Of a stretch of 64,000 bases of DNA, positions 1-64,000 are shown one piece after another. The notes below the pieces were generated by a model that did not search any database, was not told where the DNA came from, and saw only the letters and a program-made list of their open reading frames with translations. Every line of letters starts with the position of its first letter. The stretch's first letter is position 1. The stretch is taken from NCBI GenBank assembly GCA_902362595.1, contig CABIXF010000001.1:127714-191713 (forward strand). Reading direction: 5' to 3'. This DNA is from Bacteroidaceae bacterium. Its GTDB lineage: Bacteria > Bacteroidota > Bacteroidia > Bacteroidales > Bacteroidaceae. The translations under genes were made by a program, and so were the position numbers.

Positions 1-453
<453 letters not shown>

Positions 454-473
454 TTATTGTGATAGATGATAAA

Positions 474-2897
474 TTAATTCCCAAAATATATCCGGAATTT
501 GCCATAGAAGGCTCGTCCGGCTTTTTGCAGGCTGAAGTTGTCGTACAGCTTTTCATCTGTGAGGTTCCGGCATTCCAGTGAGAGATTATAGCGTCCGTTG
601 CGGATGCTGTAGCTCAGAGACAGGTTGTGTGAAACCTGTTCCGGTACCCGGATTTTCGTAGAAGGATCACCGAACTTTTCCCAGTACAGGGGGAACTCAT
701 GCTGGTAGAAGCAATCCCATCCTAATGTCAGGGTATTTCCCTTGGCAAACAGGTCGTGCCAGTAGAAATTGGCATCGAGGTTGGCATAACGGTAGGGCAG
801 GTTCGGAATGCGCTGCCCGTAGGTCAGAGCATTCTGTCCGCTGCTGGCCGCCCGTTTCTTTTCCTTGTCGCGGATGTCCAGGTTGTTGAAAGTGCCGCCC
901 ATGCTGAACCAGTTACTGTAGCTGTAGCGAAGGGAGATATTGAATCCCTTGGTTTCTACCCGGCCATGGTTGGTATAGCTACCGTAGCTGGTACCTCCTA
1001 CGGTAGAAAGGTCACGCTTGATGTAATCCTGTGTGTGGCGGTAAATCAGTCCTCCTTCTGCATACAGTCCGTGTTTACCCCATTGCTTGCTGTAGCTGGC
1101 ATTGAGGTTCACATTGTCACTGCGTTCCGGTTTCAGGTCGGCCTTTCCCGCTTCCAGGTCGCCGTCACCAAACAATTCCTGGGTGCTGGGCATGCGCAGT
1201 GCCTTCTCGTACGAGAGCTTCAGCTGGATATCTTTCCCCAGGAAATACGTGCCTGCCGCTCCATATCCGAAGGAACGGACACTTTGTGACACCCGGGTGT
1301 TGTTTCCTACGCTGTTGTCGCTTATCTGTACCGTACCCTCACTGTAGGAACTGTAATGTTTTCCGAAGGCCGACAGGTTCCATTTTTCCGAAGGCATCAG
1401 GCGGTAGGAGAGACCGGCAATGTTTTTCCGGTTTTTGGTAGGGTCGTCAAAGTCCTCCAGCACCGAGTTCTTTTCGATGAGGCTCCGTCCTGTACGGCGG
1501 AAGGTGCTGAACACGTTGTTGAACGTAAAAGAATGTATCTTGCCCAGTCGGTACACTGCCGTAAAGGTGGCATTCCAGTTGGTGTTGATTTGCTCACTGA
1601 ACTGGTGGTTCTGTTCGCCGGCGGTCGAACGGGGGATGCGGTCGCCCAACCAGTTGTATTTGTACATTGCCGTATCCACGTTGGTGGTCAGGTTATGGTT
1701 GTAGTTGGCCGTCACCGTCACATCCAGTCCTTTGGTGAAAAGGTTGCTTTTGCGGTATTCCACTGAAGGTACGACCGAAAAGCCGTGACGGTGTTTCTGT
1801 CCGAACACGATTTCCTGGTACACGCCGTTTTGTATCTCTTTGTAGAAATGCGAATAGGCCACGTTGAACATCAATCGGTCGGCCCAGCTCTTGCCTGTCA
1901 CGCCGATTTTTCCGATGACCGCTTCGTTGTGGAATGTATCATTGAATCGTTTTACACGCTGTATATTACTTTCATCGCTGACAGACGTATTGTTTTCGTG
2001 GTTGAACTCTTCCACCCAGTTATTGATATAGTAATTATTGTCTGAGTAATTCTGATACGCATTGATTTCGTATGTCAGTCCGTTTCTGAAACTCTGCCCG
2101 AAGTTTACATACGATTTATGTGTGTTGAACGAGCCATATGAGTACGACGCATCCAGAAACCAGTTGCGCTTCTGTTTGTTGGTTACAATGTTGATAACTC
2201 CACCTAATGCATCGGTACCGAACCCTACGGGTACCACACCTTTATATACCTCAATGCGCTCGGCAAAGTTGACCGGGATGTTATTCAGGTCGAAAGCTGT
2301 TCCTGCCCCTTCTTGTGGCACCCCGTCGATAAATACTTTTACATGCTTGCCGCTGAAGCCGTCGAGCATCAGCTGCATGTCCGAGCCCACACCTCCAGAC
2401 TCGCGCAGTTTCATTCCCGGAAGCTTCTGCAACGCTTCACTCAAGTTTTTGGTAGAGTTCTGCAATTCACGCGTATCTACAGCTACGGCATTAAAGGCCG
2501 AGCGCTTGATACGTCCGACTCCGTTGGAAACGACTACGACTTCATCCAGCTCGGTGACTGACGGCTTCAAGATTACATTTTGTTTGCTACGTCCGTCTGC
2601 CAGGATTTCCACTTCTTTTTCTACAGTTTCAAACCCGATGGCGGAAACGGTCAGTGTGTATTTCCCGGCGGGTGCTTTCAGATGATACAAGCCTTTTTCG
2701 TTGGTTGTACAGCCATATTGCGTACCTTTTAGGTACACCGTGGCGAAGTCAATGACACTCTTGTCCGAAGAAAGAACTTTTCCAGATAGTAGTGAACGGC
2801 CTTGTGCAGAAAGAGATAAGACACAAGCACCCAATAATATAAAAAGTACACCCCACTTCAAATTTTCGCTTCCCCGCGAAAAAGATAAATTTCTCAT
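474..2897 (-). CDS. TonB-dependent outer-membrane receptor, XusA-like
   Basis: An 807-residue outer-membrane receptor that imports a ligand using TonB energy. Residues 1-32 form a signal peptide (…LSLSAQ). Residues about 36-118 form a carboxypeptidase-D-like regulatory domain (FATVYLKGTQYGCTTNEKG). A TonB-box-like LDEVVVVSNG follows at about 117, then a plug domain with FIDGVPQEGAG and ERIEVYKGVVPVGFG, and a barrel ending in an aromatic strand (FRIYFGN). It lacks the long SusC N-terminus and has no SusD partner. The next gene is a DUF4374 lipoprotein, which suggests iron or siderophore uptake as in XusA (BT2065) rather than glycan uptake. The ATG at 2897 gives a clean signal peptide. A palindrome overlaps its promoter and may be an operator. 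Siderophore specificity is inferred. Confidence 0.88.
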   Translation of the reverse strand: MRNLSFSRGSENLKWGVLFILLGACVLSLSAQGRSLLSGKVLSSDKSVIDFATVYLKGTQYGCTTNEKGLYHLKAPAGKYTLTVSAIGFETVEKEVEILADGRSKQNVILKPSVTELDEVVVVSNGVGRIKRSAFNAVAVDTRELQNSTKNLSEALQKLPGMKLRESGGVGSDMQLMLDGFSGKHVKVFIDGVPQEGAGTAFDLNNIPVNFAERIEVYKGVVPVGFGTDALGGVINIVTNKQKRNWFLDASYSYGSFNTHKSYVNFGQSFRNGLTYEINAYQNYSDNNYYINNWVEEFNHENNTSVSDESNIQRVKRFNDTFHNEAVIGKIGVTGKSWADRLMFNVAYSHFYKEIQNGVYQEIVFGQKHRHGFSVVPSVEYRKSNLFTKGLDVTVTANYNHNLTTNVDTAMYKYNWLGDRIPRSTAGEQNHQFSEQINTNWNATFTAVYRLGKIHSFTFNNVFSTFRRTGRSLIEKNSVLEDFDDPTKNRKNIAGLSYRLMPSEKWNLSAFGKHYSSYSEGTVQISDNSVGNNTRVSQSVRSFGYGAAGTYFLGKDIQLKLSYEKALRMPSTQELFGDGDLEAGKADLKPERSDNVNLNASYSKQWGKHGLYAEGGLIYRHTQDYIKRDLSTVGGTSYGSYTNHGRVETKGFNISLRYSYSNWFSMGGTFNNLDIRDKEKKRAASSGQNALTYGQRIPNLPYRYANLDANFYWHDLFAKGNTLTLGWDCFYQHEFPLYWEKFGDPSTKIRVPEQVSHNLSLSYSIRNGRYNLSLECRNLTDEKLYDNFSLQKAGRAFYGKFRIYFGN

Positions 2898-2941
2898 TTA
2901 CTGTAACTCGTATTTTTTGTTCAGGACTAATTTTCTGTGTG

Positions 2942-2977
2942 CAAAATTAAGGCGATTGTCCGGGTGGGGCAATCGCC
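2942..2977 (-). promoter_or_regulatory. Promoter with overlapping palindromic operator, upstream of the XusA-like receptor
   Basis: On the minus strand TAATTTTG (2949-2942) matches the Bacteroidetes -7 consensus TAnnTTTG. ATTG (2973-2970) sits 20 bp upstream in the -33 position. An inverted repeat with perfect 8-bp arms (GGCGATTG 2951-2958, CAATCGCC 2970-2977) fills the spacer and covers the -33 box. A protein bound there would block RNA polymerase, so this is a candidate operator, for example for an iron-responsive repressor. The regulator is not identified. Confidence 0.6.
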
Positions 2978-3076
2978 AAATATGGGTAATTTAGACTATG
3001 TATAAATACCTATTTGTAGGTGTTGTGTAGTTTGTCCTATGAAATGTAACGGGTTACGGTTAGAGAATTTGGACTG

Positions 3077-3859
3077 TTACAGGATATGGAAGTGCTTCAA
3101 TGCCTGCATGATACCTTCCTCATCCACTGAGGTGGTGATATAATCGGCCGCAGCTTGTATGTGAGGAGCCGCGTTTCCCATGGCAATTCCCATACCTACA
3201 TGTTTCAGCATCGGAATGTCGTTGCCGCCATCGCCGAAAGCCATGGTATCTTTCAGGTCAATGCCGTAATAAGCCAATATCTGGTCGATACCGTGACTTT
3301 TACTGTTTCCCCGTGCAATGATGTCGGCAAAGAGCGGATGCCAGCGCATGGGTTCACAGTGAGTCAGCACCTTTCCAAATATTTCTTCGTCTTTCTCTTC
3401 GGGGAAATATCCCATGATTTGCAGGATTTCCTTGTCTCTGGCTGTTTCAATGGGGAGGATTTCCGGAATGCCGATGTGGATGAGTCGGGCAATCTCACGG
3501 ACCGCCTCATTTTCGTGGGTCAGGAACCAGGTATTGTCGTGTACAAAAACGAACGGCATTTCCGGATGATTATGCTGGTACTGAATGAGTCGTTCAATGT
3601 CTTCCTGCGGCACACAGCCCTTGTAGATGTCCTCATGATTTGCCGTGAAGCAATGTGCTCCGTTCAGTGTGACATAACCGTCGAAATCCAGGTCACCCAC
3701 GGCATCCATCATCAATGTCTTTGGACGGCCGGTGGCAATGAATACCTTAATACCTTTTTCTCTCAAAAGTCGCAGGGCTTCGCGGGTAGACTCCGGCACG
3801 GTGTGAGTCTGGAAAGAAACTAATGTTCCATCAATATCAAAGAATATCGCTTTTACCAT
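3077..3859 (-). CDS. Cof-type HAD-IIB family phosphatase
   Basis: A 260-residue haloacid-dehalogenase phosphatase of the Cof/IIB type, expected to remove phosphate from small metabolites such as sugar phosphates or flavin-related compounds. Visible motifs are DIDGTL near the N-terminus (nucleophile and acid/base Asp), an ATGRP segment, and the C-terminal GDGGNDIPML motif that binds Mg2+. The IIB cap lies between them. An in-frame upstream extension is possible, but the ATG at 3859 starts MVKAIFFDIDGTL, the family's usual N-terminus, and lies just after a promoter match. It is monocistronic and divergent from proB. The substrate cannot be predicted. Confidence 0.88.
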   Translation of the reverse strand: MVKAIFFDIDGTLVSFQTHTVPESTREALRLLREKGIKVFIATGRPKTLMMDAVGDLDFDGYVTLNGAHCFTANHEDIYKGCVPQEDIERLIQYQHNHPEMPFVFVHDNTWFLTHENEAVREIARLIHIGIPEILPIETARDKEILQIMGYFPEEKDEEIFGKVLTHCEPMRWHPLFADIIARGNSKSHGIDQILAYYGIDLKDTMAFGDGGNDIPMLKHVGMGIAMGNAAPHIQAAADYITTSVDEEGIMQALKHFHIL

Positions 3860-3882
3860 TTTTCGTGTATTAAAAGTCCGTG

Positions 3883-3890
3883 CAAAGATA
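3883..3890 (-). promoter_or_regulatory. -7 promoter element of the Cof-type phosphatase gene
   Basis: The minus-strand TATCTTTG is a perfect TAnnTTTG match. It lies 24 bp upstream of the ATG at 3859, giving a short leader and supporting that start over the longer in-frame extension. Confidence 0.6.
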
Positions 3891-3998
3891 AGGAATAAAC
3901 GACAGAGGAGGTACACAAGTCGTTCTATAATCGCGGATGGATGCCTATTTTCTTTTTCCAAATCTCCGGTGCGATAATGCATAAGGGGATGGCTGTTT

Positions 3999-4090
3999 TC
4001 TACGTTTTCCGTGGCGGAACCCTATGTTTCCTGCCCGTAAACCCTACGTTTCTGCTTTGGAAAACCTACGTTTCCCAGTGCGGAAACGTA
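3999..4090. repeat. Tandem array of four ~22-nt imperfect repeats (CCTACGTTTC type)
   Basis: Four adjacent units of 22, 22, 22 and 23 nt (starting at 3999, 4021, 4043 and 4065). Each begins near CTAYGTTTY and ends in GGAA-type sequence (GGAAC, GTAAAC, GGAAAA, GGAAAC). The last unit forms a perfect 9-bp hairpin with the next three bases (TACGTTTCC 4067-4075 with GGAAACGTA 4082-4090). The array lies in the 445-bp gap between the divergent phosphatase and proB genes. Outside it I see only the two promoters. The same unit type recurs at 62881-62963. Function unknown. Confidence 0.7.
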
Positions 4091-4250
4091 AAGAAATCAG
4101 AGAAAGATTGGCATTTACGGGCTTGCGTTTTTCCCAATCGGTGGGCAGGCGGAAGACAGCCTTTCACTCGAATATCCTTTTAGGATGATAAATTGTGTTG
4201 TTTATCCGATGTATTTATTACATTTGCTGCGGAAAATAATTAAAATAATA

Positions 4251-4258
4251 TATGTTTG
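4251..4258 (+). promoter_or_regulatory. -7 promoter element of proB
   Basis: TATGTTTG is a perfect TAnnTTTG match 46 bp upstream of the proB ATG. No convincing -33 box lies at the standard 19-21 bp spacing; TTTG at 4223-4226 is 24 bp away. Confidence 0.5.
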
Positions 4259-4304
4259 AAAGCAATGGCGGAAAATATGCTGTTGCGAAGATAGAAGACA
4301 AATC

Positions 4305-5396
4305 ATGGAAAACAGAAGTTATCAATATAAACGGATTGCCGTAAAGATAGGCAGTAATGTGCTGACCCGTCGGGACGGGACATTGGATGTGACCCATATG
4401 TCGGCTTTGGTCGACCAGGTGGCCGAACTGCATAAGGTCGGAGTGGAAGTGGTATTGGTGTCATCCGGAGCGGTGGCTTCCGGAAGAAGCGAACTGAAAC
4501 CCTTGAAAAAGCTGGACAGTGTGGACCAGCGGCAACTCTTTTCTGCCGTGGGACAGGCCAAACTGATTAACCGGTATTACGAACTGTTCCGCGAACACGG
4601 CATTACCGTGGGGCAGGTGCTGACCACCAAGGAGAGTTTTTCTACCCGCCGCCACTACCTGAACCAGCGCAACTGCATGCGGGTGATGCTGGAAAACGGG
4701 GTGATTCCCATTGTGAACGAGAATGACACGATTTCCGTCACCGAACTGATGTTTACCGACAACGACGAGCTTTCGGGCATGATTGCCTCGATGATGGACA
4801 TGCAGGCACTGATTATTCTCAGTAACATCGACGGCATCTACAACGGCTCTCCTTCGCAGCCGGGTACTTCGGTCATTCGTACCGTGGAGCGGGGGAAAGA
4901 CCTTTCCGACTACATCCAGACCGAGAAATCCGGTTTCGGCAGAGGAGGCATGCTCACCAAGAGTACCATTGCTCGCAAGGTGGCCGATGAAGGCATTACG
5001 GTAATTATAGCCAACGGAAAGAAAGAGAATATCCTGCTCGATTTGTTGTGCCGTCCTGAAACGACGGTGTGTACGCGTTTCCTCCCCGCTCCGGCAGAGG
5101 TGTCGAGCGTCAAGAAATGGATTGCCCACAGTGAAGGTTTTGCTAAAGGTGAGTTGCACCTGAACCGGCAGGCGGTGGAGGCCGTCAGGGGCAGCAAGGC
5201 GACCAGTATCCTTCCGGTAGGGGTGACGCGGGTGGCCGGTGATTTTGAGAAAGACGACATCGTGCGTATTATGGACGAACAGGGACAGCAAATCGGGGTA
5301 GGCCGTGTGTCGGCCGATTCTGCCGAGGCTGTATTGCTGGTCGGCCGTCACGGACAGAAGCCGCTGGTACACTATGATTACCTTTATCTGGAGTGA
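4305..5396 (+). CDS. proB: Glutamate 5-kinase
   Basis: A 363-residue cytoplasmic kinase that phosphorylates L-glutamate, the first step of proline synthesis. The N-terminal amino-acid-kinase domain (residues about 8-255) shows KIGSNVLTRRDG, VSSGAVASGR, an IVNENDT segment and GRGGMLTKSTIA. The C-terminal part (about 275-360, ending in QKPLVHYDYLYLE) corresponds to the PUA domain of full-length ProB. The length is close to the 367 residues of E. coli ProB, so the gene looks complete. The ATG follows a promoter match. proA is not next to it; the downstream gene is convergent with a 13-bp gap. Confidence 0.96.
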   Translation: MENRSYQYKRIAVKIGSNVLTRRDGTLDVTHMSALVDQVAELHKVGVEVVLVSSGAVASGRSELKPLKKLDSVDQRQLFSAVGQAKLINRYYELFREHGITVGQVLTTKESFSTRRHYLNQRNCMRVMLENGVIPIVNENDTISVTELMFTDNDELSGMIASMMDMQALIILSNIDGIYNGSPSQPGTSVIRTVERGKDLSDYIQTEKSGFGRGGMLTKSTIARKVADEGITVIIANGKKENILLDLLCRPETTVCTRFLPAPAEVSSVKKWIAHSEGFAKGELHLNRQAVEAVRGSKATSILPVGVTRVAGDFEKDDIVRIMDEQGQQIGVGRVSADSAEAVLLVGRHGQKPLVHYDYLYLE

Positions 5397-5415
5397 GGTT
5401 GAATCGTCCTCATTC
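5391..5415. terminator. Small hairpin between convergent proB and oxidoreductase genes
   Basis: GAGTGAGG (5391-5398) can pair with CCTCATTC (5408-5415), 8 bp with one G-T pair. It spans the stop codons of both convergent genes and could be a compact bidirectional terminator. There is no long T-run, so support is weak. Confidence 0.3.
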
Positions 5416-6546
5416 CATGGAAACGGTCTTGTGCTCGGCGATAGACTGGATGGATAACGGAGTGACCGAAGTCCAGAGTGCCAGGTCGCGCAGGTCGGCC
5501 GGGTAAGCGAGTTCCTGTTTCAGGTCCGCTTCCAGTGCCTTGAGCATGATGTAGTCCATGCCCTCGTGGTGTGTGTCCAGACGGAGCGCTTCTTCTCCCC
5601 AGCGTTTCCAGTACGTATGTGCATATTGTTGCAGGTAAGGTGTATCCGGCTCCCAGGTTTCGTGTGGACTCCTGCCTTCCAGGTAGATGCGTCGCAGTTC
5701 CCCCTGCCAGATACCCTTGGTGCCTTGTACCTCCAGGTCGAGGCTTCGTGGACGCGGCAAGGTCGTGTCGTGGGTGAGCGAGATGAGTACGCCGGAAGCC
5801 GTTTCCAGCTGTGTCAAGACGATGTCTCCTTGAGCAACTGCCAACTGTTCGTCTCCTCCCAGTTCCCGGATACGCTGGTGCAGTCCGGCTGCTTTAGAAG
5901 AAAAGGAAGTCAGGCAAACCAGCCGGTCTTTGCGGGGAATGCCAGCGATGAGGCAGAGTGGAGCCAGCCCGTGGGTAGGATAGAGGTCCCCGTTTTCTTG
6001 CAGGTAAAACTTGCTTCGCCAGATGCTCTCTGTCTTTTTCCGGTTGCCCATATTTCCCTTGTCGTCCAGCAGGAGGTTGCGCAGGTCGTGACGGTAGCCG
6101 CCGCGCAGGTGTACGATTTCCCCCAATGCCCCTTCCCGGACCAGGTTATACATGGCCAGTACCTCTTGCCGGAAAAGCGTGTTCTCCAGTGGAAACACCT
6201 TCTTTCCACAGGCATCGGCAGCCTCCAGTAGAGGCTGGTATTCGTGCAGGTAGAGTCCTCCTTTGATTTCAAGCGCCACATGGCAACCGGCTTTCAGGCA
6301 ATACAAGGCATGCGTCACATGCAGTTGCCAGGGTGAGGCGATGAACACCAGTTGCGGGGCATGCGTGGCAATCATCCGTTGATAATCGTCGCCTCCCCGG
6401 TGGTAGCAAGGCACGCCATACACCTCTTCCCGTGCTTCCGGGTCGGCAATGGCGGTAATCTGGAAATAAGGAATGTGACGGCAGAGAGCCAGCAGTTGCT
6501 TGCCGCGGTATCCCATGCCGATATAAGCGATTTTGAGCGTTTCCAT
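5410..6546 (-). CDS. Gfo/Idh/MocA family NAD(P)-dependent oxidoreductase
   Basis: A 378-residue oxidoreductase of the Gfo/Idh/MocA family, typically acting on sugars or sugar derivatives. The N-terminus KIAYIGMGYRGKQLL is the Rossmann nucleotide-binding loop. The segment with EIKGGLYLHEYQPLLEAAD corresponds to the conserved catalytic Lys region, followed by the alpha/beta substrate domain (RGGYRHDLRNLLLD, PTHGLAPLCL). There is no signal peptide, so it is expected in the cytoplasm, although relatives acting on glycans can be exported by Tat. It lies 33 bp after the small gene at 6580-6969 on the same strand and probably shares its transcript. The substrate is unknown. Confidence 0.88.
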   Translation of the reverse strand: METLKIAYIGMGYRGKQLLALCRHIPYFQITAIADPEAREEVYGVPCYHRGGDDYQRMIATHAPQLVFIASPWQLHVTHALYCLKAGCHVALEIKGGLYLHEYQPLLEAADACGKKVFPLENTLFRQEVLAMYNLVREGALGEIVHLRGGYRHDLRNLLLDDKGNMGNRKKTESIWRSKFYLQENGDLYPTHGLAPLCLIAGIPRKDRLVCLTSFSSKAAGLHQRIRELGGDEQLAVAQGDIVLTQLETASGVLISLTHDTTLPRPRSLDLEVQGTKGIWQGELRRIYLEGRSPHETWEPDTPYLQQYAHTYWKRWGEEALRLDTHHEGMDYIMLKALEADLKQELAYPADLRDLALWTSVTPLSIQSIAEHKTVSME

Positions 6547-6579
6547 TGATTGAAAGGTTTTAAGTAGGGTGAATACGGG

Positions 6580-6969
6580 TCAGTGTCTGGATTCCAGAAA
6601 CTGGATGAGCAGTTCGCGAGGCAGGGAGTAGGTGTTTCCGTGCGCTTGCACGTACTTCAGCAGGGCCACTCCTTCTTGTTGCAGGCGGGCTTTGGGTACG
6701 ATGTCTTTCGTGTCTTCCGCCATTTTCAGCATCATCATGGCAGCCAGTTCTATTTTTTCGATTCCGTCTTTGTCTTCGTGGTATTGGTCAAGCAGCTCTT
6801 TACATTCCATTTGTGCCAATTGTTCGGGTGTCACTCCCAGTATTTGCCGGGCCGTGCTTTCATATTCTTCCCAGTCCGTTTGGCTGATGCGTTTCCGGCG
6901 GAGCAGCAGGTTCGCGATGGCGGCGAAGATTTCCTGAATCATGCGTATGATATAATCTTGTCGAATCAT
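6580..6969 (-). CDS. Conserved hypothetical protein (resembles DUF6483)
   Basis: A 129-residue soluble, mostly helical protein with no signal peptide. It starts MIRQDYIIRMIQEIFAAIA and has a conserved-looking middle with GVTPEQLAQMECKELLD. By eye it resembles the DUF6483 family; I do not know a function for it. It has its own ATG at 6969, an imperfect promoter match upstream (minus-strand GAACTTTG at 6997-6990, 7 of 8 bases), and a Gfo/Idh/MocA gene 33 bp downstream. The pair is divergent from an XRE regulator, which might control both sides, but nothing in the sequence proves this. Confidence 0.75.
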   Translation of the reverse strand: MIRQDYIIRMIQEIFAAIANLLLRRKRISQTDWEEYESTARQILGVTPEQLAQMECKELLDQYHEDKDGIEKIELAAMMMLKMAEDTKDIVPKARLQQEGVALLKYVQAHGNTYSLPRELLIQFLESRH

Positions 6970-7030
6970 GGTTTTTAGGTTTTCGTTTGCAAAGTTCGAA
7001 ATATTTTTCTTGCTTTTTCATAATCTTTCG

Positions 7031-7038
7031 TAATTTTG
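7031..7038 (+). promoter_or_regulatory. -7 promoter element of the XRE-cupin regulator gene
   Basis: TAATTTTG is a perfect TAnnTTTG match. TTG at 7010-7012, 18 bp upstream, may serve as -33. The element contains the TTG that could otherwise be read as an in-frame start codon at 7036. That start is therefore unlikely, and translation should begin at ATG 7063. Confidence 0.6.
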
Positions 7039-7062
7039 AGCGAAGAACTAAAAAATCGAACT

Positions 7063-7617
7063 ATGGACGAGCAAATAAGACAAATAGGGGAACGCATCCG
7101 TGGGTTGCGCGATGCCTTGGAACTGAGTGTGGAAGAAATGGCCGACCGCTGCGGACTGCGGGTAGAACAGTATCGTGAGATTGAGTCGGGAGAGTTTGAC
7201 ATTGCCGTCAGCACTTTGCAGCAGATTGCGCGGAAATTTGACATTCCGTTGGATGTGCTGATGTTTGGGGAAGAGCCCAAGATGAATTCTTATTTTCTGA
7301 CCCGCTGGGGAACCGGCATCTCGGTAGAACGTACGAAGGCCTACAAATATCAGGCACTGGCTTCCGGTTTCCGGAACCGTAAGGCCGATCCTTTCCTGGT
7401 AACCGTGGAGCCGAAGCCGGAAGATACACCTATTTATTATAATACCCACTACGGTCAGGAATTCAACATGGTGTTGGAAGGCCGGATGCTGCTCAGCATC
7501 AATGGGAGAGACCTGATTCTAGAACAGGGCGACAGCCTTTATTTTGATTCTTCCCTTCCGCACGGCATGAAGGCCCTCGACGGAAAGGCTGTGAAATTCC
7601 TGGCAATTGTAATGTAG
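7063..7617 (+). CDS. XRE-family transcriptional regulator with C-terminal cupin domain
   Basis: A 184-residue DNA-binding protein. Residues about 6-60 form a helix-turn-helix of the XRE type (IGERIRGLRDALELSVEEMA, then VSTLQQIARKFDIPLDVL). Residues about 105-180 form a cupin (YYNTHYGQEFNMVLEGRMLL, then LEQGDSLYFDSSLPHGMKAL), expected to sense a small ligand. The gene lies 21 bp before an acyl-CoA synthetase on the same strand. This regulator-ligase pairing suggests it controls, or responds to, the acid or acyl-CoA handled by that enzyme. ATG 7063 is preferred because the upstream TTG lies inside the promoter. Confidence 0.88.
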   Translation: MDEQIRQIGERIRGLRDALELSVEEMADRCGLRVEQYREIESGEFDIAVSTLQQIARKFDIPLDVLMFGEEPKMNSYFLTRWGTGISVERTKAYKYQALASGFRNRKADPFLVTVEPKPEDTPIYYNTHYGQEFNMVLEGRMLLSINGRDLILEQGDSLYFDSSLPHGMKALDGKAVKFLAIVM

Positions 7618-7638
7618 AAATTAAGATTGAAGAAATAT

Positions 7639-9294
7639 ATGTTAGAAAGATTTGTTGAACAGACGCATTTTACCTCGCAGGAGGATTTTATCGCGCATTT
7701 TAAGGTAAAGGTGCCGGAGAACTTTAACTTCGGCTATGATGTGGTGGATGCTTGGGCGGCAGAACGTCCGGAAAAGAACGCGTTGCTTTGGACCAACGAC
7801 AAGGGCGAGCACATTCAGTTTACGTATGCGGATTTGAAGAAATATACCGATATGACGGCTTCTTATTTTCAAAGTCTGGGTATCGGGCATGGCGACAAGG
7901 TGATGCTGATTCTGAAACGCCGATATGAGTTCTGGTTTTCCATCATTGCCTTGCACAAGATTGGGGCCATCACCATTCCGGCCACGCATTTGCTGACCAA
8001 GAAAGACATTGTGTACCGTTGCCAGGCGGCGGGCATCAAGGTGATTGTGGCTGCCGGCGAACCGGTCATCACGAAACATATCCTGGATGCCATGCCGGAA
8101 TCGCCGACGGTGGAACGGCTGGTGAGCGTGGGGCCTGAATATCCGGAAGGTTTTGAAGACTTCCATAAAGGGATGGAAGCGGCTCCTCCTTTCGTGCGTC
8201 CGGCTCATGTGAATACCAACGACGACATTTCCCTGATGTACTTCACCTCGGGTACGACCGGTGAACCGAAGATGGTGGCCCATGATTTCACGTATCCGTT
8301 GGGACACATTGCCACGGGATGTTTCTGGCATAACCTCCATGAAGACAGCCTGCATTTCACCATTGCCGATACGGGATGGGGAAAGGCCGTATGGGGAAAA
8401 CTCTACGGACAGATGATTGCGGGGGCCAATATCTTTGTGTACGATCATGAGAAGTTTACGCCGGCCGATATTCTGCAGAAGATTCACGACTATCACATCA
8501 CTTCACTTTGTGCGCCTCCTACCATCTACCGTTTTCTGATTCGGGAAGACTTGTCGAAGTACGACTTGTCGTCGCTGGAATATTGTACCACAGCGGGTGA
8601 GGCTCTGAACTATTCGGTGTATGAAACTTTCAAGCGTATCACGGGTATCCGGCTGATGGAAGGTTTCGGTCAGACGGAAACGGCTTTGACCCTGGCCACT
8701 TTCCCATGGATGGAACCCAAACCGGGCAGTATGGGTGTGCCCAATCCGCAGTATGACATTGATTTGCTGAAACCGGACGGTCGTTCGGCGGAAGATGGAG
8801 AACAAGGGCAGATTGTGGTGCGTACCGACAAGGGCAAACCGTTGGGACTGTTCAAGGAATACTATCGCGACCCGGCCTTGACGCACGAGGCATGGCATGA
8901 CGGGGTGTATTATACCGGTGATGTGGCCTGGCGTGACGAGGACGGTTACTACTGGTTTGTGGGCCGTGCCGACGATGTCATCAAGAGCTCCGGCTACCGT
9001 ATCGGCCCGTTCGAGGTGGAAAGTGCCCTGATGACCCATCCAGCGGTGGTGGAATGTGCCATTACCGGTGTGCCCGATGAAATTCGCGGACAGGTAGTGA
9101 AAGCAACCATTGTATTGGCAAAGGATTACAAGCAGAAAGCCGGGCCGGAACTGGTGAAGGAATTGCAAGACCACGTGAAACGGGTGACGGCGCCTTACAA
9201 GTATCCGCGTGTCATCGAATTTGTGGATGAATTGCCGAAGACCATCAGCGGTAAAATCCGCCGGGTGGAAATTCGAGAAAAAGACAATGCGTAA
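7639..9294 (+). CDS. AMP-binding acyl-CoA synthetase (medium-chain/acetate-like ligase)
   Basis: A 551-residue adenylate-forming enzyme that joins a carboxylic acid to CoA through an acyl-AMP intermediate. Core motifs are the P-loop [13 protein letters not shown] (residues from 201), [28 protein letters not shown], and the catalytic Lys in SGKIRR (about residue 539). An in-frame TTG exists at 7627, but ATG 7639 gives the family-like start [13 protein letters not shown]. The layout resembles medium-chain acyl-CoA or ACSM-type synthetases. It follows the XRE-cupin regulator by 21 bp, so the two probably form an operon. The exact acid (aromatic, branched or medium-chain) cannot be predicted. Confidence 0.9.
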
Positions 9295-9308
9295 ATGATA
9301 AAAAATAC

Positions 9309-9316
9309 TATCTTTG
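9309..9316 (+). promoter_or_regulatory. -7 promoter element of the PL8 lyase gene
   Basis: TATCTTTG is a perfect TAnnTTTG match, 36 bp before the ATG at 9352. The lyase therefore probably has its own promoter and is not read only from the upstream ligase gene. Confidence 0.6.
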
Positions 9317-9351
9317 CATCATTACGTAAAAATTTGAATTAATTTATCGGG

Positions 9352-12300
9352 ATGAAAGGTAGTTTTTTTATTAATTGGTTGTCTGCATTATGCATTTTTG
9401 CAGTTTCTGGGCCTTTGGGAGCTCAGGTGGTAAAGCATGAACGGCTACTTTCCTTTGAGGAGGGAGTGCCACAGGAACTTTCTGGAAGCAACTCGAAGTT
9501 GTCAATCACTGAGGAGCATTACAAGGATGGCACGCATTCCCTGCGATGGACGTATGAGCCGGGAGCAGTGCTTTCCTTGAAGAAGGATTTGAAGTTTGAA
9601 CCGAAAGATCCTACGGGAAAGGATACCTATTTGTCTGCTTTTATTGTATGGGTGTATAATGAAAAAGCCATTGATAAAAAAATTACCTTTCAGTTTCTGA
9701 AAGATGGGAAGGTGTGTACGTCTTTCCCGTTTGGCATCAACTTTACCGGATGGCGTGCAGCATGGGTGTGCTATGAGCGCGACATGGAAGGGACACCGGA
9801 AGAAGGGATGAACGAACTGCGCGTGGTGGCGCCGGATGTGAAAGGAGAACTGTTCATTGACCATTTGATTCCGGCCAGCAAGGTGGATGCCCGTCAGCAG
9901 GCGGCTGATGTGCAGGTACCTTTTGTGCACAAAGGTACTACGAATCACTGGCTGGTGATTTATCCGCATTCGTTGTGGAAATCCGACCTGCCTTTGGTAC
10001 CGGTGTCTGAGAAAGAACTTCAGGACATGCACTTGATGGAGAAGCGCTACCGGGACATGATTTATACGCCGGGCAAACTTTCCCAAAAACAGATTGACAA
10101 TATCCGTCGTAAATACGAGGCTTATCACATTGTATATAAGAATGGAAAGGTGAGTGGACTTCCTATCTTTATGGTGCGTCAGTCGGAAGCTTACGAGCGA
10201 ATGATTCCACACTGGGACAAGGATATGTTTACTAAACTGGGCATGGAGATGAAGGCCTATTTTGACCTGATGAAAGCCATTGCCGTGGCGTATCATAACG
10301 CACAGGATGCGGAGGTAAAGCAGGAAATGCGTCAGAAATTCATGGCCATGTACGCCCACATTACCGACCAGGGAGTAGCCTACGGGAGCTGCTGGGGTAA
10401 TATTCATCATTACGGATACAGCGTGCGCAACTTGTATATCTCTTATTTCCTGATGAAAGACGTGTTGCGGGAAGAAAACCGTCTGGCAGAAGCGGAAGCG
10501 ACCATGCGCTGGTATGCCATCACGAACGAGGTATATGCCAAACCGACCGGAAACGGTATTGACATGGATTCATTTAATACCCAGACTTCCGGACGGATTG
10601 CCAGTATCCTGATGATGGAAGATACGCCGGAAAAGTTGCGCTACCTGCGTTCTTTTTCCCGCTGGATTGATTATGGATGTCGGCCGGCACCGGGATTGGC
10701 AGGGGCGTTCAAGAGTGACGGGGCTGCTTTCCATCACCGGAACAATTATCCGGCCTACGCGGTAGGAGGACTGGACGGAGCGACCAATATGATTTACCTG
10801 ATGAGCGGAACGACCTTTGCGGTATCGGAACTGGCGCATCAGACGGTAAAGAATGTGTTGCTGGCCATGCGTTTCTATTGCAACCAGCAACAGTTTCCTT
10901 TGTCCATGTCGGGACGTCATCCCAACGGAAAAGGGAAACTGATTCCGGTGCAATATGCCATGATGGCGATTTCGGGTACTCCGGACGGAAAAGAAAAATA
11001 CGATGCAGAGATGGCGGCAGCTTACCTTCGACTGGTGAGAGAGCCTGTAAAACCCGGAGTGAATGAACCGGATTATTTGCCGCAGGCACCGGCCGGACTG
11101 GAACGAAAACTGGAAAAGAAATTGCTGAAGGCAGGCTTTGCGCCGGAAAAAGACCCGCAAGGAAATTTGGCGTTGGGATACGGCTGTGTGTCTGTACAGC
11201 GTCGGAGCAACTGGGCGGCAGTCGTACGTGGTTTTTCTCGTTATTTTTGGGATGCCGAGCATTACCTGGATGCGAATTTCTACGGACGTTATCTGGGTTA
11301 TGGCAGCATGCAGGTGCTGACGGCCCGACCGGGAGAAAGAGTGACCTTTACGACCAGTGGGTGGCAGGAAAACGGCTTCGATTGGAACCGGATTCCGGGT
11401 GTTACTTCCATTCATCTGCCGTTTGACCAGTTGCGTGCCCGGGTATTGAACGTGGATGCTTTCTCAGGCATGGAAGAAATGCTGTATTCAGATGAAGCAT
11501 TTGCGGGAGGACTTTCGCAAGAGCACGAGAATGGCAATTTTGGCATGAAGTTGCATGAACATGACAAGTACAACGGCTCACACCGTGCGTGGATATCCTA
11601 TCATTTCTTTGGAAATACGATTGTGGCCTTGGGTTCAGACATAGAAAACCTCAATCAGGAGTATCCAACTGAAACTACGGTGTTCCAGTTGGCTGCCATT
11701 ACGCCAGAAGAAAAGGCTTACTGGAATAAATGGACCGACAACGGTCATACGTATCTGGCTCCGAATGGAATCGGTTATTATGTACCTGGAAAGGCTTCGT
11801 TTGAAAAGCATTTCCCGCAAGTTACAGTGGGAGAACGCAGTGTGAAACCAACGTCGGGCGATTGGGTTTCGCTGGTATTCAATCATGGAAAAGCCCCGAA
11901 AGGAACTTCGTATGAATATGCCGTATTGCCTCAGACGGATGAGGCGGCCTTGACGCAGTTTGCCAAGCACCCTACTTATCGAGTGCTTCAGAAAGACCGG
12001 AACGCGCATATCGTAACTTCCAAAGCCGAGCATCTGACTTCTTATGTTTTGTTTGAAACGCCTCAGAAGAGTTTGCCGGGAGATTTTATCGAGAAAGCAG
12101 ACACTTCCTGTCTGGCCATGGTGAAACAGGTGGATAAGAAGAAACTGGTGTTGACGGTGGCTCAGCCGGATATGGCTTTTTATCGTGGCCCCAGCGATGA
12201 GGCTTTTGACGAGAATGGCAAGCGAATAGAACGCAGCATTTATTCTCGTCCTTGGATTGACAACGAGAGTCAGGAAATCCCGGTCACCCTCACTTTGAAA

Positions 12301-12420
12301 GGAAAATGGAACGTGACTCCTCATCCGGCTGTGGAAGTGCTGAAGGCTGATAAGAAACAGACCGTGTTACGGTTTACGTGCCGGGAAGGAAAAAGCTACG
12401 ATGTACAGTTGAGTAAATAG
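9352..12420 (+). CDS. Polysaccharide lyase family 8, chondroitin sulfate ABC lyase-like
   Basis: A 1022-residue secreted lyase expected to cleave chondroitin/dermatan sulfate (or hyaluronan) by beta-elimination. Residues 1-24 are a signal peptide (…GPLGAQ). A beta-sandwich N-terminal domain is followed by the alpha-toroid catalytic domain and a C-terminal beta-sandwich. By alignment to Proteus chondroitinase ABC I, His462 (in HHRNNYPAY) fits His501, Tyr469 fits Tyr508, and Arg522 (in SGRHP) fits Arg560. The spacings of 7 and 60 residues match closely. Glu636 may be the fourth residue. No SusC/D, sulfatase or GH88 gene lies beside it, so it is an orphan enzyme. Own promoter upstream, strong terminator downstream. 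Confidence 0.88.
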
Positions 12421-12450
12421 AATGTGGATGTAAGCAAAGAATAAAACCAA

Positions 12451-12493
12451 ACAAGCAAGCCGGAGTGCATAAAGAGCGCCCCGGCTTGCTTGT
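12451..12493. terminator. Strong hairpin terminator between convergent PL8 lyase and nadK genes
   Basis: A perfect 13-bp stem (ACAAGCAAGCCGG 12451-12463 with CCGGCTTGCTTGT 12481-12493) with a 17-nt loop. It lies between two convergent genes and probably stops both transcripts, although no long T-run follows. Confidence 0.7.
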
Positions 12494-12520
12494 GTATCGT
12501 GGTTATGCAATCAATTTTTT

Positions 12521-13396
12521 CTAAATACGGGTATCGGCTCCCCACATCATTTTCTCGCGCAGGGTGTTGAAGAAAGAGTGATGGCAGCGTTTCACAATGC
12601 GGATGAAATGTTCACCCCGTCGGATGGTCAGTTGGCTACCTTCGCGGAAGGTTTCACTGCGGCCGTCGATGGCAATCAGAAAATTGTGACTGCGGCTTTC
12701 CACTTCCAGGGTGATTTCCCAGTCATCCCGAATCACGATGGGGCGTACGTTGAGGCTGTGCGGGGCTACGGCGGTCAGGCTGATGGTTCCGCTTTGAGGA
12801 ACCAGAATCGGGCCACCCACACTGAGGGAGTATCCCGTGGATCCCGTTGGAGTGGCAATGATCAGTCCATCGGCCTGATACACATTCAGTAATTCCCCGT
12901 TGACGTATGCGCGAATGGAAATCATGGAAGAACTGTCAAGTTTCAGGATGGCAATTTCATTCAGTCCGTAGGGATACCCTTTCAGTACCTGGCCGTTGCT
13001 GGTCAGTTTCAAGACCCTTCGCGGTTCGGCCAAGTACATTCCTTGGTGGATTTCTTCGAAGGTCTCTTCCATCTGGTCGGGGGTAATATCGGCCAAAAAT
13101 CCCAAGCGGCCGGTGTTGATACCCAATATGGGAATTTCTTTGTTCCCTACTAAGCTGGCAGTTTTCAGAAACGTACCGTCTCCTCCGATGCTGAGCGCCA
13201 TGTCGGCAGTAAAGTCATCGTGCCCGTTGAAGATTTCCAAACCGGTTAAATCCGCGCTCGTATGCAGACGCAGAAACTCGTAGAATTCACGGTGAATGCA
13301 AATGTGTGCTTCCTTCCGGCGAAGGATTTCCAGCAAATGGGTCACGTGAGCTGATTTATGTTCCTGATACGTATTTCCAAAGAGGGCGAATTTCAT
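12521..13396 (-). CDS. nadK: NAD kinase
   Basis: A 291-residue cytoplasmic enzyme that phosphorylates NAD to NADP using ATP or polyphosphate. The [10 protein letters not shown] motif, the [11 protein letters not shown] segment and [16 protein letters not shown] are diagnostic of the family. The ATG at 13396 starts [14 protein letters not shown], the typical Bacteroidetes N-terminus; an in-frame extension to 13447 is less likely. It is divergent from pdxJ, with face-to-face promoters in the 119-bp gap. The C-terminus ([16 protein letters not shown]) is family-like and complete. Confidence 0.96.
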
Positions 13397-13470
13397 CTTC
13401 CGCTGCATATAGGGTGGTTTTTTATCAATCTTTTTAAGAATAAACATGGCAAGTTTCTCGTAAAACCTGC

Positions 13471-13499
13471 TAACTTTGCACGTTGTTGACGCAAAGATA
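13471..13499. promoter_or_regulatory. Face-to-face -7 elements of divergent pdxJ (+) and nadK (-)
   Basis: TAACTTTG at 13471-13478 (plus strand) and TATCTTTG at 13499-13492 (minus strand) are both perfect TAnnTTTG matches. They point toward each other and are only 13 bp apart. Both predicted transcription starts fall near 13485, so initiation at one should hinder the other. Each transcript then continues to its own gene (leaders of about 31 nt for pdxJ and 89 nt for nadK). Confidence 0.6.
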
Positions 13500-13515
13500 T
13501 AAAAAATCGTGCAAT

Positions 13516-14229
13516 ATGACTAAATTAAGTGTGAATATAAATAAGGTGGCTACGCTTCGAAATGCACGAGGCGGAAACAACCCTGATGTAGAGAAAGTAG
13601 CACTGGACTGCGAGCAGTTTGGGGCGGAAGGTATTACGGTTCATCCACGTCCGGATGAACGGCATATCCGTTATGCCGATGTGTATGCCTTGCGCCCGGT
13701 GTTGAAAACCGAATTTAATATCGAAGGATATCCCTCGAAGGAGTTCGTCGATTTGGTGTTGAGGGTGAAACCCACTCAGGTTACTTTGGTCCCGGATGCG
13801 CCAGACCAGATTACTTCTAATTGTGGATGGGATACCAAAACGCATCAGTCTTTCCTTACCGAGCTGATGGATACATTCGGAGAAGCGGGTATACGTACTT
13901 CTATCTTTGTGGGAACGGATCTGGAAATGATTGAATATGCGGCTAAGACAGGTGCAGACCGAGTTGAGTTGTATACGGAACCTTATGCCTCTCTTTATCC
14001 TCAAAATCCGGAAGCAGCGGTTGCTCCTTTTGTAGCGGCTGCCGACCGTGTGCACAAGTTGGGTATGGGGTTGAATGCAGGACACGATTTGAGCCTGGTG
14101 AATCTGAAATATTTTCACGAACATATACCTTGGTTGGATGAAGTCTCTATCGGTCATGCCTTGATATGCGATGCACTGTATTTAGGATTGAAGAAAACCA
14201 TTGAAGAATATAAAAATTGCCTTCGTTAA
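13516..14229 (+). CDS. pdxJ: Pyridoxine 5'-phosphate synthase
   Basis: A 237-residue TIM-barrel enzyme that condenses 1-deoxy-D-xylulose 5-phosphate with 3-amino-2-oxopropyl phosphate, the last ring-forming step of vitamin B6 synthesis. The N-terminus ([16 protein letters not shown]), [14 protein letters not shown] and the C-terminal [11 protein letters not shown] and [13 protein letters not shown] are family signatures. The ATG at 13516 gives the standard start. It is the first gene of a long rightward operon; exbB begins 3 bp after its stop. Its substrate comes from the same deoxyxylulose phosphate pool that feeds dxr and ispD elsewhere in the window. Confidence 0.96.
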
Positions 14230-14232
14230 ATT

Positions 14233-14952
14233 ATGATGACATTAACTTTACTGGCTGCCGCTCAGGCTGTAGCCGACACAATGGCCGGAGCAAATCCGGT
14301 ACTGACTCCGGTTTCTTCCGGTGAGCCACAGATGAATCTTTGGGACATGGCCTGCAAGGGAGGCTGGATTATGATTGTACTGGCTGTGATGTCGGTAATT
14401 GCTTTCTATATTTTCTTTGAACGGGCAGTAGCCATCCGTAAGGCGGGAAAGGATGATCCTTTGTTTATGGACCGCATCCGCGACTACATCAAGTCGGGCG
14501 AAATCAAGTCGGCCATCAACTATTGCCGCATTACGAACACTCCTTCGGCCCGCATGATTGAGAAGGGAATTACCCGTATGGGCCGTCCGGTAGCCGATGT
14601 GCAGGCCGCCATTGAAAATACTGGAAACATTGAAGTGGCCAAGCTGGAAAACGGCTTGTCTATCATGGCTACCATTTCGAGCGGGGCACCGATGTTGGGA
14701 TTCCTCGGAACGGTGACTGGTATGGTGCGTGCCTTTTGGAACATGGCCAATGCGGGCAACAACATCGACATCACTTTGTTGTCGAGCGGTATTTACGAAG
14801 CCATGATTACGACGGTGGGCGGATTGGTGGTCGGCATTGCCACGATGTTTGCCTACAACCATCTGGTGTACCGTGTGGACAAGGTGGTGAGTCAGATGGA
14901 AGCACGCACACTGGCTTTCATGGACTTGTTGAATGAACCGACTGAAAAATAA
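14233..14952 (+). CDS. exbB: ExbB/TolQ/MotA-family proton channel subunit
   Basis: A 239-residue inner-membrane protein with three predicted membrane segments (about 40-62, 145-165 and 180-205). Together with ExbD and TonB it converts proton motive force into energy for outer-membrane receptors. The region GAPMLGFLGTVTGMVRAFWNM is the conserved ExbB/MotA channel motif. The following genes are exbD and tonB, making a complete module. Translation may begin at either of the two adjacent ATGs (14233 or 14236). The receptors in this window that would need it are the XusA-like protein and the SusC. Confidence 0.94.
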   Translation: MMTLTLLAAAQAVADTMAGANPVLTPVSSGEPQMNLWDMACKGGWIMIVLAVMSVIAFYIFFERAVAIRKAGKDDPLFMDRIRDYIKSGEIKSAINYCRITNTPSARMIEKGITRMGRPVADVQAAIENTGNIEVAKLENGLSIMATISSGAPMLGFLGTVTGMVRAFWNMANAGNNIDITLLSSGIYEAMITTVGGLVVGIATMFAYNHLVYRVDKVVSQMEARTLAFMDLLNEPTEK

Positions 14953-14958
14953 ACGCGT

Positions 14959-15375
14959 ATGGCATTAAAGAGAAGACAGAAAATATCACCCAGCTTCAGC
15001 ATGTCGTCTATGACCGACCTGATTTTCCTGCTGCTGATATTTTTTATGATTACTTCTACCATGGTATCGCCGAATGCCATCAAGGTGCTTCTGCCTCAAG
15101 GTTCGGAGCAGACTTCGGCCAAACCTATGGCGCGGGTGATCATTGACAAAGACCTGAACTATTATGGTGCTTTCGGCAACGAGGATGAAATGCCGCTGGC
15201 CATCGATGAGGTGGCTGCGTTTCTTCAGGAATGTGCCCGGAAAGAACCGGAAATGTATGTAGCCCTGTATGCCGACGAGTCCATTCCGTATCGTGAAATC
15301 GTTCGGGTGCTGAATATTGCGAACGAGAATCATTTTAAGATGGTCTTGGCAACTCGCCGTCCGGATAAAAACTAA
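14959..15375 (+). CDS. exbD: ExbD/TolR-family biopolymer transport protein
   Basis: A 138-residue protein with one N-terminal membrane helix (residues about 17-37, MTDLIFLLLIFFMITS) and a periplasmic domain. Asp20 in the helix is the expected proton-carrying residue of ExbD. It starts 6 bp after exbB and lies before tonB. The periplasmic part (VIIDKDLNYYG, ALYADESIPYREIVRVLNIAN) is typical of Bacteroidetes ExbD. A complete member of the Ton energy module. Confidence 0.94.
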   Translation: MALKRRQKISPSFSMSSMTDLIFLLLIFFMITSTMVSPNAIKVLLPQGSEQTSAKPMARVIIDKDLNYYGAFGNEDEMPLAIDEVAAFLQECARKEPEMYVALYADESIPYREIVRVLNIANENHFKMVLATRRPDKN

Positions 15376-15383
15376 AAAGCAGA

Positions 15384-16229
15384 GTGACGTTGAAAAAAAA
15401 TAAGGTAATCGGAATTGTATGTACGGTGGTTTTGCACCTGCTGGTGTTGCTGCTGCTGTTTTTCCTGAAGCTGACCGTGCCGGCAGAGCAGGAAGAGGGC
15501 GGTGTGCCCGTGATGCTGGGCAACACGGAACTGGCAGAAGGGGAAGCCGACCCTTATACCTTGACTGAGGTGGACATGATGCCGTCGGAAGAACCATCCT
15601 CTTCTCAAGAGGCTGCTGAGGCACCCGCCGTGGAGCAACCGATGATTACGCAGCAGGATGAACCTTCCTTGCAGGTGAAAAAGGAAACCCCGAAAAAAGA
15701 AACACCCAAGAAGGAGCAGCCGAAGAAAACGCCAGTGAAGACCGAAACGCAGACTGTGAACAAGCCTAAGGAGAAGACCGAGGCAGAGAAACGGGCCGAA
15801 GCAGAAAAGGCTGCGGCACAGGCGGCTGCCAACAAGATAGCCGGTGCTTTTGGAAAGGGTTCCCAGATGGGAAGTAAAGGCAATGCCTCCGGTGCCGGTT
15901 TGCAGGGAAGTCCTACCGGAAATTCCTCCACTGGAAAGACGAGTGGGGTAGGCGGTTATGGTACTTTCGATTTGAACGGTCGTTCGCTGGGCAGCGGAAA
16001 CCTTCCGGTGCCGGTGTACAACGTACAGGATGAGGGTCGCGTGGTGGTGACTATCGTGGTAAATCCCGCAGGACAGGTCATCAGTACCAGTATCAATAAG
16101 CGAACGAACACGGTAAATCCGGCATTGCGGAGAGCAGCGGAAGAAGCGGCCCGAAAAGCCCGCTTCAATGCGGTGGATGGGGTGAACAACCAGAGTGGTA
16201 CCATCACCTATTATTTTAAATTGAGATAA
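15384..16229 (+). CDS. tonB: TonB-like energy transducer
   Basis: A 281-residue protein that links ExbB-ExbD to outer-membrane receptors. One membrane helix (about 8-30, VIGIVCTVVLHLLVLLLLFF) is followed by an acidic stretch, then a Lys/Glu/Pro-rich spacer with repeated ETPKKE units (about 92-110) and an Ala-rich coiled region. A Gly-rich linker leads to a C-terminal TonB domain (GRVVVTIVVNPAGQVISTSI … TITYYFKLR). There is no ATG at the N-terminus: GTG at 15384 or TTG at 15390 must be used, 8 or 14 bp after exbD. The non-ATG start may keep TonB levels below those of ExbB and ExbD. Confidence 0.9.
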   Translation: MTLKKNKVIGIVCTVVLHLLVLLLLFFLKLTVPAEQEEGGVPVMLGNTELAEGEADPYTLTEVDMMPSEEPSSSQEAAEAPAVEQPMITQQDEPSLQVKKETPKKETPKKEQPKKTPVKTETQTVNKPKEKTEAEKRAEAEKAAAQAAANKIAGAFGKGSQMGSKGNASGAGLQGSPTGNSSTGKTSGVGGYGTFDLNGRSLGSGNLPVPVYNVQDEGRVVVTIVVNPAGQVISTSINKRTNTVNPALRRAAEEAARKARFNAVDGVNNQSGTITYYFKLR

Positions 16230-16254
16230 TTTTTAATTCTAAACAGATAGATTT

Positions 16255-16803
16255 ATGAAAGCAGTTTGTATCTTTTTGGCTGAAGGTTTCGAGGAAATGG
16301 AAGCCATGTTCCCGTTGGATATCATGCGTAGAGGCGGATTGAATGTGAAAACCGTGTCTGTAACCGGCAATAAGACCGTGACCAGCTCTCATCAGGTACC
16401 TATTGTAGCCGATATGTTGTTTGAAGACCTGAAAGAGGAAGAAGTGGAAATGATTGTACTTCCCGGAGGACTGCCAGGTGCCACTAACTTGGATGCACAT
16501 GATGGACTGGACAAGCTGATCATGAGTTTTGCTGCTGCCGGAAAACCGCTGGCTGCCATCTGTGCCGCACCGATGGTTTATGGCAAGCGTGGTTTGCTGA
16601 AAGGCAAGAAAGCAACCTGCTATCCGGGCTTCGACAAGTTCCTGGAAGGAGCGGAATATACAGGCAACATGGTCGAAATCGTGGACAATTTCATTTTGGG
16701 TAAAGGTCCGGGTGCCGCACCTGCCTTTGGCTTTGCCATTCTGGAAAAATATGCCGGTGCAGAAAAGACCCTTGAAGTGAAAAAAGGAATGTTGCTGGCA
16801 TAA
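16255..16803 (+). CDS. DJ-1/PfpI family protein (YajL/ThiJ-like)
   Basis: A 182-residue protein of the DJ-1 family, with proposed roles in oxidative stress protection and methylglyoxal or protein deglycation. Cys103 in the [11 protein letters not shown] nucleophile elbow and the acidic residues in GFEEME (13-14) form the conserved active site. It is cytoplasmic, with no signal peptide. It lies between tonB and ispD in the operon and overlaps ispD by one base, which suggests translational coupling. The family is certain; the actual reaction is not. Confidence 0.9.
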
Positions 16804-17471
16804 TGAAGAAATATGTCATTGTGGTAGCGGGAGGAAAAGGCCTGCGTATGGGGGGAGAGATTCCCAAGCAGTTCATACCGGTAAAAGGGAAACCGGTACT
16901 GATGCGTACGCTGGAGGCTTTTCATGCCTGTGACCCGCAGATTGAACTGATAGTGGTGCTTCCGGTGGAACAGCGTTCCTACTGGGAGCACCTTTGTGCT
17001 GAGTATGGCTTTGCCTTGTCTCATCGGATTGCGGCAGGGGGAGAAACCCGTTTTCATTCCGTGAAAAACGGACTGGCTCTGGTGGAGGAAGACGGAATAG
17101 TCGGAGTACATGACGGGGTTCGTCCTTTCGTCTCTTCTCAAGTGATTGCGGACTGTTATGCGAAGGCCCCCACTCTGCAGGCCGTAGTGCCTGTGACGGA
17201 TGTGGTGGAAACCGTACGTCATCTGTTGCCCGAAGGAGGCAGTGAGACCGTATCGCGCAATGAATACAAGTTGGTGCAGACACCGCAGGTCTTTACGGTG
17301 GAACTGTTGAAACGGGCATACGCACAGGAATACAAGCCTTTCTTTACCGACGATGCTTCGGTGGTGGAAGCATTAGGACAGCCGGTACACCTGGTACTTG
17401 GCAATCGGGAAAATATCAAACTCACCACTCCTTTTGACCTGAAAGTAGCTGAATCTCTTATCGACGACTGA
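16803..17471 (+). CDS. ispD: 2-C-methyl-D-erythritol 4-phosphate cytidylyltransferase
   Basis: A 222-residue cytidylyltransferase, third enzyme of the non-mevalonate isoprenoid pathway: it forms CDP-methylerythritol from CTP and methylerythritol phosphate. The CTP-binding loop [16 protein letters not shown], the HDGVRPFV segment and [13 protein letters not shown] are diagnostic. It overlaps the DJ-1 stop by one base and the recG start by one base (ATGA type), so the three genes are probably translated together. dxr, two steps earlier in the same order of pathway, lies at 52113-53270. Confidence 0.95.
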
Positions 17472-19570
17472 TGTTTGACTTATCCACACGCGACGTGAAA
17501 TATTTACCGGGGGTAGGACCGCAGCGAGCTGCCCTGCTGAATAAGGAATTGAATATCTATTCCTTACGTGACCTGTTGTATTATTTCCCCTATAAGTATG
17601 TGGACCGCAGCCGTTTGTATTATATTCACGAGATTGACGGCAACATGCCTTATATTCAGTTGCGCGGAAGGATTCTAAGTTTTGAACTGTTCGGTGAAGG
17701 TCGCCAGCGTCGGTTGGTAGGACATTTTACTGACGGTACAGGCGTGGTGGACTTGGTGTGGTTTCAGGGATTGAAGTACATCACTGGAAAGTACAAGGCC
17801 AACGAGGAGTACATCGTGTTCGGAAAGCCGACGGTGTTCAACGGGCGTATCAACGTGGCGCATCCCGACATCGACCCGGCGCAGGAACTCACTCTTTCCA
17901 CCATGGGGCTTCAGCCCTACTACAATACCACGGAAAAGATGAAGCGTACCAGCCTGAATTCGCATGCGCTGGAAAAGCTGATGAAGAATCTGTTTCAGGC
18001 CTTGCAGAAGGAAATCTTTGAGGAGACCCTGAGTCCGTCCTTGATTGCGGCTCACCAGCTGATGCCTTTGACCGATGCATTATATAACATTCATTTTCCG
18101 CAGAATCCAGAACTTCTCCGCAAGGCACAGTATCGGCTGAAATTCGAGGAACTGTTCTATGTGCAGCTTAACATCCTCCGTTACACCAAGGAACGCCGCA
18201 ATAAGTTCCGGGGATTGGTGTTCGAGCATGTAGGCGAGATTTTCAATGCTTTTTATGCCCATCACCTGCCTTTTCAGTTGACGGAGGCTCAGAAACGTGT
18301 CATCAAGGAAATGCGTCGCGACATGGGCAGCGGGCGGCAGATGAACCGGCTGTTGCAGGGAGACGTGGGAAGTGGAAAGACTTTGGTGGCCTTGATGACC
18401 ATGCTGATTGCCTTGGACAACGGATTCCAGGCCTGCATGATGGCTCCTACCGAAATTCTGGCTACCCAGCATTATGAAACTATCCGCCACTTTTTGGAAG
18501 GGATGCCGGTGCGGGTAGAATTGCTGACCGGCAACGTGAAAGGCAAGCGCAGGGAAACGATTCTCCGCGACTTATTAACAGGGGATGTGCATATCTTGAT
18601 TGGGACGCATGCCGTGATTGAGGATACGGTTAACTTTTCTTCGTTGGGACTGGTGGTTATTGACGAACAGCATCGTTTTGGAGTAGCCCAGCGAGCCAAG
18701 CTGTGGGGCAAGAATACCCGTCCTCCCCATGTGCTGGTCATGACGGCCACTCCAATTCCTCGTACGCTGGCCATGACTTTGTATGGCGACCTTGATGTGT
18801 CGGTCATCGACGAATTGCCTCCCGGCAGAAAACCCATCCAGACCATCCATCAGTTTGACAACCGCCGGAAAAGCATGTATGAGTTCATGCGCAAACAGAT
18901 TCAAGAGGGACGTCAGGTGTATATTGTGTATCCGTTGATTCAGGAAAGTGAGAAGATGGACATCAAGAACCTGGAAGAAGGCTATTTGCACATTTGCGAG
19001 GAATTTCCCGAATACGAGGTCAGCAAGGTACACGGCAAAATGAAACCGGCCGAGAAAGAGGAGGAAATGCAACGCTTCCTGGCCAATGAAACCCAGATTA
19101 TGGTGGCCACTACCGTGATTGAAGTAGGGGTGAATGTGCCCAATGCGTCGGTAATGGTCATCGAAAATGCCGAACGTTTCGGACTTTCCCAGCTGCACCA
19201 GCTCCGTGGACGAGTAGGCCGGGGGGCTGACCAGTCGTATTGCATTCTGGTGACTGGATACAAGCTGACAGAAGAAACCCGCAAGCGTATCGAGATTATG
19301 GTGCAGACCAACGACGGCTTTGAGATTGCCGAGGCTGATTTGAAACTGCGTGGTCCCGGTGATTTGGAAGGTACCCAGCAGAGTGGGGTGGCCTTTGACT
19401 TGAAGATTGCCGATATCGCCAAAGACGGGCAGTTGCTGCAATACGTCCGTGGCATTGCCGAACGCCTCTTGGATGACGATCCTGAGGGCATAAAACCGGA
19501 GAACCGGATTGTTTGGCAGCAATTGAAAGAACTCCGGAAGAAGAATGTGAACTGGTCGGTGATATCTTGA
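17471..19570 (+). CDS. recG: ATP-dependent DNA helicase RecG
   Basis: A 699-residue helicase that remodels stalled replication forks and Holliday junctions. The N-terminal wedge/OB domain (about 50-165) is followed by helicase motifs: GDVGSGKT (Walker A), DEQHRFG (motif II), TATPIPRTLAM, VATTVIEVGVNVPNA, and QLRGRVGRG (motif VI). The C-terminal region with DLKLRGPGDLEGTQQSG is typical of RecG. It overlaps ispD by one base and closes the operon that begins at pdxJ. No clear hairpin terminator follows. Confidence 0.96.
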   Translation: MFDLSTRDVKYLPGVGPQRAALLNKELNIYSLRDLLYYFPYKYVDRSRLYYIHEIDGNMPYIQLRGRILSFELFGEGRQRRLVGHFTDGTGVVDLVWFQGLKYITGKYKANEEYIVFGKPTVFNGRINVAHPDIDPAQELTLSTMGLQPYYNTTEKMKRTSLNSHALEKLMKNLFQALQKEIFEETLSPSLIAAHQLMPLTDALYNIHFPQNPELLRKAQYRLKFEELFYVQLNILRYTKERRNKFRGLVFEHVGEIFNAFYAHHLPFQLTEAQKRVIKEMRRDMGSGRQMNRLLQGDVGSGKTLVALMTMLIALDNGFQACMMAPTEILATQHYETIRHFLEGMPVRVELLTGNVKGKRRETILRDLLTGDVHILIGTHAVIEDTVNFSSLGLVVIDEQHRFGVAQRAKLWGKNTRPPHVLVMTATPIPRTLAMTLYGDLDVSVIDELPPGRKPIQTIHQFDNRRKSMYEFMRKQIQEGRQVYIVYPLIQESEKMDIKNLEEGYLHICEEFPEYEVSKVHGKMKPAEKEEEMQRFLANETQIMVATTVIEVGVNVPNASVMVIENAERFGLSQLHQLRGRVGRGADQSYCILVTGYKLTEETRKRIEIMVQTNDGFEIAEADLKLRGPGDLEGTQQSGVAFDLKIADIAKDGQLLQYVRGIAERLLDDDPEGIKPENRIVWQQLKELRKKNVNWSVIS

Positions 19571-19822
19571 TGACAGAGGGACTGCTTTTTCTGTATGTAA
19601 ATCTTAGAATATGAATGCATGGAAAGGCGAATGCCGGAACTTTTGAAATATAAATGCTAGTATCTTGTTCCAAATGATTGATGCTGGAGGTGGAATGTGA
19701 CTTCGTTTTCTGAAGTTCATAAGAAGTTTTGTCGTTATTATTTGTGTTTGTGAGGAAATTTTACGAGGTTTGTAACATATACACCTTTGTTCCCCACACA
19801 ACAGGATAAAACAAGAAATACT

Positions 19823-20674
19823 ATGCATATGAAAACAAAACTTTATCTTTTTTGTATTGCATTGCTTGCTCCGTTGATTGCTTATGGAGGTTGTCGAATT
19901 GAACGGAAAACAATGCCTTGCAAACTTTTGAAAACCATTTCTGAACGAGAGTATTCCATCTGTTTGCCAGCCAGTTATTCCGAAACGGATAATCGGACCT
20001 ATCCGGTATTGTATTTATTGCACGGGGGAGGAACGCATCATACAGAATGGGAAGAAAATGGACGGTTACAGACAGTGGTCGACTCTTTGGTGGCTCAAGG
20101 ATGTATGGAAGAAATGATTATAATCTGTCCGGAGGCTAATAAGAACAATATGATTTGGTTTAATGCTCCCCACTGGAAATATGAAGATTATTTTTTTCAG
20201 GAGTTAATGCCTTATATGGAACAGCATTATAAAATTAAAGCAGAAAAACGTTATCGGGGAGTCGCTGGATTCTCCATGGGAGGTGGAGCATCTGTAGTTT
20301 ATGGTATTCATCATCCTGAACTTTTTACTATGGTTTTCGATATGAGTGGTTATTTGCGCAGACAACCGATGGAGTTCCTGAAAAACGACCCCAGTGCGGA
20401 ATGGCGTCAGCAACTGGTAGAAAATTGCAATCCAATTCCGGTCATTCTGAAGGCTACAAAGGAGCAAGTTGAAAATTGGAAGACCGTACGGTGGTTTGTG
20501 GATTGTGGAGATAAAGATTTTACCTTGGAAGCTAATATGGATTTAGTAAAAGCATTTCGCCAGCAAGGGATTGATTATGAGATGCGTGTGAGGGCGGGAG
20601 CACACGATTGGGGATATTGGCATACTTCATTGAAGATGGCTTTGGTCTATTTCTCATGGAGTATCTGTAAATAA
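19823..20674 (+). CDS. Secreted esterase, CE1/esterase-D-like alpha/beta hydrolase
   Basis: A 283-residue secreted or membrane-attached hydrolase. The N-terminus (KTKLYLFCIALLAPLIAYGG) is a signal peptide. The fold shows the YPVLYLLHGGG oxyanion loop, the nucleophile elbow GFSMGG (Ser151), an Asp in FVDCGDKDFTLEAN and a His in RAGAHDWGYWH. It matches CE1-type feruloyl/acetyl esterases and S-formylglutathione-hydrolase-like proteins. It lies just left of the insertion sequence and upstream of the polysaccharide locus, so it might deacylate a plant glycan, but the link is only positional. No perfect promoter match was found in the 252 bp before it. Confidence 0.82.
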   Translation: MHMKTKLYLFCIALLAPLIAYGGCRIERKTMPCKLLKTISEREYSICLPASYSETDNRTYPVLYLLHGGGTHHTEWEENGRLQTVVDSLVAQGCMEEMIIICPEANKNNMIWFNAPHWKYEDYFFQELMPYMEQHYKIKAEKRYRGVAGFSMGGGASVVYGIHHPELFTMVFDMSGYLRRQPMEFLKNDPSAEWRQQLVENCNPIPVILKATKEQVENWKTVRWFVDCGDKDFTLEANMDLVKAFRQQGIDYEMRVRAGAHDWGYWHTSLKMALVYFSWSICK

Positions 20675-20759
20675 TTATTACATTCAAGTAAAAGCTGATT
20701 TATATAAAGTGTATTTTTATTCTGCTAGTGCTCTTGATTTTGTTGATATTTCATAAAGT

Positions 20760-20776
20760 AGGGATATTCAGTAAAT
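20760..20776 (+). repeat. Left terminal inverted repeat of the insertion sequence
   Basis: Seventeen bases matching the complement of the right end at 16 positions. The single mismatch is at the sixth base (T versus C). Confidence 0.85.
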
Positions 20777-20791
20777 GTCCCCCAAAAATAA

Positions 20792-20836
20792 AATGGCATA
20801 TGAAGTGATTATGCTCTATCATCTTCATATGCCATT
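20792..20836. terminator. Hairpin inside the left end of the insertion sequence
   Basis: A perfect 14-bp stem (AATGGCATATGAAG 20792-20805 with CTTCATATGCCATT 20823-20836) around a 17-nt loop. It lies between the transposase stop and the left inverted repeat. It can end the transposase transcript or block read-through into the element. Confidence 0.6.
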
Positions 20837-20935
20837 ATTATTGTCATTTTTTCGTGTATTCTCACATAATTCTATCCGACAGGACACTCCTGAAGAAGCC
20901 AAATGACCTCTTCTTATTCTGTCAGTAAAATCATA

Positions 20936-22294
20936 TCATGCCGCTTTAACTGTCCTGTTCCTGATTCTGTCAATCATCAGTACGGCATTTGCCGTATGTA
21001 TTCCGAAGAAAATCCACAGGATTTCCGTCTTCCTGTTCCGTGCCCTTATCCTCGAGAGCGAGTAATGCTGCTTCTGTGTGCCGAAGCTGCCTTCAAGCCG
21101 GGTGGCCCTCTCCCTTGAAAGTTCGCTTCTGAGAACCTTCCTCAAGGGTTCATCCTTGGCCGCCCTTCCCTTGCGTACGAAGGAAGTGGAAATTCCGTAT
21201 TTCGTACAGAACTTCCTGTTGGCGTTATTGGCATAGATGGAATCGGCTGCCACGCATCTTACCCTCACGTTCATGAGCTTCTGCTGCATGCGGATGCAGT
21301 CCTTCAGGCGTATGCCCTCGTTGAAAGCCTTGAACGAGAGGTGTTCGATGAACGATATGCCGTCTATCTGTATGTTGTTGACCTTCGCACCGAACTCGAC
21401 GGATTTCGTTTCCTTACCTCTTACGATGGGACGTACATAATGACGGTCAATGCTGACGATACGGTCACTGACTTTCCGTCCTTCAAACATTTCCTTTTCC
21501 TGTACAAGAACCTTTCTGATGATGGAAAGCCGTTTCCGGTAATCCTGAGTATATCGGAGTGATCCCCCATGCTTCCTGTGAATTCCATCCCGCTGCATGA
21601 GAAGTTTTTCAAGGAGTCTGATCATACGGCGCTTGAGCATCCTTGTGCGTGAAGCCTTCCTCTTTCTTTTCTTGCAGTAGGACAGATAGGATTCCGCCAC
21701 ATTCCTGTATTTGTTACGCGGACGCCTTATGCCAAGCTCCCCGCAATGCCTGCAGATATGCCTGTAGAGCCATGAGAGGCTTTCCCGGAGGAGTTTCATG
21801 TCTGTGGGGAAACGCATGTGGCTTTCGTAGCATGTGGCATCGGTCATGCACACGTGAAGGTTCTCAAGATAAGGCTTCCAGTGTGAGGCCAGCACTTCCT
21901 GGAGGGATTCAATGTCAAGACGGGATGCCATCTCATTGCGGATGGCACTGACTATCTTGTAGTTGGTTATGGGAAAGGACGGGTCTATCATGATTCCGCA
22001 GAACATCTGGTAGTGTATGTTGCCGTTCAGATGTGCCACCAGCTGTCTGTCGGAGAATCCGGTGTAGGCTTTAAGGATCATGAGGGCAATCTTTGCCGCA
22101 GGGCTGAAGATGTTCCTGCGTCCCAGCCGCTGTTCCGACAGGCCCAAGGCTTTTGCCATACGCTCAAACGGAAATACCGAGTGAAGCCTGCCAAGCTCCC
22201 TCTCGTTAAAACTCTTGCGGTATTTTTCCAGAATATCAAATTCTGTAAAGTCCAAAGTAGGCTGAATTTCTGAAATATTTTGTATTTTTGCCAT
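20936..22294 (-). CDS. DDE transposase, IS5-like
   Basis: A 452-residue transposase encoded leftward within the element. The catalytic triad is visible as Asp152 (CMTDATCYES), Asp351 (AADSIYANN) and Glu401 (LEGSFGTQKQHYSL). The N-terminal region with YTGFSDRQLVAHLNGN is the usual DNA-binding part of this group, and a basic, Arg/Lys-rich stretch (about 207-245) lies between the first two Asp residues. The frame is uninterrupted, so it may be active. I place it in the IS4/IS5 superfamily; the exact IS group was not determined. Confidence 0.88.
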   Translation of the reverse strand: MAKIQNISEIQPTLDFTEFDILEKYRKSFNERELGRLHSVFPFERMAKALGLSEQRLGRRNIFSPAAKIALMILKAYTGFSDRQLVAHLNGNIHYQMFCGIMIDPSFPITNYKIVSAIRNEMASRLDIESLQEVLASHWKPYLENLHVCMTDATCYESHMRFPTDMKLLRESLSWLYRHICRHCGELGIRRPRNKYRNVAESYLSYCKKRKRKASRTRMLKRRMIRLLEKLLMQRDGIHRKHGGSLRYTQDYRKRLSIIRKVLVQEKEMFEGRKVSDRIVSIDRHYVRPIVRGKETKSVEFGAKVNNIQIDGISFIEHLSFKAFNEGIRLKDCIRMQQKLMNVRVRCVAADSIYANNANRKFCTKYGISTSFVRKGRAAKDEPLRKVLRSELSRERATRLEGSFGTQKQHYSLSRIRARNRKTEILWIFFGIHTANAVLMIDRIRNRTVKAA

Positions 22295-22306
22295 ATCTTG
22301 GTTGGA

Positions 22307-22353
22307 GTATTTCCCCCGTTTTGGCCGTCAAACCTTATTTTCGGGGGGAATAC
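22307..22353. repeat. Hairpin upstream of the transposase gene
   Basis: GTATTTCCCCCG (22307-22318) pairs with CGGGGGGAATAC (22342-22353) at 11 of 12 positions. It sits in the transposase leader and may limit expression from outside promoters, as in other insertion sequences. A second short inverted repeat (CTAATTC 22375-22381, GAATTAG 22398-22404) lies farther upstream. Confidence 0.5.
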
Positions 22354-22421
22354 CTAAAGATACAAAAAAAACAGCTAATTCGCAACACTTTGTGTATGAA
22401 TTAGTTGGCTGATTTTATACT

Positions 22422-22438
22422 ATTTACTGAATGTCCCT
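22422..22438 (-). repeat. Right terminal inverted repeat of the insertion sequence
   Basis: The complement of these 17 bases matches the left end at 16 positions. ATAAAGT follows directly outside, repeating the sequence that precedes the left end. Confidence 0.85.
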
Positions 22439-22553
22439 ATAAAGTTTCAAGAACAAGGAAAATATAAGTCTTGGGGTTCCTGATTTATTCCAAGAACCCT
22501 GTGTCTAGGTGGATTCAGTGCAGATATGAACTTAAAGGCGTTGTGAAGGCGAG

Positions 22554-25500
22554 CTATGAAGCAGGTTCTTCACAATGGCCTTGCGTATCTTCTTTCTTCT
22601 TCCGATATTCCGTAGGTGTCATTTTATATTCTTCCTTGAAGTAGTGTGTGAAGATCTTAGGTGTGTTGAAGCCCACTCTATAAGCTACTTCGGCAACTGT
22701 CATCTGTGTCTTTTCCAGGAGTTTCAGGCTTTTCTTGAGCCGGATGATACGGATGAACTCGCTGGGTGAATTTCCGGTAATTGACATGAGTTTATTGTAC
22801 AAGTTGCTACGGCTCATCCCGATGATACTGCTGAGTTCTTCCACTGAGAACTGAGGACTTTCGATATGCTCTTCTACTGTCTTTATCACTTTCTGAATAA
22901 AGGATTCATCCAAGGAACTGGAGGTAATGTCGCTGACCGAGATGTCTGAAATGGAGAATCTTCTGTGACAATCTTGTTTCCAATGAAGTATTTTATTGAT
23001 ACGGAGCTTCAGGATATCTAAATTGAAAGGTTTGGCAATATAATCGTCCGCTCCCTCAGTGAGCCCGGCTGTAATATGCTCTATGTCGTCTTTCGCACTT
23101 AGCATAATGACCGGGATATGCGAGATTTTGATATCGTTCTTGATGGTGCGGCATAACTCCAGACCATCCATATTAGGCATCATCACATCTGTAATAACCA
23201 TATCGACGGACTCTTTTTTAAGGATTGACAATGCATGAAGACCATCTACAGCTGCGAAAACCTGATATTCTTTCTTCAGAGAGTCGGACAGGAAGAGGCG
23301 TAGGTCTTGGTTGTCTTCCACTATCAGCAGAGTGGTCTGTGTGAGATTTTTTTCATCTTCTGTGGCCTGTGCTGAAATAGCCTCTACGTTTTCTACCTGA
23401 GTTTCAGACCTGTTTTCAATCTCATCGGATACCGGGAGGGTAGGAATGGAGAAGATAAATTCTGCTCCTGTGGGAATATTGTCTTCTATGTGAATACTTC
23501 CATGGTGCAAAACCAAAAGTTCTTTTACGATATGTAGGCCTATTCCACTGCCATAAGACATGTCTCGGTTAGGAAGCTGGTAGAATGCATCGAAAACTTT
23601 GGCCTTCTCACTGTCTGGGATACCCTTTCCATTGTCGGCAATGCTGGTAAACACCTTTTCATCCTCCATCCATACCTTGACGGTTATTTGGCCTGGATTT
23701 CCTGTATATTTTACAGCATTGGACAGCAGGTTCATGAAAATCTTGTGCATTTTCTCCTTATCGAACTGCATTGCCAAAGAATCAATCCCTTTTTCAAAAG
23801 TGATAGAAATCTTATGGGTATCGGCATAGATGGAAAAATGTTTGAGGATATCCTCTATGAACTGGATATAATTGCCGTTTTCCAGCCGCAGTTTCATTTC
23901 TTGTGCACCAATTTTCCGGAAATCCAGTATTTGATTTACCAAATGAAGAAGTGCCAGGGCATTTTTGTGCACTATATTCAGACTGGGTGTGAAGTCTTCA
24001 TTTTTGTACTTTTTAAGGACTTCTTCAAGAGGAGCGATAATCAGAGAAAGCGGGGTACGGAAATCATGACTTAGGTTTGTAAAGAAATTCAGTCTCATTT
24101 CATCGATTTCATGTTGTTTTTGGGCCTCGAACTCCATTTCTTTGTATTTCATTTTGCGTTTGTGTTTTTGGTCTTTTCGGTACCATATATATGAAAGTAT
24201 AGCTATAGCTAAAAGAATATAAGATGTTTTTGCATAAATGCTTAACCATACAGGCGGTTCAATTTCTATGTAGAGTGTAGTAGGTTCACTCCATAATCCT
24301 TCGGAATTAGTTGCTTTCACCTGTAGTTCGTATTTACCGGGAGCCATGTTGTTGAAGGTTACGTAGTTACTTTCAAGTGGAATCCATTGGGTATTGACAT
24401 CTTTCAGTTGATAGGAGAACAATATGTTATGGGTTCGTACGTATTCCATGGTAGAAAAACTTATTCTGAGGTTATTTTGATTATATTTAAGGACAATCTG
24501 ACGAGTAAGTTCGATGTTCCGACTCAGAATTTTATGATGGTTGTACAGAGAATCTACTGTGATGGTATTACCTAGCACTTTTAATTCTGTAAATATCACT
24601 TTTGAGATGGGCTTGTCGTATTTCAGGTTAGGGTTGATGTCATAGTATCCTCCGTTTCCTCCTACTATAATGTGTCCGTTTTGTGATTTGTAGATGGAAT
24701 TATGTACGAAGTCGGATGTTTGTAATCCATCGTTTTTTGAGTATGGAAGGCAGTGGAAAATGTATCCACGTCCATTGTTGTCAACTCTTATTTCAATCTG
24801 AGTGACTCCATCGGTCGTTACTACCCAGATATTTCGATTATTGTCTTCTGTAATTCCTTGTACGAAGTTTCCCTCCAGTCTGTTTGTCTTGTTTAAATAA
24901 TAAATACTATCCTTGCGCATGTCGAATATGGTGAGTCCTTTTCGTCCTCCTATCCACAGCAAGTTTCTGCTGTCTACATATACACTGTTTTGGATGGTAT
25001 CTTGTATGGATTGTGTATGTTTTCGGTTGTAGCGTATGCTTTTTATCTCCTGATTATCGGTGTCCATAACGTAGGTGCCTTTACAAGTTGCAATGTATAA
25101 GGATTTCTTTTGGTCGAAGAAGACATTCATGACATGTACGTCTGCAAGTTGTGAGTTTTGAGGGGTAAATGTGTGAAAATATCCGGTATGAGGATTAAAA
25201 ACATGCAACCCGCATTTCAGGTTTCCTAAATATAGGTTCCCTTTATGGTCTTCTGTGATACTCCATATACTGTTGTTGACGGGATTTTTGGGAAATTGGG
25301 CAGAAAAGGGCTGTTGATGAAAACTGTTATCCTGATAATAACCGAATCCATCAAGGTAGGTACCGACCCAGATTTTATTGTGGGTATCAATGTGCATGCA
25401 GGTGATTTTATTGCTGAAAGAATTATGTAATTCTTTCTTGAATATCTTGACTTCTCCTTGGGGATCTATTCGATAGATACCGTCTCCGTCGGTACCAATC

Positions 25501-26582
25501 CATAAATTATGTTCGTGATCTTCTATTTGGCAGGAGATATCATCGGCAGAAGGTAGTGAAGTTTTGGTAAAAGAGAAAAAGTGAGGATTGTAGTAAGATA
25601 CTCCGTTGCGCATTGTACCTACCCACATAGTATTTTCTTCATCCTGATAAAAACACCACACTTTGTTGCTACCTAACGAATAAGGAGACTGGTTCTGAGA
25701 AATATGCGTATACTGATGTGTTTGTTTGTCATAAATGCTGATGCCATCATATTCCAAGCCAATCCATACCTGATGAAAATTATCTTCACAAATACTGATG
25801 ACTTTATTTTTCAGTAGCAGTGAAGTCTTTCCGATAGTGCTTAGTTTCCAACTATTGTCAGAATCATGAGTGAACAACCAGAGTCCTTCCGTATTTGAAC
25901 TGTATACCCAAATATCAAGGTCACTGTCGACAAAAAGTTTGTAGTTTAAATGATTTTCGGTGCCTAGCTCTTTATTTAAAAAGAGGGTTGCGTATGTATG
26001 CTTGTTGAAAAGATCTGTGATGTGGAGGTGATTGTTTTTATCCACGTAGAAGAAACGGTCTTTTTGGGCACAGAAAAAGGTGATGTTTTCCGGTAAGTTG
26101 TTTATAGTATAAGTATGCCGATGTTGGGGTACATACACTTTCATGATTTTTCCATTGTAAGACCAGATATTCTTTTGTCCGTCAATTAAAATTTTTTGTG
26201 GGCTTGTATTGTCATGCAATTGATAATGCTGCAGTAAAGGTTGTGCATCGACAAATTGGTCCTTTTCTCTGTTATATACGAAATAATATCCATAGCGTTT
26301 TATCCAAATATGGTTTTCTTTATCCATCTGTATTTGTTCTACAGATGTAGCCAAGTTCAATCCATTTTCTGTGTTTAGGTATTGCTTGACATTGTATCCG
26401 TCAAAACGGTTGATGGCACTTTCTGTTACACACCCAAAGAATCCTTCATGATCTTTCAACATGTCTATGACTTCGTTGTCGGCAAGTCCATCGTGTACCG
26501 TAAGATGGCGGAACAAATAGCTGTCTTGGGCAAGTGTTATTTGGGCAAAGAGACAAAATAAGAATAGAATCAGTGCTTTCAT
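22554..26582 (-). CDS. Hybrid two-component system regulator (HTCS) of the polysaccharide locus
   Basis: A 1342-residue one-protein signalling chain that senses an oligosaccharide in the periplasm and activates the neighbouring glycan genes. Order: signal peptide (LFCLFAQITLAQ), beta-propeller sensor repeats (about 20-700, recurrent IWVGT/LWIG units), a Y_Y_Y domain (about 715-780), a membrane helix (about 785-805), histidine kinase with His839 in NLSHDFRTPLS, an ATPase domain (DNGKGIPDSE), a receiver with Asp1132 (VITDVMMPNMDG), and an AraC-type DNA-binding domain at the C-terminus. ATG 26582 is used; the in-frame upstream codon at 26612 is only TTG. It is divergent from susC. The insertion sequence lies 115 bp beyond its stop. 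Confidence 0.95.
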   Translation of the reverse strand: MKALILFLFCLFAQITLAQDSYLFRHLTVHDGLADNEVIDMLKDHEGFFGCVTESAINRFDGYNVKQYLNTENGLNLATSVEQIQMDKENHIWIKRYGYYFVYNREKDQFVDAQPLLQHYQLHDNTSPQKILIDGQKNIWSYNGKIMKVYVPQHRHTYTINNLPENITFFCAQKDRFFYVDKNNHLHITDLFNKHTYATLFLNKELGTENHLNYKLFVDSDLDIWVYSSNTEGLWLFTHDSDNSWKLSTIGKTSLLLKNKVISICEDNFHQVWIGLEYDGISIYDKQTHQYTHISQNQSPYSLGSNKVWCFYQDEENTMWVGTMRNGVSYYNPHFFSFTKTSLPSADDISCQIEDHEHNLWIGTDGDGIYRIDPQGEVKIFKKELHNSFSNKITCMHIDTHNKIWVGTYLDGFGYYQDNSFHQQPFSAQFPKNPVNNSIWSITEDHKGNLYLGNLKCGLHVFNPHTGYFHTFTPQNSQLADVHVMNVFFDQKKSLYIATCKGTYVMDTDNQEIKSIRYNRKHTQSIQDTIQNSVYVDSRNLLWIGGRKGLTIFDMRKDSIYYLNKTNRLEGNFVQGITEDNNRNIWVVTTDGVTQIEIRVDNNGRGYIFHCLPYSKNDGLQTSDFVHNSIYKSQNGHIIVGGNGGYYDINPNLKYDKPISKVIFTELKVLGNTITVDSLYNHHKILSRNIELTRQIVLKYNQNNLRISFSTMEYVRTHNILFSYQLKDVNTQWIPLESNYVTFNNMAPGKYELQVKATNSEGLWSEPTTLYIEIEPPVWLSIYAKTSYILLAIAILSYIWYRKDQKHKRKMKYKEMEFEAQKQHEIDEMRLNFFTNLSHDFRTPLSLIIAPLEEVLKKYKNEDFTPSLNIVHKNALALLHLVNQILDFRKIGAQEMKLRLENGNYIQFIEDILKHFSIYADTHKISITFEKGIDSLAMQFDKEKMHKIFMNLLSNAVKYTGNPGQITVKVWMEDEKVFTSIADNGKGIPDSEKAKVFDAFYQLPNRDMSYGSGIGLHIVKELLVLHHGSIHIEDNIPTGAEFIFSIPTLPVSDEIENRSETQVENVEAISAQATEDEKNLTQTTLLIVEDNQDLRLFLSDSLKKEYQVFAAVDGLHALSILKKESVDMVITDVMMPNMDGLELCRTIKNDIKISHIPVIMLSAKDDIEHITAGLTEGADDYIAKPFNLDILKLRINKILHWKQDCHRRFSISDISVSDITSSSLDESFIQKVIKTVEEHIESPQFSVEELSSIIGMSRSNLYNKLMSITGNSPSEFIRIIRLKKSLKLLEKTQMTVAEVAYRVGFNTPKIFTHYFKEEYKMTPTEYRKKKEDTQGHCEEPAS

Positions 26583-26704
26583 GTATGAATGTATCTTTTT
26601 ACGTGTATTCAATAAGGTCAGGTATCTTACGTGTAAAACCGCTTAAAAGTCAAATCCGGTTTTCACAAAAATAGTGAAATCTTCTCTCGGTCATTTATTT
26701 TTTG

Positions 26705-26712
26705 CAAAGATA
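26705..26712 (-). promoter_or_regulatory. -7 promoter element of the HTCS gene
   Basis: The minus-strand TATCTTTG is a perfect TAnnTTTG match. CTTG (26734-26731) 18 bp upstream may act as -33. The predicted leader is about 115 nt. The rest of the 369-bp HTCS-susC gap holds the susC promoter and a G-run of eight bases near 26743. Confidence 0.55.
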
Positions 26713-26795
26713 ATATTCATTTAAATTGTGCAAGTTCTTTCAGGGGGGGGTGAATGTTTAAAAATAGGGTATGAAATGTTGATTCTACAATCGGA

Positions 26796-26849
26796 GATAT
26801 ACTGTAATACATATCAGCCCCTGCAGTGAAGTATTCCCGTTTAACTTTG
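26796..26849 (+). promoter_or_regulatory. susC promoter and possible HTCS-binding site
   Basis: TAACTTTG (26842-26849) is a perfect -7 match about 100 bp before the susC ATG. No -33 box is visible at 19-21 bp, as expected for a promoter that needs an activator. Upstream, GATAT (26796-26800) and ATATC (26811-26815) form a short inverted repeat that could be the regulator's site. The site assignment is speculative. Confidence 0.5.
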
Positions 26850-26951
26850 CAATTGAAAAAATCTTTGTTTTCTGTGTTCTTGGCGGTAGCCATTCGTTGA
26901 ATGATGGATAGCAGCTGCTGGAACAAATAAGTTTTACTAAAATCATATATT

Positions 26952-29900
26952 ATGAAAACAGTAAGTAAAAAAGTATTATTCTGTGGGGCATTTTCCTTCT
27001 GTGTGTTGGGAGGTATGCCACATGTATCAGCTGAGGTCCCTGGTTGTTTATGGGCAATGCAGCAGACAGCAAAAATTACAGGCGTTGTCTCGGATGCGGA
27101 AGGTCCTATTATTGGAGCTTCCGTAGTAGAAAAAGGAACAAGTAACGGAACGATTACCGACCTGGATGGTCGTTTTTCCTTGGATGTAAAACCTGGGACA
27201 ATTCTCGTCATCAGTTATGTAGGATATGCCTCCCAGGAAGTAAAAGCTACCACCGGAGCGATGAAGATTACTTTGAAGGAAGACAATCAGATGTTGGATG
27301 AAGTGGTTGTAACAGCTTTGGGAATCAAACGGGAGAGAAAGGCTTTGGGATATGGAGTAGCCGAAGTAAAAGGTGAATCTCTTACTAAAGCAAAAGAAAC
27401 CAATGTGATTAACTCAATGGCAGGACGTGTTCCAGGATTGGTTGTCAGCCAAACTGCCAGTGGTCCTTCTGGATCTACCCGTGTCATTTTGCGTGGTAGT
27501 ACAGAAATGACAGGAAACAATCAGCCGTTGTATGTGATTGATGGTGTACCTTTGGATAATACAAATTACGGTAGTGCCGGTACGTATGGTGGATATGATT
27601 TGGGAGATGGAATATCCAGCATTAATCCGGATGACATTGAGAATATTTCAGTATTGAAAGGGCCTGCCGCTTCAGCATTGTATGGTAGCCGTGCCAGCCA
27701 TGGTGTGATTCTTATTACCACCAAGAAAGCCGATGGAAAGGAGAAATTCAGTGTGGAGTACAATGGAACTTTGACAGTTGATACACAGTTGTCAAAATGG
27801 AATGATATTCAGCAGGTGTATGGTATGGGTAGTAATGGGACGTACAGCATTGATGCGGTTTCTAATACCAATACCAGTTGGGGAGCAAAAGCCGATGGTA
27901 AAAATATGTTGACCTATTTTGATGGGGTATCACGTCCGTATTTGATTATTCCTGACAATACTTCCGGCTTTTTCCGTACCGGTTTGACGGCTACTAATAC
28001 CGCCATTATTACTTCCAATGCCGGTAAGACAGGAGTCCGTTTCTCTTATACAGACATGCGAAACAAGGATATCGTTCCAAAAACGAATATGAGCCGTAAC
28101 AATTTTTCATTGCGTGCCAATACATCTTTGGCAAAAGTAGACCTGGATTTCAGCGTGAATTATACACGTGAGGATGTGAAGAATCGTCCGGCTATGGGAG
28201 ACAGTAAGGCTAATATCGGAAAGAATCTGATGACATTAGCTACGACGTATAATCAAGAATGGCTGAAGACCTATCAGGATGAGAATGGAGATTATAGTAA
28301 CTGGAACGGAATGGACCCGTATAATGTGAATCCATATTGGGGCGTATATAAGAACCAGAATACCTCCAAGAAAGATCAGTTCCGCTTGAATGGAAAAGCA
28401 ATCTGGAACATTACGCCTCATTTGAAATTGCAGGGAACATTGGGCTCAGAAATGAACTGGTTTACCTTTGAAGACTATCAGGCACCGACGACTCCTGGAT
28501 TCGAAGCAGGCCGTTTGCAGAACAGTGTTTTTGAAAACCGTATGTATAACTTTGAATTGCTGGCATTGTATAATAATACATGGGGAGATTTTGATTTTAG
28601 TGGAACGTTGGGTGGAAATATGTTTAAAGTAGATAATCTGACTACCGTAACCACCGCACAAGACATGCAGATTCGGGATGTAATTGCCTTGCTCAGTTTC
28701 AATGAAATTAGTGTAGAGCAGAACACCTATCGCAAACAGATTAATTCAGTTTATGGAGCTGTCAATCTGGGATGGAAACACATGGTATATTTTGATGCTA
28801 CGTTGCGTGCTGATCAATCTTCAACTCTTCCGTTGAATAATAATTCTTATTTGTATCCATCGTTCTCAGGCAGTTTTATCTTCTCGGAAATTATCAATAA
28901 GAAAAATGTATTGCCGTATGGAAAAATTCGTATGTCGTGGGCACAAGTAGGTAGTGATACCAATCCGTATCAGCTGGGACTTCTTTATACGAAATCGAAA
29001 TATACCTATCCCGGTTATACAATAGGATACATCAATAATAATACTGTTCCTAATAAAAATTTGAAGCCTACTAGAACAAATTCCTTTGAAGTTGGTTTGG
29101 AAACAAAGTTCTTGAATAATCGCATAGGTTTGGATTTTACATACTATTCTCAAGTTAGTAAGGACCAGATTATGGGAATGGCCAGTTCTTGGAGTTCTGG
29201 ATATAACTATCGTTTGATTAATGCGGGTGAGATTGAAAATAAGGGTGTTGAAATTGCTTTGAATACCCGTTTGATTCAAACCAAAGACTTTTCATGGGAT
29301 TTGAACCTGAACTTCTCCAAGAATAACAATAAGGTGAAGGAACTGGTTGACGGTATGGATATGTTTGAATTGGAAAAAGCTTCGTGGCTTGATGTACAAG
29401 TGGCAGCCAAGGTGGGTGAAAACTACGGTTCCATTATTGGTCCTGATTTTCAGCGTAACGAAAATGGAGATATCTTGATTGATTCTTCTACAGGTTTACC
29501 TATGTACGACAAGAGTGCACATGTGCTGGGTAATGCTTCTTGGGATTGGACTGGAGGTCTTGTCACAACGTTGGCTTATAAAAATTTGTCATTATCTGCT
29601 GTCTTTGATGTGAAAGTGGGAGCAGATCTTTATTCTATGTCTGCTCGTTCGGCCTATGAGTCTGGAAAGAGCTTGGCTACGTTGGAAGGTCGTGAAGAAT
29701 GGTATCGTTCCGAAGAACAACGTAAGGCTGCTGGTTTGCCCAAGGGATCACCCGATTGGAAACCTACAGGTGGTTTCATTGCTCCGGGTGTAATTGACAA
29801 TGGGGATGGAACTTATCGTCCTAATGATATCTATATTAATCCCGAGGATTATTGGATGAGTGTATGTAGAAATGCTCCTTCCATGTTTATTTATGATAAT

Positions 29901-30137
29901 TCGTATGTAAAATGTCGTGAGTTGACTTTGACTTACCAGTTCCCGAAGAAGCTTCTTAAGAATGTGGTGGACAACCTGACCATTTCGTTTGTGGCACGCA
30001 ACCCGTTCATCGTGTATAAAAACATTCCTAATATAGACCCGGATTCGAACTATAACAATACAACGGGTATGGGATTGGAATATGGTTCGTTACCTTCACG
30101 TAAAAGCTATGGATTCAATGTGAATATTAAATTCTGA
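26952..30137 (+). CDS. susC: SusC-like TonB-dependent glycan transporter
   Basis: A 1061-residue outer-membrane channel that imports oligosaccharides with its SusD lid. A signal peptide (…HVSAEV) is followed by a carboxypeptidase-like domain (about 42-115, ITGVVSDAEGPIIGASV). The TonB box is LDEVVVTALG and the SusC signature region is VLKGPAASALYGSRASHGVILITTKK, in two consecutive stretches. The plug has YVIDGVPLDN. The barrel ends in …SYGFNVNIKF. It is the first gene of the locus, activated by the divergent regulator, and depends on ExbB-ExbD-TonB for energy. The symbol denotes the family, not starch specificity. Confidence 0.96.
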   Translation: MKTVSKKVLFCGAFSFCVLGGMPHVSAEVPGCLWAMQQTAKITGVVSDAEGPIIGASVVEKGTSNGTITDLDGRFSLDVKPGTILVISYVGYASQEVKATTGAMKITLKEDNQMLDEVVVTALGIKRERKALGYGVAEVKGESLTKAKETNVINSMAGRVPGLVVSQTASGPSGSTRVILRGSTEMTGNNQPLYVIDGVPLDNTNYGSAGTYGGYDLGDGISSINPDDIENISVLKGPAASALYGSRASHGVILITTKKADGKEKFSVEYNGTLTVDTQLSKWNDIQQVYGMGSNGTYSIDAVSNTNTSWGAKADGKNMLTYFDGVSRPYLIIPDNTSGFFRTGLTATNTAIITSNAGKTGVRFSYTDMRNKDIVPKTNMSRNNFSLRANTSLAKVDLDFSVNYTREDVKNRPAMGDSKANIGKNLMTLATTYNQEWLKTYQDENGDYSNWNGMDPYNVNPYWGVYKNQNTSKKDQFRLNGKAIWNITPHLKLQGTLGSEMNWFTFEDYQAPTTPGFEAGRLQNSVFENRMYNFELLALYNNTWGDFDFSGTLGGNMFKVDNLTTVTTAQDMQIRDVIALLSFNEISVEQNTYRKQINSVYGAVNLGWKHMVYFDATLRADQSSTLPLNNNSYLYPSFSGSFIFSEIINKKNVLPYGKIRMSWAQVGSDTNPYQLGLLYTKSKYTYPGYTIGYINNNTVPNKNLKPTRTNSFEVGLETKFLNNRIGLDFTYYSQVSKDQIMGMASSWSSGYNYRLINAGEIENKGVEIALNTRLIQTKDFSWDLNLNFSKNNNKVKELVDGMDMFELEKASWLDVQVAAKVGENYGSIIGPDFQRNENGDILIDSSTGLPMYDKSAHVLGNASWDWTGGLVTTLAYKNLSLSAVFDVKVGADLYSMSARSAYESGKSLATLEGREEWYRSEEQRKAAGLPKGSPDWKPTGGFIAPGVIDNGDGTYRPNDIYINPEDYWMSVCRNAPSMFIYDNSYVKCRELTLTYQFPKKLLKNVVDNLTISFVARNPFIVYKNIPNIDPDSNYNNTTGMGLEYGSLPSRKSYGFNVNIKF

Positions 30138-30171
30138 TTGGAATTGAATGGTTACTTTAAATAAAATAGAT

Positions 30172-31848
30172 ATGAAATACAATAAATCAATTTTGGCGAT
30201 GCTGTTGGCTGCATGTTCTTTTTCTTTTAATGCTTGCAGCGATAGTTATCTGGAGGATATGAACACAGACCCGTCTAAAGCTGATGTGATTGATCCCAAT
30301 GCACAGCTTACTACTGCAGAATTGCAGACATACGGACGGCTGGATATGGTAGATATTTTCAGAAATTACTTGTATGCATTTAATCAGCAGTTCATGGGGT
30401 GCTGGAATACAACTTTTCATGGTGGCCGTCATTTTATCGACAACAATGTTATGGGATATGGATGGACTTTAGGCTACACGGGGGCAGTAGCGAATCTGGT
30501 AGATGCTGAATATCGTACGAAGGATGACCCGGAAAAGGTGAATATCAATGCGGCTTTGAATATTTTTTATGTGTATACGATGTCCGTCATGACCGATTTG
30601 TATGGGGATGTACCTTATAGTGAAGCAGGAAAAGGTTATTTGGAAAGCATCTTTACTCCTCGTTATGATGAGCAGAAAGATATATACGACAGTTTCTTTA
30701 CAGTGTTGAGTAAGGCTGTTGCACAGTTTGACCCGACGAAGGACGAGATAACCAGTGATGTCATTTATGATGGTGACATTCAGAAGTGGAAAAAATTTGC
30801 CAATTCTCTTCGATTGCGCTTTGCCATGAGAATCTCCAATGTAGATCCGGAAAGAGCTCAACGGGAATTTGAGAGTGCATTGCAGGCTGACGGAGGTGTA
30901 TTTGAAAGTGCGAGTGACGATGCTTTGATTAAGTATATGGAGATTTCATATAGCTTTGGTTCGGAGTCATATTCTGATTATCGAGGTAATGCATTGTCTA
31001 AATTGCTCTATGGAAACGATCCGGCTAACAATCCGACTTATTTGTGCTCTACTTTCTTTAACCAGTTGTATGACACCGGTGACCCACGTACGTTCAGAAT
31101 TGCCCGTTGTTATTATGACGGACTGATGAGTACGACTAGTCCTGATAATCGGGTGGATTTGACCGACGAGATGATTGAAAAAGGTATTGCTTTTCAACCT
31201 TGTGTACCAGGTGCATTCTCTTGGGAACCTTGGCCTACAGGATATGACAGTGATATTTTAAAGGAAATGGCTAAAAACAATCCGAGTATTACCTATACTG
31301 TGGCACGTGAGGTAGAGCCGAAGTTGGCAACAACTTTTCTGAAGAGTGACAATCCGGGAGTTGTGATGACTTATTCCGAAGTCATGTTTTTGATGGCAGA
31401 AGCTGTATTAAAAGGATGGAATGTAGGATCAATGTCCGTAGAGGAATATTATAAGCGTGGAGTTAGGGAAGCCATGAGTTTCCTTTCTGCTCATTACGAT
31501 TGTGAACCGATTACCGATGAAGAGTTTAATGAATATTATAGCAATAATCCAATTGGTTATACCAATGAGCAGCGAATGAAATCAATCAATACCCAGGCTT
31601 GGATTCTGCATTTCCTGAATCCGTCTGAATGTTGGGCCAACCTCAGACGTTCCGGTTATCCGGTCTTGAAATCGCCTGCTGAATATGGATTTGAGCAATA
31701 CTTGACAGATGGAAAGGAAATTCCAGTGCGTTTCTGTTATCCTATCCTGGAGTCTTCTTACAATAAGCAGAATTATGACGAAGCCTTGCAGCGGATGGGT
31801 GGTAAAGACAGCTGGTATAGCCATGTATGGTGGGATACTGAAGATTAA
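30172..31848 (+). CDS. susD: SusD-like surface glycan-binding lipoprotein
   Basis: A 558-residue surface lipoprotein that covers the SusC channel and captures glycan. The ATG at 30172 gives a lipoprotein signal ending FNAC, followed by acidic residues typical of surface export (SDSYLEDMNTD). The helical TPR-like core is of the SusD/RagB-like type (YGDVPYSEAG, FANSLRLRFAMRI, EVMFLMAEAVLKGW). It starts 34 bp after susC; an in-frame ATG at 30148 would add a non-signal extension and is rejected. Glycan specificity follows the enzymes of the locus, probably a beta-glucan. Confidence 0.94.
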   Translation: MKYNKSILAMLLAACSFSFNACSDSYLEDMNTDPSKADVIDPNAQLTTAELQTYGRLDMVDIFRNYLYAFNQQFMGCWNTTFHGGRHFIDNNVMGYGWTLGYTGAVANLVDAEYRTKDDPEKVNINAALNIFYVYTMSVMTDLYGDVPYSEAGKGYLESIFTPRYDEQKDIYDSFFTVLSKAVAQFDPTKDEITSDVIYDGDIQKWKKFANSLRLRFAMRISNVDPERAQREFESALQADGGVFESASDDALIKYMEISYSFGSESYSDYRGNALSKLLYGNDPANNPTYLCSTFFNQLYDTGDPRTFRIARCYYDGLMSTTSPDNRVDLTDEMIEKGIAFQPCVPGAFSWEPWPTGYDSDILKEMAKNNPSITYTVAREVEPKLATTFLKSDNPGVVMTYSEVMFLMAEAVLKGWNVGSMSVEEYYKRGVREAMSFLSAHYDCEPITDEEFNEYYSNNPIGYTNEQRMKSINTQAWILHFLNPSECWANLRRSGYPVLKSPAEYGFEQYLTDGKEIPVRFCYPILESSYNKQNYDEALQRMGGKDSWYSHVWWDTED

Positions 31849-31871
31849 GATAACATTTAAATAAGAAAGAT

Positions 31872-33128
31872 ATGAAAAAGATATATTTAATGCTTATGGC
31901 TTTTTTGGCCATGGGATTGTTGGGCATTTCATGCAAAGAGGAAGAACCTTTCTCAACCATCACGGAGGATGATTATCCTCAGATTCTGGACCCTGTATTT
32001 CCGGATTGGGTAAATGGGGAGCCTGCTGTTATTTCACAGATAAGTCATGGTGCCAACTTTACGATGAAGTTGACTGTGACACCTTCTGATTATACGGATG
32101 TGACTTGGCTGATTGATGGAGTGGAAGTACAGAAAGGTACCGAAATAGATATTCCGTTGGAGGCAGGTACCTATTCCCTGAAAGTTGTTGCAACTACAAC
32201 GAAAGGACAGTCTACTTCCAGAGAAGGAAAGATTGTGGTAAGTCCGCTTCAGGGAGAACCTTGGACGGAAGAAGTGAATCTGGAACGTATTGTGGCGCAA
32301 GGCTCACGGGCACGGCTATATGGCGTGAATCTGATTGTAGTAAAGAATGTGGTTATTGGAGAAACACAAGCTCCGGTGGTAGGAGTTGGTAGTGATGAAA
32401 ATGGAAACTATATTGAATACGATGTGCCGGAAAACGTGGCAAGTGGAACTTATCGTATTAGTCTGATGGATATAGAAGGAAATCGTTACGGAGGCAATAT
32501 GCTGACGGTATCTGATACTCCTGTGATAACAGACGGATTTAAGCGCACCAATGCGGGAAATGAATGGGTAATGACAGGTATCAATCTGGATAAAATAGCT
32601 TCTCTTAATGTAAATGGGGAGTCTGTATCCGATTTTGTACGTCAGAGTAACACTGAGATTGCAATTGTTTGTCCTTCTCTTTCTGATGGAGAATATACGC
32701 TGAAAGGGGTGGATGTGAACGGAGAAAATATTCGGTTCTATTCGGAAAAAGAATTATGTACGGAGGTTTCATTTGCTGTTACAAGAGCTATGGTACTTTG
32801 GGAAGGTCATCATTATGTGTCATGGGATTATGAAGATGGAAATCCGAATAAGACATTCAATCTGATTCCTCTTGATAGATTCAATTCCATTGTAGCAGGA
32901 AGTAAGATGAGTATTTATTATTCAGTAGCTCCTGAAGCAGAATATCATCAGATACGTACGACAACTGGTTATTGGAATGATTTGCCGGGTACCTCTGTAA
33001 TTGAATTCCAGGAAGATGGTGTGGTGGAAATAGTGCTTACTCAGGAAATCTTGTCGAAGATTCTGGCTGAGGATGGATTCCTCTGTGTAGGACATGGGTA
33101 TTATGTGGATAAAGTGACTTTGGAATAA
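31872..33128 (+). CDS. Surface glycan-binding lipoprotein (SGBP), IPT/TIG-like domains
   Basis: A 418-residue lipoprotein with signal ending LGISC followed by KEEEP. Two or three immunoglobulin-like domains fill residues about 40-300 (an Ig/PKD-like domain at 55-125; IPT/TIG-like folds at 140-220 and 225-300). The C-terminal domain (about 300-418) is rich in Trp and Tyr (LWEGHHYVSWDYED, TTGYWNDLPG) and is the likely carbohydrate-binding part. It follows susD by 23 bp, the usual place for the second binding protein of a locus. The fold is inferred by position and domain look; the ligand is unknown. Confidence 0.82.
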   Translation: MKKIYLMLMAFLAMGLLGISCKEEEPFSTITEDDYPQILDPVFPDWVNGEPAVISQISHGANFTMKLTVTPSDYTDVTWLIDGVEVQKGTEIDIPLEAGTYSLKVVATTTKGQSTSREGKIVVSPLQGEPWTEEVNLERIVAQGSRARLYGVNLIVVKNVVIGETQAPVVGVGSDENGNYIEYDVPENVASGTYRISLMDIEGNRYGGNMLTVSDTPVITDGFKRTNAGNEWVMTGINLDKIASLNVNGESVSDFVRQSNTEIAIVCPSLSDGEYTLKGVDVNGENIRFYSEKELCTEVSFAVTRAMVLWEGHHYVSWDYEDGNPNKTFNLIPLDRFNSIVAGSKMSIYYSVAPEAEYHQIRTTTGYWNDLPGTSVIEFQEDGVVEIVLTQEILSKILAEDGFLCVGHGYYVDKVTLE

Positions 33129-33179
33129 TTAAGTGCTTGAAGAAATATATGTGTCAAATGTTTTAAATTGTAATAGAGA

Positions 33180-34730
33180 ATGTTGTATATGAAACATATT
33201 GCATTGTTTTTACTGTTTTTGGTAGGCTGGATGTGCGTTTCTTGTTCTGAGGAAAAGGAACAGGTCGTTATGCCAGCCCTTGTGGAGACCTCTCCTGCCG
33301 ACGGGGCGGAGGAAGTGGATTTTAATCTAGCTGAAATCACATTGACTTTTAATGAAGCAATGCAAACCGAAACGTCCGATTTCAGTCAGATTTTGCTGAA
33401 ACCGGATGGTGAATTGAAAAATGTCAGATTTGATGGAGAAAAGGTGATTCTTGAGGTGGCTGGTCTTGCTCCTGGCACTCGTTACACATTACAGATTCCT
33501 CAAGGTGTGTTGGTGGATGAGTTTAAGAATAGCGTGGAGGTGAAGATCAGTTTTACGACTCAATCCTCATCTACAGATTACGAACCTGACATGACTGGGG
33601 TAGAGCACGATGCGTTTGCTTTATTCAAGAACATCAAGGTGGGATGGAACTTGGGAAATTCCTTGGAAAGTTATAATGAAGGATTGTCTGATCACATGGA
33701 TGCGGAAACTTCATGGGGAAATCCCAAGGTAACAAAAGAAATGATTGATGCCGTGAAAAAAGCTGGATTCAATGCCGTGCGCATTCCGGTCAGATGGTAT
33801 CCGCATGTCACAGACCAAAGTACGATGAGTGAAGTTCGTTTTGACTGGCTGAACCGGGTGAAGGAAGTGGTAGACTATTGTATAGACAATGACATGTATG
33901 TAATTCTGAACACACATCATGAAGATTGGCTGGAAAGTCACCCTTTGAGAGCTGAGGCGGAACAAGTGCTGAATAAAGAAAGAAACTTGTGGCGTTCTAT
34001 TGCAATGTATTTCCGTGATTATGATGAACATCTGATTTTCTCCGGTACCAATGAGGTGGAAATCAATTGGCAAGCGCCGACTGTGGAAAATTTGGAAGTG
34101 CAGAACAGTTTTAACCAATGTTTTGTAGATGCCGTACGTACTACTGGAGGAAAGAATTATTACCGCAATCTAATTATTCAAACTTATGCAACGAATCCGG
34201 ATTATGCATTCGATGGATTGAACTTTCCTACGGATGTTGTGGAAAACAGAATAGCCATAGAGTTTCATTTCTATCGCCCGGCTGGTTATTCTTATATGGA
34301 TTTTGCGGACTATACAGAGTCTGTATATTTCTGGGGAAAAGATTTTATTCAGTATAATACGGGTGTGTCAAATGAACAGGAGGATTATGTAGATGGACTG
34401 TTTGGTAAGATTAAGCAGTCCTGGGTGGATAAAGGATATCCTGTAGTAATGGGTGAATATGGTGCTGTGACTACTGTGAACAGTTCAATTGGACATGAAA
34501 CGGAACAGATTGCTTCTCGTGCATATTATATGGAGTATGTGACACGGGCAGCCAGAGCAAATGGAATTGTGCCTGTTGTTTGGGATAACGGAAGTTTCAA
34601 TACTGTTCCTGATTTTACAAATGAATATTTTGGGTTGTTTGACAGGAATAATGGAATGGCTACCGATGAGGTTTCCAAAGCCATGTTGGAAGGTATTATG
34701 AAAGGTTGTGATACGGAATATCCATTTTAG
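33180..34730 (+). CDS. GH5 endo-beta-glucanase lipoprotein with N-terminal Ig-like (Big_5) domain
   Basis: A 516-residue surface enzyme. A lipoprotein signal ends MCVSC, so it is probably exposed on the outer membrane and makes the first cuts in the polymer. Residues about 32-127 form a Big_5 (SbsA-type) domain (SPADGAEEVDFNLAEITLTF). The GH5 domain (about 140-505) shows GWNLGNSLE, ETSWGNPKVTKEMIDAV, RIPVRW, ILNTHHEDW, the acid/base Glu292 (TNEVE, not the usual NEP) and nucleophile Glu426 (VVMGEYGAV). By eye it is closest to GH5_4 endoglucanases, which act on beta-1,4-linked or mixed glucans, xyloglucan or glucomannan. ATG 33189 is an equally possible start. Confidence 0.88.
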   Translation: MLYMKHIALFLLFLVGWMCVSCSEEKEQVVMPALVETSPADGAEEVDFNLAEITLTFNEAMQTETSDFSQILLKPDGELKNVRFDGEKVILEVAGLAPGTRYTLQIPQGVLVDEFKNSVEVKISFTTQSSSTDYEPDMTGVEHDAFALFKNIKVGWNLGNSLESYNEGLSDHMDAETSWGNPKVTKEMIDAVKKAGFNAVRIPVRWYPHVTDQSTMSEVRFDWLNRVKEVVDYCIDNDMYVILNTHHEDWLESHPLRAEAEQVLNKERNLWRSIAMYFRDYDEHLIFSGTNEVEINWQAPTVENLEVQNSFNQCFVDAVRTTGGKNYYRNLIIQTYATNPDYAFDGLNFPTDVVENRIAIEFHFYRPAGYSYMDFADYTESVYFWGKDFIQYNTGVSNEQEDYVDGLFGKIKQSWVDKGYPVVMGEYGAVTTVNSSIGHETEQIASRAYYMEYVTRAARANGIVPVVWDNGSFNTVPDFTNEYFGLFDRNNGMATDEVSKAMLEGIMKGCDTEYPF

Positions 34731-34743
34731 ATAGAAGAACTGT

Positions 34744-37700
34744 ATGAGAAAACTGATATTTTTTATTCTGTGGACCGTTTCATTTGTAGGAGGTTATGCC
34801 TCTTCGCAAAAGGTTTTTGAGATTAAACGAGGTATCAACCTGAGCCATTGGCTGTCGCAGCGGATTGAGAACGGCCTTTCCATACAGAAGGGAATGAACG
34901 AGACGGATTTTAACCGGATTGCCCGGGCTGGATTCGACCATGTACGCTTGCCGATTGATGAAGAAGTGTTGTGGCATGAAAACGGTGAAAAGGACAAAGA
35001 GGCGTTTTCTTATCTGCATAAAGGTATCCAGTGGGCACTGCAGAACGATTTGAAGGTGATTGTAGACCTGCATATTGTGCGTTCGCATTATTTCAATGCC
35101 GGTCATGACGGCAAGAAGAACCTTTTGTGGGAAAGTGCGGAAGCCCAGGACCATTTTCTTCAGCTTTGGCAGGAACTGGTACAGGAACTGAAAGAATATC
35201 CTACTTCCGAGGTGGCTTATGAGATTATGAATGAGCCTACCGCTCCCAATCATGAGGACTGGAACAAGCTGGTAGAGAAAGCGTATCAGGTGATTCGAAA
35301 GGAGGAAAAGGAAAGAGTCTTGGTCATCGGTTCCAATATGTGGCAGGGGGTGTACACTTTCCCGTTTCTGAAAGTGCCCAAGGGCGATGGGAATATCTTG
35401 TTGAGCTGCCATTTCTATGAGCCGTTCTTGTTGAGCCATTATCGGGCCAGTTGGACGGAATTTGGCAACTACCAGGGTCCCGTGTATTATCCGGGAGAAT
35501 TGGTTACCAAGCAAGAGTTTGAGGCGTTGTCTGAAGCTGACCAGAAATTAACGAAACGTTTCCGTGGAATGGTCTGGGACAAGGCGATGCTGGCTGCTTA
35601 CCTGTCAAAGGCAAAGCAGGTGGCTGATGAAAAAGGCTTGAATCTGTATTGCGGTGAATTCGGTGTGTATGAGAAAGCGCCCAAGGCCGATGCTTTGAGA
35701 TGGTTCAAGGATGTGATTTCCGTATTTGACAGTCTGCATATCGCCTGGTCTATATGGGATTACAAAGATAGCTTTGGTGCGTTCACTCCGCAGGGACTTC
35801 CTAAGAAAGAATTGATGCATACCTTGATGTCGGGTAGCGGCAAGAAGATTGAAGTGGGAGGTATGCCTCTCTATCTGGATGTTCGGAAACCGTTGGAACT
35901 TCGTGTGAAAGATGCTTTGAGTCGAATGACGTTGGAAGAGAAAACTCGTTTGAGCTACGCCGACGGACGATTCAGTACACCGGGATGTGCCCGTTTGGGC
36001 ATTCCGGGGCTGATGTACTCTGACGGCCCTCATGGAGTACGTGCAGAAATTTGTTGGAACAGCTGGGATTATGCCGGTTGGACCAACGACAGCTGTACTG
36101 CTTTTCCGGCGCTGACTTGTCTGGCTTCTACCTGGAATCCTTCTTTGTCGAAGAAATATGGATTGGCTATCGGAGAAGAAGCTCGTTTTCGTCATAAAAA
36201 TGTGTTGTTGGGTCCGGGTGTGAATATTTACCGGACTCCGCTGAACGGACGCAACTTTGAATACATGGGCGAAGATCCTTTTCTGGCCGCCCGTATGTGT
36301 GTGCCTTATATCCAGGGAGTACAGGAGAACGGAGTGGCCGCCTGTGTGAAACATTATGCTTTGAACAATCAGGAGCACTGGCGGAATCACATTGATGTGC
36401 AGGTCAGTGACCGGGCCTTGTATGAGATTTACCTTCCGGCCTTTAAGGCAGCAGTGGAAGAAGGGAAAGTCTGGAGCATCATGGGGGCCTACAACAAGGT
36501 GAGAGGTACACATGCTGCACATAACAAGTTGTTGAACAACGATATCCTGAAGGGAGAATGGAAGTTCGACGGCTGTGTGGTAACCGACTGGGGAGCTGCT
36601 CACGACACGTATGAGGCTGCGATGAACGGACTGGACCTTGAACTGGGGACCTTTACCAATGGATTGACTTCCAATTCCGATCAGGGATATGACAACTATT
36701 ATTTAGGTAGTGCCTATCTTCGGATGGTCAAGGAAGGTAAGGTACCCATGAGTGTAGTCGATGACAAGGCTTCCCGGGTGTTGCGACTGATTTTCCGTAC
36801 AGCCATGAACGCAGACGGTCAATTTGGCGCCATGTCCAATGATTCCCATTATGAGACCGCCTACCAGGTGGCTACGGAGGGGGTAGTATTATTGAAGAAT
36901 CAGTCCGTATTTAAAGGAGAATCTTTATTACCTTTGAAGCAGGGAAAGTATAAACACATTCTGGTGGTGGGTGACAACGCCGTTCGGAACCTGATGGCAG
37001 GAGGCGGTTCTTCAGAATTGAAACCGAAGATGGTGATTACTCCGCTGGAGGCCTTGGTGAAAGAGTTGGGTAGTGATTGTGTGACTTTCTCTCAAGGATA
37101 CATGGCCGGCCGGCCGATGTTCGACCGCGCAGATGTGATTCCTCAGTCGGTTGCCGATTCGCTTTACAATGCCGCCATTGAAGAAGCTCGTAAAGCCGAT
37201 TTGGTCATCTTTATGGGAGGTCTAAACAAGAACTACCAGCAGGATTGTGAAGGAGAAGACCGTCGCGCCTACGAATTGCCTTATGGACAAGATCGTTTGA
37301 TTGAAGGGCTGTTGAAAGCCAACAAGAAGCTCGTAGTGGTATTGACCAGCGGAAATGCAGTAGCCATGCCTTGGTTGAAGGAGGTACCCTCATTGGTACA
37401 GTCTTGGTATCTGGGCTCTATTGGTGGTAAGGCACTTGCCGATGTGCTGTTGGGCGAGGTGACTCCGAGTGGAAAGCTGCCGTTCTCTTATCCGGCCAAG
37501 CTGGAAGATTGTCCGGCACATTATTATGGAGAACTCAGTTATCCGGGCGACAGCATCCGTCAGGAATACAAGGAAGACATCCTGGTGGGCTATCGCTGGT
37601 ATGATACGAAACATATCCAGCCGCTGTTTCCGTTTGGGTATGGCTTGAGTTATACGCAGTTTGAATATGGTAAACCGGTCATTTCTGCCCGTGAGATGAA

Positions 37701-38013
37701 AGGTGATGACGTATTAGAAATCCGATGCAACGTGAAGAACGTGGGAAGTGTGGCTGGAAAGGAAATCGTACAGCTGTATATCGGGGATGAAAAATGTCGT
37801 GTACTGCGTCCGGTGAAAGAGTTGAAAGATTTCTATAAAGTCGCTCTTCAGCCCGGTGAGGAAAGAGAGGTTGTATTTACCGTGGACAAAGAGGATTTGA
37901 TGTTCTTCGATGACCAGCTCCATGATTGGGTGGCTGAACCGGGTAAGTTTAAAGCGTACATCGGAAGTTCTTCCAAAGATATCAAGGGAGTGGTAGAGTT
38001 TGAACTGAAATAA
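34744..38013 (+). CDS. GH5-GH3 fusion enzyme
   Basis: A 1089-residue exported protein that joins two glycosidases. After a signal peptide (…FVGGYASS), residues about 25-365 form a GH5 domain ([11 protein letters not shown], acid/base Glu164 in EIMNEPTAP, nucleophile Glu305 in YCGEFGVY). Residues about 378-1089 form a complete GH3 enzyme: a barrel with nucleophile Asp615 ([10 protein letters not shown]), the alpha/beta sandwich, and a C-terminal fibronectin-like domain ([18 protein letters not shown]). The frame is unbroken across the junction, so this is a real fusion. It could release oligosaccharides and hydrolyse them in one place, probably in the periplasm. It starts 13 bp after the previous gene. 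The GH5 subfamily was not assigned. Confidence 0.93.
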
Positions 38014-38056
38014 GACGAGACCTTTTGAAAAACAAGAAACTAAAACTTTAGATGCC

Positions 38057-40426
38057 ATGAATTTACTAAGAAATGTGATTTTAGCCTCAGTGATTGGCAC
38101 TGGGATGTGTATGGCAGACAACGTACACAGCATAAAGCCGGCCATTCCGGTAGATAAAACCATTGAAGCCAATATTCAGAAATGGCTGGATAAAATGACT
38201 TTGGAAGAAAAAATCGGTCAGATGTGTGAGATTACGGTGGATGTCATCACTGATTTTGAGGCCACCCAGAAAAATGGCTTTACACTCAGCGAGGCGCAGC
38301 TGGATACGGTGATTGGCAAATATAAAGTCGGGTCTATTCTGAATGTACCTTTGAGCGTAGCACAGAAGAAGGAGACTTGGGCGAAGATGATTAAACGCAT
38401 ACAGGAAGTTTCCATGAAAGAAATCGGTATACCGTGCATCTATGGCGTAGACCAGATTCATGGTACGACCTACACGCTGGAGGGTACCTTGTTTCCGCAG
38501 GGAATCAATATGGGGGCTTCTTTCAACCGGGAATTGACCCGGAAAGGTGCGGAGATTTCGGCGTATGAAACCAAGGCCGGCTGTATTCCTTGGACGTATG
38601 CACCGGTGGTGGATTTGGGGCGCGATCCACGTTGGCCCAGAATGTGGGAGAATTACGGAGAAGACTGTTATGTGAATGCCGAGATGGGAAAGGCTGCCGT
38701 AGAAGGGTTTCAGGGTACGGACCCGAACCACATCGGAGAGTATCAGGTGGCTGCCTGCCTGAAGCATTACATGGGTTATGGAGTACCGGTATCCGGAAAA
38801 GACCGTACGCCGTCTTCCATTTCTCGCAGTGACATGCGGGAAAAGCATTTTGCTCCTTTCCTAGCGGCCATTCGTCAAGGGGCCTTGAGTGTGATGGTCA
38901 ATTCGGGGGTGGACAATGGTATGCCTTTCCACGCCAACCGTGAGTTGCTGACCGAGTGGTTGAAAGAAGGATTGAACTGGGATGGGATGATTGTAACCGA
39001 CTGGGCCGACATCAATAATCTCTGCACCCGCGACCACATTGCGGCTACCAAGAAAGAGGCTATCAAGATTGCCATCAATGCCGGGATTGACATGTCGATG
39101 GTGCCTTATGAGGTGAGCTTCTGTACGTATTTGAAAGAACTGGTGGAAGAAGGGGAAGTACCGATGAGCCGAATCAATGATGCGGTGGCGCGTGTGCTGC
39201 GTTTAAAGTATCGGTTGGGTTTGTTTGACCATCCTTACTGGGACATCAAGAAATTCGATAAGTTTGGTTCTGCGGAATTTGCCAAGGTAGCGCTTCAGGC
39301 GGCAGAAGAATCGGAAGTCTTGTTGAAGAACGAACAGAATGTATTGCCTGTGAAAGTGGGTAAGAAGATTCTGCTGACAGGTCCTAATGCCAACTCCATG
39401 CGTTGCCTGAATGGAGGCTGGTCGTATAGTTGGCAGGGTAACAAAGCTGATGAGTGTGCTGGTGCCTATAATACCATTTATGAGGCTTTGTGCCACAAGT
39501 ATGGGAAAGCGAATGTGGTGTACGAACCGGGAGTGACTTATGCAAGCTCTGACCCGAAGGCCGTGACGAACCAGAACGACAACTGGTGGGCAGAGAATGA
39601 ACCGGAGATTGAGAAAGCCGTAGCGGCTGCCGCCAATGTGGATGTCATCGTGGCTTGCATCGGCGAGAATTCGTATTGCGAAACACCGGGAAACCTGACG
39701 GATTTGACGCTTTCTGCCAACCAGCGAAATCTGGTGAAAGCACTTGCCAAGACGGGTAAACCGATTGTGCTGGTTCTGAATCAGGGACGTCCGCGTATCA
39801 TTAATGACATCGAACCTTTGGCTCAGGGAGTGATCAATGTGATGCTGCCGAGCAACTATGGAGCCGATGCATTGGCCAACCTGATGGCGGGAGATGCCAA
39901 CTTCAGTGCAAAGATGCCTTTCACTTATCCGAAGTATATCAATGCCATCGCTACTTATGACTATAAGCCTTGTGAAAACATGGGACAGATGGGAGGAAAC
40001 TATAATTATGATTCCGTGATGGATGTACAATGGCCGTTTGGATTCGGATTAAGCTATACGACGTTTACATACAGTAACCTGAAGGTGGACAAGACTTCCT
40101 TTACGGCAGACGACGAGCTGACTGTTTCTGTGGATGTCACGAACTCTGGCAAGGTGGCTGGGAAAGAAGCGGTATTGTTATATTCCAAGGACTTGGTGGC
40201 GAGCAGTACTCCCGATAACCTCCGCTTGCGCAATTTTGAGAAAGTATCGCTGAATCCGGGCGAAACCAAGACCTTGACGATGAAAATAAAAGGCAGTGAC
40301 TTGGCTTTTGTGGGTTATGACGGAAAATGGCGTCTTGAAAAAGGCGATTTTAAAATAAAATGTGGTAACTTGTGGGCAGATATTCATTGTGCTGAAACAA
40401 AGCTATGGGAAACTGCTAATAAATAA
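38057..40426 (+). CDS. GH3 beta-glucosidase-like enzyme
   Basis: A 789-residue exo-glycosidase with a signal peptide ([20 protein letters not shown]), expected in the periplasm. The GH3 barrel shows [11 protein letters not shown], the KH/H-type loop [10 protein letters not shown], and nucleophile Asp315 in VTDWADI. The sandwich domain carries [20 protein letters not shown] and the [15 protein letters not shown] linker precedes a fibronectin-like domain. It resembles Bacteroidetes beta-glucosidases that trim gluco-oligosaccharides. It lies 43 bp after the fusion gene and 4 bp before the next GH3, so it belongs to the same transcript. A second upstream ATG (38052) is out of frame. Confidence 0.93.
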
Positions 40427-40430
40427 ATCT

Positions 40431-43013
40431 ATGAGGTATGGTGTTTGGCTATTGGGCTTGGCTTTTCTGGGCTGTGCCCGTCCCGATTTTCGGGATTCGT
40501 CTTTGCCTTCCGACCAGCGTGCCGACCTGCTTTTGCAGGAGCTGACGTTGGAAGAAAAGGTCTCTTTGATGATGGACACATCGAAGCCAGTAGAACGGCT
40601 GGGTATAAAACCGTATAACTGGTGGAATGAAGCGCTGCATGGGGTGGCCCGTGCCGGACTGGCTACGGTCTTTCCGCAGCCGATAGGCATGGCAGCATCT
40701 TTTGACGATTCTTTGGTGTATAAGGTATTTACGGCGGTGTCGGATGAGGCGCGGGCGAAAAATACTTATTACGTGCAACATGACAGTTACAAGAGATACC
40801 AGGGACTGACAATGTGGACGCCGACGGTAAACATTTACCGTGACCCGCGTTGGGGAAGAGGGATTGAAACCTACGGCGAAGACCCTTTTCTGACAAGTAA
40901 GATGGGGGTAATGGTGGTCAAAGGTTTGCAGGGAGAAACCGACGGGAAGTACGACAAGCTGTATGCCTGTGCCAAACACTTTGCGGTACACTCGGGTCCG
41001 GAGTGGAACCGCCACTCTTTTGACGTGGAAGACTTGCCCCTTCGGGATTTGTATGAGACTTATTTGCCGGCTTTCAAGGCCCTGGTACAAGATGCCGGGG
41101 TAAAGGAGGTGATGTGTGCGTACAACCGTTTTGAAGGGGAGCCTTGTTGTGGCAGCAACCGGCTGCTGACGCAGATTCTGCGGGAAGAGTGGGGATTCGA
41201 CGGCATCATTTTGAGTGACTGCTGGGCCATCAATGATTTTTTTGATGAGAAAGGACATCGCACGCACAAGGACGCACCTTCGGCTGCTTCAGCGGCCGTA
41301 CTGAGTGGTACGGACCTGGAATGTGGCTCTACGTATGAATCGCTGGTAGAAGCCGCCCGGAAAAAACAGATTGACGAGAAGGTCATCGACAAGTCGGTCA
41401 AGCGGTTGCTGAAGGCCCGTTTCGACTTGGGTGAGATGGATGATCCGGATAAAGTGTCATGGACCAAGATTCCTTTCTCGGTCGTAGCTTCTGCAGCGCA
41501 CGATTCACTGGCGCTGCGGATGGCGCGGGAATCCATGACGTTGTTGCTGAACAAGCACCGGGTGCTTCCGTTGAAGCGCGGTGGACTGACTGTGGCGGTC
41601 ATGGGACCGAATGCCAAAGACTCGGTCATGATGTGGGGAAATTACAACGGAGTACCTTCTCATACGGTGACCATTCTGGAGGGGATTCGGTCGGCACTTG
41701 GAAAAGATGATAAACTGATTTATGAACAGGGTTGTCCGTGGGTCGGCGATGAATTGCTGGAAAGTGTGTTCAGTGAGTGCCAGTCGGAAGGGCGGCCGGG
41801 TTTCACGGCGCGTTATTGGAACAATGTGAACCACGAAGGTAAGGTAGATGTAAAGACGAGGGTGATGACACCGTTCAATTTCTGTACGTCGGGAGCTACG
41901 GTGTTTGCACCGGGTGTGAACCTGACGGATTTTTCGGCTACGTATAATGCCACGTATGTGCCCAAGGCATCAGGAGAGATTGTGCTGGATGTGTATAGTT
42001 ATGGCAAGGGCAGATTGCTGGTCAACCGGAAGGAGGTGATGAAGTATCATAATGTGCACGGAGGCAACAAGCAGTCTTGTACGCTGCAGGTAGAAGCCGG
42101 AAAGAAATACGACATCGAACTTCAGTTTGAATACCTGCAAAGTGATGCGCAGTTGAACTTCGACCTGGGCTTTAAGCGGAAAGTGGATGTAGCCCGGTCG
42201 GTTCAGGCCGTCCAGAATGCCGATGTGGTAGTCTTTGTGGGAGGTATTTCCCCGAGTCTGGAAGGCGAAGAGATGGGCGTGGATTTGCCGGGCTTCCGGA
42301 AGGGAGACCGTACTAGCATCGAATTGCCGGAAGTGCAGCGGGAATTGCTGGCAGCCTTGCACCGGGCCGGAAAGAAGGTGGTGTTGGTGAACTGTTCCGG
42401 CTCGCCCATCGGACTGGTGCCGGAAACGGAGACGTGTGAGGCCATCTTGCAGGCATGGTATCCGGGGCAGCAGGGCGGTAAGGCCGTGGCCGAAGTGTTG
42501 TTTGGAGATTACAATCCAGCCGGACGCTTGCCGGTCACTTTCTACCGGAATACGGAGCAGTTGCCCGATTTTGAGGATTACAATATGAAGGGACGTACCT
42601 ATCGTTTCATGACGGAAAAACCGCTTTTCCCCTTTGGGTATGGGTTGAGCTATACTACCTTTAAGTATGGCACGGCTACTTTCAATGCACAGACGATAGG
42701 CAGTGACGACAATCTGACGGTGACTGTACCGGTTTCGAATGTCGGTAGTCGCGACGGGGAAGAAGTAGTACAGGTTTATCTGAATAAGGTGGGCGACGAA
42801 GGAGGTCCGGTGAAGACCTTGCGAGCCTTCAAACGGGTGTTTGTTCCGGCTGGAAAGACTGCAAATGTGCGTATTACCTTGTCAAAGAAAGACCTGGAGT
42901 GGTGGAATGAAACGACTCACAGCATCCAGTTCTGCCCGGGTGAATATCAGGTATGGATTGGAAGCAGTTCCGATGAAAAGGACCTGAGCAAGTATGCGAT
43001 TACGTTGAAGTGA
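40431..43013 (+). CDS. GH3 lipoprotein with PA14 insert
   Basis: An 860-residue lipoprotein (signal ending FLGC) of family GH3. The barrel starts with LTLEEKVSLMMD and YNWWNEALHGVARAG, a motif common in xylosidase/glucosidase-type GH3. The nucleophile is Asp263 (ILSDCWAIND). Residues about 450-590 are a PA14-like insert (GFTARYWNNVNHEGKV, VLDVYSYGKGRLLVNRKEV), known in other GH3 enzymes to shape the substrate entrance. A fibronectin-like domain ends the protein. ATG 40431 gives the lipoprotein start; in-frame upstream codons lie inside the previous gene. It is the last gene of the locus, followed by a clear terminator. Specificity (glucose or xylose ends) is uncertain. Confidence 0.92.
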   Translation: MRYGVWLLGLAFLGCARPDFRDSSLPSDQRADLLLQELTLEEKVSLMMDTSKPVERLGIKPYNWWNEALHGVARAGLATVFPQPIGMAASFDDSLVYKVFTAVSDEARAKNTYYVQHDSYKRYQGLTMWTPTVNIYRDPRWGRGIETYGEDPFLTSKMGVMVVKGLQGETDGKYDKLYACAKHFAVHSGPEWNRHSFDVEDLPLRDLYETYLPAFKALVQDAGVKEVMCAYNRFEGEPCCGSNRLLTQILREEWGFDGIILSDCWAINDFFDEKGHRTHKDAPSAASAAVLSGTDLECGSTYESLVEAARKKQIDEKVIDKSVKRLLKARFDLGEMDDPDKVSWTKIPFSVVASAAHDSLALRMARESMTLLLNKHRVLPLKRGGLTVAVMGPNAKDSVMMWGNYNGVPSHTVTILEGIRSALGKDDKLIYEQGCPWVGDELLESVFSECQSEGRPGFTARYWNNVNHEGKVDVKTRVMTPFNFCTSGATVFAPGVNLTDFSATYNATYVPKASGEIVLDVYSYGKGRLLVNRKEVMKYHNVHGGNKQSCTLQVEAGKKYDIELQFEYLQSDAQLNFDLGFKRKVDVARSVQAVQNADVVVFVGGISPSLEGEEMGVDLPGFRKGDRTSIELPEVQRELLAALHRAGKKVVLVNCSGSPIGLVPETETCEAILQAWYPGQQGGKAVAEVLFGDYNPAGRLPVTFYRNTEQLPDFEDYNMKGRTYRFMTEKPLFPFGYGLSYTTFKYGTATFNAQTIGSDDNLTVTVPVSNVGSRDGEEVVQVYLNKVGDEGGPVKTLRAFKRVFVPAGKTANVRITLSKKDLEWWNETTHSIQFCPGEYQVWIGSSSDEKDLSKYAITLK

Positions 43014-43038
43014 GGAATTCCCGATAAATACAATGCAG

Positions 43039-43075
43039 GGCGGTGTCCGGTTTGCCAGACGCCGCCTTCTTTTTT
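43039..43075 (+). terminator. Intrinsic terminator of the polysaccharide operon
   Basis: GGCGGTGTC (43039-43047) pairs with GACGCCGCC (43058-43066), nine pairs with one G-T, followed by a T-rich tail (TTCTTTTTT). It lies 26 bp after the last GH3 stop and before a convergent gene. Confidence 0.75.
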
Positions 43076-43089
43076 GCAGAACGAAAGGC

Positions 43090-43572
43090 TCAGAGAATCA
43101 GTTCATAATCCACGATTCCCAGCCATTTGCCGAATTTGCGGCCCACTTCCCGGAAGCTGGACACCTTTTCAAAGCCCAGTTTCTCGTGCAGGGCATAGCT
43201 GGCCTCGTTGCCTTCGGTGATGCAGGCAATCAAGGCATGCAGTCCGCAGCGACGGCATTCTTCTATCAGGTGTTGCATCAATTCGGTACCCAGTCCCTTT
43301 CCCGTAGAGGAAGGTGCCAGGTAAATGGTGGTCTCCACACTCTGGTTGTAAGCCGCCTTCTCTTTCCATCCATGTACGTAGCAGTAACCGGCAATCTGTC
43401 CTTCCACCTCGTACACGAAATAGGGGTATTGGCTACTGATGGTCTGGATGCGGGTCCACATCTCTTCTTCGCTCACCGGTTCCAGTTCAAAGGTGATGGT
43501 GGTGTGTGTGATGTAATGGTTGTAGATGGCGGTAATGGCCGGAGCATCTTCTTTGCATACTTTCCGAATCAT
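43090..43572 (-). CDS. GNAT acetyltransferase, phosphinothricin acetyltransferase-like
   Basis: A 160-residue acetyl-CoA-dependent N-acetyltransferase. The acetyl-CoA loop is seen as STGKGLGTELMQHLIEE, and the N-terminal YNHYITHTTITFELEP and C-terminal HEKLGFEKVSSFREVGRKFGKW match the phosphinothricin/methionine-sulfoximine group (Pat/YncA-like). Its natural substrate may be an amino-acid analogue. It starts 3 bp after menA on the same strand and is probably co-transcribed with it; a functional link to menaquinone is not evident. The family is clear; the substrate is not. Confidence 0.87.
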   Translation of the reverse strand: MIRKVCKEDAPAITAIYNHYITHTTITFELEPVSEEEMWTRIQTISSQYPYFVYEVEGQIAGYCYVHGWKEKAAYNQSVETTIYLAPSSTGKGLGTELMQHLIEECRRCGLHALIACITEGNEASYALHEKLGFEKVSSFREVGRKFGKWLGIVDYELIL

Positions 43573-43575
43573 AAT

Positions 43576-44466
43576 TTAAAGAATCAATCCTAGTGTAAGT
43601 AATAATCCAAAAATGAGCATGTTGCGTGAAGTCTCTCCCAAGATGCCGTTCAGGGCTTTCCCGCGGTAGATACGGGCCATGTGCTGGGTGGTCAGGATGT
43701 GCGGAATGAGGTACAGCTGCGGAAGCAGTACGGCATAGATTTTTCCGATACGCAGGAAATAGAAGCAGCACCAGCAGGCCGCCAGTCCCAGCAGGAAATA
43801 CAGAATCAGTCCGGCTTTGGCACCCAACCGCACTACCAGCGTTTTCTTCCCGCTCACTGCATCCTGTTCCCTGTCGCGGAAATTATTAATCATCAGCAGG
43901 GTGTCGATGAGAAGCCCACAGGCCAGTGAGGTGAGAGTGACCGCCGTGTTCCAGTCGTGTGCCATGACATAGTAGGTACATCCCACGGGCACGAAGCCGA
44001 AGAAGACGAGCACCATCAGGTCGCCCCATCCGTGGTAAGCCAGCGGATACGGTCCGGCGGTATAGAGGAAGGCAAAAATCATGCAGGCAATGCCGACCGG
44101 AATCATTTCCAGTCCCCCGTAGTAAAGCAGGCAAAGTCCGGTGATTCCTGCCAGCAGGGTGGTACAGACTATGCCGGCCTTCATGGCCTGCGGACTGATC
44201 CATCCTTGGGCACAGGCACGTTCCGGTCCGAGACGGTCTTCGCGGTCGCTGCCTTTCAGAAAGTCGAACAGGTCGTTGATGAAGTTGGCGTCAATCTGCA
44301 TCAGGAAGGCAAACAGAAAGCACAGCAAGGCCGGTACCAGCTGGAAGTGGCCGTAAATAAAGGCCAAGGCACAGCCAAGCATGACGGGGATGGCGGCTCC
44401 GGTCAAGGTCTTCGGACGGGCGGCCAGCAGCCACGCTTTAATAGAATTGGTTTTGACGTATGTCAT
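43576..44466 (-). CDS. menA: 1,4-dihydroxy-2-naphthoate polyprenyltransferase
   Basis: A 296-residue inner-membrane enzyme of the UbiA family with about eight membrane helices. It attaches the polyprenyl tail to dihydroxynaphthoate, giving demethylmenaquinone for anaerobic respiration. The first Asp-rich motif lies in ANFINDLFDFLKGSDRED and the second in NNFRDREQDAVSGKKT. ATG 44466 starts MTYVKTNSIKAWLLAARPKTL, as usual for MenA; the in-frame extension to 44508 overlaps the promoter and is rejected. It leads a short operon with the acetyltransferase gene. Confidence 0.94.
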   Translation of the reverse strand: MTYVKTNSIKAWLLAARPKTLTGAAIPVMLGCALAFIYGHFQLVPALLCFLFAFLMQIDANFINDLFDFLKGSDREDRLGPERACAQGWISPQAMKAGIVCTTLLAGITGLCLLYYGGLEMIPVGIACMIFAFLYTAGPYPLAYHGWGDLMVLVFFGFVPVGCTYYVMAHDWNTAVTLTSLACGLLIDTLLMINNFRDREQDAVSGKKTLVVRLGAKAGLILYFLLGLAACWCCFYFLRIGKIYAVLLPQLYLIPHILTTQHMARIYRGKALNGILGETSRNMLIFGLLLTLGLIL

Positions 44467-44495
44467 GAAATCTGGATTTTTAGTTTTTCGTCCGG

Positions 44496-44503
44496 CAAAG
44501 TTA
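44496..44503 (-). promoter_or_regulatory. -7 promoter element of menA
   Basis: The minus-strand TAACTTTG is a perfect TAnnTTTG match 29 bp upstream of the ATG at 44466. It lies inside the longer in-frame extension of menA, supporting the shorter start. Confidence 0.6.
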
Positions 44504-44554
44504 GGCATTTTTTTACGACCTTTGTCACGACCGGAAAGTTATATGTAGTTCAAA

Positions 44555-45394
44555 ATGATGAAACGACTGAATTTGCTGGCAGGTAGCTTGCTGCTGATGA
44601 GCTTTCTGCTTTCCTCTTGTGCCACGGCGTCCTTTTCCAAGTATAAGGGAGTGGGACGTGTGAAACGGTATGATTTTTACAGTGCCCAGTTGCCCGACTC
44701 CTTCGACGGTTTCCGGGTAGCCTTTGCCTCCGACTTTCATTTCGAGAGCCGGTTTACCGCCCGTCGGTTGCCTGGTATGTGCCGGGCCCTCCGTTCGCTG
44801 GATGCGGACGTGCTGCTGTTGGGCGGCGATTACCGTGGACGCAACGGAGGAGATGTGACACAGCTTTTCCAGGCCTTGAAGACCGTGGAGACACCCTGTG
44901 GCACGTATGCCGTGATGGGCAACCACGAGCGCGGAGCGGCCGATTCGCTGGCACGGAAGGCCATGCGGGAGACAGGCGTGCGTTTGTTGGAGCACCGGGT
45001 GGATACCTTGTGGCGGGGAAAGGAATATATCTTGCTGTGCGGCATCCGTAATCCGTTCGATTTGAAGCAGAACGGGGTGTCGCCTACCTTGGCCTTGCGG
45101 GAAGAAGATTTTGTGTTGATGCTGGTGCACACCCCCGATTACGTGGAAGATGTGGATGTATCGCACACCGACCTGGCCCTGGCGGGACATACCCACGGAG
45201 GGCAGGTCAGCCTGTTCCGCCGGTGGACGCCGGCACATTTCTCCAAATACGGCAATCGTTTCCTGACGGGATTGAAACACAACCGTGCGGGCATTCCGGT
45301 GATTATTACTAACGGACTGGGTACGTCGCGCAAGGATGTGCGCCTCTTCACCCCGAGCGAGGTGGTGCTAGTGGTGTTACACAAAAAGAAATGA
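44555..45394 (+). CDS. Metallophosphoesterase lipoprotein
   Basis: A 279-residue calcineurin-type phosphoesterase with a lipoprotein signal (…MSFLLSSC). Metal-binding motifs are visible in order: DFHFE near residue 58 (the usual D-x-H), GGDYRG, GNHE, and the C-terminal GHTHGGQ. It resembles the YaeI/YkuE group of membrane-associated phosphodiesterases, some of which act on UDP-sugars or lipids. Two adjacent ATGs (44555, 44558) are possible. It is divergent from menA and convergent with nadD; its stop touches the nadD stop with no gap. The substrate is unknown. Confidence 0.88.
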   Translation: MMKRLNLLAGSLLLMSFLLSSCATASFSKYKGVGRVKRYDFYSAQLPDSFDGFRVAFASDFHFESRFTARRLPGMCRALRSLDADVLLLGGDYRGRNGGDVTQLFQALKTVETPCGTYAVMGNHERGAADSLARKAMRETGVRLLEHRVDTLWRGKEYILLCGIRNPFDLKQNGVSPTLALREEDFVLMLVHTPDYVEDVDVSHTDLALAGHTHGGQVSLFRRWTPAHFSKYGNRFLTGLKHNRAGIPVIITNGLGTSRKDVRLFTPSEVVLVVLHKKK

Positions 45395-45988
45395 TTAGCG
45401 GTAGAGCCCTTTTTCCTGAATGATTCTGAACACTTCCGGATGCAGGAAATAGCGCAGGTCTTTCCCTTCGCGGATACCCTGGCGGATGAAGGTCGAACTG
45501 ATTTCGAGGAGGGGAGTCTGTACCACCCGGACATGAGGAGGAAGAGGAGTTGCATCCTCTAAGGGATAACCCCGACGCGGATAGACCAGAATGTGGTGAC
45601 GGCGGATGATTTCCTCGGGCGACCGCCAACGGTCGAAAGCCTGCCAGTTGTCGGCTCCGATAATCAAGTGAAATTCCCGGTCGGGATAGCTCTCGGCCAG
45701 TTTGTCGAGGGTATGGATGGTGTACGAAGGGCGGGGTAATTGGAATTCAAAATCGGAAGCCCGGAAACGGGGATATCCGGCCACGGCGGCTTCTACCATT
45801 TCCAGTCGGAGATGGTCATCAAGCAGCGTCTCGTTCTGCTTGAACGGATTTTGAGGGGTGACCAGGAACCAGACTTCCTCCAGTCCTCCGTATTCACACA
45901 GGTAATTGGCCAGTGCCAGATGTCCTATGTGAATCGGGTTGAAGGAGCCTCCGAAAAGTCCGGTTTTTATCTGAGACTTTTCTTCCAT
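45395..45988 (-). CDS. nadD: Nicotinate-nucleotide adenylyltransferase
   Basis: A 197-residue enzyme that adenylates nicotinate mononucleotide to deamido-NAD in NAD synthesis. [18 protein letters not shown] is the nucleotide-binding start, with [13 protein letters not shown] and the C-terminal [13 protein letters not shown] motif. ATG 45988 ([12 protein letters not shown]) fits the family; an in-frame ATG at 46012 adds eight residues. Its start lies 22 bp inside the end of the small membrane-protein gene, so translation is probably coupled. It is the last gene of the operon yicC-gmk-small gene-nadD. nadK in this window acts later in the same cofactor pathway. Confidence 0.95.
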
Positions 45989-46152
45989 TGGATATAGTTG
46001 AGAATCTGCCATATAGCCACCAGCAACATGGCGACGGCAATGATGTATTCTTCTTTGGCTACGGCCACTACGCCTACGGCAATGGCGGCCAGTCCGATGA
46101 CGATGCAGAGCAGCGTCATCCAGCGCAGAACTTTTTTAGGATTTTTCGGCAT
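45967..46152 (-). CDS. Small two-helix membrane protein
   Basis: A 61-residue protein with two predicted membrane helices (about 12-32, [20 protein letters not shown], and 35-53, [19 protein letters not shown]). Basic residues at both ends suggest both termini face the cytoplasm. It lies 12 bp after gmk and overlaps nadD. I do not recognise a named family. The hydrophobic pattern, proper start and tight operon position support a real gene. Its function is unknown. Confidence 0.72.
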
Positions 46153-46164
46153 AGTCGGATGGAT

Positions 46165-46731
46165 TTAGTGTTGGAGAAAATGGCGGATGGTCTGCAAGGC
46201 TTCCGCTTTGGCCTTTTCCAAGTCGTCGTTGACAATCACCACGTCGAACTTATCGGCATAGTCCAGTTCGAAGGTGGCTTTTGCCAGACGGCTCTCGATG
46301 ACTTCGGGCGCATCCGTACCTCGACCTGTCAGTCGCTTGCGGAGTTCCTCGATAGAAGGCGGCTGGATGAAGACCGACAAGGCCCGGTCGCCATAGAATT
46401 TCTTGATGTTGCATCCGCCCACCACGTCGACGTCGAAAATCACGTTCTGTCCGGCAGCGAGCTGCTTTTCCACCTGTGCCTTCAGGGTGCCGTAGAAACG
46501 GTCCTTGTACACTTCCTCGTATTCCAGAAACTCGTTATTGGCAATGCGCTGCTTGAATTCTTCCGGAGTCAGGAAGAAATATTCCACGCCGTTCTGTTCT
46601 GTGCCACGGGGAGCGCGGCTGGTGGCCGAGATGGAAAATGCCAGGTTCAGGTTCTGTGTCAGCAAGTAATTGATGATGGTGGACTTGCCGGAGCCGGAAG
46701 GGGCTGAAAAGATGATAAGTTTTCCTGCCAT
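46165..46731 (-). CDS. gmk: Guanylate kinase
   Basis: A 188-residue enzyme that converts GMP to GDP with ATP. The P-loop SAPSGSGKSTIINYLL, the GMP-binding SRAPRGTEQNGVEYFFLT and the lid/ADP region (RLTGRGTDAPEVIESRLAKA) are all present. The length is normal. It starts 6 bp after the yicC stop and precedes the small membrane-protein gene, forming one operon with nadD. Confidence 0.96.
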   Translation of the reverse strand: MAGKLIIFSAPSGSGKSTIINYLLTQNLNLAFSISATSRAPRGTEQNGVEYFFLTPEEFKQRIANNEFLEYEEVYKDRFYGTLKAQVEKQLAAGQNVIFDVDVVGGCNIKKFYGDRALSVFIQPPSIEELRKRLTGRGTDAPEVIESRLAKATFELDYADKFDVVIVNDDLEKAKAEALQTIRHFLQH

Positions 46732-46737
46732 ATTTTT

Positions 46738-47613
46738 TTACATTACGTTCAACACTTGTTCCTTGATTTGTTCCAGTTCGTCTTTCATCTGCACCACGAG
46801 GTTCTGCATCTCGGCATGGTTCGACTTGCTGCCGGTGGTGTTGATTTCGCGGCCCATTTCCTGTGCGATGAAGCCCAGCTTCTTGCCTTGTCCGTGTCCG
46901 CCCGCCATGGTTTCGCGGAAATATTTCAGGTGGTTGGCCAGACGCTGTTTTTCTTCGTTGATGTCCAGTTTCTCGATGTAGTAAATCAGTTCCTGTTCCA
47001 GACGGTTCTTGTCGTAATCAATGCTCAGGGTCTTTTCCAGCGCGTCGGTGATGCGTTCCCGGATTTTGGTCACACGTTCTTTCTCGTACGGTTCGATGGA
47101 CTTCAGCAGCCGTTCGATGTTGTTCAGCTTTTCCGTGAATTTCTTTTCGAGGGCGGCGCCTTCCTGTTTGCGGAAATCCACCAGGTGCTGCAAAGCCTCT
47201 TCGATGGTCTGTTTGGCCACGGTCCATTCCTCATCCGACAGTTCCTGCACGTCCACGCGCGTCAGCACGTCGGGCATGCGCAGCAGGGTGGCGAACCAGT
47301 CTTCCGGCAACGGAATGTGGCAGGTTTCAGAAATGGTTTTTATCTGGTTGTAATAGTTTTCTACGAGAGCGGTATTGATGGGAGTGGCCGATTCGGCGGC
47401 GTCTTTTTCCACCCATATACAGAAATCCACTTTCCCGCGTTCCAGGGTCTGCGTAATCAGGTTGCGGATTTCCATTTCTTTTTCACGATACAATGGAGCG
47501 ATGCGTGTGGACAAGTCCATTGCTTTGCTGTTCAACGATTTGATTTCTACGTTGATTTTTTTGTCTCCGAAGGCGGTGGTTGCTTTGCCGTATCCGGTCA
47601 TTGACTGTATCAT
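46738..47613 (-). CDS. yicC: YicC/YloC family endoribonuclease-like protein
   Basis: A 291-residue protein of the YicC family, members of which have been shown to be endoribonucleases acting on small RNA or mRNA. The N-terminus MIQSMTGYGKA and the C-terminal HYLKYFRETMAGGHGQGKKL-like and QEMGREINTTGSKSN segments are conserved (the DUF1732 part at the C-terminus). It is directly followed by gmk, an association conserved in many bacteria. A perfect promoter element lies 31 bp upstream of the ATG. The family is certain; its RNA targets here are unknown. Confidence 0.93.
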   Translation of the reverse strand: MIQSMTGYGKATTAFGDKKINVEIKSLNSKAMDLSTRIAPLYREKEMEIRNLITQTLERGKVDFCIWVEKDAAESATPINTALVENYYNQIKTISETCHIPLPEDWFATLLRMPDVLTRVDVQELSDEEWTVAKQTIEEALQHLVDFRKQEGAALEKKFTEKLNNIERLLKSIEPYEKERVTKIRERITDALEKTLSIDYDKNRLEQELIYYIEKLDINEEKQRLANHLKYFRETMAGGHGQGKKLGFIAQEMGREINTTGSKSNHAEMQNLVVQMKDELEQIKEQVLNVM

Positions 47614-47643
47614 AACTCCTTTTGTTTTTTAATCATTTGAGTG

Positions 47644-47651
47644 CAAAGGTA
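47644..47651 (-). promoter_or_regulatory. -7 promoter element of the yicC-gmk-nadD operon
   Basis: The minus-strand TACCTTTG is a perfect TAnnTTTG match 31 bp upstream of the yicC ATG. Confidence 0.6.
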
Positions 47652-47782
47652 GGAAAAATCTGCATAAAGCGTAAACGGCTGTGTAAAAAACGTATGAAAT
47701 CGCTCTGCGACGGGTAGATAAAGCCTGATAACCCCGTGGAAATAAGTTTGTTTTTCCTTGTCTGTTTTTCCAGGGATACCTG

Positions 47783-47880
47783 CATTTTCTCTGTCCCACA
47801 CTGTGAAATACAAAAACCACAGTGTGGGATACATATTTCACAGTGTGGAATACAAATCCCGCATTGTGGAACAGAGAATG
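47783..47880. repeat. Tandem array of four ~22-nt imperfect repeats (CCACAGTGTGG type) with hairpins
   Basis: Units start at 47795, 47817, 47839 and 47860 (22, 22, 21 and 21 nt) and share C-RCA-STGTGG/A then ATACAAAT-like sequence. Units 1 and 2 form a perfect 11-bp stem (CCCACACTGTG 47795-47805 with CACAGTGTGGG 47818-47828). An outer imperfect pairing (CATTTTCTCTG 47783-47793 with CAGAGAATG 47872-47880) closes the array. It lies in the 449-bp gap between divergent yicC and tsaB. The rest of the gap holds only the two promoters. Function unknown. Confidence 0.7.
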
Positions 47881-48022
47881 TTTGGTGGCATTTGGAGGAA
47901 TGTTTGCGGAAGTTTCCGGTTTTGCGAACCGGGAGATTGGAATTTATGCAGGTCGGTTGGTCTTTCGGAAAGGCTTTGTCACTTTCTGTTCCTTTTTTCG
48001 TGAGAGAGTGAGAAGAAAAGTG

Positions 48023-48030
48023 TATATTTG
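48023..48030 (+). promoter_or_regulatory. -7 promoter element of tsaB
   Basis: TATATTTG is a perfect TAnnTTTG match 33 bp before the ATG at 48063. It probably drives the whole tsaB-rseP gene series or its first part. Confidence 0.6.
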
Positions 48031-48062
48031 CAGACTAATATATAATTGTATTGAATTTAATT

Positions 48063-48752
48063 ATGTCGTGCATTTTACATATTGAAACGTCGACGGAAGT
48101 CTGCTCGGTGGCAGTGAGCCAGGACGGGGCTTCCATTTTCTCGAAAGAAGATTTTAACGGCCCTTCGCATGCGACTGTGCTGGGAGTATTTGTAGATGAA
48201 GCCTTGTCGTTTGCCGACAGCCATGCCATTCCGGTGGATGCGGTAGCGGTGAGCTGTGGTCCGGGTTCCTATACGGGACTGCGTATCGGGGTTTCCATGG
48301 CGAAGGGAATCTGCTACGGACGGAACATTCCGCTGATTGGGCTTCCTACGCTGGAGGTGATGTGCGTGCCGGTACTGCTGGCTCACGACCTGCCGGAAGA
48401 TGCCTTGCTTTGCCCGATGATTGATGCACGCCGGATGGAAGTGTATGCGGCGGTGTACAACCGTGCCCTGAAGGTACAGCGTGAAATCGGTGCAGACATC
48501 GTAGATGAAAATTCGTATGCCGAGTTCTTGGAAAAGCATCCGGTATATTTCTTTGGCAACGGGGCCGCTAAATGCAAGGAAAAACTGACGCATCCCAATG
48601 CGCATTTCCTGGAAAATATACATCCGCTGGCCAAATGGATGTTCCCGTTGGCTGAAAAGGCGATGGCTACACAGGATTTCAAGGATGTAGCTTATTTTGA
48701 ACCTTTCTATCTCAAGGAATTTGTGGCCTCCAAGCCTAAAAAACTGTTGTAA
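48063..48752 (+). CDS. tsaB: tRNA threonylcarbamoyladenosine biosynthesis protein TsaB
   Basis: A 229-residue protein of the TsaD/Kae1-like ASKHA fold. TsaB is needed with TsaD and TsaE to make t6A37 on tRNAs that read ANN codons. ILHIETSTEVCSVAV and the GPGSYTGLRIGVSMAKGI motif are typical. The ATG at 48063 is preferred over the in-frame TTG at 48051. It is the first gene of a rightward series of conserved genes and follows a perfect promoter element. Confidence 0.94.
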   Translation: MSCILHIETSTEVCSVAVSQDGASIFSKEDFNGPSHATVLGVFVDEALSFADSHAIPVDAVAVSCGPGSYTGLRIGVSMAKGICYGRNIPLIGLPTLEVMCVPVLLAHDLPEDALLCPMIDARRMEVYAAVYNRALKVQREIGADIVDENSYAEFLEKHPVYFFGNGAAKCKEKLTHPNAHFLENIHPLAKWMFPLAEKAMATQDFKDVAYFEPFYLKEFVASKPKKLL

Positions 48753-48799
48753 GAGAACAGATGGAAAGTCGTAGAATGTGGAATAACTGATAATTTTAT

Positions 48800-49399
48800 A
48801 TGGAATATAATACCCAGCAGCGAAAATTACCACTTCCGGAATACGGAAGAAGTGTGCAGAACATGGTAGACCATGCCTTGACCATCGAGGATCGTGCGGA
48901 ACGTCAACGGTGTGCCAATACCATCGTGAATATTATGGGAGGGATGTTTCCTCAATTGCGTGACATGGAAGATTTCCGCCGTAAGTTGTGGGATCATCTG
49001 GCTATCATGGCCGACTTTAAACTGGATATTGACTATCCGGTGGAAATCGTGAAGAAGGAAAGTCTGGAAGTGAAACCCGACCGGATTCCTTATTCGCCCA
49101 ATGTGATTCGCTATCGCCATTATGGACGATTTATCCAGGATTTGATAAAAATTGCGGTAGATTATCCGGAAGGTGAAGAGAAAAAACAGTTGATTAAGTA
49201 CATTGCCAACCACATGAAGAAAGATTACCTCAATTTTAACAAAGATGGGGTGGAAGACCAGAAAATTCTGGATGATTTGTGTGAACTGTCAGGCGGACGT
49301 ATCAAACTGTCGGCCGATGAACTTCATCTGGTAGAGCAACGTACGGTAGGACCGCGTCGTCGGCAGATGAACAACAACCAGCAAAGAAAGAAATATTAA
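48800..49399 (+). CDS. DUF4290 protein
   Basis: A 199-residue soluble protein, mainly helical, of the Bacteroidetes family DUF4290. Conserved stretches are LPEYGRSVQNMVDHAL, RFIQDLIKIAVDYPEG and IANHMKKDYLNFNKDG. The C-terminus is basic and Gln/Asn-rich (RRRQMNNNQQRKKY), which could bind nucleic acid. No function is established to my knowledge. It lies 47 bp after tsaB and 15 bp before murA, a neighbourhood typical for this phylum. Confidence 0.9.
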   Translation: MEYNTQQRKLPLPEYGRSVQNMVDHALTIEDRAERQRCANTIVNIMGGMFPQLRDMEDFRRKLWDHLAIMADFKLDIDYPVEIVKKESLEVKPDRIPYSPNVIRYRHYGRFIQDLIKIAVDYPEGEEKKQLIKYIANHMKKDYLNFNKDGVEDQKILDDLCELSGGRIKLSADELHLVEQRTVGPRRRQMNNNQQRKKY

Positions 49400-49414
49400 T
49401 CAAAATCGGATACT

Positions 49415-50722
49415 ATGGCTTCATTTGTAATCGAAGGAGGGCACAAACTGCAGGGGGAGATTGTGCCTCAGGGGGCTAAGAACGAAGTGCTGCAGGTGCT
49501 TTGTGCTACGTTGTTGACAGACGAGGAAGTGATTATCGGAAACATTCCGAATATTCTGGATGTCAATAACCTGATACAGCTGCTCCGTGATATGGGCGTA
49601 AAAGTAGCAAAAACAGGAAGTGATACGTTCTCTTTTCAGGCGGATAATTTGAATCTGGCTTACCTGGAAAGCGATGAGTTCTTGGGACGCTGCTCCAAAC
49701 TGCGTGGCTCGGTCATGTTGGTCGGTCCTTTGATTGCCCGTTTTGGGAAAGCAATGATTTCCAAACCGGGAGGTGACAAGATTGGTCGCCGGCGTTTGGA
49801 TACCCATTTCTTGGGTATTCAGAAACTGGGTGCTTCGTTTGATCACGATGCTGCGAAAGGTCGTTTTTGTATTACTGCTGACAAGCTGAAAGGTACGTAT
49901 ATGTTGCTGGATGAGGCATCTGTCACAGGTACGGCCAATATTATTATGGCGGCAGTGCTGGCCGAAGGAGTCACCACGATTTACAATGCGGCCTGTGAGC
50001 CTTATGTACAGCAGTTGTGCCGGATGTTGAACCGGATGGGTGCCAAAATCTCGGGCATCGCTTCCAATTTGCTGACCATTGAGGGTGTGAAGAGCCTGAA
50101 AGGTTGTGCGCATACGGTGTTGCCGGATATGATTGAGGTGGGAAGTTTTATTGGCATGGCGGCTATGACGGCCAGTGAAATCACGATCAAGAATGTGTCG
50201 TATGAAAATTTAGGAATCATTCCCGACAGTTTCCGTCGGCTGGGTATTCAGCTGGAGCAGCGGGGCGACGATATTTATGTGCCCGCACAGGAACACTATC
50301 AGATTGATTCGTTCATTGATGGCTCTATCATGACGATTGCCGACGCTCCATGGCCGGGACTGACTCCCGACTTGCTGAGTGTGATGCTGGTGGTAGCTAC
50401 CCAGGCCAAAGGAAGTGTGCTGATTCACCAGAAAATGTTTGAAAGCCGCCTGTTCTTCGTGGATAAGCTGATTGACATGGGGGCGCAGATTATCTTGTGC
50501 GACCCACACCGCGCCGTGGTCATCGGTCATGACCGTAACTTCTGTCTGCGGGGAGGCAATATGACCTCTCCGGATATCCGTGCCGGCATTGCTTTGCTGA
50601 TTGCGGCTTTGGGAGCGAAAGGTATCAGCCATATCCATAACATTGAACAGATAGACCGGGGATACCAACACATTGAACAGCGACTGAGTGCGCTGGGAGC
50701 ACGTATCACCCGTATAGAATAA
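49415..50722 (+). CDS. murA: UDP-N-acetylglucosamine 1-carboxyvinyltransferase with Asp at the active-site Cys position
   Basis: A 435-residue enzyme for the first committed step of peptidoglycan synthesis: transfer of enolpyruvate from PEP to UDP-GlcNAc. The N-terminal GAKNEVLQVLCATLL holds the conserved Lys-Asn pair. In the catalytic loop the usual PGGC is PGGD (Asp121, codon 49775-49777). Cys115 of E. coli MurA is the residue alkylated by fosfomycin; natural Asp versions remain active but resist the drug. The rest (RLDTHFLGIQKLGA, the C-terminal DIRAGIALLIAALGAKG) is regular. It starts 15 bp after DUF4290 and ends 3 bp before rimM. Confidence 0.95.
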   Translation: MASFVIEGGHKLQGEIVPQGAKNEVLQVLCATLLTDEEVIIGNIPNILDVNNLIQLLRDMGVKVAKTGSDTFSFQADNLNLAYLESDEFLGRCSKLRGSVMLVGPLIARFGKAMISKPGGDKIGRRRLDTHFLGIQKLGASFDHDAAKGRFCITADKLKGTYMLLDEASVTGTANIIMAAVLAEGVTTIYNAACEPYVQQLCRMLNRMGAKISGIASNLLTIEGVKSLKGCAHTVLPDMIEVGSFIGMAAMTASEITIKNVSYENLGIIPDSFRRLGIQLEQRGDDIYVPAQEHYQIDSFIDGSIMTIADAPWPGLTPDLLSVMLVVATQAKGSVLIHQKMFESRLFFVDKLIDMGAQIILCDPHRAVVIGHDRNFCLRGGNMTSPDIRAGIALLIAALGAKGISHIHNIEQIDRGYQHIEQRLSALGARITRIE

Positions 50723-50725
50723 GGT

Positions 50726-51238
50726 ATGATTAGAAAAGAGGAAGTTTTTAAGATAGGAATCATCAACAAGCCGCATGGGGTAAAAGGTGAAGTCTCGTTT
50801 ACGTTTACCGACGACATCTTCGACCGGGTGGATTGTGAGTATCTGATTCTGTTGCTGGACGGGATTCTGGTCCCGTTCTTCATCGAGGAGTATCGTTTCC
50901 GCTCCGATAACGTGGCTCTGGTGAAATTCGAGGGAGTGGATACAGCGGAAAAGGCACGTAGTTTTACCAACGTGGAAGTGTATTTCCCGGTGAAGTACAT
51001 GGATGAGCAAGATGAAATCACGTCGTGGAATTTCTTCGTCGGATTTAAGGTACACGATGTGCATCATGGTGATTTGGGTGAAGTAGTGGATGTGGATGAT
51101 GCTACGATGAATGTCTTGTTTGTCATAGAGAAGGAGGGGGAAGAACTGCTTTTGCCTGCTCATGAAGAGTTTATACTCAACATTGACAGGGAACAGAAAC
51201 TTTTGACGGTAGACATTCCCGACGGTTTATTGGACTAA
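50726..51238 (+). CDS. rimM: Ribosome maturation factor RimM
   Basis: A 170-residue cytoplasmic factor for 30S subunit maturation that binds ribosomal protein S19. The N-terminal RimM barrel ([21 protein letters not shown] in two stretches) and the C-terminal PRC-barrel ([34 protein letters not shown]) are both present. Its place 3 bp after murA is unusual compared with the rpsP-rimM-trmD order of many bacteria, but normal in Bacteroidetes. Confidence 0.94.
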
Positions 51239-51250
51239 AAAGCTTGTGGC

Positions 51251-52108
51251 ATGAAAAAGAAAGGGCGTAAGGCATTTTGGCGGAATATTAAGTTTAAATA
51301 TAAACTGACCATCATTAACGAAAATACCTTGGAAGAGGTAGTAGGCATTCATGTGTCGAAGTTGAACGGATTCTCTGTATTGCTTGCTACTTGTACGGTA
51401 ATCTTTCTTTTGGCTGCCATTATTATTGTGTTTACTCCTTTGCGGAATTATCTTCCGGGCTACATGAACAGTGAAGTCCGTTCGCAGGTGGTGACGAATG
51501 CACTGAAGGCTGATTCACTGGCAGATGCCTTGGAAAGGCAAAATAGGTATATCATGAATATACAGGATATCTTCAGTGGAAAGGTAAATGTGGATACCGT
51601 GCAGTCGATAGACTCATTGACCTCCATCCGGACGGCAGAATTGATGGGCCGTTCAAAAGAAGAGGATGATTTCCGGCGGAAATATGAAGAACGGCAAAAG
51701 ACCGAATTGGCTACTGGAACGGAGGAACATGAATTGTCGGGACTGTTGTTTTTCCGTCCTACAAAGGGGATTGTAGTCAAGGATTTCTCTCCGGCACACC
51801 AACATTATGGAGTAGATATGGCGGCTGCCATGGACGAAAGTATCGTGGCTGCTATGGATGGTACGGTGATGCTGGTGGTGCAGACGCCCGACAAGGGTTT
51901 CCTGATTCAGATTCAGCATGAACAGAATTTTATTTCCATTTATAAGCATTGCGGCACTCCGAGGAAGAAGGAAGGCGACCGTGTAAAAGGAGGAGAAGTT
52001 ATCGCATTGGCCGGAACGGAGGACGAAGGCAGACATGTGTCGCATGTGCATTTTGAACTGTGGCACGAGGGAGCTCCGATTGATCCGGCAAAATATGTTG
52101 TATTTTAA
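51251..52108 (+). CDS. M23 family metallopeptidase, membrane-anchored
   Basis: A 285-residue cell-wall peptidase with a short cytoplasmic N-terminus, one membrane helix (about 38-60) and a periplasmic region. A coiled-coil-like stretch (about 80-160) leads to the LytM/M23 domain (about 175-285). The zinc-binding pattern is seen as HYGVDMAA and HVSHVHFELWHEG, so it is probably catalytic rather than a degenerate EnvC-type activator. It likely cuts peptidoglycan cross-bridges during growth. It follows rimM by 12 bp and precedes dxr by 4 bp. Confidence 0.9.
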   Translation: MKKKGRKAFWRNIKFKYKLTIINENTLEEVVGIHVSKLNGFSVLLATCTVIFLLAAIIIVFTPLRNYLPGYMNSEVRSQVVTNALKADSLADALERQNRYIMNIQDIFSGKVNVDTVQSIDSLTSIRTAELMGRSKEEDDFRRKYEERQKTELATGTEEHELSGLLFFRPTKGIVVKDFSPAHQHYGVDMAAAMDESIVAAMDGTVMLVVQTPDKGFLIQIQHEQNFISIYKHCGTPRKKEGDRVKGGEVIALAGTEDEGRHVSHVHFELWHEGAPIDPAKYVVF

Positions 52109-52112
52109 AGTT

Positions 52113-53270
52113 ATGAAAAAACAGATTGCCATATTAGGTTCTACCGGTTCCATCGGTACGCAGGCTCTTCAAGTGATTGGGGAGCATCCTGATTTGTATG
52201 AGGTATATGCGCTTACGGCCAACAACAAGGTGGAGTTGCTGGCTGAACAGGCACGTAAGTTTCACCCGGAGGTGGTGGTGATAGCAAATGAAGACAAATA
52301 TAAAGCATTGAAGGAAGCATTGGCCGACGAGCCGGTGAAAGTATATGCCGGAGCCGAGGCGTTGTGTCAGGTGGTCGAGTCGCAGCCCATCGACATCGTA
52401 TTGACAGCCATGGTGGGGTATGCCGGCCTGAAACCGACTATCAATGCCATTAAGGCTGGAAAAATCATTGCTTTAGCTAATAAGGAGACCTTGGTAGTGG
52501 CCGGTGAACTGATTACCGGACTGGCTCGGCAGTATAAGACACCGATTTTGCCGGTGGATTCTGAACATTCAGCCATTTTCCAGTGTTTGGAAATTAACAA
52601 TCCCGTACACAAGGTGATTCTGACGGCTTCGGGAGGACCGTTCCGTACGTTTACCATGGAGCAGTTGCAGACGGTAACCAAAGAGCAGGCTCTGAAGCAT
52701 CCCAACTGGTCGATGGGAGCGAAAATCACGATTGACTCTGCGTCGATGATGAACAAAGGCTTTGAGGTGATTGAGGCCAAATGGCTGTTTGGAGTAACTC
52801 CTGCGCAGATTGAGGTGGTGGTGCATCCGCAGTCGGTGATTCATTCCATGGTGGAATTTGAAGACGGGGCGGTGAAAGCCCAACTGGGCGTACCCGACAT
52901 GCGTCTGCCTATCCAATATGCCTTCTCGTATCCGAAGCGGGAGCATCTTTCGGGCGAGCGGCTGGATTTTGCCAAATACAATACGTTGACTTTCGAGAAA
53001 CCAGACACGCAGCGTTTCCGCAACTTGGCACTGGCTTACGAGGCTCTGCACCAGGGAGGAAACATGCCTTGTATCGTGAATGCGGCCAATGAGGTGGTGG
53101 TGGCTGCCTTTTTGAAAGACCAGATTTCATTTTTGGGAATGAGTGACGTGATTGAAAAAGCAATGAATCGCGTACCTTTTATCCAGACACCTACTTATGG
53201 TGATTATGTGGCTACCGATGCCGAAACACGGCGTATTGCCGCAGAATTGGTGATTAATGGGATGAAATAA
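52113..53270 (+). CDS. dxr: 1-deoxy-D-xylulose 5-phosphate reductoisomerase
   Basis: A 385-residue NADPH-dependent enzyme, second step of the non-mevalonate isoprenoid pathway. The N-terminal GSTGSIGTQALQVI is the dinucleotide loop. The metal/substrate site is in PVDSEHSAIFQCLE, with SGGPFRT and MSMGAKITIDSASMMNKG-like segments. ATG 52113 (MKKQIAILGSTG) is correct; longer in-frame starts lie inside the upstream peptidase gene. dxr and ispD of the same pathway are both in this window, and IspD products also feed menaquinone tails made by MenA. Confidence 0.96.
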   Translation: MKKQIAILGSTGSIGTQALQVIGEHPDLYEVYALTANNKVELLAEQARKFHPEVVVIANEDKYKALKEALADEPVKVYAGAEALCQVVESQPIDIVLTAMVGYAGLKPTINAIKAGKIIALANKETLVVAGELITGLARQYKTPILPVDSEHSAIFQCLEINNPVHKVILTASGGPFRTFTMEQLQTVTKEQALKHPNWSMGAKITIDSASMMNKGFEVIEAKWLFGVTPAQIEVVVHPQSVIHSMVEFEDGAVKAQLGVPDMRLPIQYAFSYPKREHLSGERLDFAKYNTLTFEKPDTQRFRNLALAYEALHQGGNMPCIVNAANEVVVAAFLKDQISFLGMSDVIEKAMNRVPFIQTPTYGDYVATDAETRRIAAELVINGMK

Positions 53271-53311
53271 AAATCTAAATTATATAATATAAAGTAAGAA
53301 GTTAAGTAGAA

Positions 53312-54652
53312 ATGGAAACATTTTTGATTCGTGCCCTTCAGTTGATTCTCAGCTTGTCGTTGCTGGTGATTATTCATGAGGGGGGACATTTTTTCTTCGC
53401 CCGCCTGTTCAAGATTCGGGTGGAGAAGTTTTATATATTCTTTGACCCTTGGTTTTCGCTGTTCAAGTACAAACCGAAGAACAGTGACACGGAATATGGA
53501 GTGGGATGGTTGCCGTTAGGTGGGTATTGCAAGATTTCGGGAATGATTGACGAGTCGATGGATACCGAACAGATGAAACAGCCGGCCCAGCCGTGGGAGT
53601 TCCGTTCCAAACCGGCGTGGCAGCGTTTGCTGGTCATGATAGGAGGAGTCTTGATGAACTTCCTGCTGGCCTTGTTCATTTATTCCATGATTCTGTTTAC
53701 GTGGGGAGATCGTTACACGGCTTTGAGTGACATGACCATGGGCATGAAATTCAGTGAGCATGCGAAGGAAATCGGCTTTCGTGACGGAGATATTTTGAAG
53801 AGTGCTGACGGCGAGGAACTGACTCGTTTCAATATGGACATGATTCGCAGCATTGTGGAGGCTCGTGAGGTTACCGTGTTGCGGAAAGGACAGGAAAAGA
53901 AAATTCTGTTGCCGGAACTGAGCTTGCTGGATGTGGCAAAAGAGGATCCTCCTTTTGTGGATGTATTTTATCCAAATGTGGTCGATTCGGTGCTGCCGGG
54001 CGGAGGATTTGCCAAGGCAGGTGTTCAAAAAGGAGATTCTTTGTTGGCATTCAATGGAAAGACGATGACTTCATGGAATGAGTTCCTGGACAATATGGCA
54101 GATTTGAAGGCGAAAGCCGAATTGGATAAAAAGACATCGGCTGAGTTTACGTTGGTATATTCACGTGCCGGCGTGCGGGATACAGTTAAAGTCTTGACTG
54201 ACGATAAGTTTAAGGTAGCGGCCATGGGAGGTTTGGTAGATTACAAACAACGTACGTTGACTTATGGATTCTTTGAATCCTTCCCGGCAGGAGTTACTTT
54301 AGGAGTAAATACCTTGAAAGGCTATGTGAATGACATGAAATATGTATTCACGAAAGAGGGTGCCAAGAGTGTGGGAGGTTTTGCCACCATTGGAAGTATC
54401 TTCCCGAAGGTATGGGACTGGCAGCGTTTCTGGGAAATGACGGCCTTCTTGTCCATTATTCTGGCTTTTATGAACATTCTGCCGATACCGGCACTCGACG
54501 GTGGCCATGTCTTGTTCTTGCTGTACGAGATTATCGCCCGCCGGAAGCCGAGTGACAAATTCTTGGAATATGCACAGATGGTGGGAATGTTCCTGCTGTT
54601 CGGCTTGCTTATCTGGGCCAACTTCAACGATGTGTTGAGGTTCTTGTTTTAG
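53312..54652 (+). CDS. rseP: RIP metalloprotease RseP (site-2 protease)
   Basis: A 446-residue inner-membrane zinc protease that cuts membrane-bound anti-sigma factors and signal peptide remnants. The zinc motif HEGGH (residues 22-26) lies in the first membrane helix, and the third ligand lies in the C-terminal LPIPALDGGHVLFLLYE. One or two PDZ domains are between (about 130-300; PGGGFAKAGVQKGDSLLAFNG). Four membrane helices are predicted. It closes the tsaB-rseP series; a terminator follows directly. Confidence 0.95.
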   Translation: METFLIRALQLILSLSLLVIIHEGGHFFFARLFKIRVEKFYIFFDPWFSLFKYKPKNSDTEYGVGWLPLGGYCKISGMIDESMDTEQMKQPAQPWEFRSKPAWQRLLVMIGGVLMNFLLALFIYSMILFTWGDRYTALSDMTMGMKFSEHAKEIGFRDGDILKSADGEELTRFNMDMIRSIVEAREVTVLRKGQEKKILLPELSLLDVAKEDPPFVDVFYPNVVDSVLPGGGFAKAGVQKGDSLLAFNGKTMTSWNEFLDNMADLKAKAELDKKTSAEFTLVYSRAGVRDTVKVLTDDKFKVAAMGGLVDYKQRTLTYGFFESFPAGVTLGVNTLKGYVNDMKYVFTKEGAKSVGGFATIGSIFPKVWDWQRFWEMTAFLSIILAFMNILPIPALDGGHVLFLLYEIIARRKPSDKFLEYAQMVGMFLLFGLLIWANFNDVLRFLF

Positions 54653-54671
54653 CGAAAGTTTCAAATGAAAT

Positions 54672-54723
54672 AAAGACACAAGGGCACGGAGAAAGGTTTC
54701 TCTGTTCTTTGTGTCTTTTTTGT
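54672..54723 (+). terminator. Intrinsic terminator after rseP
   Basis: AAAGACACAA (54672-54681) pairs with TTGTGTCTTT (54709-54718), and an inner GAGAAA/TTTCTC hairpin lies within. A run of seven T (54716-54722) follows. The next gene starts only 27 bp later, so its promoter may overlap the terminator. Confidence 0.75.
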
Positions 54724-54749
54724 GTAATCCATCTAATAGAATAAAAGGA

Positions 54750-57146
54750 ATGAGGAAGAAAATCCTATTGGCTGCTATTTTGTGTGGCGGCTTTTGCCTG
54801 ACGGCAGTTTCTGGCGGGGGAGCGGAAGAGCGTCTGCCCGGTTATCTCCAGGCAGAAAAGTTTACCAAGAGTAAACTCGACAAGATGTTGTTTTCCACCA
54901 TGGTCGACCCGCACTGGTTCCAGCAGGGAACGAATTTTTGGTTTGAGTATAAGACCAGCGAAGGGAAGTTCTGGTATGTAGTCAATCCCACTGCCAAACG
55001 CAAGGACTTGTTGTTCGACCGGGACCGTCTGGCTTCGCAGTTGACGGAGATTGTGCAGGATCCCTTCGAGGCACATCAGTTGCCCATTGCCGATTTGAAG
55101 GCGGGAGAAGACGGACATACCTTTACGTTCAAGGTGGTGTCAAAAGCCGACTCTACGTTCTATTTCTCGTACGACTATCCCACTCAGAAGCTGACATACC
55201 TGAAGGACAAGGAGAAAGAACCGGAGGAGGTGAACTGGGCTTCCGTATCGCCAGACGGACAGCGGGTGATTTATGCCAAAGATTGCGATTTGTATTACAT
55301 GAGCATTGCCGATTACCGGAAGGCCCGGAAGAACGAGAAGGACAGCACCATCGTGGAGGTGCGCCTGACGAGTGACGGAACACCGGATTTCGGGTATGGC
55401 ATTCCTTACAGCACGCTGAACACGGATACTTTGTGTAATGGCAAACGCCGGGGTGCGTGGGGATACTGGTCGCCCGACTCCAAGTATTTTGCAACCATCA
55501 TTGCAGACCAGCGGAATGTGAAACCGCTGTGGGTCATCAATTCCATTGCAGAACCGCGTCCTACCTTGGAGACCTATAAGTATGAGATGCCGGGAGAGAC
55601 CGGTATGCCGGAATATCATCTGTATTTGTTCGATGTGCAGGCGGGTACGCGGAAAGAAATCCGTACGGCAGCCTGGAAAAATCAGTCGATTGATTTGGAA
55701 GGAAAGCCGCTGGAACAGAAGCAGCGCGACAAGGAACTGATACCGCGTATCTGGCAGGGCGATAACCAACGTTTCTTCCTGACCCGCAGCAGCCGTGACT
55801 TGCATCGCATTGATGTATGTACCTATACTTTGGGCGAAGATTCCATTGTGCCGGTGGTAAAGGAACGGATGAATACTTATCAGGAAACTCGTCCTATTCA
55901 TGTGCTGAATGGAGGAAAAGAGTTTATTCAGTGGAGTGAACGTGACGGTTGGGCACATCTTTATTTATACGATGACAAAGGAAACCTGAAGAACCGCATC
56001 ACGGAAGGCCCTTGGCACGTAGAACGTGTGGTGAAGGTGGACGAGGCTACTCGTACCGTATATTTTGTAGCCAACGGACGTGAGAAAGGCGAGAATCCGT
56101 ATTACGAGCATTTCTACAAGGTGAATGTGAACGGCAGTGGATTGAAACAGCTGACACACGGGGAGTTCTTCCACGATGTGGAGATGGACGATGAAGCCCG
56201 TTTCTTCGTGGATAATTATTCGCGTGCCAACACCATCCCTTGTGCGGACCTGCTGGACCGTAACGGCAACAAGGTGATGACGATACAGGAAAGCGATTTT
56301 TCTTCTTTGAAAGCAGCTGGTTACCAGTTCCCGGAGCCGTTTAAAGTAAAAGCAGCCGATGGAGTGACCGATTTGTACGGTATAATGTACAAGCCGTTTG
56401 ATTTCGATTCTACCAAGGTTTACCCGATTATTGACTATGTCTATCCGGGTCCGCAGGTAGAAGCCGTGGATTATCCGTTCCGACGGATGAGTGTGCGTAC
56501 CGACCGCTTGGCACAGGCCGGATTTATCGTGATTACCGTCGGACAGCGTGGCGGTCATCCTAGTCGTTCCAAGTGGTATCACAACTATGGTTACGGCAAT
56601 ATGCGTGATTATCCGTTGGCCGACCATAAGGCGGCTGTGGAGCAGCTGGCAGCGCGTTATCCTTTTATCGATATCACACGGGTAGGTATCCACGGACATT
56701 CCGGAGGCGGATTCATGTCGACTGCGGCCATCTGTCAGTATCCGGATTTCTACAAGGCTGCCGTATCATGTGCAGGTAATCATGACAACCGTATCTACAA
56801 CCGCTGGTGGAGTGAGACCCATCATGGCGTGAAGGAAGAAATCTCTGAGAAGGGAGATACGACGTTTGCCTATAAGATTGCTACCAATCCAGAGATTGTG
56901 AAACAGTTGAAGGGCCACCTGATGCTGGTACACGGCGATATCGACAACAATGTGCATCCGGGAAATACCATTCGTGTGGTCAATGCCCTGATTCGGGCCA
57001 ACAAACGTTTTGACATGCTGATTCTGCCGGGCCAGCGCCACGGTTTCGGCGACATGGATGAATATTTCTACTGGCGCATGGTGGATTTCTTCTCGAAATA
57101 CCTGAAAGGAAAGCAGGAGGATTCGGTGGATATTCCCCAGCGATAA
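54750..57146 (+). CDS. S9 family peptidase, dipeptidyl peptidase IV-like
   Basis: A 798-residue exported serine peptidase. The signal peptide is MRKKILLAAILCGGFCLTAVSG (two stretches). A beta-propeller (about 60-530, DPPIV_N type; WASVSPDGQRVIYAKD, WGYWSPDSKYF) is followed by the alpha/beta-hydrolase catalytic domain with Ser651 (GHSGGGF), Asp732 (HGDIDNN) and His764 (QRHGFG). Such enzymes remove dipeptides or tripeptides after Pro or Ala in the periplasm. The in-frame start at 54711 lies inside the rseP terminator and is rejected. It is monocistronic. Confidence 0.93.
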   Translation: MRKKILLAAILCGGFCLTAVSGGGAEERLPGYLQAEKFTKSKLDKMLFSTMVDPHWFQQGTNFWFEYKTSEGKFWYVVNPTAKRKDLLFDRDRLASQLTEIVQDPFEAHQLPIADLKAGEDGHTFTFKVVSKADSTFYFSYDYPTQKLTYLKDKEKEPEEVNWASVSPDGQRVIYAKDCDLYYMSIADYRKARKNEKDSTIVEVRLTSDGTPDFGYGIPYSTLNTDTLCNGKRRGAWGYWSPDSKYFATIIADQRNVKPLWVINSIAEPRPTLETYKYEMPGETGMPEYHLYLFDVQAGTRKEIRTAAWKNQSIDLEGKPLEQKQRDKELIPRIWQGDNQRFFLTRSSRDLHRIDVCTYTLGEDSIVPVVKERMNTYQETRPIHVLNGGKEFIQWSERDGWAHLYLYDDKGNLKNRITEGPWHVERVVKVDEATRTVYFVANGREKGENPYYEHFYKVNVNGSGLKQLTHGEFFHDVEMDDEARFFVDNYSRANTIPCADLLDRNGNKVMTIQESDFSSLKAAGYQFPEPFKVKAADGVTDLYGIMYKPFDFDSTKVYPIIDYVYPGPQVEAVDYPFRRMSVRTDRLAQAGFIVITVGQRGGHPSRSKWYHNYGYGNMRDYPLADHKAAVEQLAARYPFIDITRVGIHGHSGGGFMSTAAICQYPDFYKAAVSCAGNHDNRIYNRWWSETHHGVKEEISEKGDTTFAYKIATNPEIVKQLKGHLMLVHGDIDNNVHPGNTIRVVNALIRANKRFDMLILPGQRHGFGDMDEYFYWRMVDFFSKYLKGKQEDSVDIPQR

Positions 57147-57172
57147 CTCTTCATTATGTGAGATAACTTTAT

Positions 57173-57212
57173 ACAGCGGGAGGGCTTTGGGAGTCATTCC
57201 GCTGTTTTTTTT
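57173..57212 (+). terminator. Intrinsic terminator after the S9 peptidase gene
   Basis: ACAGCGG (57173-57179) pairs with CCGCTGT (57199-57205), followed by a T-run (57205-57212). It lies 26 bp after the stop codon. Confidence 0.7.
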
Positions 57213-57450
57213 GTGGATACTTTCCTATTTGTGTGAATGGAATAAAGAATAAGGCTTTCTTTTTGTTCAGGCTTGCTAAATTTTATGCTTAATCAGCGAA
57301 CCCCTCAGGTTTCTACGTTGAATCATGAAAACCGGGGATGTAGGGAGAAACATTGTTTTGCGAGGATGGATGGTGAGTGTTTGTCCTTCCAATAGTTGAC
57401 GTATGGATACAAAAAAAGCGAGAGCTCATCGAACCTCCGCTGCCTTCCTA

Positions 57451-57478
57451 AAGAACCCCCATTTAAGGGTTCTTTTCA
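57451..57478 (+). terminator. Terminator-like hairpin in the convergent gap
   Basis: AAGAACCC (57451-57458) pairs perfectly with GGGTTCTT (57467-57474), with TT following. No gene ends here, so it may end a small unrecognised transcript or be a remnant. It lies in the 838-bp gap between the S9 peptidase and nrdG, in which I see no credible gene. Confidence 0.45.
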
Positions 57479-57539
57479 TCTTCTTAATTTTTGTGTCTTT
57501 GTTATCCTTTCTACCTTTTCTTTTTACCAGAAGATATTC

Positions 57540-57680
57540 CAATACCTTCTCAAACCTAATTCCTGAAAACTTTTACCTTTAAAATCTAATACCTGTACTT
57601 AAAAATAATCTAATACCTTAATAGTCTAGCTAATACCTTAAATAAATTGCTTTTTACCTTTTTAGTCTCTCTAATACCTT
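57540..57680. repeat. Repeated CTAATACCTT motifs in an AT-rich stretch
   Basis: CTAATACCTT or a one-base variant occurs at 57586 (ending G), 57610, 57630 and 57671, with a partial CAATACCTT at 57540. Spacings are 46, 24, 20 and 41 bp. T-rich TTTACC motifs are interspersed. There is no open frame of note. Function unknown. Confidence 0.55.
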
Positions 57681-57827
57681 ATATATTTCTTTTTTCTTTT
57701 TACCTATCGGTTTCACAACCACACTGCAAAGGTAAATCTTTTTTTATTGACTGCAAGAAGTAGTACATTCTTTTTTTAATAAATAGTTGTTTTCATGATA
57801 TAAATCAAGAAAAGGCATATTTTGCCA

Positions 57828-57891
57828 TTTGTGTGCGGAAACGGAATCCCGTGTGCGAGAACGGTGATTTTTGTGCACGGTAACGAATGAG
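57828..57891. repeat. Tandem array of three ~22-nt imperfect repeats (TGTGCGGAAACGG type)
   Basis: Units start at 57828, 57850 and 57871 (22, 21 and 21 nt). They share TGTGC followed by G-AACG and an A/T-rich tail. The length and GGAAACG-like core resemble the other three arrays in this window, but hairpins are weaker. The array lies in the convergent gap before nrdG. Confidence 0.55.
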
Positions 57892-57916
57892 AAATAGGAA
57901 GAAAGTGATAAAATGA

Positions 57917-57961
57917 ATGCCACATTTTTAGTTGCGAATTTATGAACTAAAAATGCGGCAT
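57917..57961. terminator. Long hairpin beyond the nrdG stop
   Basis: Two 17-bp arms (57917-57933 and 57945-57961) pair at 16 of 17 positions around an 11-nt loop (…CATTTTTAGTT / AACTAAAAATG…). It lies 24 bp past the nrdG stop, so it could end the nrdD-nrdG transcript, although no T-run follows on that strand. It could also stabilise the RNA 3' end. Confidence 0.5.
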
Positions 57962-57984
57962 GTGTCAAAAATGTGGGTAAGTCT

Positions 57985-58446
57985 TTATTTGAGTTTAAGA
58001 ATCCGCTGGTTGCTGCTTCCACAAAAGTCGAGAAAAGGAGAATAGAGCGACTCGATGAAAGGACCGTCCACCAGCACATGGATGTAGGGGAGGAGTTCTT
58101 TGCGTTCCGGGTCCTGAAGGAGCTGTTCGTAGGTGTAGCCCGTATAGCACCAGATGTGCATTCCTGTGCGCTGGCTGATGGCTTTCAGTACCGGGAGAAA
58201 CTCTTTCGGGTTGTAGAAAGGGTCTCCTCCCGAGAAAGTCACTCCGTCGAGCAACGGATTGGCATTGATTTCCTGAATCATCTGCTCCAGTACTTCCGGT
58301 GTGAGTGGTTTCCCGGCCCGAGGGTTCCAGGATTCCGGGTTGTGACAGCCCTTGCAACGGTGGCTGCATCCGGCCAGGTAGATGGAATACCGGATGCCCT
58401 CTCCGTCGACAATGGTTTCTGGATATGTATATAAATAATGTAACAT
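57985..58446 (-). CDS. nrdG: Anaerobic ribonucleotide reductase activating protein (radical SAM)
   Basis: A 153-residue radical-SAM activase that installs the glycyl radical on NrdD. The iron-sulfur cluster cysteines are Cys27, Cys31 and Cys34 (CSHRCKGC). [21 protein letters not shown] and [13 protein letters not shown] are typical of the family. ATG 58446 is used; the codon just upstream is GTG. It lies 15 bp after nrdD in one operon, so it shares control by the upstream cobalamin riboswitch. Confidence 0.95.
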
Positions 58447-58461
58447 CACTCGTAAAAAGGG

Positions 58462-60846
58462 TTATGCATGCTTTACACGGTCACGCTCTTCCGCCCGCTT
58501 GGCCGAGTTCCAACTGTTGAGGTCGCCTGTCAGGTAACCTGTGATGCGGCGCATGCGCAGGATGTTCTCCCCGTTACATACCGGGCAGCGGCTGTAGATA
58601 ACTCCCTTGTAACCGCAGTCGTGGCAGGTGTCTACTGGATGGTTGATGGAGCCGTAGCCAATCTGTTCGTCGTGCATCACCTTGACAATCTTGGCGATGG
58701 CCTTCACGTTCTTCTGCGCTTCTCCATCCAGTTCCACGTAGGTGATGTGGCCGCCTCTGGTCAGGGCATGGAAAGGAGCTTCCCGCTTGATTTTCTCTAC
58801 AATCGTAATCGGCTCCTTCACGTCCACATGGAACGAATTGACATAGTAGTCGCGGTCGTTCACTCCTTCGATGAGGCCGTATTTTCGTTTGTCCATCCGG
58901 GTGAAACGGCCGGAAAGTCCTTCTGCCGGGGTAGCCAGCACGGAATAGTTCAAACCGTATTTCTGCTTATAAGCCTCCGCTACTTTGTTCATTTCTTCTA
59001 CGGCTGCATAGAGCGTTTCCCAGGCTTTCGGATTATGCCCGTGTCCCTGTCCGTAGAGTGCCACCATGGCGTTGTGCCCTCCGATGAAGCCGATGCCCAA
59101 GGTACCCTGGTTCAGCACGTCGCCCACCTCCTCATTCGGATGACGCTGTGCACCGCCTTTCCATACGTTGTTGCCCATCATGAACGGGAACTGCCGGGCG
59201 AGGGCCGTACGCTGGTATTGGTAGCGGGTGTATAATTGCTCGGCAATGAATTCCGCCATGGAGTGAACCGACTGGAGGAAGAATTCCTTGGCTTTTTCTA
59301 GACGATTTTCTGGAGTTTCGTCCACAAAAGCTTCCGCTTTGCGATGCGCTTCGATGGCCAGTCGCGGCAGGTTCATGGTCGTGAAAGAAAGATTGCCTCG
59401 TCCCAGTGAGGTCTTTTCTCCGTGCAGGTTCTCGAACACACGGGTACGGCATCCCATGGTCGCCAGCTCGTAGCGGTAGCGTTTCGGGTCGTCGGCCCGC
59501 CATTTCTCGTGCGTGTTGAAAGGGGTGTCCAGGAACATGAAGTTCGGGAACAACGCCTTGGCCGTGGTGCGGCAAGCCTGCAGGAAGAGGTCGAAGTTCG
59601 GACATTCGAAAGTCACCTTTCCTTCAAGGGCCGCTTCAAAGTCCTGCATGGCCAGCTGGTAGTCGGCATCGGAATAAGTCACCCCGTTTTTGACCTTGAA
59701 AATCTGAATCGGGAACACCGGTACCTCTCCGTGGTTGCCCAAGCCTTCGATGGTGGCTTTCAACAGTTCCTGAATGACCATTCTTCCCTCAGCCGAGGTG
59801 TCGGTACCGTAATTGATGGAACTGAAAACCACCTGGTTTCCTCCGCGGGAATGCATAGTGTTCAGGTTGTGGATGAAACCTTCCATGGCTTGGTGCGTGT
59901 CTTTGCGGGTCTGTGTCAGCGTCTTGCGCAACGCGTAGTCCAGTTCTTCCTGTGTCAGCGTAAGGCCTTGGTTTGCCAGAAAGCTGAGGTAAGTAGTACG
60001 TGTTTCTTCTCCGGCTTCGATGCCCTGGAAATGCGTACGTATGCCTTTGAGGATTTCTTTTTCGTCGGTTTCTATTCCCTTGAGGTCGAACAACAAGCTG
60101 AGGAGTGTGGCCAGGATTTTCTGGAAACTCTTCAGTACCCCTTTGGCCATGAAGAAGTCGAAGGCCGGAATAGCCTGTCCTCCATGCTGTTCGTTCTGGT
60201 TGGTCTGGAAGATGATGGTGGACAGGGTAGCATAGCTCTGGATGGACTGCGGCGTACGGATGCTGCCGTTTTTGGTATGGAAACCCCGTTCGAATAGGTC
60301 GTCCAGGTCGTACTGGATACAAGTCGTCGTTTTAGTGGGGTAATAATCTAGGTCGTGAATGTGGATGTCGCCCAGCTGGTGTGCCTCGGCATACTGCTTG
60401 GGTAGCAAATATTTGTAGGTGTAATCCTTGGTGATTTCAGAAGCGAACGTCATCATCTGTCCGGCCGGCGTATGACTCGACATGTTGGCGTTGCTCAGGT
60501 TCACATCGTTCTTGTCGATGGCCACGATGCCGTCCATGATGTGCTTGATACGCGTCTTACGCTCCCGTTCAGTGTTACGCCACTGGCGGTAGATAATGTA
60601 TTTCTTGGCCACCTCCGGCTGTACCTTCATCAGTTCGTTTTCCACGAGGTCCTGGATATCTTCCACCCCGATGGTCTGTTGGGTGAAATGCGACACTACC
60701 TGCCGGGTGATACCTTCTATTTCCTCCTCCTGGAAGTCGATGCCGGTTGCCTTGAACGCTTTACCGATGGCATTGGTGATTTTGGCGGCCGAAAAGTTCT
60801 CCTGCTTTCCGTCGCGCTTGATGATACGGATTTCTGTCAGATTCAT
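58462..60846 (-). CDS. nrdD: Anaerobic (class III) ribonucleoside-triphosphate reductase
   Basis: A 794-residue glycyl-radical enzyme that makes deoxyribonucleotides without oxygen or vitamin B12. An ATP-cone domain (about 5-95, IIKRDGKQENFSAAKI) senses ATP/dATP. The catalytic barrel follows. Near the end a zinc site (CHDCGYKGVIYSRCPVCNG) precedes the radical Gly770 in RRITGYLTGD. ATG 60846 fits the family; an in-frame extension to 60945 would run into the riboswitch and is rejected. Its leader contains a cobalamin riboswitch, so expression is probably low when B12 is available. nrdG follows. Confidence 0.96.
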   Translation of the reverse strand: MNLTEIRIIKRDGKQENFSAAKITNAIGKAFKATGIDFQEEEIEGITRQVVSHFTQQTIGVEDIQDLVENELMKVQPEVAKKYIIYRQWRNTERERKTRIKHIMDGIVAIDKNDVNLSNANMSSHTPAGQMMTFASEITKDYTYKYLLPKQYAEAHQLGDIHIHDLDYYPTKTTTCIQYDLDDLFERGFHTKNGSIRTPQSIQSYATLSTIIFQTNQNEQHGGQAIPAFDFFMAKGVLKSFQKILATLLSLLFDLKGIETDEKEILKGIRTHFQGIEAGEETRTTYLSFLANQGLTLTQEELDYALRKTLTQTRKDTHQAMEGFIHNLNTMHSRGGNQVVFSSINYGTDTSAEGRMVIQELLKATIEGLGNHGEVPVFPIQIFKVKNGVTYSDADYQLAMQDFEAALEGKVTFECPNFDLFLQACRTTAKALFPNFMFLDTPFNTHEKWRADDPKRYRYELATMGCRTRVFENLHGEKTSLGRGNLSFTTMNLPRLAIEAHRKAEAFVDETPENRLEKAKEFFLQSVHSMAEFIAEQLYTRYQYQRTALARQFPFMMGNNVWKGGAQRHPNEEVGDVLNQGTLGIGFIGGHNAMVALYGQGHGHNPKAWETLYAAVEEMNKVAEAYKQKYGLNYSVLATPAEGLSGRFTRMDKRKYGLIEGVNDRDYYVNSFHVDVKEPITIVEKIKREAPFHALTRGGHITYVELDGEAQKNVKAIAKIVKVMHDEQIGYGSINHPVDTCHDCGYKGVIYSRCPVCNGENILRMRRITGYLTGDLNSWNSAKRAEERDRVKHA

Positions 60847-60882
60847 TTTTCTGTAAATTAAAGAGTGAGACATAAATTTAGG

Positions 60883-61053
60883 CTTTCCCGGGCAGGTCTT
60901 CTGACTGATCTCTCGCCGTAGACGCCTTCCCATGAGTGGGCTCACAGTGGCTTGCAGAGCGTGTCACGGTTTCCACAAGAATCACAGCAGCAGGTACTGT
61001 CGCCGATTTGCACGGCATTCCCTTTTGAAACGGTTAAGTTACCTTCGGAAAAG
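60883..61053 (-). promoter_or_regulatory. Cobalamin (B12) riboswitch in the nrdD leader
   Basis: Read on the minus strand, this 171-nt element has the conserved parts of the cobalamin riboswitch in order. They are the closing stem P1 (61053-61046 with 60890-60883, eight pairs with one G-U), AAAAGGGAA (61026-61018), GTGCAAATC (61013-61005), CTGCTGCTGTGAT (60993-60981), the B12 box GCCACTG (60951-60945), ATGGGAAGGC (60933-60924), and GTCAGAAGACCTGCC (60905-60891). The nrdD ATG is 36 nt downstream with no T-run between, which suggests control of translation. Binding of adenosyl- or methylcobalamin should lower NrdD-NrdG synthesis. Confidence 0.95.
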
Positions 61054-61058
61054 TGAGA

Positions 61059-61066
61059 CAAAGATA
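61059..61066 (-). promoter_or_regulatory. -7 promoter element of nrdD-nrdG
   Basis: The minus-strand TATCTTTG is a perfect TAnnTTTG match. The predicted transcription start, near 61053, coincides with the first base of the riboswitch P1 stem. A perfect 8-bp inverted repeat (AATTTAGA 61095-61102, TCTAAATT 61109-61116) lies just upstream and could be an additional operator. The remaining part of the 471-bp gap up to 61262 shows nothing else. Confidence 0.65.
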
Positions 61067-61262
61067 GACGTTTGGGAGGAAAATAAAAAATGAGAATTTA
61101 GATGAGTCTCTAAATTTGGAGAACTTTTCCAGCGTAAATTAGGTCTACAGCATACTGTGGATGTGTATTTTGGTAAACTGTAATTTATACAGGTTTTTGA
61201 ATATTGGAAACTTCCGGATTATTCCTTAGTTTAAGAGAGGAAGGAAATAGGAGAAGAAAAAG

Positions 61263-61309
61263 TCTCTCACAACCTCCGGCAGCAGCCAGCATACGGGGGT
61301 TGTGAGAGA
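61263..61309 (-). terminator. Terminator of the CCA-adding-type gene
   Basis: TCTCTCACAACC (61263-61274) pairs perfectly over 12 bp with GGTTGTGAGAGA (61298-61309). It lies 9 bp past the stop of the leftward nucleotidyltransferase gene. On the minus strand it is followed by a short T-rich stretch (CTTTTTCTTCTCC). Confidence 0.75.
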
Positions 61310-61317
61310 TGGGCAGA

Positions 61318-62748
61318 TTATTTCTTTTCAGGCAGGTTGACCGGTTTCAGGCCCATCTGCTCCGCTTTCTTCAGCATAAAGTCGAAGGCCGCATCGTGTT
61401 CGTTCGGAATCACCCCGTCGAGAATGGCGTCCTTGATGGAACTTTTCAGGCTGCCGATTTCACGGCAAGGCTGGAGGTTGAACACGTGCATGATTTCAGC
61501 CCCGTCTACCGGCGGCTGGAAGTTCCGGATACGGTCTTTCTCTTCCAAATCCTTCAGTTTCTGGCGCACCAGCTTGAAATTGTCCAGGAAGCGCTGTTTG
61601 CGGGCTTCGTTCTTCGAGGTGATGTCGGCCTCGCAGAGCATCATCAGGTCGTCGATGTCGTCGCCGGCCTCAAACAGCAGACGGCGGACCGCTGAATCGG
61701 TCACTTCCTCGTCGGCAATGACGATGGGGCGCATGTGCAGTCCCACGAGCTTCTGCACGTATTTCATCTTTTCGTTCATCGGGAGTTTCATTTTGCGGAA
61801 AATTTCCGGAATCATCTTTTCCCCGATGAAATTATGATTGTGGAAAGTCCATCCCGCCTTGGGTTCCCAGCGTTTCGTTCTCGGTTTGCCGATGTCGTGG
61901 AGCAGGGTCGCCCAGCGCAGCCACAGGTCATTGGTCACTTTGGAGATGTTGTCCACCACTTCCAGGGTATGGTAGAAATTATCCTTGTGCCCGCGTCCGT
62001 TGCGTACTTCCACTCCTTGCAGAGCCACCAGTTCCGGGAAAATCAGTTCCAGCAGTCCGCAGCGGTCCAGGTCGATAAACCCTTTCGACGGAACCGGCGA
62101 CAAGAGTATCTTGTTTAGTTCGTCGGCGATGCGTTCGCGGGAGATTATCTTGATGCGGTCCTTGTTGCGTTCCAGTGCCGCAAAGGTCTCGTCGTCGATG
62201 TAGAAATTCAGCTGTGTGGCAAAGCGGATGCAGCGCATCATGCGCAGCGGGTCGTCGCTGAAGGTGATGTCCGGGTCGAGCGGTGTACGGATGGTCCGTT
62301 CCTTCAGGTCATCCAGTCCTCCGAACGGGTCCACCAGCTCTCCGTAGCGGTCCTTGTTCAGACAGACCGCCATGGCATTGATGGTAAAGTCCCTCCGGTT
62401 CTGGTCATCTTCCAGCGTACCGTCTTCCACCACGGGTTTGCGGCTGTCGTGGCTGTACGATTCTTTCCGTGCCCCCACGAACTCCACTTCCGTGTCCTTG
62501 AATTTGACTTGTGCCGTACCAAAATTCTTGAATACGGATATATGAGCACCTCGTCCCAGCTTCTTCCCGAAAGCCTGTGCGATTTCAATTCCGCTTCCCA
62601 CTACCACTACGTCGATGTCTTTGGAAGGCCGGTGCAGGAAGATGTCTCTCACGTATCCTCCCACCACATAACATTCCAGTCCCAGCTCATCGGCTGTTTC
62701 CGAGATCAGTTTGAAAATTCGGTCGGTGAAGTGTTCTTTTAATTCCAT
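61318..62748 (-). CDS. CCA tRNA nucleotidyltransferase / poly(A) polymerase-type protein with HD domain
   Basis: A 476-residue class II nucleotidyltransferase. The head domain shows VVGGYVRDIFL and DIDVVVVG (metal-binding Asp pair), RRDFTINAMA and the DDPLRMMRCIRFATQL neck region. An HD phosphohydrolase domain follows (about 260-380, LLHDIGKPRTKRW). This architecture is typical of bacterial CCA-adding enzymes that repair tRNA 3' ends; poly(A) polymerases share the head, so the exact reaction is inferred. ATG 62748 (MELKEHFTDRIF) is preferred over the in-frame TTG at 62766. A perfect promoter element lies just upstream. Confidence 0.92.
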   Translation of the reverse strand: MELKEHFTDRIFKLISETADELGLECYVVGGYVRDIFLHRPSKDIDVVVVGSGIEIAQAFGKKLGRGAHISVFKNFGTAQVKFKDTEVEFVGARKESYSHDSRKPVVEDGTLEDDQNRRDFTINAMAVCLNKDRYGELVDPFGGLDDLKERTIRTPLDPDITFSDDPLRMMRCIRFATQLNFYIDDETFAALERNKDRIKIISRERIADELNKILLSPVPSKGFIDLDRCGLLELIFPELVALQGVEVRNGRGHKDNFYHTLEVVDNISKVTNDLWLRWATLLHDIGKPRTKRWEPKAGWTFHNHNFIGEKMIPEIFRKMKLPMNEKMKYVQKLVGLHMRPIVIADEEVTDSAVRRLLFEAGDDIDDLMMLCEADITSKNEARKQRFLDNFKLVRQKLKDLEEKDRIRNFQPPVDGAEIMHVFNLQPCREIGSLKSSIKDAILDGVIPNEHDAAFDFMLKKAEQMGLKPVNLPEKK

Positions 62749-62774
62749 TCGATGTATCTTTTTCAATTTGCCTG

Positions 62775-62782
62775 CAAAGGTA
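62775..62782 (-). promoter_or_regulatory. -7 promoter element of the CCA-adding-type gene
   Basis: The minus-strand TACCTTTG is a perfect TAnnTTTG match 27 bp upstream of the ATG at 62748. Confidence 0.6.
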
Positions 62783-62880
62783 CAAAAAATCCTGTGAAAT
62801 TCTGCACCGGCCTTTATTGTGGCGTGTGGAGGTAGAAGGAAAAACGTCAGGGCGTTTAGGTGAAGACCTTTCTGTAATTT

Positions 62881-62963
62881 GTAGGGTTTCCGTATGCAAG
62901 CCGTATGTTTCCCGTTGCAGAACCGTACGTTTCGCTGTCGGGAAACGTACGGTTTCGGAAAGG
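62881..62963. repeat. Tandem array of ~22-nt imperfect repeats (CCGTACGTTTC type) with a perfect hairpin
   Basis: Two complete units (62901-62922, 62923-62945; 22 and 23 nt) lie between partial units (62881-62900, 62946-62963). The pattern is CCGTAYGTTTC followed by TG-MGGAAA-type sequence, close to the array at 3999-4090. CCGTACGTTTC (62923-62933) and GAAACGTACGG (62942-62952) form a perfect 11-bp stem. The array sits in the 309-bp divergent gap between the CCA-adding-type gene and a lipoprotein gene; the rest of the gap holds their promoters. Function unknown. Confidence 0.7.
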
Positions 62964-63024
62964 AAGACCTTGAAAATGCGGTGAAAAAAGAAAAAATGTG
63001 CGGAAGAGTTCCGGAAAATAGTTG

Positions 63025-63032
63025 TATTTTTG
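63025..63032 (+). promoter_or_regulatory. -7 promoter element of the lipoprotein gene
   Basis: TATTTTTG is a perfect TAnnTTTG match. It overlaps the in-frame TTG at 63022, which therefore cannot be the translation start. Confidence 0.6.
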
Positions 63033-63057
63033 CCGCTATAGAATCATGTATAAACGT

Positions 63058-63882
63058 ATGAAAAAGATAGGATTATTGATTTTTCCCATGGCGGTGGCAC
63101 TGTGTGGATGCCAGAGTGACGAAAAGCGTGCCGGCGAATTGTTCCAGCGTGCAGAGACGGCATACGCTGCCGGTGAGTATAGTTTGGCCAAGTTGCAGAT
63201 TGACAGCATCCGGAACCTGTATCCCAAGGCTTTTGAGGTGCGGAAAGCCGGCATCAAGCTGATGCAGCAGATTGACCTTGCCGAGCAGACCAAGACCCTG
63301 ACTTATTTGGACAGCATGATGACAGTGAAGCAGGCTGCCCTCGATTCTATTAAAGGGAAGTTCGTGTTGGAAAAAGATACCGCCTACCAGGAAGTAGGCA
63401 ATTATTTCTATCCCACGCAGGTGGTCGAGAAAAACATCGGTCGGTCGTTCCTACGTGCACAGGTGAGCGAGCAGGGCGAGATGTCGCTGACCTCTATTTA
63501 TTGCGCCGGGGGAAGTATTCATCATACGGCAGTGAAGGTGAGTGTGGACGATACGTTTGCCGAGACTCCGCAGTCGGTCGACAGCTATGAGACTACCGAT
63601 TTGGGTCGTCCGGTGGAAAAGGCCGACTACAAGTTGGGGCAGGATGGGGGCGTTATTGCATTCTTGGTGGCCAACCGTGACAAGAAGAACATCCGTCTGG
63701 AATTTATCGGCGACCGCAACTACAAGACCGTGATGCGTCCGGACGATGTGAAGGCCGTGGCCGAGTTGAGCGAGCTGGCCCGTGTGCTTTCTGCGATGGA
63801 GGAAATCAAGAAAGAGCAGAAGGAAGCCAACCTGAAAATCAAGTTTGTAAAGCGGAAAATGGAAGAGACTCCGGAAGAATAA
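63058..63882 (+). CDS. Hypothetical lipoprotein with coiled-coil/TPR-like N-terminal part
   Basis: A 274-residue lipoprotein (signal ending LCGC, then QSDEK). Residues about 25-65 look like a TPR-type helix pair (AGELFQRAETAYAAGEYSLAK in part), and residues about 75-100 and 240-270 form charged helices that could be coiled coils (EEIKKEQKEANLKIKF). The middle (about 105-225) is a mixed alpha/beta region with no recognised motif. ATG 63046 is an alternative start, but it would leave a leader of only a few bases after the promoter. The gene is monocistronic, with a terminator after it. No function can be assigned. Confidence 0.78.
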   Translation: MKKIGLLIFPMAVALCGCQSDEKRAGELFQRAETAYAAGEYSLAKLQIDSIRNLYPKAFEVRKAGIKLMQQIDLAEQTKTLTYLDSMMTVKQAALDSIKGKFVLEKDTAYQEVGNYFYPTQVVEKNIGRSFLRAQVSEQGEMSLTSIYCAGGSIHHTAVKVSVDDTFAETPQSVDSYETTDLGRPVEKADYKLGQDGGVIAFLVANRDKKNIRLEFIGDRNYKTVMRPDDVKAVAELSELARVLSAMEEIKKEQKEANLKIKFVKRKMEETPEE

Positions 63883-63904
63883 CGTTTTCGGAAAAATAAG
63901 GGAT

Positions 63905-63937
63905 GAGGGTGTGTCAAAATGCATACCCTCTTTTTTT
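63905..63937 (+). terminator. Intrinsic terminator after the lipoprotein gene
   Basis: GAGGGTGTG (63905-63913) pairs with CATACCCTC (63922-63930), nine pairs with one G-T, followed by seven T (63931-63937). Confidence 0.8.
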
Positions 63938-63940
63938 ATG

Positions 63941-63974
63941 ACAACGCCCCGACTTTCCCAAGCCGAGGCATTGT
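63941..63974. terminator. Second hairpin near the right edge
   Basis: ACAACGCCCCG (63941-63951) can pair with CGAGGCATTGT (63964-63974), 11 pairs including two G-T. It may terminate a leftward gene lying beyond the window, or back up the terminator before it. Confidence 0.4.
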
Positions 63975-64000
63975 TATTACCTAAAGATTTTGTATCTTTA

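Follow-up and report, generated by a model that had tools for sequence, protein, structure and literature searches.

B12 elements in front of nrdDG, in genomes that also carry NrdJ, were published in 2004 for Desulfovibrio vulgaris and Desulfuromonas together with a proposal of the same regulation (PMC545781, in the part of that paper accessible to us), so that a riboswitch with this isozyme logic is of an already known kind, and the remark in the initial annotation of the present locus that B12 riboswitches precede B12-independent isozymes in other bacteria agrees with the literature. How such an element senses occupancy is described in the accessible portion of PMC10653944, according to which a kissing contact forms between L5, an aptamer loop with the consensus UCCCG, and L13, the loop of a downstream hairpin, P13; the working pairs in Priestia megaterium metE are CCG in L5 with CGG in L13, and three pairs sufficed there.

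The locus analysed here lies in a 64-kb stretch of DNA from a Bacteroidaceae bacterium (the window), with all of its features on the minus strand. The sole match above an Rfam gathering score within the window was to RF00174 (Cobalamin), at 61061-60876, with 89.4 bits against a gathering score of 31.5, E 9e-21 and coverage of model positions 1-189, confirming over its full length the cobalamin riboswitch that had been claimed upstream of nrdD-nrdG. The aptamer so delimited (60876-61061) includes 8 unpaired leading bases and contains the L5 core CCUG at 60991-60994 and, within the RF00174 match, the core GCCACTG at 60945-60951, which we take to be that of the B12 box. At 61066-61059 the box TATCTTTG, read from the sequence, fits TAnnTTTG, which is presumably the −7 box of Bacteroides, in agreement with the earlier placement of P1 at the predicted transcription start. 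In each of 50 riboswitch loci, those of the window and 49 relatives (23 of the coding type defined below, window included, and 27 of the UTR type), TAnnTTTG was present within the 60 nt around the P1 start, compared with 3 of 237 control pieces taken further upstream.

The riboswitch immediately precedes nrdDG in the same orientation, with 29 nt of leader (60847-60875) between the end of the aptamer match and the nrdD start; a simple scan of this strand revealed no intrinsic terminator between aptamer and start codon. nrdD (58462-60846) encodes an oxygen-sensitive class III anaerobic ribonucleoside-triphosphate reductase of 794 aa (NF005497, 1091.5 bits, cut-off 764) and is followed after 12 nt on the same strand by nrdG (57985-58449), which encodes the 154-aa radical SAM protein that activates NrdD (TIGR02491, 179.7 bits, cut-off 126.1), so that both genes exceed the curated cut-offs for a class III enzyme. 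The nrdD start codon is backed by relatives; an in-frame ATG at 60873-60871 was rejected as the start since the equivalent stretch of L001 and L002 hits a stop before the shared ATG. A direct repeat, TGTCTCACT, occurs at the mRNA start (61060-61052) and again directly after the aptamer (60872-60864), the second copy being part of the stretch of the in-frame ATG (60873) and not kept in L001 and L002.

To place the locus among its relatives, one genome per named species was scanned and the best 80 of 171 nrdD loci were kept, the closest NrdD relative being Bacteroides mediterraneensis (97% identity). A riboswitch precedes nrdD in 62 of these best 80 loci; 60 were found by a profile built from the Rfam-found aptamers of eight relatives and the window (L062 weakly), and Rfam, run on 17 of the 20 loci without a profile match, added L063 and L064. 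Of the other 18, the upstream sequence is too short in three (L016, L056 and L058), and L071, with its riboswitch about 2 kb upstream of nrdD, was counted as without. A search of eight riboswitch-less relatives for aptamer remnants, with E values up to 10 allowed, yielded no match to RF00174, and on a quick NrdD tree riboswitch presence has to change five times, mostly next to relatives that bear one.

Comparison with the distribution of nrdJ supports the isozyme logic put forward in the initial annotation, namely that NrdD is off when NrdJ is usable. All eight relatives searched carry nrdJ over the TIGR02504 cut-off, the closest relative included, and the window's own strain presumably does so too; no riboswitch was found near nrdJ in eight genomes of relatives. 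Within the best-80 set, in which 79 of the 80 loci were searched (all except L026), nrdJ exceeded the cut-off in 58 of 61 loci with a riboswitch compared with 11 of 15 assessable loci without (p 0.025), the three exceptions being L031 and L057, where nothing was found, and L060, where nrdJ is in two pieces. L057 has also lost CCCG from L5, which, with nrdJ not found in its draft genome, could reflect decay after loss of nrdJ.

The link recurred in an independent set of 60 Bacteroidales genomes with an NF005497 NrdD over the cut-off, 12 drawn from an order sample of 80 genomes and 48 of 83 from a family sample (from the remainder of which 22 were already in the best-80 set and 13 were mostly lower-scoring). 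Rfam, applied to up to 1 kb upstream, placed a riboswitch on the nrdD strand in 19, and nrdJ was present in 19 of 19 genomes with a riboswitch before nrdD compared with 25 of 41 without (p 0.0011), the 41 including L152 (divergent riboswitch) and L128 (about 390 nt upstream). Two of the 16 nrdJ negatives, G385 and G399, have part matches of 268-273 bits, and counting them as positive gives 27 of 41 (p 0.0026). Pooling both sets gives p 1e-6, a value to be read with the relatedness of the genomes, which are not independent, and with the fact that drafts can miss nrdJ. These genome comparisons support the view that the riboswitch in front of this B12-independent class III reductase gene switches between isozymes. 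Across the order sample, NrdJ was over the cut-off in 72 of 80 genomes and an NF005497-type NrdD, the only NrdD type searched, in 12 of 80.

Cobalamin riboswitches also precede other reductase genes in this group. A class Ia NrdA (NF009028, 859 bits in a cut frame) lies behind one in B. fragilis (L105), and likewise, by coordinates, in P. vulgatus. A further class III enzyme, of TIGR02827 type, follows a riboswitch in P. vulgatus (L088; 560.6 bits in a cut frame, cut-off 568.3) and, assigned to that type by its first residues, in B. faecis (L107). A CGGG hairpin stands just behind the aptamer at L105, L107 and L088. In such a genome, the reductases that do not need B12 may form a single B12 regulon.

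In 82 riboswitch loci (the window, the 62 of the best-80 set and the 19 of the independent set) we searched for hairpins with a loop complementary to the L5 of the same locus, and they fell into distinct positions. In 27 of the 82, the window and 26 related loci, the hairpin lies within the open reading frame (coding type); in the window it is proposed to occupy nrdD codons 12-19, at 60811-60790 on the minus strand (CGGAAAG-CAGGAGAA-CTTTTCG), spanning +36 to +57 from the A of the AUG, with a putative L13 core, CAGG (60801-60804), made of codon 15 and the first base of codon 16 and complementary to L5 CCUG. Another 27 loci, Bacteroides-like, are of the UTR type, with a hairpin (ACTTT-CGGGAGTT-AAAGT, the loop identical in 26) that abuts the start codon, and nine are of a far type, with the same loop directly behind the aptamer some 150-210 nt before the gene. 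The remaining 19 are more distant loci, of which L062, L067, L078, L079, L153, L160, L173, L174 and L177 have some hairpin of varied quality and place, and L057, L063, L064, L068, L076, L131, L134, L171, L172 and L178 have none, or an L5 that was unparsed or misparsed; inspection by eye shows a CGGG hairpin behind the aptamer of L131 and of L134. L021, which has a hairpin at both places, was counted as coding type, and the coding hairpins of L047 (misparsed L5) and L050 (one stem mismatch), for which the script gave none, were entered from the sequence. All 23 riboswitch-bearing tree rows of two Phocaeicola-type clades are of the coding type, and L021 stands beside one of these clades. By eye, the loci with a far aptamer (L136-L140, L142, L019, L022 and L024) show a further hairpin-like sequence before nrdD, possibly for termination and not for translation control. 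The interval first annotated, 60846-61066, thus holds promoter box, aptamer and leader and is probably short of the whole element, whose possible extension into nrdD had been missed.

We consider it likely that the nrdD-nrdG mRNA begins with a riboswitch of the adenosylcobalamin type which, with its L13 in the coding sequence, turns nrdDG off through a B12-bound kiss. Transcription would start just after the TATCTTTG box, so that the aptamer would be made first. With B12 bound, L5 CCUG would kiss L13 CAGG of P13 inside the nrdD frame, in the window species and its Phocaeicola relatives, folding the aptamer over the start region so that ribosomes could not load; nrdDG would be off and dNTP synthesis would fall to the B12-dependent NrdJ. 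Lacking B12, the kiss would fail, the AU-rich leader would stay open and NrdDG would be made. Binding of the ligand is likewise predicted, and the sign of the response (repression) and the step (an initiation block rather than termination) are modelled on known members of the family. Two points count against this reading: P13 starts at +36, past the stretch that a 30S subunit usually covers, and the kiss comprises 4 bp.

A possible though rather unlikely alternative is that B12 acts mainly on transcription, with exclusion of ribosomes leading to Rho-dependent termination or decay of the nrdD mRNA and the coding hairpin serving as an attenuator. The accessible parts of two reports favour it, one describing a coding-sequence attenuator and Rho at E. 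coli btuB (PMC11162775) and the other a roughly 70-fold drop in transcript through a B12 riboswitch of Bacteroides thetaiotaomicron (PMC6143338), but the simple scan that found no intrinsic terminator on this strand speaks against it. Rho-dependent termination could possibly also accompany the preferred initiation block, as its consequence.

The placement of L13 within the coding sequence was examined in several ways. Because hairpin position defined the groups, it follows in part from the definition that 27 of 27 coding-type loci complement their own L5. The grouping did not presuppose the formation of all six inner stem pairs in 26 of the 27 or the state of the same ORF site in the UTR-type loci, where complement and stem were each found in 0 of 27; in far-type loci the complement was found in 0 of 9 and the stem in 6 of 9. 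In an alignment of the 27 coding-type loci (23 distinct), 95.3% of cells pair, compared with at most 69.2% when the alignment is slid, and four pairs changed on both sides, one of them in L5-L13 (C-G to U-A) and the other three in the stem, at third codon positions where the changes are synonymous. The alignment beat all 500 shuffles in paired cells, in cells changed on both sides and in covariation score, and 497 of 500 in pairs changed on both sides; in "further pair types" it stayed lower than any shuffle, and 11 of 23 rows leave the outermost stem pair unpaired. The co-variation supports the pairing without proving it, because the structure was derived from the same sequences and third positions can drift together. 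A hairpin loop that complements its own L5 and co-varies with it is thus present, by sequence, within the ORF.

It is improbable, in our estimate, that the aptamer represses nrdDG while the coding hairpin is an accident of ATP-cone codons, the real platform being another leader structure or shielding of the start codon by the aptamer. Such an accident would be favoured by the conserved protein motif that the hairpin site encodes, KRDGKxExFS, and by synonymous shuffles, 1.3% of which attain the hairpin score of the window (0 to 4.8% across 26 loci, each against its own score). Codon choice speaks against it: Arg-15 is CGG in 21 of 21 loci (the other five of 26 having Gln CAG), compared with CGG in 1 of 26 at Arg-11, four codons upstream, and in 12.3% of Arg codons in coding-type nrdD genes, and at codon 15 of 30 comparison loci (27 UTR-type and three far-type) CGG occurs in 0 of 30. 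The ORF complement missing from all 27 UTR-type loci and the compensatory changes at synonymous sites likewise argue against an accident. At codon 15 of the same 30 loci, Arg is encoded by AGA in 25 and AGG in two, although AGA accounts for 7% of the Arg codons in those genes, as if a second CGG loop were avoided.

A partner within the leader would serve the same alternative, and the window's leader does offer three complementary bases out of four (CAG, 60853-60851); the first three, as many as sufficed for the kiss in P. megaterium metE, are present in 7 of 26 leaders, that of the window among them. The full 4-nt complement of L5 is absent from 25 of 26 leaders, the exception, L005, having it in the stretch next to P1, which argues against the leader as the site of L13, and an L13 in the window's leader, which lacks CAGG, was accordingly rejected. 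Nine relatives in which no riboswitch was detected (including L016, which has just 121 nt upstream and is not assessable) keep CGGG in seven, the stem in six and both in five (five of eight if L016 is set aside), as an accident would allow; in the one deeper riboswitch-less clade (L007, L009 and L012) stems are broken in two of three. Retention can be explained by recent loss of the riboswitch, and protein constraint or ancestry alone can also keep the hairpin. Further against an accident, P. vulgatus, a coding-type species, keeps the CGGG hairpin just behind the aptamer of its second class III gene. The partial circularity of the grouping, together with the leader's three of four complementary bases, slightly lowers the odds that we give to a coding L13.

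The deviant L5 of the window offers a further comparison. Among the 82 loci the L5 core is CCCG in 69, CCUG in six (the window, L001, L002, L003, L144 and L174), another sequence in two (L057 and L153) and not parsed in five. A CAGG hairpin accompanies CCUG at each of these six loci, within the ORF at five and, independently, in the UTR at L174, whose nrdD is unlike the others; in the aligned rows CAGG accompanies CCUG in 5 of 5 and CGGG accompanies CCCG in 22 of 22. The coding-type CCUG-CAGG loci are one clade and hence count as one evolutionary event, which weakens their weight as evidence for a coding L13. Among 399 family genomes six contain the exact CCUG pattern, four being the window's clade and two, L188 and L189, having CCUG aptamers before another gene, which by eye encodes a btuB-like receptor and whose leader contains a CAGG loop (by script for L189; by eye and with stem mismatches for L188). 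L5 variants of the form C[AGT]CG were found in 0 of 399 family genomes with a pattern that needs two bases before the core and so misses shorter loops, and CC[AGT]G in 1 of 393 order genomes, the closest relative, with a pattern that misses shorter loops such as that of L174. That the riboswitch of the window's clade is decaying, with an L5 off the CCCG consensus and a gene no longer under B12 control, would fit the six CCUG loci among 82 and the loss of the riboswitch from several relatives but is very improbable given 89.4 bits over the full model, a riboswitch kept in five clade loci (window, L001, L002, L003 and L144) and an L13 change that matches the L5 change.

We lean, by a modest degree of confidence, towards a lock that in Phocaeicola has moved into the coding sequence of its own target, within the ATP-cone motif at nrdD codons 12-19, where residue 15 (Arg CGG or Gln CAG) would follow the aptamer sequence. 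Since such a lock would be transcribed only after the start codon, a race on each mRNA between ribosome and lock would follow: a ribosome arriving first would melt the lock and leave the gene on, and a B12-bound aptamer that met L13 first would close the start site. An L13 in the ORF looks new; a search of the open-access literature, with most subscription papers and all supplements outside its scope, found no L13 in a coding sequence. In gut bacteria, the locus would make it depend on vitamin supply whether DNA precursors come from a B12-dependent or a B12-free route, and the known isozyme logic is here tested across Bacteroidales genomes. If the coding placement is true, searches confined to leaders miss part of such riboswitches, regulation would be lost from reporter fusions that stop at the start codon, and a residue of the protein varies together with a loop of the RNA.

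Compared with known systems, in the accessible parts of the reports cited, the locus resembles those of Desulfovibrio vulgaris and Desulfuromonas, which have the same gene pair, riboswitch family and proposed logic, with NrdJ elsewhere in the genome (PMC545781), although these belong to another phylum (delta-proteobacteria) and that text does not discuss where L13 lies. Cobamide riboswitches of B. thetaiotaomicron, of the same bacterial order, have been shown to repress on B12, but their targets are mainly transport loci (PMC6143338, PMC8941943). In env8 and E. coli btuB a ligand-stabilised structure blocks ribosome loading, as we propose here, and the early coding sequence of btuB is needed for transcript repression (PMC11162775), whereas the env8 and btuB hairpin holds the ribosome binding site and lies upstream of the AUG, unlike that of the window (PMC10907184, PMC11162775). 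As in P. megaterium metE, where a B12-independent isozyme is repressed, L5-L13 pairing would sense occupancy; L13 of metE lies in the leader and feeds a terminator (PMC10653944), whereas the putative L13 of the window lies in the reading frame and pairs with an L5 of CCUG.
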